Source: Ardenticatenaceae bacterium (lineage in GTDB: Bacteria > Chloroflexota > Anaerolineae > Ardenticatenales > Ardenticatenaceae). Taken from it: a DNA stretch of 35,760 nt. Shown piece after piece: positions 1-35,760 of this stretch (positions are counted from its first letter, which is position 1; the number at the start of each line of letters is the position of its first letter). The notes beneath the pieces were generated by a model that saw nothing but the letters and a program-made list of their open reading frames with translations, ran no database searches and was not told the origin of the DNA. The stretch spans positions 1-35,760 of the forward strand of contig JALSKA010000002.1 of assembly GCA_026989095.1 (NCBI GenBank), given 5' to 3'. Position numbers and translations under genes: made by a program.

Positions 1-639
1 GCCTTCAACGAGGCCACTGTGGACGCGGTGGAGAGCATCGTGCAGCAGCGCGAGGCCCAGTACCAGGAGTTGCTGGAGCAGGCCAACCGCCGCCTGCAAC
101 AGGCATACGCCAAGCAGGAGGAGCTGGCCCGCATTGCCCAGGAGGCCCAGGCGGCGCAGGCCCAGGCCGAGCAGCTAGCCCAGCAACTGGCCGAGCAGCT
201 CGCCGCCCTCCAGGCCGCCCAGGCCCAGGCGACCGCTCAGGCCCAGGCGCAACAGGCCCAAGCTCAGACGGCCGGCCGCCAGGCCGCCCAGCCCCCGGCG
301 CCCTCCTACGCCGTCTCGCCCGAGCAGGCCGCGCAGATCGCCCAGTCCGTGGCTAACGGCGCGACGCTCACCAAGCAGCCCGAGCTCGTCCTCTTCGAGG
401 GCACGCCGGCCTACGAGGTGGGGTTTGACCGGGGCATGATTTACGTGGATGCCAACACCGGTGCTATACTCTACAACGGCACCGTCCCTCCGCCCCCACC
501 CCCCCAGCAGACGCGCTACGACGATGATGACTATGAGGATGACGACGACGAATATGAGCGCGAACGGCGCGACGACGATGACGACGACGATGATGACGAC
601 GACCGGTTCGAGGACGAACGCGAAGATGACGACGATTGA
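1..639 (+). CDS. PepSY-like protein with coiled coil and Asp-rich tail (5' end missing)
   Basis: The reading frame is open from base 1, so the N-terminus lies outside the window; 212 codons are visible and end in TGA. The visible order is a Gln/Ala-rich heptad-like coiled coil over about the first 95 residues, a PepSY-like domain of about 60 residues (ending YVDANTGAILY), a run of prolines, and a C-terminal tail of about 40 residues that is almost all Asp/Glu with some Arg. PepSY domains occur in exported proteins and beside flavin or haem reductases; their exact role is often unknown. The next gene repeats the PepSY-linker-acid layout, so the two look like paralogues. Any signal peptide would be off the window. 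The acidic tail may bind cations, which is inference. I do not recognise a named family for the full protein. Confidence 0.75.
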   Translation, partial: AFNEATVDAVESIVQQREAQYQELLEQANRRLQQAYAKQEELARIAQEAQAAQAQAEQLAQQLAEQLAALQAAQAQATAQAQAQQAQAQTAGRQAAQPPAPSYAVSPEQAAQIAQSVANGATLTKQPELVLFEGTPAYEVGFDRGMIYVDANTGAILYNGTVPPPPPPQQTRYDDDDYEDDDDEYERERRDDDDDDDDDDDRFEDEREDDDD

Positions 640-664
640 GCCGGGCCGGACCCCCGTGAACCAC

Positions 665-707
665 AGGGCCCCTGGCCGGTGCTCTGGGAAGACAGGGGCC
701 CTTCTTT
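665..707 (+). terminator. Probable intrinsic terminator after the first PepSY gene
   Basis: A 10-base inverted repeat (AGGGCCCCTG at 665-674 and CAGGGGCCCT at 693-702) encloses an 18-base loop and is followed by TCTTTCC. It lies 26 bases after the stop codon of the first gene. The T tract is short and interrupted, so termination may be partial. The remaining bases up to 802 hold an isolated TTGACA at 735-740, with no convincing -10 box at a normal distance. Confidence 0.55.
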
Positions 708-802
708 CCCCGGCCCTTCGACGGACACCGCACGTTGACATCGCGGCCCAACGGGTAAACAGGGCGTAAGCGGAGAACTCGGGGTACGCCACAGGGACAC
801 AG

Positions 803-1636
803 ATGCTCAAGAGCACACTTGACACGATCCGGGCGTTGTTGTTGGGACTGGTGGTGGCCGCCGTCTTCTTTGCCGGGCTCACCACCGGCACGCAGTTGGG
901 GCGGGTGCCCAGGGCCCACACTGACCGCACCCCGACGCCTGACCTGGCGGCCACGATTTCCGCCCTGGAGGCCCGTGTCGAGGAGCTCTTGCGGGGCACG
1001 CCGGCTCGCTCCGGCGCGGAGACGGCGCCCACGCCCGCCCGGCTCACCCCATCGGCCACGCCGACGTTGCGCGTGGTGACCCGCGCCACTGTCGAGGGCA
1101 CGTGGGGCAGCGTCGAACGGGACCGCGCCGTCGAAATCGCGCGCGAGTACGTGGGCGGGGGCGAGGTAGTTCAGGTGCAGCAGGAGCGCAAGTACGGCAC
1201 AGTGGTGCTGGAGGTGGAGTTCAGGCACGGAAGCGAAGTCTACGTGGACATGCAGAGCGGCCGAGTGCTCTACGCCGAGGTCAACCCGGCCGACCGGGCG
1301 CCCACCTCCACGCCCGTGCCGCCGCTGACGCCCACACCCCCGCCCACGGCCACGACTGCACCCACGCCCGTGCCGCCGACGCCGACGCCGGAGCCCCCGC
1401 CGCCGCCCGCCGACAACGATCAGGGCGAGGAGGAAGGTGACAGTCAGGGGCAGGAAAGTGCCCCGCCTGCCGGGGACGACCGGGACGAGGGCGCAGAAGC
1501 CTCGCCGCCTCCTCCCCCCGCCCCGCCGCCGGACGACAGGGAAGATGAAGAGGACGACGGGCAGCGGGACGACGGCGAGGATCACGACGACGAACCTGAC
1601 GACGAAGACGAAGATGAAAACGACGATGACGACTGA
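803..1636 (+). CDS. Membrane-anchored PepSY-like protein with Pro/Thr linker and acidic tail
   Basis: This is a 277-residue protein. Residues about 8-30 form a hydrophobic signal anchor, after which the chain is probably outside the membrane. A short heptad-like segment (about 50-68) precedes a PepSY-like domain at about 108-170, which contains the typical VYVDMQSGRVLY ending. Then come a Pro/Thr-rich linker with repeated PTP units and a strongly acidic C-terminus (about 200-277, Asp/Glu/Gln-rich, ending in an Asp run). The ATG at 803 has a weak AGGG upstream; no better start exists that keeps the membrane anchor. The layout matches the preceding gene. The neighbours are an ApbE flavin transferase and a ferric-reductase-like protein, so a surface redox or metal-handling role is plausible but not shown. 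Confidence 0.75.
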   Translation: MLKSTLDTIRALLLGLVVAAVFFAGLTTGTQLGRVPRAHTDRTPTPDLAATISALEARVEELLRGTPARSGAETAPTPARLTPSATPTLRVVTRATVEGTWGSVERDRAVEIAREYVGGGEVVQVQQERKYGTVVLEVEFRHGSEVYVDMQSGRVLYAEVNPADRAPTSTPVPPLTPTPPPTATTAPTPVPPTPTPEPPPPPADNDQGEEEGDSQGQESAPPAGDDRDEGAEASPPPPPAPPPDDREDEEDDGQRDDGEDHDDEPDDEDEDENDDDD

Positions 1637-1678
1637 CGTCCACTCCAGGACGCGCGGAAAGTGATGGAGGAAGCTCCA

Positions 1679-2188
1679 ATGGCAACGGTGAAGAAGAAAA
1701 AACAGAAGCGAACCACAGGCATCTCGGACAGCCTGAAGACGCTGATCACCGTGGCCTCGGTGGCGGGCACATTGGCGGGCTGGGGCATTCTGGCCCGCGC
1801 CGACGGGAACGAGGCCCAGGCCGCGCCCGAGCCCGTCTCGACGCTCCCGCCGCCGACGCCCACACAGGCCGCCACGCCGACGCCCTGGTCCACGCCGACG
1901 CCGGACTTGGCCGCCCTGCAGGCCCAATGGCAGCGGGAGATCGAACAACTGGTCAACACCCTCCCGCCCATTCCCACATTGGTGCCCGCGCCGGACGTGC
2001 CCGAGGTGCAGGTCAAGCCGCCGGCCCAGATCACCGTGCCCACCATTCAGGTGCCGGCACCACCGCCGCCAGCGCCGGCTAACAGCGGGGCAGGGGCTTC
2101 CCCGCCACCGCCGCCTCAGCAGCTCAGGTCGGTGAGCGCGCCGCCCCCGCCGCCACCGCCTCCGCCCAGGACGAGCTCGTCGCGGTGA
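1679..2188 (+). CDS. Single-span membrane protein with long proline-rich extracytoplasmic part
   Basis: The 169-residue product has a Lys-rich N-terminus (MATVKKKKQKR), one hydrophobic segment at about residues 19-40, and then a low-complexity region rich in Pro, Thr, Ala and Gln that ends in a polyproline run and RTSSSR. I chose the ATG at 1679 because GGAGGA at 1667-1672 sits six bases before it; in-frame starts at 1661 and 1664 lie upstream of that site. No PepSY domain, acidic tail or FMN-binding motif is visible. It lies 42 bases after the second PepSY gene and 21 bases before apbE, so it is probably co-transcribed with them. The function is unknown; a structural or wall-spanning linker partner is possible. 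Confidence 0.7.
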   Translation: MATVKKKKQKRTTGISDSLKTLITVASVAGTLAGWGILARADGNEAQAAPEPVSTLPPPTPTQAATPTPWSTPTPDLAALQAQWQREIEQLVNTLPPIPTLVPAPDVPEVQVKPPAQITVPTIQVPAPPPPAPANSGAGASPPPPPQQLRSVSAPPPPPPPPPRTSSSR

Positions 2189-2209
2189 TGGGGAGGAAGG
2201 AGGAACGTC

Positions 2210-3154
2210 ATGCTCCTGCTCCACTTTCGCGCCATGGGATGTCAGATGGAGGCCCGCCTGGACTCGGACAAGCCGGGAGCACACATGCTGTTGGCCTGGA
2301 TCCCCGTCTGGTTCGAGGTCTGGGAGAGCATTCTGAGCCGCTTCCGGCCGGACAGCGAGCTCTCGCGGCTCAACGCCCAGGCGGGCCGGGGGCCGGTGGA
2401 GGTCTCCACGGTGCTCTGGGATGTGCTCCGGGAGGCGCTGGAGGCGGCCGAGGCCAGCGGCGGGCTGGTGGTGCCCACGGTGCTGCCGGCCTTGGCCGCG
2501 GCAGGCTACACCGATTCCTTCGAGCTCGTGGCCGGCCGGCGATGGGTGGAGCAGGGGCCGACGGCTCGCGCGCCGGTCAACGCCGTGGGGGCGTGGCGCC
2601 GCATCGAGCTCGACGGGCGCCGGCGCACAGTCGCCTTGCCACCCGGCGTCCAACTCGACTTGGGCGGGGTTGCCAAGGGGTGGGCGGCCGAGGAGGCGGC
2701 CCGCAAGTTGGCCCGCCACGCGCCGGCCCTGGTGAACGCGGGGGGAGACATCGCCGTCAGCGGGCCCCAACGGGACGGCTCCCCCTGGACTGTGGCCGTC
2801 GCCGACCCCTTTCACCCGGACCGCGACCTGGCCCACATCAGGCTCTACCGTGGGGCCGTGGCCACATCGGGGCGCGACTACCGGCGTTGGCGGTGGGGCA
2901 CGGGGTGGAAGCACCACATCATCGACCCGCGCAGCGGCGCGCCGGCCGAGACGGACTTGATCAGCGTGACGGCCGTTGCCGAGGGGGCCACGCGCGCGGA
3001 GATGGCCGCCAAGGCGGTCTTGATCTTGGGCACAGACGAGGGGCTGCGCTGGCTGGCGCAGCACCCCGACGTGGCCGCCCTCCTCGTGCGGGAGGACGGT
3101 GAGGTGATCGCAAGCGCAACGTGGTCGAAGTACGTCGAGGGGGAAGGAGGGTAA
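2210..3154 (+). CDS. apbE: ApbE-type FAD:protein FMN transferase
   Basis: The 314-residue protein matches the ApbE/Ftp family, which uses FAD and Mg2+ to attach FMN covalently to a Ser/Thr in partner flavoproteins outside the cytoplasm. Family motifs are in order: SRFRPDSELSRLN near residues 43-55, LDLGGVAKGWAAE near 150-162, ALVNAGGDI near 173-181, HHIIDPRSGAP near 235-245, and an Ala-rich helix (GATRAEMAAKAVLILG) near 259-274. No lipoprotein Cys or clear signal peptide is seen, so the protein could be cytoplasmic or rely on an unrecognised export signal. A strong GGAGG precedes the ATG. The gene is 3 bases from the cyclase gene. No FMN-acceptor domain is visible in the window, so its substrate is probably encoded upstream or elsewhere. 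Confidence 0.88.
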   Translation: MLLLHFRAMGCQMEARLDSDKPGAHMLLAWIPVWFEVWESILSRFRPDSELSRLNAQAGRGPVEVSTVLWDVLREALEAAEASGGLVVPTVLPALAAAGYTDSFELVAGRRWVEQGPTARAPVNAVGAWRRIELDGRRRTVALPPGVQLDLGGVAKGWAAEEAARKLARHAPALVNAGGDIAVSGPQRDGSPWTVAVADPFHPDRDLAHIRLYRGAVATSGRDYRRWRWGTGWKHHIIDPRSGAPAETDLISVTAVAEGATRAEMAAKAVLILGTDEGLRWLAQHPDVAALLVREDGEVIASATWSKYVEGEGG

Positions 3155-3157
3155 AAC

Positions 3158-4393
3158 ATGCAGCCCACGACATTCCGCCAGCGCTTTTGGAGCGCCCTGC
3201 TCACCAATTCCCTGCACTACCCCGTGCTCAACTTGTTGCTCGAGTGGTTGGTTATCTCCCACGCGGCCTTCTTCTTCAGGGTGGACCCGTACCTGATCGT
3301 AACGGCCGCGGCGATTCAGGCCGCTGTGCTGGCCATGCCGGCCGTCGAGGAACGAGCCCTTCGGGTGTTGGGGGCCAACTTGGTGGGCCCCGCCGTGTAC
3401 ACGGCCGTGGAGATGTTAATGGAGGGCATGGAGTTCTGGGACAAGCCCAACCACGTGCTCTACTGGGTCTACAGCCTGATCATCGGCCTCTTCGCCGCCT
3501 GGCGGGCGCGGGTGCCCGAGTGCCGCGTGGCCATTTTCGGCGCCTACTTGGCCCGCGCCGTGGTGCTCCTGGCCGTGTACGCCGTCGGCGAGTATTTCAC
3601 CACGCCCACCATGCCGTTGATGCACTGGGTGCAAGACCCCACCCATGCCTTTCTGGGCGCGGCCGTGCCCCTCTTGGGCATCGTGGGCGCCTTGGCCGAC
3701 GTGAACGCCCAGCGTTACATGCTCCTCCTCCAGGACGCCAACCGCCGGCTCCAGACTTACGCGGAGTGGTTCTTCGGCAAACGGCTCTTCCGGGAATTGG
3801 TCGAGAACCCCAGGGCCGGCGAGCCCCGCCGGCAACAGCGGGCCATTTTCTTCAGCGACGTGCGCGGCTTCACGGCCTGGAGCGAGGAGCGCACGCCCGA
3901 GGCCCTCATGGAGGCCCTTCAGGCGTGGTACCTGGCTGCGGAGGAGGTGTGGGAGCGCTGCCGCCCGGTGCGCTACAAGTTCACCGCCGATGAGGTCATG
4001 GCCGTCTTCGCCAGCGTGGAGGAGGCCGCGCGGGCAGCTCTCCTGTTCCGCCGGGTGAGCGAGTCCATTTGGCAGCCCCACGGTCTCTCCGTCGGCATCG
4101 GCATTCACTGGGGGCCGGTCGTGGAGGGGTTGATCGGCGGGCGCGAGGTGAAGTATTACGATGTGATCGGCGACACCGTGAACACGGCCCAGCGCATCGA
4201 AAAGGGCGCCCGGCAAGGTGAAATCCTGATCTCGGAGAAAGCGTACCGACGGCTTCCGCCCGAGTTCGAGGCAGGCCCCCTGATGACCATCGCCGTGAAG
4301 GACAAGCCCCACTTGCAGGTGCGCGCTCTGCGCGGCCAGGTGGAGCGCGGAACAACCCAGGAATACGTGGAGACACAGGAGGCGTTGGCATGA
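3158..4393 (+). CDS. Membrane-anchored class III adenylate/guanylate cyclase
   Basis: The 411-residue protein has about six hydrophobic segments between residues 20 and 182, a short linker helix (ANRRLQTYAEWFFGKR), and a class III cyclase domain at about 226-390. Visible catalytic residues are metal ligands D234 (in FFSDVRGFT) and D278, K274, D335 in YDVIGDTVN, N342 and R346. Lys at 274 and Asp at 335 are the pair expected for ATP, so cAMP production is predicted. The usual Gly before the second metal Asp is Ala (KFTADEV). AAGGAGGG precedes the ATG. The stop overlaps the next start by 4 bases (ATGA), so translation is probably coupled to the haem membrane protein. That context suggests cyclase output tied to envelope redox state, which is inference. 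Confidence 0.88.
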   Translation: MQPTTFRQRFWSALLTNSLHYPVLNLLLEWLVISHAAFFFRVDPYLIVTAAAIQAAVLAMPAVEERALRVLGANLVGPAVYTAVEMLMEGMEFWDKPNHVLYWVYSLIIGLFAAWRARVPECRVAIFGAYLARAVVLLAVYAVGEYFTTPTMPLMHWVQDPTHAFLGAAVPLLGIVGALADVNAQRYMLLLQDANRRLQTYAEWFFGKRLFRELVENPRAGEPRRQQRAIFFSDVRGFTAWSEERTPEALMEALQAWYLAAEEVWERCRPVRYKFTADEVMAVFASVEEAARAALLFRRVSESIWQPHGLSVGIGIHWGPVVEGLIGGREVKYYDVIGDTVNTAQRIEKGARQGEILISEKAYRRLPPEFEAGPLMTIAVKDKPHLQVRALRGQVERGTTQEYVETQEALA

Positions 4394-5196
4394 CGACCGC
4401 ACAGGGATTCCAGGACTTCGACCAATATCCGCCGGCCGTGGCCTTTCAGACGGTCATGTTGATGTTGCTCGCCGCGGCCCTGGGAGCCATTGCAGCCGTC
4501 TTCGTAGTGCCCACGTGGCTGCCGGGACTTTCGGCCTCCCTCTTCGGCGAGAGCCCCAAGGTTTACTGGTACCTGGCCCGTTCCAGCGGGGTGACGGCCT
4601 ACGTGCTCCTCTGGCTCTCAATGGCCTTCGGCGTGATGATGACCAACAAGATGGCCCGGGTGTGGCCCGGCGGCCCCACGGCCTTCGACTTGCACCAGTA
4701 CACCAGCTTGCTCGGGCTGACCTTTGCCCTGTTCCATGCTATCATTCTGCTGGGCGACAAGTACATTGAAGCCGGCCTGGCCAACGTGCTCGTGCCCTTC
4801 GGCTACACGGGATACCGCCCCCTGTGGGTGGGCGTCGGCCAGGTGGCCTTTTACGTGATGGCTGTGGTCGCCCTCAGCTTCTACGTGCGGCAGCTCATCG
4901 GCCGTCGCCTCTGGCGGCTGATTCACTACTTGAGCTTCGTGACCTTTGCCGGCGCCCTGGCCCACGGCATCATGGCCGGCACGGACACGGCCACGCCCTT
5001 CATGCAGGGGCTCTACTGGGCCACCGGAGGGCTCCTGCTCTTCCTGGCGCTCTACCGAGTCATCGTGAGCGCGTGGGGCCGACGCCAGAAGGCGGCCCGC
5101 CGGCGGGCACACGCGCAGGCGGAGGGTGTCCGTCCGCCTTCCCGAAACCACCGGGGACATGCGCAGGAGCAGGTGCAGGCCGGGGCACAGGGGTGA
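4390..5196 (+). CDS. Ferric-reductase-like transmembrane haem protein
   Basis: The 268-residue protein has six predicted membrane helices (about 19-41, 60-85, 103-123, 145-166, 178-197, 207-228) and a basic, Gln-rich cytoplasmic tail. Four histidines lie in the pattern of the ferric reductase/NADPH oxidase/MsrQ haem core: H102 and H116 on one helix, H179 and H192 on another. These should hold two b-type haems and pass electrons across the membrane. No FAD or NAD(P)H domain is fused, so electrons must come from a separate partner. Its start overlaps the cyclase stop by 4 bases. With apbE and the PepSY proteins nearby, transfer between the quinone pool or a flavoprotein and an outside acceptor is likely, but neither the direction nor the acceptor can be read from the sequence. 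Confidence 0.82.
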   Translation: MTTAQGFQDFDQYPPAVAFQTVMLMLLAAALGAIAAVFVVPTWLPGLSASLFGESPKVYWYLARSSGVTAYVLLWLSMAFGVMMTNKMARVWPGGPTAFDLHQYTSLLGLTFALFHAIILLGDKYIEAGLANVLVPFGYTGYRPLWVGVGQVAFYVMAVVALSFYVRQLIGRRLWRLIHYLSFVTFAGALAHGIMAGTDTATPFMQGLYWATGGLLLFLALYRVIVSAWGRRQKAARRRAHAQAEGVRPPSRNHRGHAQEQVQAGAQG

Positions 5197-5213
5197 GCCG
5201 AGGACGGATAACC

Positions 5214-5972
5214 ATGACCCGCTCCGATCACCAGGCGACCATCCTGCTCATTGAGGACAACGCCGAAATTGCCGAGCCCCTTGCCTTCGGGCTCCAGCAG
5301 GAGGGCTACCGAGTTCTCCACGCCCGGACGGGGGAGGAGGGGGTACAGTTGGCCCGCGAGCACCGCCCGGACCTCGTGTTGCTCGACATCATGCTCCCGG
5401 GCGTGGACGGCTTCCACGTCTGTCGGACCCTGCGCGCGGAGTCGAGCGTGCCCATCCTGATGCTCACCGCCCGCTCCCAGGAGCTCGACCGGGTGATGGG
5501 CCTGGAGCTGGGCGCCGACGATTACATCACCAAGCCCTTCAGCTTCAGGGAGCTGGTGGCGCGCGTGCGGGCCATGTTGCGCCGGCGCGACTTGGACCGC
5601 GCGGAGTGGCAGTCGGCCGGCGGGGAGAAGGGCGAGGCATCACCCCACGTGCTCCGCCTGCACGACCTGCGCCTCGACCTGCAGGCCCGCTTGGCCTGGC
5701 AGGGGGAGCGGCAGTTGGCCCTCTCGAGCCGGGAGTTCGACCTGTTGGCCCACCTGATGCGCCACGCTGGCGAGGCGCTGCACCGCCAGGCCATTTTGGA
5801 CGCCGTGTGGGGCGAGGAGTGGGTGGGCGATCCCCGCACGCTCGACGTTCACATCCACTGGCTGCGCGAGAAATTGGGCGATGATCCGGCACATCCGCGC
5901 TATATTCAAACCGTTCGGGGCTACGGCTACCGTTTTCTGGCACCGTCTTCTCCGGCGGGCGAGAAGGCTTGA
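5214..5972 (+). CDS. OmpR/PhoB-family response regulator
   Basis: The 252-residue protein has a receiver domain (about 8-122) with acidic pair E14/D15, phospho-acceptor D58 in LVLLDIMLPG, a conserved Thr in MLTAR and Lys in YITKPF. An OmpR-type winged-helix DNA-binding domain follows (about 140-245, ending YIQTVRGYGYRF). I used the ATG at 5214 (MTRSDHQ) because the receiver domain begins directly after it; the frame stays open far upstream inside the previous gene. It lies 17 bases after the haem-protein gene and overlaps the kinase gene, so it is probably the output half of a pair controlling this cluster. Its target sites cannot be deduced here. Confidence 0.92.
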   Translation: MTRSDHQATILLIEDNAEIAEPLAFGLQQEGYRVLHARTGEEGVQLAREHRPDLVLLDIMLPGVDGFHVCRTLRAESSVPILMLTARSQELDRVMGLELGADDYITKPFSFRELVARVRAMLRRRDLDRAEWQSAGGEKGEASPHVLRLHDLRLDLQARLAWQGERQLALSSREFDLLAHLMRHAGEALHRQAILDAVWGEEWVGDPRTLDVHIHWLREKLGDDPAHPRYIQTVRGYGYRFLAPSSPAGEKA

Positions 5973-7452
5973 GCTTGAACGCCGCTGGCGTGCCCCCAGG
6001 CTGCACGCGCTCCTCCTCTGGCCCTACCTGGTGTTGGCCACGGTGGGCTTGGCCGTCCTGGTGATTTGGGCCGGCCTCATGCTCCAGACGCTGATGATCG
6101 AGAAGGTGGAGCACGAGCTGGAGATCGAGGCGCTGCTGATCGCCAACGCCCTGCGCGATGCCCTCGGAAACTGGGTGGAGGGGGAGTTGCCCTCCGGCCG
6201 GCCCATCGGCAACCTGGTGCTCTCCTACGCCGAGGAGACGCGCTCCCGCATCATCGTGGCCCTGCCCGACGGTTCCATCGTCTTCAGCTCCGACCCGGAC
6301 ACGCCCTTGGAGGCGCTGCCCTCCAGCGTGGAGCTGCGGGCCGCCCTGGCCCTGACCGAACAGCACAACATTCGCCCCGACGATTTCGGCTCCGGCCAAT
6401 TGCGCCTCTACACGGCTGCCCCGGTGGTCCAAGGGGATCAGGTGTTGGGCCTGGTGCAGCTTTCCGTCCCCTACGGCCCCATTCAACGGGAGATTCAGGC
6501 CATGTGGCTACGGCTGATCCTCGTCAGCGCTGGCCTGGTGGCCGCCATCGGGTTCGCCAGTGTCCTGTTGGCCCGGCGGCTCTCGGCCCCGATCCGCCAC
6601 CTGACCGAGATGGCCGACCGCATGGCCCGAGGTGACCTGGAAGCCCCCGTTCGGCCCCATGGTCCCCACGAGATCCGCCGGTTGGCCGTGGCCTTCGAGA
6701 CGATGGCGCGCCGCGTGCGGGAGATGTTGGCCCAGCAGCGCCAGTTCGTGGACAACGCGGCCCACGAGTTGCGCTCGCCCCTGGCGAGCATTCGGCTGCG
6801 CATTGACATGTTGGCGCGCTTGGCCAACGGGCACGCCGGGAACCGGGAGCGCTTCGAGCGCTACCTGCGGGAGACGGAGGCGCAATTGGCCGGGCTGGAG
6901 CAGCTCGTCAACGACTTGCTGCTCCTCTCATCCGTGGAAGAGGAGGAGATGCCCGCCGCTCTCTTGGACCTGTCGCCGCTGCTCTACGAGCTGGCCGATG
7001 AGATGGCCCCCCTGGTGCGGGAGAAGGCCCACCGCCTGGTGCTGGAAGTGCCTCCCCACTTGCCCCCGGTGAAGGGCAACGAGACTTACCTGCGCGTGGC
7101 CGTGCGCAACCTGTTGGACAACGCCATCAAGTACACGCCTGCGGGGGGCACAATCACGCTACGGGCTCGCGCCGAGGCTGGCGAGGTGATCGTGGAGGTG
7201 GAGGACACGGGGCCGGGCATCCCGGATGAGGAGGTGGCCCACGTCTTCGACCGCTTCTACCGCAGCCGAGCGGCTCGGGGGTCCCGAATCACCGGCGTGG
7301 GGTTGGGGCTGGCGCTGGTTCACACGATCGTCACCCGCCACGGTGGCCGGGTGGGCGTGGAGAGCCGCCCCGGCGCCGGCACCTGCTTCCGCATCTACCT
7401 GCCCACGGCACAACACAACCCTCCCGCAGGTGCCGACCCCGCGGGAGGGTGA
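5881..7452 (+). CDS. Sensor histidine kinase paired with the preceding regulator
   Basis: This 523-residue frame has a first membrane helix at about 46-70, an extracytoplasmic sensor segment to about 209 without a recognised named domain, a second helix at about 210-230, HAMP at about 231-283, and a HisKA domain with phospho-acceptor H295 in NAAHELRSPLA. The ATPase domain has an N box (NLLDNAIKYTP, 410-420), a G1 box (DTGPGIP) and a G2 box (GVGLGLALV). The only in-frame ATG before the first helix is at 5881, inside the regulator gene, giving a 92-base overlap and a basic 40-residue N-terminal extension; its ribosome site is poor. A rare start nearer the helix, such as CTG at 6001, cannot be excluded. 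The C-terminal tail (NPPAGADPAGG) is encoded by a hairpin. Confidence 0.9.
   Translation: MIRHIRAIFKPFGATATVFWHRLLRRARRLELERRWRAPRLHALLLWPYLVLATVGLAVLVIWAGLMLQTLMIEKVEHELEIEALLIANALRDALGNWVEGELPSGRPIGNLVLSYAEETRSRIIVALPDGSIVFSSDPDTPLEALPSSVELRAALALTEQHNIRPDDFGSGQLRLYTAAPVVQGDQVLGLVQLSVPYGPIQREIQAMWLRLILVSAGLVAAIGFASVLLARRLSAPIRHLTEMADRMARGDLEAPVRPHGPHEIRRLAVAFETMARRVREMLAQQRQFVDNAAHELRSPLASIRLRIDMLARLANGHAGNRERFERYLRETEAQLAGLEQLVNDLLLLSSVEEEEMPAALLDLSPLLYELADEMAPLVREKAHRLVLEVPPHLPPVKGNETYLRVAVRNLLDNAIKYTPAGGTITLRARAEAGEVIVEVEDTGPGIPDEEVAHVFDRFYRSRAARGSRITGVGLGLALVHTIVTRHGGRVGVESRPGAGTCFRIYLPTAQHNPPAGADPAGG
7418..7450. terminator. Hairpin between convergent kinase and rpsI genes
   Basis: ACCCTCCCGC (7418-7427) and GCGGGAGGGT (7441-7450) form a perfect 10-base stem with a 13-base loop. 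It lies inside the last codons of the kinase gene and ends on the first base of its TGA. In the minus direction it follows rpsI by 29 bases and is followed by TGTGTTGTG. It is the only strong hairpin between the two convergent operons, so a bidirectional terminator is likely, although neither side has a clean T run. Confidence 0.55.
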
Positions 7453-7479
7453 ACAGGAAAAGGGCCGTGTTTCGGGGAA

Positions 7480-7878
7480 TTACCGCTTGGTGTAGGTGGG
7501 CGCCTTGCGGGCGCGCTTCAGGCCGGGCTTCTTGCGCTCCTTCATGCGAGGGTCACGGGTGAGGAACCCCCCACGCCGCAGGAGCGGGCGCAAGGACTCG
7601 TCGTACTTCAGCAGGGCCCGTGCGATGCCGTGCTTGATGGCGCCCGCCTGGCCGGTGATGCCACCCCCCCGCACCACGACAGTGATGTCGAAGTGGCCCT
7701 CGTGCCCGGTGTAGCGGAGCGGCGCCGTCACCTCCAGCAGGTCCTGCATCCGCGTGAAGTAGACGTCCAGCGGCTTGCCGTTGACCGTGATCTGGCCGGT
7801 GCCCTCGGGGTAGAGGCGCACCTGGGCTGACGCGGTCTTCCGGCGGCCTACGGCGTAGAAGTAGCGGTTTTCGGTCAC
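7480..7878 (-). CDS. rpsI: 30S ribosomal protein S9
   Basis: The 132-residue product matches uS9 over its full length: N-terminal YAVGRRKTASAQVRLYPEG, a central VVRGGGITGQAGAIKHGIARALL, and the basic tail KARKAPTYTKR whose last residues approach P-site tRNA in the small subunit. The length is normal for the family. It is the last gene of the long minus-strand locus, 12 bases after rplM, as in the common rplM-rpsI pair. A hairpin lies just downstream. Confidence 0.97.
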   Translation of the reverse strand: MTENRYFYAVGRRKTASAQVRLYPEGTGQITVNGKPLDVYFTRMQDLLEVTAPLRYTGHEGHFDITVVVRGGGITGQAGAIKHGIARALLKYDESLRPLLRRGGFLTRDPRMKERKKPGLKRARKAPTYTKR

Positions 7879-7890
7879 GGTACGCCCCCT

Positions 7891-8325
7891 TTACTCCTCG
7901 AACTTGAGCGGTTTCGGTTGTTGTGCCTGGTGCGGGTGCTCGGGGCCGGCGTAGACTTTGAGCTTCTTGAACATCTTGCGCCCCAGGCGGTTCTTGGGCA
8001 ACATGCGCTTCACGGCCAGCTCGATGACCCGTTCGGGGTGTTTTTGGAGCTGTTCCCTCAGCGTGCGCTGGTAGAGCCCGCCCGGGTACCCGGAGTGGCG
8101 GTAGTAGATCTTCTGGTCCAACTTGCGGCCTGTCACCCGCACCTTCTCGGCGTTGACGACGATGACGTAGTCCCCACAGTCCACGTGGGGGGTGTAGTAG
8201 GGCTTATGTTTGCCGCGCAGGATGGTGGCAATTCTGGAGGCCAGACGGCCCAAGGTCTGCCCCTCGGCGTCCACCACCCACCACTCGCGCGTGACGTCGG
8301 TCGGCTTGGCGAAGTAGGTTTTCAT
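7891..8325 (-). CDS. rplM: 50S ribosomal protein L13
   Basis: The 144-residue product matches uL13: [20 protein letters not shown] at the start, [17 protein letters not shown], and the conserved [25 protein letters not shown] block near the C-terminus. L13 is an early assembly protein of the large subunit that binds 23S rRNA. The gene is 12 bases downstream of truA and 12 bases upstream of rpsI. Start and length agree with the family; nothing odd is seen. Confidence 0.97.
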
Positions 8326-8337
8326 CGTTCCGTCCCC

Positions 8338-9123
8338 CTAAGTCTCTTCCCTCGACAGCGTTTGGGCAAGCATCTCCTCGCGTTCGTCATACGTAACGGC
8401 CACAAGACAGAGGCCCCACGGCGCCACGGCCGGCCCTGCTGCCTGGGGCTGGCGGGCTTCCAACACCGCCCGCACGCCGGCGGGCTCGGCGTCGCCCCGC
8501 CCGACGGGGAGCAACGTGCCCACGATGCGGCGCGCCATGCGGTAGAGGAAGGCGTTGGCCTCCAGCTCCACGTAGACCCACGCTCCATCCCGGCGAACGC
8601 TGGCGCGCATGAGGCGGCGCACGGTGGTGTCGCCCGACGTGGGCTGGCCGAAGCTGACAAAGTCGTGCTCGCCGATCAGGAGCCGAGCGGCCTCGTCCAT
8701 TGCCCGCTCGTCCAGCGGCCTCGGCTCGTGGAGGGCGAAGCGGCGGGCCATCGGGCTGCGAACGCGGTCGTTCCAGATGGTGTACCGGTAGATCCGGCTC
8801 ACAGCGCTGTACCGGGGGTGGAAGGTCTCCGGCGCCCGCTCCAAGTGGCGGACGGCCACGTCCTTGGGCAGGAGCGCGTTGAGGGCACGCCACAGGTCAT
8901 GGTCTTCGTGTGGCCAAGCCAGGAAGAAGTCGATCACTTGGCCCCGGGCGTGGACTCCGGCGTCCGTGCGCCCCGCCCCCCGGACTCGCACCCGCTCACC
9001 GCCGTTCAGCCGTGCCAGGGCCCCCTCCAGCTCCCCTTGGACGGTGCGGGCGTTGGGCTGTACCTGAAAGCCGGCGAAGTCGGTGCCGTCGTACTCGATC
9101 ACCGCCCGGTAGTGGGTCGTCAT
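8338..9123 (-). CDS. truA: tRNA pseudouridine(38-40) synthase TruA
   Basis: The 261-residue protein converts uridines 38-40 of the tRNA anticodon arm to pseudouridine. The catalytic aspartate is D54 in the motif GAGRTDAGVHARGQ, and the N-terminal YDGTDFAGFQVQPNARTVQG block is typical. The C-terminal half carries the family FLYRMARRIVGTL segment. It sits 14 bases after rplQ and 12 before rplM, the rplQ-truA-rplM-rpsI order seen in Firmicutes and some other phyla. The length is normal. Confidence 0.95.
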   Translation of the reverse strand: MTTHYRAVIEYDGTDFAGFQVQPNARTVQGELEGALARLNGGERVRVRGAGRTDAGVHARGQVIDFFLAWPHEDHDLWRALNALLPKDVAVRHLERAPETFHPRYSAVSRIYRYTIWNDRVRSPMARRFALHEPRPLDERAMDEAARLLIGEHDFVSFGQPTSGDTTVRRLMRASVRRDGAWVYVELEANAFLYRMARRIVGTLLPVGRGDAEPAGVRAVLEARQPQAAGPAVAPWGLCLVAVTYDEREEMLAQTLSREET

Positions 9124-9137
9124 GGCCTCCCGGCGGC

Positions 9138-9509
9138 TCAGTCCACCAGCTCGATGATCACCATGGGCGCGCCGTCGCCCCGGCGGAAGCCGTATTTCAC
9201 GATGCGCGTGTACCCTCCGGGCCGGTCCAAGAAGCGTTCTACCTTGTCGTCGAAGAGGTCGTGGACCACGGTTTTGTCGGTCACGAGGGCCAAGGCCTGC
9301 CGGCGCGCGTGGAGGGCGTAGTTGGGGTTGAGGCGCGCCTTGCGGGCCAGGGTGATGATGCGTTCGGCGATGGGGCGCACGGCCTTGGCCTTGGCCTCCG
9401 TGGTCATGATGCGCTCGTGGCGCAGGAGCTCTGTGACCAAGTTGCGGTAGAGGGCCCGGCGGTGGTCGCGGTCACGTCCGAGATGGCGTCGTTTCACCCG
9501 GTGCCTCAT
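9138..9509 (-). CDS. rplQ: 50S ribosomal protein L17
   Basis: The 123-residue product matches bL17, a large-subunit protein near the peptide exit tunnel. It begins MRHRVKRRHLGRDRDHRRAL and contains the typical LLRHERIMTTEAKAKAVRP segment. Its start overlaps the rpoA stop by 4 bases, indicating coupled translation, as is usual for the rpoA-rplQ pair. Confidence 0.97.
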   Translation of the reverse strand: MRHRVKRRHLGRDRDHRRALYRNLVTELLRHERIMTTEAKAKAVRPIAERIITLARKARLNPNYALHARRQALALVTDKTVVHDLFDDKVERFLDRPGGYTRIVKYGFRRGDGAPMVIIELVD

Positions 9510-10531
9510 GCCGATGTCTCCTCTTTCTTCTCCTTCTTGCTCCGGCGGGCCTTGGAGGTGCCCGCGTCCACTTCGATCTCCACGTATTGGAGGTATCCCT
9601 TCTCCTCTAAGGCGTTGAGCAGCTCGTCGAGGGACTTTTCGCCGAAGTTGCGGATGGCCAGCATCTCCTCACGCCCCCGTTGAAGCCGCTCCAGTACCTC
9701 GCCGACTTTGGTAATGCCCGCGCGCTTCAGGCAGTTGAAGGCGCGCACTTGGAGCCCCAAGTCCTCGATGGGGCGGTTGTAGATGGAGGGCGGGATGCCC
9801 TCCTCCCGCTTTTTGGGGGCAGGAGCCGTGGAGATGGTGGGCTCCACGGTGATGCCCTCCTCGACGCCGGCCACGATGGCAAAGTGGCTCATCAGAATTT
9901 TGGCGGCCTCGACGAGGGCCTCGTCGGGGCCCATTGTGCCGTCCGTCCAGACGTTCATGATGAGGCGGTCGAAATTGTGGCTCTGGCCCACGCGCTCCTG
10001 TTCCACGTCGAAGCGCACCCGGAGAATGGGGCTGAAGAGGGCGTCCACGGGAATCTCGTCAACGGGCAGCCGTCCCCGCTGGTCGGCCGGCGAGTAGCCC
10101 CGGCCCCGTTGGACGGTCATTTCCATCTCGAATTCGGCCTCGTCGCTGTCGAGGGTGAGCAGGTGGAGCTCCGGGTTCACGATCTCCACTTGGGCAGGGG
10201 CCTGGATGTCGGCCGCGGTGACGAGGCCGGGGCCACGGGCTTCCAACCTCATGCGGACCGGGTCATCGGCGTGGTACCGCAGGCGCAACTGCTTGATGTT
10301 GAGGATCAACTGGATCATGTCCTCCCGTGCGCCGGGAATGGGGCTGAACTCGTGGTGGACGCCCATGACGCGGATGGACGTCACGGCCGCCCCGGGCAGC
10401 GAGTTCAACAGCACGCGCCGCAAGGCGTTGCCGACCGTGATGCCATAGCCCCGCATGAGGGGGCTGATGACAAACCGGCCGTGGGTTTGAGTCATCACTT
10501 CACGCTCGATGCGCGGAAATACGATGTCCAA
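9506..10531 (-). CDS. rpoA: RNA polymerase alpha subunit
   Basis: The 341-residue protein has the alpha N-terminal assembly domain (residues 1 to about 235, with GYGITVGNALRRVLLNSLPG) and, after a linker with KKREEG, the C-terminal domain (about 260-325). The C-terminal domain keeps the LGLQVRAFNCLKRAGI helix, whose Arg corresponds to the UP-element-contacting residue of E. coli alpha. The C-terminus ends in a Lys/Glu-rich tail (RRSKKEKKEETSA), slightly longer than in E. coli alpha. It lies 40 bases after rpsD and overlaps rplQ by 4 bases. Confidence 0.97.
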   Translation of the reverse strand: MDIVFPRIEREVMTQTHGRFVISPLMRGYGITVGNALRRVLLNSLPGAAVTSIRVMGVHHEFSPIPGAREDMIQLILNIKQLRLRYHADDPVRMRLEARGPGLVTAADIQAPAQVEIVNPELHLLTLDSDEAEFEMEMTVQRGRGYSPADQRGRLPVDEIPVDALFSPILRVRFDVEQERVGQSHNFDRLIMNVWTDGTMGPDEALVEAAKILMSHFAIVAGVEEGITVEPTISTAPAPKKREEGIPPSIYNRPIEDLGLQVRAFNCLKRAGITKVGEVLERLQRGREEMLAIRNFGEKSLDELLNALEEKGYLQYVEIEVDAGTSKARRSKKEKKEETSA

Positions 10532-10571
10532 CGGGAACCTCCTTCGTGATTCCTGGCCTCGGGAGCCCGGC

Positions 10572-11207
10572 TCACCGCGAGTAGAACTCGACCACCAGCT
10601 GCTCGTTGACCGGAATGTCGATTTGATGGCGCTCGGGCAGGCTGACCACGCGCCCGGTCAGCTCGTCGGGGTTCACCTCAAGCCACTCGACGACCTGTTT
10701 GCCGGCCATGAGCTCCGGCAGGTATTTGAAGTACTCGCGCTTGCGGCTTTCGGGGCGCACGCTGATCACGTCGCCCGGCTTGACCAAGTAGCTGGGGATG
10801 TTGGTGCGCCGGCCGTTGACCATGAAGTGGCCGTGGGAGACGAGCTGGCGCGCTTGGGCCCGCGAGTCGGCGAAGCCCATGCGGTAGACCACGTTGTCCA
10901 GGCGCCGCTCCAGGAGGCGCAGCAGGTTCTCGCCGGTCATGCCCGGCTGGCGCTGTGCCTCGCGGAAGTACCGGCGGAACTGGCGTTCCAGCACGCCGTA
11001 GATGCGGCGGACTTTCTGCTTTTCGCGCAACTGGAGCCCGTAGTCGGACATCTTCCGGCGGTAGCGCTGTTTCGGCCCGTGCATGCCGGGCGGGTAGTTG
11101 CGTTTCTCGATGGGACACTTGGGCGAATAGCACTTCTGACCCTTCAAGTAGAGCTTCACGCCCTCGCGACGGCAAAGCCGACAGACAGGTCCTCTGTACC
11201 GTGCCAT
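10572..11207 (-). CDS. rpsD: 30S ribosomal protein S4
   Basis: The 211-residue product matches uS4, a primary 16S rRNA binder and a known feedback regulator of alpha operons in some bacteria. The start [15 protein letters not shown] at 11207 follows a GGAGAAGG site; the frame is open further upstream without homology. Four cysteines (C9, C12, C26, C31) form the zinc site known from Thermus S4. The S4 RNA-binding fold is visible as the segment [20 protein letters not shown]. It lies 29 bases after rpsK. Confidence 0.96.
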
Positions 11208-11236
11208 CTTGTCTTCCTTCTCCTTCTCTGACTCTG

Positions 11237-11626
11237 TTACACGCGCCGTTTCTTGGGCGGCCGACAACCGTTGTGGGGAATGGGCGTCACGTCGGTGATG
11301 CTGACCACTTTCAGGCCGGCCTGCATGAGCGCCCGGATGGCCGATTCCCGTCCGGGCCCAGGCCCCTTGACGAAAACGTCTACCTCTTGGACGCCGTGTT
11401 CCTGGGCAGAGCGGGCTGCCTGCATCGCGGCCATTTGGGCGGCGTATGGCGTGCCCTTGCGGGTCCCCTTGAACCCCACGGTGCCGGCGCTGGCCCACGT
11501 GATGGTGTTGCCCTTCTGGTCGGTGATGGTGACGATGGTGTTGTTGAACGTGGCGTGAATGTGTGCCTGGCCGTGGGGTATGTTCTTCCGTTCACGGCGG
11601 CGTGTGCGGCGAGTTCGGCGGGCCAT
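11237..11626 (-). CDS. rpsK: 30S ribosomal protein S11
   Basis: The 129-residue product matches uS11 of the small-subunit platform. It has the conserved [19 protein letters not shown] block, [17 protein letters not shown], and the ending [18 protein letters not shown]. The N-terminus is very basic. The 84-base gap to rpsM is longer than most in this operon and holds short GC inverted repeats but no promoter that I could support. Confidence 0.97.
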
Positions 11627-11710
11627 GCTCTCCTTTCCCTCCTTACAGTCTCCGCGTTCTCCGTGGCTCCGTTGGCCTCCGGCCCCCTTGGGGGGAGCAG
11701 GGCTACAGGC

Positions 11711-12094
11711 TTACTTCTTGGCGCGGCTGCGCTTCTTGCCCGGAACCGTCTTGCGCGGCCCCTTGCGCGTGCGGGCGTTGGTGCGCGTGCGCTGGCCGCG
11801 GACCGGCAGGTTGCGGCGGTGGCGCAGGCCCCGGTAGCAGCCGATCTCGATGAGCCGTTTGATGTTCATGGTGACTTCGCGGCGCAGGTCACCCTCGACT
11901 TTGTACTCCTTCTCGATAATGGAGCGCAGGCGCGTGATCTCGTCCTCGGTGAGGTCCTTCACGCGCGTGTCGGGGTTGACCTGGGCTTTGAAGAGGATCT
12001 CGTTGCTGCGCGAACGCCCAATGCCGTAGATGTAGGTCAGGGCAATTTCGACCCGTTTATCCCGCGGAAGGTCAACGCCGGCTATGCGTGCCAT
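11711..12094 (-). CDS. rpsM: 30S ribosomal protein S13
   Basis: The 127-residue product matches uS13 of the small-subunit head, which contacts tRNA and the large subunit. It starts [22 protein letters not shown], carries [19 protein letters not shown], and ends in a Lys/Arg-rich tail ([13 protein letters not shown]). It is 18 bases after rpmJ. Length and start are normal. Confidence 0.97.
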
Positions 12095-12112
12095 GAGCTT
12101 CCCTCTCCCCTG

Positions 12113-12226
12113 TTATCCCTGGCGCTGTTTGTGCTTGGGATTCTTGCAGATGACGTACACTTTGCCATGACGCCGAATGATGCGGCAGTACTCACAAATG
12201 CGTTTCACCGAAGGGCGCACTTTCAT
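12113..12226 (-). CDS. rpmJ: 50S ribosomal protein L36
   Basis: This short 37-residue gene encodes bL36: [20 protein letters not shown], then [17 protein letters not shown]. The zinc ligands C11, C14, C27 and H32 are all present, so this is the zinc-binding (C+) form. The ATG at 12226 follows GAGGAGGAAG. It is the first gene after the internal promoter at 12287-12315 and sits 116 bases downstream of map, where infA would be expected first in many bacteria. Confidence 0.96.
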
Positions 12227-12257
12227 GCTCTTCCTCCTCTTGGGAAGGAAATACCGT

Positions 12258-12275
12258 GCCTCGGAAGGCCGAGGC
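12258..12275 (-). other. Small hairpin in the rpmJ leader
   Basis: GCCTCGG and CCGAGGC form a perfect 7-base stem around a 4-base loop. It lies in the predicted leader between the internal promoter and rpmJ, about 32 bases before the start codon. It lacks a T run, so it is not a standard terminator. It could protect the 5' end of the mRNA or bind a regulator; neither is shown. Confidence 0.4.
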
Positions 12276-12286
12276 GCCAAACGAAC

Positions 12287-12315
12287 ATTTTACATGAACG
12301 ACCCGAGTCCGTCAA
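12287..12315 (-). promoter_or_regulatory. Internal sigma70-type promoter before rpmJ
   Basis: On the minus strand a TTGACG box (12315-12310) and a TAAAAT box (12292-12287) are separated by exactly 17 bases, in the non-coding gap between map and rpmJ. Transcription would start near 12280 and serve rpmJ-rpsM-rpsK-rpsD-rpoA-rplQ-truA-rplM-rpsI. The two boxes match the consensus in 5 of 6 positions each. The call rests on sequence alone. Confidence 0.7.
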
Positions 12316-12342
12316 ACCGATGGCCAAGTGTGGGCCCTTTTG

Positions 12343-13089
12343 CTACGGCAACGTGAGAATGTCCGGCCCGTCGTCGGTGATGGCCACCGTGTGCTCGAAG
12401 TGAGCTGTCAGGCTGCCGTCGGCGCTCACCACCGTCCACTTGTCGCCCAGCACGCGCGTTTCCCACGTGCCGGCGCTCACCATGGGTTCGATGGCCAACG
12501 TCATCCCCGGGCGCAGCACGAGGCCCTTGCCCGGTTCCCCGTAATTGGGCACTTGGGGGGGCTCGTGCATCTCGCGGCCGATGCCGTGTCCCACGTACTC
12601 GCGAATGACCGCGAAGCCGGCCGCCTCGACTACCTGCTGGATGGCGTGGCCGATGTCCCCCAGTCGCTTTCCCGCCCGGGCCTGGGCGATGCCGGCCATG
12701 AGGGCCTGCTCGGTTGTCTCCAAGAGACGCCGGGCCTCGGCCGGGATGTCACCCACGGCGTAGGTCCAAGCCGAGTCACCGTGGTAGCCCCGGTAGATGA
12801 CCCCAATGTCCACGCTGACGATGTCGCCGTGACGCAGACGGCGCCGGCCTGGAATGCCGTGGACGAGCTCCTCGTTGACGGAGATGCACGTTGAGGCCGG
12901 AAAGCCCCGGTATCCCTTGAAGCTGGGCACGGCGTCGTGGGAGCGGATGAACTCCTCGATGTGGCGGTCGATTTCCGCCGTGGTGATGCCGGGGCGCAAC
13001 AGGCCGCGCACAATTTGATGGGCGCGGGCCACGAGACGCCCGGCCTGGCGCATGAGCTCGATCTCGCGGCGCGACTTGAGCACGATCAT
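12343..13089 (-). CDS. map: Methionine aminopeptidase, type I
   Basis: The 248-residue enzyme removes the initiator Met from nascent proteins. All five metal ligands of the pita-bread fold are present: D94, D105, H168, E201 and E232, with substrate-contacting H77. It lacks an N-terminal zinc-finger extension, so it is the short type Ia form. Its start overlaps the adk stop by 4 bases (ATGA), the usual secY-adk-map order. It ends in TAG, 116 bases before rpmJ. Confidence 0.96.
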
Positions 13090-13763
13090 GGGGTTCGCCG
13101 GTCCACAATGGCCGCCACAATGGCGCGGTTGACCTCCTCAATGGAGGCTTCCCCGTCGATGGTGGACAGCAGGCCCCGCTGCCGGTAATAATCGATGACC
13201 GGCAAAGTCTCCTGCATGTAAATTTCCAGCCGTCGCCGGATGGCAGCTTCGTCCTTGTCATCGTCCCGCTGGTAGAGGGGGCCACCACAGCGGTCGCAGA
13301 CCGCCTCCTGCTGAGGCGGGTTGAAGACCACGTGGTAGGTGGCCTGACATTCCCGACAGACGCGCCGGCCCGTGAGGCGGCGCAGCAACTCCGCCTCGCT
13401 CACCTCGATGTAAATGGCCTGAGTGACCTGAGCACCCCACCCGGCCAGCATCTCGTCCAGGGCGCGGGCCTGGTTCAAGTTGCGCGGGTAGCCGTCCAAG
13501 ATGGCGCCGGCTTGGGCGTCCGGCCGGGAGAGGCGTTCTTGAACCATGGCGTTGGTCACTTCGTCGGGCACCAGCTCGCCGCGCTCCATGTACGCCTTGG
13601 CCATGCGGCCCAAGTCCGTCTGCTCCTTCAGGTTGTCGCGGAAGAGGTCGCCTGTGGCCACTTGGGGAATGCCGAAGCGGTCCTGGAGCAGGCGGGCTTG
13701 GGTGCCCTTGCCCGACCCCTGGGCGCCGAACAGGATGATGTACCGGCGAGCTTCTCCTTTCAT
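13086..13763 (-). CDS. adk: Adenylate kinase with zinc-binding lid
   Basis: The 225-residue enzyme interconverts 2 ADP with ATP and AMP. The P-loop is GAQGSGKGT at residues 13-21, in which Gln replaces the Pro usual in GxPGxGKGT. ATGDLF and LDGYPRN are the AMP-site motifs. The long lid has four cysteines (C136, C139, C156, C159), a zinc site common in Gram-positive and thermophilic enzymes. I chose the ATG at 13763 ([13 protein letters not shown]) because GGGAG lies eight bases before it; the frame extends 11 codons further upstream. It sits 41 bases after secY. Confidence 0.95.
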
Positions 13764-13804
13764 CGTCTGCTCCCGATGGAACCATGTTCCGGCCACACGA
13801 TGGC

Positions 13805-15133
13805 CTACCGCAGCCCACTCCGCCGGATGAAGCCCTCGTAGTGGCGCATGAGCAACTGGGCCTCGAGCTGCTTCATGGTGTCGATGACTACGCCCACCAC
13901 GATGAGCAGGCCCACGCCGCTGATGATCATGGGGTCCACCTGCCCTCCGGGCAGCGTGATGCCGAAGGGCACCAACACCAGGCGCAGGATGTAGGGCAAA
14001 ATGGCAATCAGCCCCAGGAAGAGGGCACCGGCGAAGGTAATGCGGTGGAGCACGCCGTTCAGGTACTCCTCCGTGGGCCGGCCCGGCCGAATCCCGGGCA
14101 CGGAGCCGCCCTGGCGGCGAAGCGTCTCGGCCAGGTTCTGCTGTCGGAAGATGACATCGGTGTAGAAGTAGGTGAAGGCCACCACCATCAGAAAGTACAT
14201 GACCCAGTAGAAGGGGCTGTTGCTGCTGAAAGCCTGGGAGATGGAGAAAGCCACGTTAGCCACAGTGGGAATGTTCACGGTGCTCAAGTAACTGGCGATG
14301 ATGCCCGGGAAGATGAGCAGGCTCTGGGCGAAGATGATGGGAATCATCCCGGACGAGTTGACGCGCAGCGGGATGTACGTGTTCTGGCCGCCGTAGACCC
14401 GCATTCCCCGCACGCGGCGCCCGTACTGGACGGGGATACGGCGTTGCCCCTCCTGGATGATCACGATGGCGAAGATGGTGACCACCATGAGCACCAGGAA
14501 GAGCACCAGCGTCGCCACGCCGCTGGCTCCCATGATCTGGGCCATGCGGGAGGGAGCCTGGGCCACGATGCCGCCCAAGATGATGATGGAGATGCCGTTG
14601 CCCAGGCCGCGTTCCGTGATGAGGTCGCCCAGCCAGATGGCGAACATGGTGCCGGCGGTCAGGGCGAAGAGGGTGGCCAGCGTGGCGAGCAGGTTGGGCC
14701 CGGCAAAGCTGAAGTTGGGCAGCACCCCCGCCTGCCGCATGAGGGCGGCCTGGCCCAAGCCCTGCAAGAAGGCCAGGGGCACGGTGAGCCAGTAGGTGTA
14801 CTGGTTGAGCTTGTGGCGCCCCTGTTCGCCCTCCTTGCTCAGCTCCTGGAGTTGGGGGATGAGGGGCGTGAGCAACTGCAGGGCAATGGAGGCCGTGATG
14901 TAGGGGTACACCCCCATCGCCACCACTGAGAAGTTGGCCAGGGCGCCGCCGGAGAGCAGGTCGAACAGGGCCCCCAACTGATTGTTGCGCAGGAAGAGGT
15001 CGAGGGCCTCCCGGTCCACGCCGGGCACCGGGATGTGGGCGACCAAGCGGTAGATCACCAGAATGCCCAACGTGAAGAGCAGCCTGGCCCGCAGGTCGGG
15101 CAGGCGAAAGGCATTTCGCATGGCATCAAGCAT
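13805..15133 (-). CDS. secY: Protein translocase subunit SecY
   Basis: The 442-residue membrane protein has ten predicted helices and forms the Sec translocation channel with SecE and SecG, which are not in this window. Visible landmarks are HIPVPGVDREAL after the first helix, the loop QEGQRRIPVQYGRRVRG, and NSSGMIPIIFAQSLL. Length and gene position (rplO-secY-adk) are standard. The ATG at 15133 follows AGAGGAG. Confidence 0.97.
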   Translation of the reverse strand: MLDAMRNAFRLPDLRARLLFTLGILVIYRLVAHIPVPGVDREALDLFLRNNQLGALFDLLSGGALANFSVVAMGVYPYITASIALQLLTPLIPQLQELSKEGEQGRHKLNQYTYWLTVPLAFLQGLGQAALMRQAGVLPNFSFAGPNLLATLATLFALTAGTMFAIWLGDLITERGLGNGISIIILGGIVAQAPSRMAQIMGASGVATLVLFLVLMVVTIFAIVIIQEGQRRIPVQYGRRVRGMRVYGGQNTYIPLRVNSSGMIPIIFAQSLLIFPGIIASYLSTVNIPTVANVAFSISQAFSSNSPFYWVMYFLMVVAFTYFYTDVIFRQQNLAETLRRQGGSVPGIRPGRPTEEYLNGVLHRITFAGALFLGLIAILPYILRLVLVPFGITLPGGQVDPMIISGVGLLIVVGVVIDTMKQLEAQLLMRHYEGFIRRSGLR

Positions 15134-15184
15134 GACTCACTCCTCTCTTACGGCCATTGCCCGTCGGCGCCGGCCAGGCCCACG

Positions 15185-15661
15185 TCAGCCCTCTTCCCAG
15201 GCCACTTCCACGGCCTGGCCGCCGGCCGCCTCGATCTTCTCCCGCGCAGAGCCCGAGAAGGCGTGGACCTTGACCGTCAGGGCCTTTTTCAACTCGCCTT
15301 GGCCCAACACCTTGACGGGCAACTTGCCCTTCTTGATCAGTCCCCGCTCCAACAGGTTATCGGGCGTCACCTCTTCGCCGTCCTCGTACTTGTCGTTGAG
15401 ACGCTCCACGTTCACAATGCGGTACACCCGGCGCGACACCAGCCGGAACCCCACGCCGCGCGCGTAGGGCATTCGGTTCATGCGCGTGCTCATGCCCCGG
15501 AACCAGGGCTGCTTGGTGCCTCCGCTGCGCGCGCCCTGCCCCTTGCGGCCCCGGCCGGCGTAGGTGCCTCCCTTGCCGGCGTTGCCGCGCGCCACCCGCT
15601 TGCGGCGCTTGGTGCTCCCTGGGGCCGGGCGCAAATCGTGCAGTCGAATCTCCTCGCTCAT
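15185..15661 (-). CDS. rplO: 50S ribosomal protein L15
   Basis: The 158-residue product matches uL15: N-terminal IRLHDLRPAPGSTKRRKRVARG, the Gly-rich GRGRKGQGARSGG block, and the C-terminal globular domain with VNVERLND and FSGSAREKIEAAGG. It binds 23S rRNA late in assembly. It lies 60 bases after rpmD and 51 before secY, the usual place. Confidence 0.96.
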   Translation of the reverse strand: MSEEIRLHDLRPAPGSTKRRKRVARGNAGKGGTYAGRGRKGQGARSGGTKQPWFRGMSTRMNRMPYARGVGFRLVSRRVYRIVNVERLNDKYEDGEEVTPDNLLERGLIKKGKLPVKVLGQGELKKALTVKVHAFSGSAREKIEAAGGQAVEVAWEEG

Positions 15662-15721
15662 GGCGCTTTCTCCTGCTCCAAGAATGAACAGTGCCGTTGG
15701 GCCGCCTCTGGGACCTACGCT

Positions 15722-15940
15722 TCAGTTCGAGGGGGGCTCCTCGGGTTCGGGCGCCTCGATCTCCTCGTACTCCACCAGGTGGGCCACCTTCCGACACATC
15801 CCCAGGATGGAGGGCGTGGCACGGTGGATCACCTCGTCGCCCAAACGGCGCAGGCCCAAGGCCTTGATCGTCTCCTTCTGGCGCTTGGAGTAACCGATGG
15901 CGCTCTTCACGTATCGAACACGGACGTACTTCTCAGCCAC
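15722..15940 (-). CDS. rpmD: 50S ribosomal protein L30
   Basis: The 72-residue product matches uL30: [29 protein letters not shown] in two parts with the central [13 protein letters not shown]-terminal acidic, Pro-rich extension ([12 protein letters not shown]) makes it slightly longer than the usual 60 residues. I chose the GTG at 15940 because GGAGGAGG lies seven to eight bases before it. This start lies 8 bases inside the end of rpsE, so translation is probably coupled. Confidence 0.9.
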
Positions 15941-16478
15941 GGTGTGCCTCCTCCACGTGGTCTCGGTACCAAGGGGGCACGATCTGCTTGAGGGGCTTGC
16001 CACGGCGCTCGGCCTCCTCGTAGATGTCCTTCATCTGCCTGAGACCCTCGAACGTGGCTTGCACCACGTTGAGCACGTTGTTGCTCCCCAAGGACTTGGT
16101 CAACACGTCGCGCACGCCGGCGGCCTCCAGCACCGCGCGCACGGCGCCGCCGGCGATCACGCCCGTGCCCGGCGCGGCCGGCTTCATGAAGACCCGCGCC
16201 GCGCCGAAGTCCACCGTGATCGGGTGGGGAATCGTGGTGCCCAGCAGGGGAACGCGGATCATGTTCTTCTTGGCCCGCTCGACCCCCTTGCGGATGGCCG
16301 CCGGCACCTCGCGGGCCTTGCCGATGCCAATGCCCACGTGCCCTTGGCCGTCCCCCACCACCACGATGACGCGGAAACCGAAACGCCGGCCACCCTTGAC
16401 CACCTTGGCCGTGCGGATGATGCTTACCACCTTTTCCTGCAACTCGCCTTCCGGTCGGATCTCCTGCCGTGCAGTCAT
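15933..16478 (-). CDS. rpsE: 30S ribosomal protein S5
   Basis: The 181-residue product matches uS5: the double-stranded-RNA-binding-like N-terminal domain has [20 protein letters not shown] and [18 protein letters not shown], and the C-terminal domain has [20 protein letters not shown]. It sits at the mRNA entry site and helps decoding accuracy. It is 17 bases after rplR and overlaps rpmD by 8 bases. Confidence 0.96.
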
Positions 16479-16495
16479 GGGGACGCCTTCCCTCC

Positions 16496-16885
16496 TTAGA
16501 ATTCCAGCCCGCCCTCGCGAGCACCCTCGGCGAGCGCCTTGACGCGCCCGTGGTACTTGTACCCACCCCGGTCGAAGACCACCCTGGTGATGCCGGCGGC
16601 TCGGGCCCGCTCGGCCAGGGTCAACCCCACCTGGCGGGCGGCCTCCACCGGGCGAAGCCCCTTCACCTGCTCGCGGAGCTGGCGGTCCAAGGTGCTGGCC
16701 GAGACGAGCGTGTGGCCCCGGGTGTCGTCAATGATCTGGGCGTAGATGTTGGTCAGGCTGCGGTAGACGTTCAGGCGGGGCCGTTCGGGCGTGCCGAAGA
16801 CCCGCTTGCGCACCCGCAGGTGGCGCCGCTTCCGTGCCGCGCGCGGCGTGCGGCGCCGCTGTCGTTGGCTCATTCGCTGGCCCAT
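16496..16885 (-). CDS. rplR: 50S ribosomal protein L18
   Basis: The 129-residue product matches uL18, which binds 5S r[24 protein letters not shown] in two blocks, [15 protein letters not shown], and the [24 protein letters not shown] ending as split motifs. GGAGGAG lies about six bases before the ATG at 16885; a second Met five codons in is also possible. The 155-base gap to rplF upstream is the largest inside the spc part. Confidence 0.95.
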
Positions 16886-17040
16886 ACCTCACTCCTCCAC
16901 TCTGCCGACGCCGGCGCTCCCACGGCCTCGCCGTCCGCCGGCGAAATTGAAGCTGTCAAGGGAGACCCATCTTGTACCACACGGCTGTTCCCCGGAATAT
17001 CGGGGGAAACTGCCGGCTCCCGCTCAGGTGAGTGTCACGC
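16886..17040 (-). other. Long intergenic leader between rplF and rplR
   Basis: This 155-base gap is unusually long for the operon. It holds a weak hairpin with TTCCCC (16988-16993) opposite GGGGAA (17003-17008), and on the minus strand a TTGACA with no -10 partner at a normal distance. I see no small gene and no supported promoter. It may carry an RNA control element, but nothing identifies one. Confidence 0.3.
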
Positions 17041-17586
17041 CTACTTGCGGCCGCTCTTGCCGGCCTTGCGGCGAATGACCTCGTCGGCGTAGCGGATGCC
17101 CGTGCCCTTGTAGGGCTCGGGCGGGCGCACGCGCCGCACCCGGGCGGCCATTTCGCCGACGAGCTGCTTGTCAATGCCCCGCACGATCACTTGCTTGCCG
17201 CTGCGGTCCGGCACCTCGAAGGTGATGCCCGGGGGGGCCGGGATCTCCACCGGGTGGCTGTACCCCACGTTGAGCACCAGCTTGTCGCCGCGCACGTCGG
17301 CCCGGTAGCCGGTGCCTTCCAGGATGAGGCGCTTCTCGTATCCCTTGGCCACCCCCTGCACCATGTTGTTGATCAGGGCACGGGTGAGCCCGTGCAGGGC
17401 CTTGTGCCGGCGATGGTCACTGGGGCGCCGCACGATCACCTGCCCGTCCTTGACTTCCACGTGCATGTCGGGATCGAACGTGTACTTCAGCTCTCCCTTG
17501 GGGCCTTTCACCGTCACAGTGTGACCTTGGACGCTCACAGTGACGCCCTTAGGGACGGGCACCGGCATCCTTCCTATCCGAGACAT
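17041..17586 (-). CDS. rplF: 50S ribosomal protein L6
   Basis: The 181-residue product matches uL6 with its two repeated domains: MSRIGRMPVPVPKGVTVSV at the start, LINNMVQGVAKGYEKRLILEGTGYRA in two parts centrally, and the conserved end RRVRPPEPYKGTGIRYADE. It binds the sarcin-ricin region of 23S rRNA. It is 48 bases after rpsH. Confidence 0.97.
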   Translation of the reverse strand: MSRIGRMPVPVPKGVTVSVQGHTVTVKGPKGELKYTFDPDMHVEVKDGQVIVRRPSDHRRHKALHGLTRALINNMVQGVAKGYEKRLILEGTGYRADVRGDKLVLNVGYSHPVEIPAPPGITFEVPDRSGKQVIVRGIDKQLVGEMAARVRRVRPPEPYKGTGIRYADEVIRRKAGKSGRK

Positions 17587-17634
17587 GATCTTCTCCCTCC
17601 ACTCGCGAACTCCGCGGCCCGGGGCCGGCGCTTT

Positions 17635-18030
17635 CTACCAGACGTAGCAGATGACTTCGCCGCCGACGCCCAGGCGTCGCGCCTGCCGGTCGGTCATGAT
17701 GCCCTTGGACGTGGTGAGAATGGCAATGCCTATGCCGCTCAACACCCAGGGGATCTCGTCCTTGCCGACGTAGATGCGCCGTCCCGGCTTGCTCACGCGC
17801 TTCAGGCCGGTGATGACCGGCTTCTTCTCCCGGTCGTACTTGAGCCACAGGCGCAACATGGGCCGGGGTTTCTGGTCCAGCACGTCCACCCGCTCGATGT
17901 ACCCCTCCTTCACCAGGATATCGGCGATGGCCTTCTTCATTTTGCTGGAGGGAACCAGCACGTACTGCTTGCGCACCATCAGCGCGTTGCGGATGCGCGT
18001 CAGCATGTCGGCAATGGGGTCGGTCATCAT
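17635..18030 (-). CDS. rpsH: 30S ribosomal protein S8
   Basis: The 131-residue product matches uS8, a central-domain 16S rRNA binder and a spc-operon feedback regulator in E. coli. It begins [18 protein letters not shown] and ends with [17 protein letters not shown] and [15 protein letters not shown]. Two adjacent ATGs (18030, 18027) can serve as the start; GGAGG lies eight bases before the first. The reading frame is open upstream without homology. Confidence 0.96.
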
Positions 18031-18061
18031 GGTCGTATCCTCCCTGAGCGCTCCACCCGTC

Positions 18062-18244
18062 TTACCAGCTCGCCTTGCGGACGCCGGGGAGCTCGCCCCG
18101 CAGCGCCAACTGGCGGAAGCAGATGCGGCAGAGCCGGAAACGCCGGATGAACGCCCGTGGGCGCCCACACCGCTCACACCGGTTGCGCACCTGGTTCGGG
18201 TACTTGCGCCGTTTCTCGCGGGCAATCATGCACTTCTTGGCCAC
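18062..18244 (-). CDS. rpsN: 30S ribosomal protein S14, zinc type
   Basis: The 60-residue product is the short zinc-binding (type Z) form of uS14: [20 protein letters not shown], then cysteines C23, C26, C39 and C42, ending [12 protein letters not shown] chose the GTG at 18244 because AAGGAGAGG precedes it closely and the family starts here; the frame runs on upstream without homology. It lies 49 bases after rplE and 31 before rpsH. Only this zinc form is seen in the window. Confidence 0.95.
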
Positions 18245-18293
18245 CGTTCCTCTCCTTCCGTTGACATAATTGTGCGAGGAGCCGTCTCCGATC

Positions 18294-18839
18294 TCAGCGA
18301 CGGCGGAAGGGCATTCCCAGCAGCGCCAGCAGCCGGCGGGCTTCTTCGTCCGTCTTGGCCGTGGTGACGATGCTGATTTCCATGCCGCGGATCTTGTCGA
18401 TCTTGTCGTAGTCCACCTCGGGGAAGACGAGCTGTTCGCGCAGCCCCAAGGTATAGTTGCCGTGGCCGTCGAAGGAGTCGGGCGAAACGCCACGGAAGTC
18501 CCGCTGGCGCGGCAGGGCCACGTTGATGAGGCGGTCCAAGAAGCTCCACATGCGCTCGCCGCGCAGCGTCACCTTGACCCCGATGGGCTGGCCGGCCCGC
18601 AGCCGGAAGTTGGAGATGCTCTTCTTGGCCCGCGTGATCACGGGGCGCTGGCCGGTGATGGTCATTAGGTCCTGGACGGCGAAGTCGAGGGCCTTCGGGT
18701 TTTGGACCGCCTCACCCATGCCGATGTTGACCACGACCTTTTTGATTCGCGGCACTTGCATGACGTTCTTGTACTTGAACTCCTCCATGAGGGCCGGCAC
18801 GACCCGTTCGCGGTAGATCTGCTGCAATCTCGCGGCCAT
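18294..18839 (-). CDS. rplE: 50S ribosomal protein L5
   Basis: The 181-residue product matches uL5, a 5S rRNA binder of the central protuberance: [20 protein letters not shown], then [19 protein letters not shown], and the ending [20 protein letters not shown]. It is 11 bases after rplX. Length and start are normal. Confidence 0.97.
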
Positions 18840-18850
18840 CTCTGCTCACC

Positions 18851-19210
18851 TCAATATTTGTCAATGGGCTGACCGCACTTCTTGCACACGCGCACCTTCT
18901 TGCCCGTTGAGCGGTCAATGTTGACCCGTGTGGGGCGGTCGCAGTGGGGACAGACCAGCATCACGTTGCTGTGGTGGATGGGGGCCTCGCGAGTGATGCG
19001 CCCTGTTTGCGTCTGGACGCGGCCGGTGGCCCGCTGGTGTTTGACGATCAGGTTGACGCCGGCCACCACCACGCGGTCGTGGTCGGGGTCGTGTTGGCCC
19101 TTGCGCCGGCCGTACTTGAACTTGCCGCGCACCACGCGCTGGACTTCTCCCCGCTTGCCCCGGTCCTTGCCGCGCACCACTTCCACAAGGTCACCTGTTT
19201 TGATGTACAT
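18851..19210 (-). CDS. rplX: 50S ribosomal protein L24 with C-terminal zinc ribbon
   Basis: The 119-residue product matches uL24: an N-terminal KOW motif (GDLVEVVRGKDRGKRGEVQRV) and a central HHSNVMLVCPHC segment. Four cysteines (C87, C90, C109, C112) form a likely zinc ribbon, as in longer bacterial L24 proteins. The ATG at 19210 follows GGAGGAGG. The ten residues between the KOW part and NLIVKHQ are His/Asp-rich (GQHDPDHDR). It is 34 bases after rplN. Confidence 0.95.
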   Translation of the reverse strand: MYIKTGDLVEVVRGKDRGKRGEVQRVVRGKFKYGRRKGQHDPDHDRVVVAGVNLIVKHQRATGRVQTQTGRITREAPIHHSNVMLVCPHCDRPTRVNIDRSTGKKVRVCKKCGQPIDKY

Positions 19211-19244
19211 GGCTTTTCCTCCTCCTGGCGGCCGTCTGCCCCGT

Positions 19245-19613
19245 TTACCACACCTCGGGGGCCAAGGAGACGATGCGGCTGAACCCCTTCTCGCGCAACT
19301 CGCGGGCCACGGGGCCGAAGACCCGGGTGCCCCTGGGGTTGCCCTGGTGGTCCAGCAAGACGGCCGCGTTGTCGTCGAACCGGATGTAGGTGCCGTCGGG
19401 GCGCTTGTACTCCTTGCGGGTGCGCACCACAACGGCCCGGACCACATCCCCCTTCTTCACGGAGCCGCCGGGCTGCACTTCCTTGACGCTGGCGACGATC
19501 ACGTCGCCCACGGAGGCGTACCGCCGGCGGCTGCCGCCCAGCACGCGGATGCAGAGAATCTCGCGCGCGCCGGAGTTGTCGGCCACCTTGAGACGGGATT
19601 CCTGTTGGATCAT
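19245..19613 (-). CDS. rplN: 50S ribosomal protein L14
   Basis: The 122-residue product matches uL14 at exactly its usual length: [19 protein letters not shown], then [20 protein letters not shown], and the ending [19 protein letters not shown]. The ATG at 19613 lies 2 bases after the rpsQ stop, so the ribosome site is inside rpsQ. The frame runs 14 codons upstream without homology. Confidence 0.97.
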
Positions 19614-19615
19614 GG

Positions 19616-19873
19616 CTACTGCTCCGCCCGTTCGAGAATTTTCGTCACCACCCACCGCTTGGTCTTGCTCAGGGGGCGGGACTCAATGATCTCCACCCGG
19701 TCGCCGATGCGGCAGGCGTTGTGTGCGTCGTGGGCGTGGTACTTCTTGGAGCGGCGGATGGTCTTGCCGTAGAGAGGGTGGCGTACCATCCGCTCGACCC
19801 GCACCACCACCGTCTTGTCCATCTTGTCGCTGACCACCACACCGACGAGTCGTCGTCGCCGTTCGCGCGCCAT
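19616..19873 (-). CDS. rpsQ: 30S ribosomal protein S17
   Basis: The 85-residue product matches uS17, a primary 16S rRNA binder: [20 protein letters not shown], then [19 protein letters not shown] and [13 protein letters not shown]. It lies 3 bases after rpmC and 2 before rplN, which suggests tight translational coupling of these three genes. Confidence 0.97.
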
Positions 19874-19876
19874 CGG

Positions 19877-20119
19877 TTATCCCTCCTGCTCCTTGGCCTG
19901 TTCTCCTTGCCGGGCGCGCTCGTACTCGGCCCAGAGCTCCCGTTCGCGCAGGATGGTCTTGATGCGCGCGATCTCACGGCGCGTTTTGCGCATTTGGGAG
20001 GTGTCCTGGAGCTGGCGCGTGGCGTGCTGGAAGCGCAGGCTCCACAGGCGCTGGTAGGCCTCGTCGAGCTTCTGGCGCAGCTCCTCGTCCGACAACTGGC
20101 GGAGTTCGTCGGCCCTCAT
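19877..20119 (-). CDS. rpmC: 50S ribosomal protein L29
   Basis: The 80-residue product matches uL29: [20 protein letters not shown], then [20 protein letters not shown] and [15 protein letters not shown]. The C-terminus has an acidic, Gln-rich extension of about 12 residues ([12 protein letters not shown]). The start overlaps the rplP stop by 4 bases. Confidence 0.95.
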
Positions 20120-20550
20120 GCGCCACCTCCTTCGATGGTTTGGTCGGCCCGGCTGACGATCTGGGTCTTAATGGGCAGCTTGTGGGCGGCCAGCCGCAGG
20201 GCCTCGTGGGCGACCTCGTCGGGCACGCCTCCGATCTCGAACATGATGCGGCCGGGCTTGACCACGGCCACCCAGTGATCCACCGAGCCCTTGCCGGAGC
20301 CCATGCGCGTTTCGGCCGGCTTCTTGGTGACGGGCTTGTCCGGGAAGATGCGGATCCAGACGTTGCCGCTGCGGCGGACGAAGCGCACGATGGCACGGCG
20401 GGCCGCCTCGATCTGGCGGGCGGTGATCCAGGCGGGCTCGAGGGCCTGCAGGCCGTAGTCGCCGAAGCTGACCCGTGTGCCCCGAGACGCTCGCCCCTTC
20501 ATGCGGCCACGGAACTGTTTGCGGTACTTCACCCGCTTTGGCATCAACAT
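20116..20550 (-). CDS. rplP: 50S ribosomal protein L16
   Basis: The 144-residue product matches uL16, which helps form the A-site region: [20 protein letters not shown], then [40 protein letters not shown] and [11 protein letters not shown]. The ATG at 20550 follows GAGG at five bases; an in-frame ATG two codons later is the start used by many homologues. It lies 45 bases after rpsC. Confidence 0.96.
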
Positions 20551-20595
20551 GGTTGCCTCACTCCTTCCCCACTCTGGTCATGCACGGGCCGGCGC

Positions 20596-21273
20596 TCACA
20601 CGCCGGACGACGTTGCCGTGGCGAACGGCTGGCCGGCCTCGCCTTCGGGAAGCACGTCCCCCTTGTAGACCCACACCTTGATGCCGATGCGGCCGAAGGT
20701 GGTCAGGGCCTCGGTCTGGGCGTAGTCGATGTCGGCCTGGAGCGTGTGGCGTGGCACCCGCCCCTCCTGGGCGTCCTCACGGCGGGCCATTTCGGCGCCG
20801 CCCAAGCGGCCGGCCACGCGGATCTTCACGCCCTTGGCGCCGGCGCGCATGGCCCGCTGGATGGCCTGTTTCATGGCCCGCCGGTGGCTGACACGCCGTT
20901 CGAGCTGGGTGGCGATGTTCTCGGCAATGAGGTGGGCGTCCAAGTCCGGGTTTTCCACCTCGTGGACGTCGATGTGGATGCGCTTGCCGGTCATGGTTTC
21001 GAGGGCTTCCCGCAGCAGGCGCACGTTTTCCCCCCGCCGGCCGATGACGATGCCGGGGCGGGCGGTCCACAGGGTGATGCGCACCTCGTTGGGGAAGCGC
21101 TCGATCTGGATGTCGCTGATGCCCACGCGGCCCAGCGACTCCCGGATGTGTTCACGGATGCGCCGGTCCTCTTGGACTTGTTCGGCGTACTGCTGGCCCT
21201 CGGCGTACCAGCGCCCCTTCCAGTCCTTGATAATGCCCAGCCGAAATCCGTAGGGATGAACTTTGCGTCCCAA
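20596..21273 (-). CDS. rpsC: 30S ribosomal protein S3
   Basis: The 225-residue product matches uS3: MGRKVHPYGFRLGIIKDWKG at the start, a KH domain with the GxxG loop in PGIVIGRRGENVRLLRE, and the C-terminal GAKGVKIRVAGRLGGAEMAR and LQADIDYA. It lines the mRNA entry tunnel. After the Ala-Arg motif the sequence REDAQEGRVPRHT differs mildly from the common TEWYREGRVPLHT. It lies 23 bases after rplV. Confidence 0.96.
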   Translation of the reverse strand: MGRKVHPYGFRLGIIKDWKGRWYAEGQQYAEQVQEDRRIREHIRESLGRVGISDIQIERFPNEVRITLWTARPGIVIGRRGENVRLLREALETMTGKRIHIDVHEVENPDLDAHLIAENIATQLERRVSHRRAMKQAIQRAMRAGAKGVKIRVAGRLGGAEMARREDAQEGRVPRHTLQADIDYAQTEALTTFGRIGIKVWVYKGDVLPEGEAGQPFATATSSGV

Positions 21274-21296
21274 GGCTCAACTCCTTTGGTCTGCTC

Positions 21297-21653
21297 TTAC
21301 TCTTCGTGCTCTCGCAGCACAACGGTGATGTGGCAGCTCCGGCGGATGATGGGCTTCCACCGGCCCCGGGCCTCGAACCGCCGCCACAGGCGCCGCGGGC
21401 CCTCGTCCACGAAGATGCGGTGGATGTAGAGGTCGTGGCGGCTCAGCCCCTCGTTGTTTTCGGCGTTGGCCACGGCGCTTTCGATGACCTTGGCGATGGG
21501 CTTGGCGGCCCGCTGGGGCATCAGGTGGAGTTTTGCCAAGGCCTCGTCCACGTCCATGCCGCGCACGACGTTGGCCACCCGGCGCACTTTGTAGGGCGAC
21601 AGCGGAATGTAGCGCGCCACGGCGCGCACTCCGCCCACTTCTTGCTTGTCCAT
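21297..21653 (-). CDS. rplV: 50S ribosomal protein L22
   Basis: The 118-residue product matches uL22, whose hairpin lines the peptide exit tunnel: ARYIPLSPYKVRRVANVVRG, AVANAENNEGLSRHDLYI, and the tunnel loop near GPRRLWRRFEARGRWKPI. It ends CHITVVLREHEE. It is 24 bases after rpsS; length is normal. Confidence 0.96.
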   Translation of the reverse strand: MDKQEVGGVRAVARYIPLSPYKVRRVANVVRGMDVDEALAKLHLMPQRAAKPIAKVIESAVANAENNEGLSRHDLYIHRIFVDEGPRRLWRRFEARGRWKPIIRRSCHITVVLREHEE

Positions 21654-21677
21654 GGCTCCACCTCGACGTGTTTCAGG

Positions 21678-21962
21678 TTAGCGGCGCACCTTGCTCTTGC
21701 GGTCCTTGGCGTCGTGCCCCCGGAAGGTGCGCGTGGGGGCGAACTCTCCCAGCTTGTGGCCCACCATCTGCTCCGTGATGTAGACGGGCACGTGTTGCCG
21801 GCCGTTGTGCACGGCAATGGTGTGGCCCACCATCTGGGGGAAGATGGTGGAATCCCGGCTCCACGTCTTGATCACCTGGCGTTTGCCGGTGCGGTTGAGC
21901 TCCTCGATCTTCCTCAGGAGCTTGGGGTCAACGTAAGGCCCCTTTTTCAGCGAACGTGCCAT
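21678..21962 (-). CDS. rpsS: 30S ribosomal protein S19
   Basis: The 94-residue product matches uS19 of the small-subunit head: [40 protein letters not shown] and [18 protein letters not shown]. It ends in a Lys/Arg tail. It lies 119 bases after rplB; that gap holds no gene or supported promoter. Confidence 0.97.
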
Positions 21963-22081
21963 ACCACCTCACTCCTTTGCCTTTCTCCGTTCCTGCCCTG
22001 CCGAAACCACATACCCCGAAGACAATCCCGGACGCAGTGTGGCCGGCGGCACAGCGCGTCGGGGAGCCCGGTGTGAGGCCC

Positions 22082-22906
22082 CTACTTGCGCCGGCGCACG
22101 ATGAAGCGGTCGCTGCGCTTGTTGCGGCGGGTCTTCTTGCCCAAGGCCGGCTTCCCCCACGGCGTCTTGGGCCCGGGGAGGCCGATGGGCGCCTTGCCCT
22201 CGCCGCCCCCGTGGGGGTGGTCCCGGGGCGTCATGGCCGAGCCGCGCACCGTGGGGCGCCAGCCCATGTGACGCTTGCGGCCGGCCTTGCCCAAGTCGAT
22301 GTTGCCGTGTTCCACGTTCCCCACCTGGCCGATGGTGGCCCGGCAGCGGATGTGGATCATGCGCATCTCGCCGCTGGGCAGGCGCACGGTGGCGTAGTCG
22401 CCCTCCTTGGCCATGAGCTGGGCCGAGGTGCCGGCGGCCCGCACGAGTTGGGCGCCGCGCCCGGGCTCCAGCTCGATGTTGTGAATGACGGTGCCCACCG
22501 GGATGTCGGCCAAGGGCAGGGCGTTGCCCACGCGGATTTCCGCCTCCGGCCCGCTCATGATCACGTCGCCCACCTTGAGGCCCAAGGGGGCGATGATGTA
22601 GCGCTTCTCGCCGTCGGCGTAGACGACCAGGGCAATGCGCGCCGAGCGGTTGGGATCGTACTCGATGCTGGCCACGCGGGCGGGGATGCCGTCCTTGTCC
22701 CGCTTCCAGTCAATGATGCGGTATTTGCGCTTGTGGCCCCCGCCCCGGTGGCGCACGGTAATGCGCCCCTGGTTGTTCCGGCCGGCGTGTTTTTTGAGGG
22801 GCTCGACAAGGGAGCGTTCCGGCTCCGTCTTGGTGATCTCGCTGAAGTCGTACCCGGTCATGCCCCGCCGGCCGGGCGATGTTGGCTTGTAAACCTTGAT
22901 GCCCAT
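22082..22906 (-). CDS. rplB: 50S ribosomal protein L2
   Basis: The 274-residue product matches uL2, which supports subunit joining and the peptidyl-transferase region. It has [40 protein letters not shown], and the functionally important histidine in the block [14 protein letters not shown]. The block before it reads RGSAMTPR where many species have RGSVMNPV. It is 75 bases after rplW. Confidence 0.97.
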
Positions 22907-22981
22907 CGTCTTGCTCCTCGTGTGCTCTTGCGAGTTCTCCTGTGGGCGCCGTCAAGGAACGCCAAGGGCCTTCACGCCGCC

Positions 22982-23269
22982 TCAGACGCCCTCGAAGAAG
23001 GAGATCGTGTCCCCGGGCGCCAGGGTGACAATGGCCTTCTTCCGGGGGGAGGTCTTGGAGACCTGGCGCCCCCAACGCCGCGTCTTGCCGGGGAGGCGCA
23101 CGATGCGCACTTTGGTCACCGTGACGCCAAAGGCGGTCTCCACTGCCTCCTTCACCTGCCGCTTGTTGGCGCGCGGGTCGATCTCGAAGGTGTACTGGTT
23201 CAATTCTTCTTGCTGCCGCATCGTCTTCTCGGTGATGATGGGCCGCTTGAGCACTTCGTACACGTGCAT
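22982..23269 (-). CDS. rplW: 50S ribosomal protein L23
   Basis: The 95-residue product matches uL23, the exit-tunnel docking site for trigger factor and SRP: VLKRPIITEKTMRQQEELNQ, YTFEIDPRANKRQVKEAVE, and the basic loop GKTRRWGRQVSKTSPRKKA. It lies 22 bases after rplD. Length and start are normal. Confidence 0.96.
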   Translation of the reverse strand: MHVYEVLKRPIITEKTMRQQEELNQYTFEIDPRANKRQVKEAVETAFGVTVTKVRIVRLPGKTRRWGRQVSKTSPRKKAIVTLAPGDTISFFEGV

Positions 23270-23291
23270 GGCGATTATCCTCCGTCTCGGT

Positions 23292-23918
23292 TCATCCCCA
23301 CAGGGCCTCGATCTGGCGCAGCGCGTCCAGCGGCATGAGAATGTACTCGTGGCCCAGCAGGTCCCGCACGTTCAGGTAGCGCCAGTGGAGGGTGCGCACG
23401 TCCGGCAGGTTGCGGGCCGAGCGTTTGACGTTGTCGTCCCCGTCCACGCCCGTGAGCACGACGACGCTGTGGCCGGCCAAGCCGAGCCGCTCCAGCAGGG
23501 CTGCCATCTCGCGGGTCTGGGGGCGATCCAGCTCCAAGCGGTCCACGATGACGATGCGCTTTCCCTGTGCCTTGGCGGCCAGCGCCGAGCGGATGGCCAG
23601 GCGGCGCATCTTCTTGGGCATCTTTTGGGTGTAGTCACGGGGCTTGGGACCGAAGACGACGCCGCCGCCAACCCAGTGAGGGGCACGGCGGGACCCCTGG
23701 CGCGCCCGGCCGGTGCCCTTCTGGCGCCAGACCTTGCGGCCGGTGCGGGCCACCTCCGCCCGCGTTTTGGTGCTGTGGGTGCCCAGCCGCTTGTTGGCGA
23801 GCTGGCGCACCAGGGCCTGGTGCATGACCGGGATGTTGGGCTCGATCTCGAAGATGGTGGGCGCCAGCTCCACTTCGTCCACCTGTTCGCCTTGCATGTT
23901 GTAGACGGCGACCTTCAT
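23292..23918 (-). CDS. rplD: 50S ribosomal protein L4
   Basis: The 208-residue product matches uL4: the long tunnel-lining loop contains [20 protein letters not shown] and [20 protein letters not shown], and the globular part has [19 protein letters not shown]. In E. coli L4 also represses its own operon through a leader; no such leader is recognised here. Its start overlaps the rplC stop by 4 bases. Confidence 0.96.
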
Positions 23919-24577
23919 TTGGCCCTCCTCTCAGCCTGCCGACGTTCGCGGACTTTGACGGCCTCACGGATGATGAGCAGTCCGTTGCGGGCGCCGGGCA
24001 CGGCCCCCTTGACGGCCAGCAGGTTGCGCTCCGGGTCCACCAGCACGACTTTGAGGTTCTGGATGGTGACCCGCCGGGTGCCCATGCGGCCGGCCATCCG
24101 CTGTCCCTTGAAGACCCGGCCGGGATCGGTGCCGGCGCTGATGGCGCCCGGCGCGCGCTCGCGGTCACTTTGGCCGTGGGTCTTGGGCTGGCGCCGGAAG
24201 CCGTGGCGCTTGATGGTGCCGGCGAAGCCACGCCCCTTGCTGTAGCCGGTGACATCGACCAAGTCTCCCTTCTCGAAGATGGAGACGTCAATGCGCTGGC
24301 CAACCTCAAACTCCTCGCCGTCGTCGAGCGGGAATTCCCGCAGATAACGCAAGGGGGGCACGCCGGCCTTCTCCAAGTGTCCGAGCTCCGGCTTGTTGAG
24401 GCGCTTCTTGGCGACCTCCTCGAAGCCGAGTTGGACGGCGCGGTACCCGTCTCGCTCCTCAGTGCGGACTTGGGTCACGTAGCACGGGCCGGCTTGGATC
24501 ACCGTGACGGGCACGACCTCGCCGTTGTCGTCGAAAATTTGGGTCATGCCGATCTTCTTGCCGAGAATGCCTTTCAT
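23915..24577 (-). CDS. rplC: 50S ribosomal protein L3
   Basis: The 220-residue product matches uL3: [37 protein letters not shown], and the motif [20 protein letters not shown] with the Gln that is methylated in E. coli L3. I chose the ATG at 24577, which follows GAGAGG; the frame runs seven codons further upstream without homology. The C-terminus ends in a basic helix ([17 protein letters not shown]). The 116-base gap to rpsJ holds a strong hairpin. Confidence 0.96.
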
Positions 24578-24663
24578 CGTATCCTCTCCCGCGCCCATTG
24601 GGCCACGCTCCCCGCACGGCGGACGGCGGCGGGGCAGGCCTCTTCCGGGTACGCCGTTGGCAC

Positions 24664-24694
24664 AACGTTGCCTGCCAATGGGGCAGGCGACGTT
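24664..24694 (-). other. Strong hairpin at the rpsJ stop codon
   Basis: On the minus strand AACGT, one mismatch, GCCTGCC, a 5-base loop, GGCAGGC, one mismatch and ACGTT form a 12-pair stem directly abutting the rpsJ stop codon. No T run follows, so it is not a classic terminator. It could be an attenuator, a processing site or a binding site for a ribosomal protein that lowers expression of rplC onward relative to tuf and rpsJ. The role is inference. Confidence 0.5.
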
Positions 24695-25002
24695 CAGATC
24701 TTGATCTCGATGTGGACGCCTGCCGGCAAGTTCAACTTCATGAGGCTGTCGATGGTCCGGCTGTCGGGGTTGAGCACGTCGATGAGCCGCTTGTGGGTGC
24801 GGATCTCGAAGTGCTCCTGGGAATTCTTGTCAATGAAGGGCGAGCGAATGACCGTGAAGCGCTCGATGCGCGTCGGCAGGGGCACGGGGCCAACGACGCG
24901 CGCTCCCGTGCGCTCGGCCGTCTCCACGATCAGCCGGGCCGATTGGTCCAGCAGGCGATGGTCATACGCTTTGAGACGGATACGAATTCTCTGGTGTGCC
25001 AT
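24694..25002 (-). CDS. rpsJ: 30S ribosomal protein S10
   Basis: The 102-residue product matches uS10: [40 protein letters not shown], then [19 protein letters not shown] and the end [12 protein letters not shown]10 is both a head protein of the small subunit and NusE, a transcription antitermination factor. It lies 81 bases after tuf. Confidence 0.97.
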
Positions 25003-25030
25003 CGAAACCTCTCACACTTCAATTCGTGAC

Positions 25031-25057
25031 GCCGCCCCGCCCAGAGGACGGGACGGC
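25031..25057 (-). other. Hairpin between tuf and rpsJ
   Basis: Nine paired bases (GCCGTCCCG with CGGGGCGGC, one G-T pair) close a 9-base loop, 27 bases after the tuf stop. No T run follows it. It may set the 3' end of a shorter tuf message by stabilising a processed transcript, which is inference. Confidence 0.4.
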
Positions 25058-25083
25058 ACAGTTTGGCCACCGACGATGCGCGC

Positions 25084-26283
<1,200 letters not shown>

Positions 26284-26394
26284 CGGTGCTCCTTGCCTCC
26301 TCTCATTTACCTTCCGCGAGGGGCCCGTCCGCTGCGCTACGGCTTCAACGAACGAACCAAGACCGCCACTGGACGTGTTCCAAACACGCGAAAA

Positions 26395-26467
26395 AGCCGA
26401 CGGTCGGACTCGAACCGACAACCGTCCGCTTACAAGGCGGATGCTCTGCCAATTGAGCTACGTCGGC
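26395..26467 (-). tRNA. tRNA-Thr (anticodon TGT)
   Basis: The minus strand reads a complete cloverleaf: acceptor GCCGACG paired with CGTCGGC, D arm GCTC/GAGC, anticodon stem TCCGC/GCGGA with loop CTTGTAA, and T arm GTCGG/CCGAC with loop TTCGAGT. The anticodon TGT reads ACA threonine codons. No CCA is encoded; the base after the acceptor stem is T and is followed by more T. It lies about 111 bases before tuf and starts about 10 bases after the nearer of two promoters, so it is probably cut out of a tRNA-tuf transcript. Confidence 0.95.
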
Positions 26468-26477
26468 TTGCGAGCAA

Positions 26478-26506
26478 AGTATATCGCGAATCCAGATGGC
26501 TGTCAA
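26478..26506 (-). promoter_or_regulatory. Promoter P1 for tRNA-Thr-tuf-S10 operon
   Basis: On the minus strand TTGACA (26506-26501), a 17-base spacer and TATACT (26483-26478) form a near-perfect sigma70-type promoter. The predicted start near 26471 is just before the tRNA 5' end at 26467. Confidence 0.85.
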
Positions 26507-26523
26507 ACGCTTGCCAACGGTGT

Positions 26524-26552
26524 AGTATAACTGCCCCTCGTTTCCCTGTCAA
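26524..26552 (-). promoter_or_regulatory. Promoter P2, tandem upstream copy
   Basis: A second TTGACA (26552-26547) and TATACT (26529-26524) with the same 17-base spacing lies exactly 46 bases upstream of P1, just after the HAD gene. The boxes are identical to P1 but the spacers differ, so it is not a simple duplication of the whole element. Confidence 0.8.
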
Positions 26553-26578
26553 AGGCCAGCGGGCTGACCCTCCCCCCT

Positions 26579-27319
26579 TTATCCTGAAAGGAGGGAAGGG
26601 GCGTGGGGGCCGTGCAACCATCTCTCCAGTTCCACCACCCGCCTGACCCGTTCCACGTCCCCGTAATCGGGAAACACATCCCCTGGGTCCACGAGCACGG
26701 CGTGCATGTCGCTGGCCTTGGCACCGGCCACGTCGGTAAACGGGTTGTCGCCCACGTGAACGGCCTGTTGTGGGGAGACGCCGGCCGCCTGCAACATGTG
26801 GCGAAAAGGGGCCGGGTCGGGTTTCATGAGGCCAAGGGTATCACGGGTGACGATGAGGTCGAAGAGGTGGGCGATTCCGAGCTCCTGGCAGAATGCGACC
26901 ACCGTCTCGGGGCGATTGGTGAGCAGGGCGACGGTATATCCTCGGCTGCGCAACTGCTCCAGCCAAGGCACAAGATCGGGCTCTACCCACGAGCGGGCTT
27001 CCAACGTCAGTGCCCGTTCCGTCACGGCCCTCAGGGCCCGCCTGCGACTGGGGGGCAGGATGCCCATAGCGGCCATGAGCTGATCGTTGAAGAGCGTGAA
27101 GAACTCCTCGGGAGTACTCTCCTCCTGGCGCGCTCCCCGGGTGTACTCCAGGCCGAAGAAGGTGTAGAGAAAGCGCACGGCCACTTGACGCTGTCGCGTG
27201 CTCAGGGGCACTCCACTCTCCTCGGCGATGATGTCGAGCAGGCGGAAGAAGAAGTCACTGTGATAGATGGTGCCATCGAAGTCGAGGGAAATCAACTTGA
27301 TTGTGTGCTCTGAGGTCAT
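26579..27319 (-). CDS. HAD-superfamily hydrolase (phosphoglycolate-phosphatase-like)
   Basis: The 246-residue protein has the four HAD motifs: DFDGT at residues 13-17 (nucleophile and acid Asp), LLTNR (motif II), the Lys in LMKPDP (motif III), and VGDNPFTDVAGAKA (motif IV). A helical cap lies between motifs I and II, giving the layout of phosphatases that act on small phosphorylated metabolites. The substrate cannot be read from the sequence. A weak inverted repeat (CCCTCC... with AAAGGGGGG) straddles the stop codon. It is transcribed away from rpsT, with about 140 bases between them. Confidence 0.88.
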   Translation of the reverse strand: MTSEHTIKLISLDFDGTIYHSDFFFRLLDIIAEESGVPLSTRQRQVAVRFLYTFFGLEYTRGARQEESTPEEFFTLFNDQLMAAMGILPPSRRRALRAVTERALTLEARSWVEPDLVPWLEQLRSRGYTVALLTNRPETVVAFCQELGIAHLFDLIVTRDTLGLMKPDPAPFRHMLQAAGVSPQQAVHVGDNPFTDVAGAKASDMHAVLVDPGDVFPDYGDVERVRRVVELERWLHGPHAPSLLSG

Positions 27320-27364
27320 GGGGTGTGCTCATCCTCCGAGTCTATCCCAAACGAGGGGCGTTGG

Positions 27365-27394
27365 TTGGACAAAACAGGCCATTTCCGGTATAGT
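27365..27394 (+). promoter_or_regulatory. Promoter for rpsT
   Basis: TTGGAC (27365-27370), an 18-base spacer and TATAGT (27389-27394) give a plausible sigma70-type promoter in the gap between the HAD gene and rpsT. The transcript would start near 27401, leaving a leader of about 60 bases. Confidence 0.6.
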
Positions 27395-27461
27395 ATCCCT
27401 CTCGGGATGGAAGGCAATCCCCGCCCAAAAGACCGAACGAAGTGCAGAGGAGGGATAGCTC

Positions 27462-27749
27462 GTGCCCAACACAAAGTCGGCGAAGAAGCGCCTGCGTCAG
27501 AGTGAAAAGCGCCGCCTGCGCAACCGACATTACAAGGGGCAAATGCGCTCCTCGATCAAACAGGCACGAAAGGCCATCGAGGCCGGCGATTGGGAGACAG
27601 CCGAGGAGATGCTCCGGCGGGCGTACAAGGCCATCGACAAGGCCGCCAGCAAGGGAGTCATCCACAAGAACAACGCCGCCCGCAAGAAAGCCCGCCTGAT
27701 GGCGTTCTACAACCGGGCCCGCGCTCAGCTCCAGGCCGGATCGTCCTGA
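27462..27749 (+). CDS. rpsT: 30S ribosomal protein S20
   Basis: The 95-residue product matches bS20: [20 protein letters not shown] at the start, [20 protein letters not shown] and [20 protein letters not shown]. The start is GTG at 27462 with GGAGGG about nine bases before it. A weak start is notable because E. coli rpsT also uses a weak start (TTG) that takes part in feedback control. It stands alone with its own promoter and terminator. Confidence 0.96.
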
Positions 27750-27812
27750 GCTCCGGCAGTCCGGGCTGCCGGCACGGCACCGCCAGAGGGGGGACCTCAG
27801 GCCACACGTGGA

Positions 27813-27842
27813 GGCCGCGCGACACCGTCACGCGGCCTTTTG
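27813..27842 (+). terminator. Intrinsic terminator after rpsT
   Basis: GGCCGCG (27813-27819) and CGCGGCC (27831-27837) form a 7-base stem, extendable inward by GAC/GTC, followed by TTTTGGTGTTT. It lies 63 bases after the rpsT stop and only a few bases from the 3' end of the convergent PAS gene, so it may act in both directions. Confidence 0.75.
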
Positions 27843-27846
27843 GTGT

Positions 27847-28440
27847 TTAGTCAACTTCGTCCTCCTCGGCGGCGGCCTGGCGCATTGCCTGAAGAAGCTC
27901 GGACATCTTGATGGCGTTCTCCTCGACTTTGCGCATCAGGCTTAGGTAGGGGGCGTCAGGTGGCGCCTGTTGGACTATCAGATTGCTGTATCCCAGAATG
28001 ATCGTCAGGGGTTGGGTGAGCTTGTGGACGACAGCTCGCGTTATCTCCCGGCGGATGCGCTGCTCGTCCTGCGGCCGGAGGAAGAGCCAATCCACCCACC
28101 CTTCCGGGTGGCTCACCACCGTGGCACTGGTGCTCACGCGCTCGCCTGTGCGTGTCCTGAGCGCAATGGGCCCGTCTGTCACCGGCTTCTCCGCGGCCTC
28201 TAGGAGCATCTCGCGCAGGGTTGACGGCTCCTCGGCAAGGGCCTCGGCTTGGGCGCCGCAGAGGGCCTCGTGGCTGGGATAGCCGAGCAACTCGACCAAG
28301 GCATCGTTGGCGAAGATGATACACCCTTGAGGAGTCGTCTGCATGGCGGGAACCGGGAGAGAAGCGAGGAGCCGCCGAAGGGGAGAGGGTACGTCACGCG
28401 CACGTTGGGCGTCCGAGTCCTTGTCGTCGCTGTAGCTCAC
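27847..28440 (-). CDS. PAS protein with HisKA-like helix but no ATPase domain
   Basis: The 197-residue protein has a PAS domain at about 22-122 (MQTTPQGCIIFANDALVELL) and then a histidine-kinase dimerisation segment with H139 in AVVHKLTQPLTIILGYSNLI. Only about 45 residues follow, so the whole catalytic ATPase domain is missing, and the protein ends in an acidic tail. It is not a frameshift remnant that I can see: the next bases hold no N, G1 or G2 box. The start is GTG at 28440 after GGAGGAGAAGCC. It lies 64 bases after the TPR gene and is probably co-transcribed. It may be a phospho-accepting or dimerising partner of another kinase. Confidence 0.72.
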   Translation of the reverse strand: MSYSDDKDSDAQRARDVPSPLRRLLASLPVPAMQTTPQGCIIFANDALVELLGYPSHEALCGAQAEALAEEPSTLREMLLEAAEKPVTDGPIALRTRTGERVSTSATVVSHPEGWVDWLFLRPQDEQRIRREITRAVVHKLTQPLTIILGYSNLIVQQAPPDAPYLSLMRKVEENAIKMSELLQAMRQAAAEEDEVD

Positions 28441-28504
28441 GGCTTCTCCTCCCTCTTTTGCTGCCCGGCCTCGGCGGCCCCGTGCGTTGCGAAGTGGCCG
28501 TCGT

Positions 28505-30004
28505 TCACTCGTGGGCCTGCTGTTGCCAGTCGATCACGTGGCAGGCCGCGCTCAGCGAGGCCAACGATTCGTCGTGGGCCACTGAGAGGACCGGGCTCAC
28601 GGGCAATCCCTCAGGGCCGACAATGTAGACTTGGTACGTCGTCGCGATGGCGTTGATGGGGATGTCATAGTTGCCGGGGGGATCACTCTTGCTCGTTGCC
28701 ACGAACTTGTTGCCCCACTCGTCCACGGCCACAATGGTCACGCCGGCCACCGGCGCCTGTTCCCCGTTGACCACTATTCCCTTGATGTAGTGGCCCACAC
28801 AGGCGCCTCCGGCGCCGGGCTCGGCCTGCACCTCCTGCCGGAGGGGGACAAAGGCGTAGTCGGAGGTCCCTTCGGGGGTGGCCGTGGGGCCGGGGACGGG
28901 TTGATTTCCTGTGCCCCCTTGGTTGTCGGAGGCAGACGGGGGTGCGATGAGGTCGGCCTGCTGTTGACACTTCGCCTCGGCCACTTGGGCTCGTTCGGCC
29001 ACGTCCTTCCGCTCTTGAACTGACAGGGACGCCCGGTACTGCTCGGCCGCGTCGCACCAGATGCGGCGGTCGAAGAATTCGTCGCCGGCGCGCCGGAGGG
29101 CCTCGGCCAGGCGAGCGGTCACGTCGTAGTAGGAGGCGTCAATGAGGTAGGCGCGCCGAAAGCTGTCGGCCGCCAGGAGCCAGTCGCCGCGTTCCCACGC
29201 CTCCGCGCCCTGGCGATACGCGCTCGCCAGCCGGCGTTTCCGCAGCACGGTGTCGTCCTCCGGCGCCAAGGCCAGCGCGCGGTCAAAGTGGCGCACGGCG
29301 GCCTCGAAGTCACCTTGGCCCTCGGCAGCCTCGCCGGCCTGCACGTGGGCTTGGAAGAGCAATGTGCTCACCTCTTCGGCGCGAAACGACGGGAACGCTT
29401 CCTGCACCTGTTCGAATGCCTCGGCCGCCTCGGCAAATCGGCCGGCATTGTACGCCTCGACGGCCTTGGCCCATGCCTCCTCAGGTGTGGCGGGGACAGA
29501 CAGGGCCTGTGCCGGCCGGGCCGCGGCGGCCTCGGCCACTTCCAGCGCCTTGCGGGCCGCCTCCAGGTCGGGCTCGAGCCGCAGCGCCTCTTGGAACGAG
29601 GCGGCGGCCAGCTCGTAACGCCCTTCCCGGTAGTACCGCTGGCCCTGTTCGTACAGCAAGATGGCTTGCTTCGTGGCCGTCACAGCCCGGTCGTTCAGCC
29701 CCTGATAGACGGCCAGTGCGCCCAACACGATGAAGAGAAGGGCCAGCGCCGCGGCCACACCGAGGAAAAGGCGAATCCAGAAGCGCACCGAGAGGGCTGA
29801 GGGGTCATCGGCAAGGTCGGCCGACGCCGTGGACGTGGAGGTGGTGGAGGTGGATGGCGCCTGGCTTGCGTCCCGGTCTGGGCCTTCCTGGTGGATGGGC
29901 GTACCACACCACGGGCACGTGGCCCGCTTCCGGCGCACCCAGGCGCCACAGTTGGCGCAGAGGTGGATGGCCTCTCGTTGTGTCACCGGGTGGGAAATGC
30001 TCAC
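28505..30004 (-). CDS. Zinc-ribbon, single-span TPR protein
   Basis: The 499-residue protein has a four-cysteine zinc ribbon at residues 16-33 (C16, C19, C30, C33), a Ser/Thr-rich stretch, one membrane helix at about 73-99, and a TPR-like helical repeat region at about 110-345 (for example YYREGRYELAAASFQEALRL and GRFAEAAEAFEQVQEAFPS). After a Pro/Thr linker (about 355-385) a C-terminal beta domain of about 105 residues (KGIVVNGEQAPVAGVTIVAV) resembles carboxypeptidase-regulatory or Cna-B-like folds. The zinc ribbon is therefore cytoplasmic and the TPR and beta domains outside. It is the upstream partner of the PAS gene. No precise function is assignable; a scaffold role is likely. Confidence 0.75.
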   Translation of the reverse strand: MSISHPVTQREAIHLCANCGAWVRRKRATCPWCGTPIHQEGPDRDASQAPSTSTTSTSTASADLADDPSALSVRFWIRLFLGVAAALALLFIVLGALAVYQGLNDRAVTATKQAILLYEQGQRYYREGRYELAAASFQEALRLEPDLEAARKALEVAEAAAARPAQALSVPATPEEAWAKAVEAYNAGRFAEAAEAFEQVQEAFPSFRAEEVSTLLFQAHVQAGEAAEGQGDFEAAVRHFDRALALAPEDDTVLRKRRLASAYRQGAEAWERGDWLLAADSFRRAYLIDASYYDVTARLAEALRRAGDEFFDRRIWCDAAEQYRASLSVQERKDVAERAQVAEAKCQQQADLIAPPSASDNQGGTGNQPVPGPTATPEGTSDYAFVPLRQEVQAEPGAGGACVGHYIKGIVVNGEQAPVAGVTIVAVDEWGNKFVATSKSDPPGNYDIPINAIATTYQVYIVGPEGLPVSPVLSVAHDESLASLSAACHVIDWQQQAHE

Positions 30005-30066
30005 TTGGCTTGCTCCACACGCCCGGCCGCCGTGTGGGGGCGGCCACGGGCACAGACTGCGCGAGC

Positions 30067-30096
30067 ATTATACTCTCACTTGGAGGCCGTGTCTAA
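30067..30096 (-). promoter_or_regulatory. Promoter for the zinc-ribbon TPR gene
   Basis: On the minus strand a perfect TATAAT (30072-30067) is preceded, after 18 bases, by TTAGAC (30096-30091). The predicted start lies about 55 bases before the GTG/ATG region of the TPR gene. The rest of the 260-base gap up to 30264 holds a 9-base inverted repeat described in the findings and no gene. Confidence 0.6.
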
Positions 30097-30264
30097 TGCC
30101 GCCCTGACAGGCTTGTGCAACGCTCCAAGCTCGGAACACGGGGAAGGGCAGGGCCGTGCCCCTCAAGGTGCCGAACGCGCCTGCCACCCCAGCGCGGACC
30201 ACGGGCAGCACAACGGGAAACCTTGAGGAGAATTGGCGAGGCCCAGCACCTGAAACCGGCCGGT

Positions 30265-30981
30265 CTACCGGAGGAGCACGAGGCGGCGGAACCGTTCGGC
30301 GTATTGATATGGTGTGCCCTCCGCCGCCAACCGAGCTCGTTCTCGGATGTACGTGGCCAACTCCTGGGGATGGCCGATTTGGCTCCGGTGGCAGAGAAGC
30401 GCTTCGATCTTACGGTCGATGGTCGCCGTGATGTCCACCGCGAAGTTGGGCTCATTGGTCCCCACCAGGAAGATGTCCCGGACGTGGTGAGGGCGAAGCC
30501 CTTCTCGCTCGTGCTCCGGGAAGTTCAGCCTGTCCCGCGCCAGGGGGAAGATGGCGTCCAAGGCCGTGTCGCCCACGGCCCGGTGGTCCGGGTGGTTGAT
30601 CCGCGCGTGGCCGAAGAAGCGGGCTGTGGGGTCGAAAGTGACCACAAGATCGGGGCGCAGCTCGCGAATTTGGCGCACCAAGTCGCGCCGCAATTGGGGC
30701 GTGTTGTAGACCTCGCCGTCGGTATAGCCGAGGAAGCGCACTTCTGAGACGCCCAGCACCCGCGCTGCTGCGCGCTGCTCCTCCTCGCGCAGGCGGGCCA
30801 ACCCCTCGGGAGTCATCTCGGGATCATCACTTCCCTTGCTGCCGTCGGTGACGATGACGTAGATCACCTCTGTGCCGGCCTGTGTCCAGCGCGCGATGGT
30901 GCCGCCGGAGCTGAACTCCGTGTCGTCCGGGTGGGCGACAATGAAGAGCACTCGTTTGGGAACGGGAAAGTCGGTCTGCAT
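30265..30981 (-). CDS. PIG-L/LmbE-family zinc deacetylase
   Basis: The 238-residue protein has the LmbE metal motif AHPDD at residues 16-20 (H17, D20) with TEFSSGGT after it, and the second motif HxxH as NHPDHRAVG at 129-137 (H130, H133). Family members remove acetyl groups from N-acetylglucosaminyl substrates, for example in mycothiol or bacillithiol (MshB/BshB) synthesis, or from antibiotics and other sugars; which applies here is unclear. No thiol-synthesis partner lies nearby. It lies 49 bases downstream of serS on the same strand and may be co-transcribed. Confidence 0.88.
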   Translation of the reverse strand: MQTDFPVPKRVLFIVAHPDDTEFSSGGTIARWTQAGTEVIYVIVTDGSKGSDDPEMTPEGLARLREEEQRAAARVLGVSEVRFLGYTDGEVYNTPQLRRDLVRQIRELRPDLVVTFDPTARFFGHARINHPDHRAVGDTALDAIFPLARDRLNFPEHEREGLRPHHVRDIFLVGTNEPNFAVDITATIDRKIEALLCHRSQIGHPQELATYIRERARLAAEGTPYQYAERFRRLVLLR

Positions 30982-31030
30982 GGCCGTTTCACCTCGTCGG
31001 CAGGATAAGGGTGGAGGGGGGCTGTGCCCT

Positions 31031-32335
31031 TCAGGGCACGCGGTGGCCGTAGAGCGCGTTTTCCCTGGTGATGCGCTCGACGCCCTTCATGTAGGGCCGT
31101 AGCACCTCGGGCACCACAATGCTGCCGTCTTCCTGCTGGTAGTTCTCCATGATGGCGATCATGGTGCGCGGAATGGCCAGGCCGGAGCCGTTGAGGGTGT
31201 GGACGTATTCGGGCCGCGCGCCGGGGGCCCGGCGGAAGCGGATGTTTGCCCGCCTGGCCTGGAAGTCCATGAAGTTGGAGCAGGAGGAGACTTCCAACCA
31301 CTCGTCCATGGCCGGGGCGTACAACTCGATGTCGTACTTGACTGCCGCCGTGAAGGAAAGGTCGCCGGTGACCATTTGCACGCGGCGGTAGGGGATCTCC
31401 AGCGCCTCGGCAATCTCCTCGGCGTCCCGGATCAGCCTTTCCAGCTCCTCCATCGAGCTCTCCGGCCTCACGAACTTGACCAACTCCACCTTGTCGAACT
31501 GGTAGAGGCGCTTGATGCCCCGCACATCCCGGCCGGCGCTCACCTTCTCCCGGCGAAAGCAGGGCGTGTAGGCCACGTGGTAGATGGGGAGCACCTCCCC
31601 GTCCAGAATTTCGTCCCGGTAGAGGTTGGTGACGGGCACCTCGGCGGTGGGAATCCACCAGTAATCCTCCTCGATGTCGCGGAAGAGGTTGTCGCCGAAC
31701 TTGGGCAAGTTGCCCGTGCCCACCAAACAGTGGCCGCGCACCATGAACGGGGGGTAGACTTCCAGGTAGCCGTGTTTCTCCACGTGAACGTCCAGCATCC
31801 ACTGGATAAGTGCCCTGTTGAGGAGGGCGCCCAAGCCCTTGAGCACGAAGAACCGGGAGCCGGACAGCTTGACGCCCCGCTCGAAGTCGATGATGCCCAG
31901 CGCTTCGCCCAGCTCCCAGTGGGGCTTTGGCCGAAAGTCGAAGGCGCGCGGCTCGCCCCACGTCTTGACCACGGGGTTCTGGGCCGGGTCCGGGGCGACG
32001 GGCACCGACTCGTGGGGCAAGTTGGGCACGCGCAACATGGCGTCCCGCAGTTGGGCCTCCACCTCGGCCAGCTCCGGCTCCAGCGCCTCGATGCGGGCGT
32101 TGACTCGGCGCACGTGTTCGATGCGCCGTTGGCGCTCCTCCGGGTCGCGGGTGCGGCCGATGGCCTTGGACTCGGCGTTGCGCTCGGCCCGCAGGGCCTC
32201 CAGCTCGGTCAGGAGCTCGCGGCGCCGGCGGTCCAAGGCGAGGATGTGGTCTACGATCTCCGTGGGCTCGAAGAGCCTGGCGAGCTGTTCCTTCACGTAA
32301 TCCGGCCGTTCGCGGATCAGGCGGATGTCGAGCAT
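31031..32335 (-). CDS. serS: Seryl-tRNA synthetase
   Basis: The 434-residue class II synthetase charges tRNA-Ser. It has an N-terminal coiled-coil arm (about 28-105, [20 protein letters not shown]), then class II motif 2 in [20 protein letters not shown], the serine-binding TAE of [15 protein letters not shown], and motif 3 in [20 protein letters not shown] chose the ATG at 32335 after GGAGG at five bases. The frame remains open for thousands of bases upstream on this strand, but that is an antisense shadow of the ABC permease. No T-box fits in the short leader. Confidence 0.96.
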
Positions 32336-32404
32336 AGCTGCCTCCACTTCCGAACTTGGGCCAGGCGGCTGGGCCCGGCCGGGGCTGCGGCTGCTGGGCC
32401 CTCT

Positions 32405-32432
32405 ATTGTACACCACTCCCCCACGGCGTCTA
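32405..32432 (-). promoter_or_regulatory. Probable promoter for serS
   Basis: On the minus strand TAGACG (32432-32427), a 16-base spacer and TACAAT (32410-32405) lie about 70 bases before the serS start. The -35 box is weak. It is back to back with the promoter of the plus-strand operon, separated by 6 bases. Confidence 0.45.
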
Positions 32433-32438
32433 GCCCCG

Positions 32439-32467
32439 TTGACGCCCTCGGGCCGGGAACCTAAAAT
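32439..32467 (+). promoter_or_regulatory. Promoter for the gtrA-ABC transporter genes
   Basis: TTGACG (32439-32444), a 17-base spacer and TAAAAT (32462-32467) make a strong sigma70-type match in the serS-gtrA gap. It would give a leader of about 138 bases. A second isolated TATAAT lies at 32541-32546 but lacks a -35 box. Confidence 0.65.
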
Positions 32468-32611
32468 TGTGGGGAGGGCCACCCTGGCCGTCACCCACGC
32501 CATGAACCGGCGGCGGGCTGTGCAAATCCGGCACGGCGTGTATAATTGGGCCGCCGTCGGCTCTGCGGCGGCCGGCGGGGAACTGTCACTGGTGGGAGGT
32601 CGAGACACCGT

Positions 32612-33067
32612 ATGCAGACCAACGGCTTTCACCTCAAAGTGATGGCACTGGCCACCGAGAACCGCAAGGAAGTCGAACGCTTTGTGAAGTTCGCCGTGGT
32701 CGGCGCTGTAGGCGCCCTGGTGGACTTCGGCGTCCTGAACGCGCTCGTGCTCCTGGTGGGCCTCTCCCCTGCGTGGGCGAATCCCTTCTCGGTCAGCGCC
32801 GCCATCATGAGCAACTTTATCTGGAACCGGCTGTGGACTTTTCCCGAGAGCCGGCAGCGCCCCTTCCTCACCCAGTTCGGCCAATTTGCCCTCGTCAACC
32901 TGGTCGGCCTTCTCATCAACCAGTTGATCTTCGTGACCGCCCTGCATCTCACCTCGCCGGCCGTTCCCCATCCGTGGGATTACAACATTTCCAAGGCCGT
33001 GGCCATTGGCCTGGTGCTCTTCTGGAACTTCGGGGTCAACCGGGTCTGGACCTACCGGGGCCTGTAA
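32612..33067 (+). CDS. GtrA-family membrane protein
   Basis: The 151-residue protein has four predicted helices (about 26-50, 57-73, 88-110, 126-146) and the paired GtrA signatures [10 protein letters not shown] (68-77) and [12 protein letters not shown] (137-148). GtrA-like proteins are thought to flip lipid-linked sugars or aid cell-surface polysaccharide synthesis. GGGAGG lies twelve bases before the ATG at 32612, rather far; GTG/ATG codons at 32639 and 32642 are alternatives but have no better site. It is 12 bases before the ABC permease gene, with no glycosyltransferase in view. Confidence 0.85.
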
Positions 33068-33079
33068 CGTGGGCACGCC

Positions 33080-35428
33080 ATGAGCGTGAGCTTGGGCGTG
33101 TGGCGCGTGATGGGACAGAAAGCGTGGCGCGATGTGGGCCGCCGCCGGCTCCGCTCCGCGCTCACCCTGGCCGGCGTCGTCATCGGCGTGGCGGGATTCG
33201 TGGCCATCGTCACAGTGGGCCAGGGCTTCGTGCGCCTGCAACAGGCCACCGCCGAGGCCACCCGCCAGCCCCACGTGGAGCTGTGGGTGTGGGATGCACC
33301 ACCTGGGCTGGCCCGCGCCATCTCGCGCCGGCCCGGGGTGGAGGCCGCCGAGGTCCGCTTCATGCACTACGCCCAAGCCACCGTTGGGGAGCGCACAGTC
33401 ACCGTGCGCATGGCCGGCCTGTGGAACTTCGACGACCAGCGCGTGGGCAGAGTGGAGTTGTTGGCCGGCCGCTGGCCCCGTCGGCCCGATGAGGCGGCCG
33501 TCGAGCCGGGCACGGGCTTGTCTTTGGGCAGCACGTTCGCCTTTCGTGATCCCCAAGGGCGCGATCGCCGGCTCACCGTGGTGGGGCTGGCCCGCCGCCC
33601 CACTGCCCTCTCGGCAACCCTCACGGGCGTGCCAGCCGTCTACGTGCCGGCTGAGACCTTGCAGCGCGTCCTGGGGGTGGCCGGGGGAAACCGCCTGTTC
33701 GTGCGCGTGCTCCCCTCGGCCGACCGCCAACAGGTGGCCGACGATGTCATCCAGTTGCTCCGCCTGCGGGGAATCGCTCACGGGCAGCCCCGCGTCTACT
33801 CGCCAGACGATTTCCCGGGGAAGCGGGAGCTGAATGCGCTCATACTCATCCTGGTGCTCTTCTCCGCCCTGGGCGTGGCCGTGAGCGGCTTTCTGGTGGC
33901 CAACACCATGAACGCCATCGTGGTCGAAAGCGCCGCCGATGTGGGCGTCCTCAAGGCCGTGGGCGCCACGCGCCCCCAAGTGTTGATGGCCTTTCTCCTC
34001 ACGTCCTTGATGTACGGCGGCGCGGGAAGCCTGATAGGGCTTCCTGTGGGGGCGCTCCTGGGCTTCTGGCTCACGAGCGTGTTGGGCCGGCTGCTCAACC
34101 TGAGCCCTTCTCCCTACGTGGACTTGTCGGCGCTGGCAAGCGGCCTGGCCGTGGGGCTGACGGTGAGTGCCTTGGGCGGCGTGGTCCCGGCCTGGCAGGC
34201 GGCCAGGCTGCCGGTCAACGCCGTGCTCATGAGCTACGGCGTTCGCGCCGACTTCGGCCGGAGCGCGGTCGAACGCCTCATGGGCCGGTGGCTTCGGCTG
34301 CCGCCCTTGGCCTCGATGGCAGTCCGCAACGTGGCGCGCCGCAAGGTGCGCAGCCTGATGACCGGCGGTGCCGTCACGCTGGCCGTGGCCGGGCTCTTGG
34401 GCGCTGTCAGCGTCGAGGCCAGTGTGGAGGCCGTGATCCGGGATGTCTTCGCCACCTACGCGGCCGACGCCTGGGTCATCACGGGCCGGCCGGCCGGAGC
34501 TCCCCTGGCCCGGAGCCTGGAGCGTGTGCCCGGCGTGCTCCACGCCGAGGGGTGGCTGTTGAGAGACTGCTGGATCGGGCGGGCACCGGCTCGTTGCTGG
34601 GGCGTGCCGGCCACCACTCGCCTCTACCGTCCTGTGCTGTTGGAAGGCGCTTGGCTCGACCCGGCCGACCCGCTGGGCGTCGCCATCAGTGAGGACGTGG
34701 CCCGGGCGCGAGGTGTGCGGCCCGGTGACCGCGTGCGGGTCCGCTTGGGAGAGCGGGCGGCCAATGTGCGCGTGCGGGGCATCGTGCGCGACAACAGCGT
34801 CTTCCTGGGGAGCACGGTGACGGCCAAGGTGTTTCTGCCCCATGCCCTGGCCGCCCGCCTCGCCGGCGACCGGCTGGCGGCCGACATCTACGCCCTGGAG
34901 ACGGCTCCCAAGGAGCGGGAAGAGATCGAAACCGTCCTCAACGCCATCCGGCGCCGCTTTGCCCCCCTGCGGCCGGCCGGGGAACCCATGGCCGTCGAGC
35001 TGGAGGCCGCCCGCCGGCAGAGCGGCATCCTGGCCCTGGCCCTGCGGGGCATGGTCGTGTTGGTGGCGACAACCGGGGCCTTGGGCGTGGCCAACACCTT
35101 CGCCCTCAACGTGACGGAGCGCCGGCGAGAGATCGGCGTCCTGCGGGCTATCGGCGTGGCCACGCGGGAGTTCATCGTCCTCTACGGCGCAGAGGGGGCT
35201 GTCGTGGCCGTGTTCGGGTGGATGGTGGGCGTCGGAGCAGGGTGGCTGGTGGGATGGCTCTTCGTGCGGGCCCTGGAAACGGTGCTCCTCACCATTCCCC
35301 TGGTCTTCACGCCCACGTTCCTGCTGTGGGGACTCGCCCTGGCCTTGGGCCTGACCCTGAGCGCCAGCACGGGGCCGGCCCTCTTGGCCGCCCGCCTTCC
35401 GCCCGCGAGGGCGCTGCGCTACCAATGA
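33080..35428 (+). CDS. ABC transporter permease, two FtsX/MacB-type halves
   Basis: The 782-residue protein has a first membrane helix at about 22-50, a periplasmic-core-type (MacB_PCD) domain, and an FtsX domain from about 251 to 375 ([18 protein letters not shown]). The layout then repeats: a helix near 425, a second extracellular domain, and an FtsX domain from about 650 to the end ([20 protein letters not shown]). This is the fused-dimer form, so one polypeptide may supply both permease halves. Such systems export lipoproteins, peptides or drugs or transmit mechanical signals. The ATPase is not in the window and is expected downstream. A clear ribosome site before the ATG is lacking; coupling to gtrA is possible. 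Confidence 0.88.
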
Positions 35429-35483
35429 CAGGGGGAGCCGTCCCTGACCGGCACGTTGCACCAACAGGGAGGAGCAGAGCAGA

Positions 35484-35760
35484 GTGACTCGCAGGTGGCA
35501 GTACGTGGTCTTGCTCATCGTAGTTCTCGCCGGCGGGGCGAGCTGGTGGCTGGTGGGGCGCAGCCGGCAGGAGTCGCGCCAGAAAGTCACTGTGGTGGTG
35601 CGGTTGGATGACCTGGTGGTCCGAGTTGAGGCCTTGGGGCGCGCGGAGCTTCGCCGGCAAGTGAACTTGAGCTTCCCCGCAGGCGGCTTGGTCATCGAAC
35701 TCCCCGTGGCCGAGGGCGACTCGGTGGAGGCCGGGACCCCGGTGGCCACACTGGAGACGG
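35484..35760 (+). CDS. Membrane fusion protein of an ABC efflux system (3' end missing)
   Basis: The visible 92 codons start at GTG 35484 after GGAGGAG and continue past the window. Residues about 7-27 form a membrane anchor ([19 protein letters not shown]). The chain then resembles the adaptor family of HlyD/MacA type: an initial beta strand ([19 protein letters not shown]) and a biotinyl-lipoyl-like segment ([20 protein letters not shown]). It lies 55 bases after the permease, so it is probably its partner, with the ATPase further on. Confidence 0.75.

Follow-up and report, generated by a model that had tools for sequence, protein, structure and literature searches.

Several described systems share parts of the locus reported here. 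In the MsrQ-like flavinylation-associated clusters, as characterized in the relevant sections of Meheust et al. (2021, PMC8238504), a ferric-reductase-like protein of family PF01794 (hereafter FRD) adjoins apbE, typically together with a gene for an FMN-binding domain; some of these clusters also hold VIT1 or a NuoF-like protein, and those with VIT1 are read there as iron reductases. The PepSY_TM reductases, such as FoxB and the proposed copper reductase CrpH, combine PepSY domains outside the membrane with a four-histidine di-haem core, and the part of PMC13038864 that deals with FoxB describes two PepSY domains flanked by haem-binding helices. Single PepSY proteins of the YpmB/YpeB type consist of a membrane anchor and the same fold, and the metal reductases related to NADPH oxidase, STEAP and cytochrome b561 have a six-helix fold with haem-ligand histidines. 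Finally, there are small iron-binding proteins with an acidic C-terminus, among them Mms6, which is reported to bind ferric ions. In the open-access literature we found no paper that joins genes for a PepSY protein, the small membrane protein that we call ORF3, ApbE and FRD.

The locus described here shares features with each of these systems and departs from each. A PF01794 protein lies in a cluster with apbE, as in the MsrQ-like clusters, but the FMN-binding gene typical of those clusters is missing (FMN_bind, PF04205, is absent from 16 of 17 genomes, that of the window included); ORF3, with its conserved C-terminal motif, takes the FMN_bind place in the gene order, and acidic-ended PepSY proteins are added. 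In FoxB-type reductases the PepSY domain is nested between haem-binding transmembrane helices, whereas here PepSY and haem core are separate proteins, which hints at a metal reductase of the PepSY_TM sort divided between two chains. Unlike NADPH oxidase, STEAP and cytochrome b561 as a group, the FRD chain of the window carries no NAD(P)H or FAD domain; compared with YpmB/YpeB-type proteins, the acidic tail and the redox operon occur only here; and Mms6, which belongs to a magnetosome context, is likened by description and not by sequence.

The window, that is, the whole stretch of 35,760 nucleotides that was analyzed, is the entire contig C2 of a genome available as a draft in 262 contigs, whose named close relatives are Ardenticatenia. 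All the genes considered lie on the forward strand. The type A PepSY protein, ORF1 (1..639), is followed by the type B protein, ORF2 (803..1636), and 3' of it by ORF3 (1679..2188), an ApbE without a signal peptide (2210..3154; PF02424, E 4.5e-58), a membrane adenylate/guanylate cyclase (3158..4393; PF00211), FRD (4390..5196), a response regulator (5214..5972) and a sensor histidine kinase (5881..7452; PF02518, PF00512, PF00672). The cyclase between apbE and FRD is an insertion seen only in Ardenticatenia loci. The first codons of ORF1 lie upstream on contig C29 of the same genome (G000), the end of which overlaps the start of the window by about 222 bases with one mismatch. Directly 5' of ORF1 on that contig is a P-type cation ATPase (G000:C29:611-3472, locus L009), which has both the N-terminal and the C-terminal module of cation ATPases and would suit Ca2+ too, with a response regulator and a kinase beyond it; in a relative's locus (L057) the ATPase, ORF1 and ORF2 stand together on one contig. 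We rejected the ATPase as a component of the system, as it adjoins ORF1 only in this genome and in G002.

Both PepSY proteins have the architecture that the initial annotation proposed, a PepSY domain followed by a proline linker and an acidic tail, and the domain assignment holds up by profile and by fold. PF03413 matches ORF1 at 33.7 bits (E 4.6e-8, residues 105-157, nucleotides 313..471) and ORF2 at 31.8 bits (E 1.8e-7, residues 106-157, nucleotides 1118..1273), against a Pfam gathering cut-off of 24 bits, and these are the only two PepSY matches in the genome. Each protein has one hydrophobic stretch, an N-terminal membrane anchor. In ORF1 the order is anchor, long helix, PepSY domain, proline linker and tail, and the AlphaFold model of the part within the window (mean pLDDT 85) shows an 85-residue helix, a confident PepSY fold (pLDDT about 97 over residues 101-160) and a tail predicted to be disordered (pLDDT 53-60). 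The best solved fold match of this model is Bacillus YpmB (2gu3), with a probability of 1.00 and an rmsd of 2.8 over 64 columns but a Foldseek E of 0.026, and the match to FoxB (PDB 7abw) is weak (probability 0.41). The span of 500-1636 first assigned to the pair does contain two proteins, but the PepSY domain of ORF1 precedes position 500 and ORF1 itself begins outside the window. The tail of ORF1 (517..636) has 31 D/E and 5 K/R among 40 residues; in ORF2 a Pro/Thr linker from nucleotide 1283 leads to a 74-residue region (1412..1633) with 38 D/E, 3 K/R and 1 H. Over the last 40 residues the D/E share is 0.775 in ORF1 (31/40) and 0.65 in ORF2 (26/40), and the next highest value among the 47 called genes of the window is 0.25. 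The tails are not an artefact of a triplet repeat, because the Asp codons are mixed (16 GAC and 8 GAT in ORF1, 19 GAC and 5 GAT in ORF2).

The two PepSY domains share 30% identity over 56 columns (E 5e-7), and the suggestion that they arose by duplication within the cluster did not stand. Two PepSY domains in tandem occur in 20 of 70 PepSY proteins, and in the domain tree, which comprises only 64 columns and is too short for finer branching order, all 20 second domains group with ORF2 (support 95/98 in a 28-row set and 99/99 in a 23-row set) and the first domains group with ORF1. The tandem proteins belong to other lineages. By this grouping the paralogy is old, and a recent duplication inside the cluster was rejected. 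ORF1 and ORF2 thus each match one half of an ancient tandem, with either fusion or fission as the first step.

The surrounding operon is conserved well beyond this genome. A scan of genome contigs gave 123 FRD relatives, and the best 80 of the 123, which were kept, carry the names of Chloroflexota taxa (Ardenticatenia, Anaerolineae, Chloroflexus, Roseiflexus, Oscillochloris, Chloroploca, Thermoflexus and others) with the sole exception of L188, labelled as an uncultured cyanobacterium. Among the 58 of these 80 loci with at least 3 kb of upstream sequence, profile HMMs found ApbE in 51, PepSY in 49 and ORF3 in 47; in 13 loci where ORF3 had been missed or was uncertain, reading by eye located such a protein in 10. 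Every one of the 46 loci in which all four genes were scored has the order PepSY-ORF3-ApbE-FRD, a count that leaves out L193 and L198. In L193 (2494-4194) ApbE and FRD are fused in one open frame of 566 codons. Across 100 relatives, ApbE was present in 22 of 22 genomes with a strong FRD match and in 2 of 78 others (p 4e-20), where strong means below 1e-30 and weaker matches were counted as absent. The genome of the window itself has one ApbE match and one PF01794 match, the latter being FRD, in genome-wide profile searches. In three loci of Oscillochloris-type genomes (L178, L190, L199), ORF3 and FRD occur with neither ApbE nor PepSY adjoining. Clustering of the 80 loci also placed a haem-binding CxxCH protein upstream in 8; in L058 (10866-11330), L060 (10309-10884), L063 (10980-11423) and L142 (3760-4227) it lies beside the PepSY gene, and PF14376 was confirmed for L058 and L142 only.

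The ferric-reductase-like nature of the neighbouring protein was borne out by family, model and fold. PF01794 matched 10 of 17 FRD members at E 0.01, a search in which the window FRD on its own was not matched, and in the whole-genome search the window FRD scored 28.0 bits, at the cut-off of 28. Its model has six long helices (pLDDT 88), and four histidines (His102, His116, His179 and His192), forming two pairs, are invariant in 58 sequences, an arrangement that would allow binding of two b haems. The best PDB matches were a bacterial NADPH oxidase (Z 12.9, rmsd 3.4, 154 aligned), STEAP4 (12.3), STEAP2 (12.1), cytochrome b561 (11.6) and Dcytb (11.2), with a full range of 10.6-12.9; Z values of this size can arise by chance among helical bundles, yet it is the NADPH oxidase, STEAP, b561 and Dcytb rows that top the list. 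Bis-histidine chemistry is common to NADPH oxidase, STEAP, cytochrome b561 and Dcytb. FoxB was absent among the structure matches listed for FRD.

Based on these comparisons, we consider that the module probably serves electron export. As a whole explanation, that ORF1 and ORF2 act outside the cytoplasm as accessory subunits of an electron-export module in the membrane has, in our estimate, an even chance of being correct. Electrons would enter FRD from quinol or from a cytosolic donor, its two b haems would carry them across the membrane, and a flavin, a c-type cytochrome or both would take them up outside. The anchored PepSY domain may dock beside the outer haem of FRD, in the manner of FoxB, where PepSY domains cover the haems, except that here it would do so as a separate protein, and the flexible acidic, often histidine-containing tail could collect a metal, most likely Fe(III) or Cu(II), and offer it for reduction. 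That a metal is the physiological substrate we put at a little short of an even bet, and that the tails are the part that holds it we propose more tentatively still. The strongest tie to iron is a VIT1 gene in the Psychrobacter relative described below, taken with the VIT1 link published for MsrQ-like clusters in the corresponding section of PMC8238504. Several observations count against the explanation as a whole: no metal transporter recurs as a neighbour among the Chloroflexota loci (clustering of 80 loci), the tails are loose in make-up, L071 and L073 lack a recognisable PepSY domain, and the adjoining ATPase would also suit Ca2+.

For the tails we compared 62 PepSY proteins in operon position from 60 loci. 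The final residue is D or E in 58 of the 62 and the end is DD in 44; the last two residues are both acidic in 49 of the 62, as against 1 of 65 ApbE, 0 of 80 FRD and 0 of 55 ORF3 sequences. D/E makes up at least 20% of the last 40 residues in 54 of 62 and at least 40% in 19, at least three histidines fall within the last 40 residues in 30, and composition is loose, some tails being Gly-rich and others rich in Lys, Glu and His. An acidic end is therefore general, and the strictly poly-Asp tail is a feature of the branch of ORF1 and ORF2 and of a few others; the description of the tails as nearly all Asp/Glu fits the two window proteins but does not extend to most relatives. The proposed tie to the reductase gene found strong support. 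All 12 of the 100 relatives with an ORF1 match have a strong FRD match, and among the PepSY matches in 8 genomes 9 of 11 are operon proteins with a D/E share of 0.325-0.775 in the last 40 residues (of the other two, one has no acidic tail and the frame of the other runs off its locus), but acidic runs do occur, though rarely, in unrelated proteins encoded by these genomes. The variability of the tails (at times Lys- or Gly-rich), their predicted disorder and the acidic runs in unrelated secreted proteins would all suit charged spacers or brushes with no metal function, which might maintain solubility of the PepSY domain, retain the domain within the cell wall or polyanionic surroundings, or dock it to a basic partner. 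We regard this as rather unlikely, in that a spacer would need no fixed end, and the end is fixed to the extent just given. Poly-Asp or D/E-rich stretches were seen in G066:C43 (L118), G004:C4 (L119), G000:C174 (L010) and G000:C208 (L133), some of these proteins having repeated domains and a lipoprotein-like start, and at L071:9577-10170 and L073:9270-10022 a protein with an anchor, a coiled coil and an acidic tail, and no recognisable PepSY domain, occupies the PepSY place in the operon.

The regulatory genes 3' of FRD raise a different prospect, namely that the PepSY protein and its tail form the sensor arm of a two-component system in which the tail binds a cation and PepSY reports to the histidine kinase. 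Response-regulator-like ORFs are found in 50 of the 80 clustered loci and kinase-like ORFs in 44 of 80, in keeping with the pair in the window; yet these genes are missing or inverted in many loci, whereas ORF3, ApbE and FRD keep their order with PepSY, and the Psychrobacter stretch has an upstream gene for an ATP-binding protein but no annotated response regulator, so that we consider a sensory role improbable. Least probable of all, and very much so, is regulation of a cell-wall enzyme by PepSY, as in peptidase propeptides or YpeB/YpmB, with the redox genes merely co-regulated: YpmB is the closest solved fold, but clustering of the 80 loci brought out no peptidase or wall-enzyme gene that recurs nearby, and the linkage to FRD and ApbE is near-perfect.

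Within the electron-export module that we favor, the flavin step would depend on what the operon ApbE modifies. Known ApbE binds Mg2+ through Asp284 and Thr288 (T. pallidum numbering, in the passage of PMC5655446 that names the ligands). Of 64 operon enzymes, 62 have Glu at the first of these positions and 63 have Lys at the second (Glu264 and Lys268 in the window), with the catalytic Ser220 and His236 kept in all 64 and a gate residue Phe in 63. In a further collection of 45 rows of ApbE matches, Glu and Lys occur in 18 of the 21 rows with FRD in the locus, and the 24 rows without FRD comprise 11 with Asp and Thr (8 distinct proteins by our own count), 10 with Glu and Lys and 3 that are cut. 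Among these ten, L250, L252 and L253 are operon copies with the cyclase, in which the short flank ends before FRD; the genomes behind L233-L236 and L242 were reached by way of FRD loci of the Oscillochloris type, and L261 and L272 are unaccounted for. The ApbE linked to FMN_bind in G093 has Asp and Thr. Judged by these residues, the operon ApbE is a distinct kind of ApbE that goes with FRD rather than with FMN_bind.

The known targets of ApbE are not in evidence. Besides the missing FMN_bind, DUF2271 had no match in 9 genomes, and the substrate motif D-x-x-[ST]-G-A-[ST], as worded in the part of PMC12052999 that defines it, occurs in 0 of 60 PepSY, 0 of 55 ORF3 and 0 of 80 FRD sequences. A DANTGAI turn in PepSY agrees with the motif over its first six letters; the acceptor Ser/Thr is missing, however, and the TGA part of the turn varies among relatives, and it was rejected as a flavinylation site together with the outer SSGVT of FRD, which is not conserved. 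An ApbE that merely binds FAD as the electron-input subunit is conceivable and would fit the lack of a signal peptide (a weakly hydrophobic N-terminus is seen in 3 of 66 ApbE sequences) and the in-frame ApbE-FRD fusion, but the catalytic Ser and His are invariant.

ORF3 is, by its sequence features, the best remaining candidate target, because it combines a fixed hydroxyl-bearing tip with a place before apbE. The family, which has no match in Pfam or NCBIfam, has a basic N-terminus, a single hydrophobic stretch, a long variable Pro/Ala-rich linker and a C-terminal T-x-S-S-[RK], the window protein having one transmembrane segment, a Pro-rich linker and the end RTSSSR. T-x-S-S falls within the last nine residues of an upstream same-strand frame in 58 of 73 loci; the corresponding counts are 2 of 73 for the opposite strand and 3 of 54 for downstream frames, and several of the misses, by eye, are cases of position or of S for T. 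Topology was predicted as N-in/C-out in 54 of 54. It is conceivable, though doubtful, that ORF3 is a new, domain-less ApbE substrate, in which the variant enzyme would place FMN on the T-x-S-S tip and the leashed flavin would shuttle electrons from the outer haem of FRD to the metal held by the tail. The lack of a signal peptide on ApbE counts against this, and flavinylation would have to precede export, because the tip is predicted to lie outside. Several loci with ORF3 and FRD and no adjoining ApbE also count against it; in some of these genomes the variant ApbE is found elsewhere, and G101 (locus L178) gave no ApbE match anywhere. Should ORF3 prove to be the target, a folded domain would not be required for flavinylation, flavinylated proteins could be sought more widely, and a short C-terminal tag would be available.

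Our findings thus describe an operon widespread in Chloroflexota, whose ApbE has no recognised target, and which is also present on a plasmid from a gammaproteobacterium and, in part, on Actinomycetota and Bacillota plasmids. The gammaproteobacterial copy, on plasmid PsyG_26 of Psychrobacter sp. G, encodes a PepSY protein ending in EEEYDD (its domain scores 23.9 against the cut-off of 24), a small protein ending in ARTRSSQ, an ApbE with AEVYAK and FRD, and the next gene is of the VIT1 family (E 3.9e-64). No PepSY gene is annotated in the plasmid stretches examined other than that of Psychrobacter. On the Actinomycetota and Bacillota plasmids the ORF directly 5' of ApbE-FRD ends in related tips such as TRAS, TRTS, HTAAS or ARSAGS, as read by eye and without statistics, and in L228 no frame of this kind is among those listed. 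Genes for a NuoF-like protein and a ferredoxin come after FRD on plasmids of Arthrobacter, Gordonia, Rhodococcus and Cnuibacter, and a Streptomyces FRD is fused to FAD/NAD and 2Fe-2S domains (assigned by annotation and by eye), which points to entry of electrons from the cytosol.
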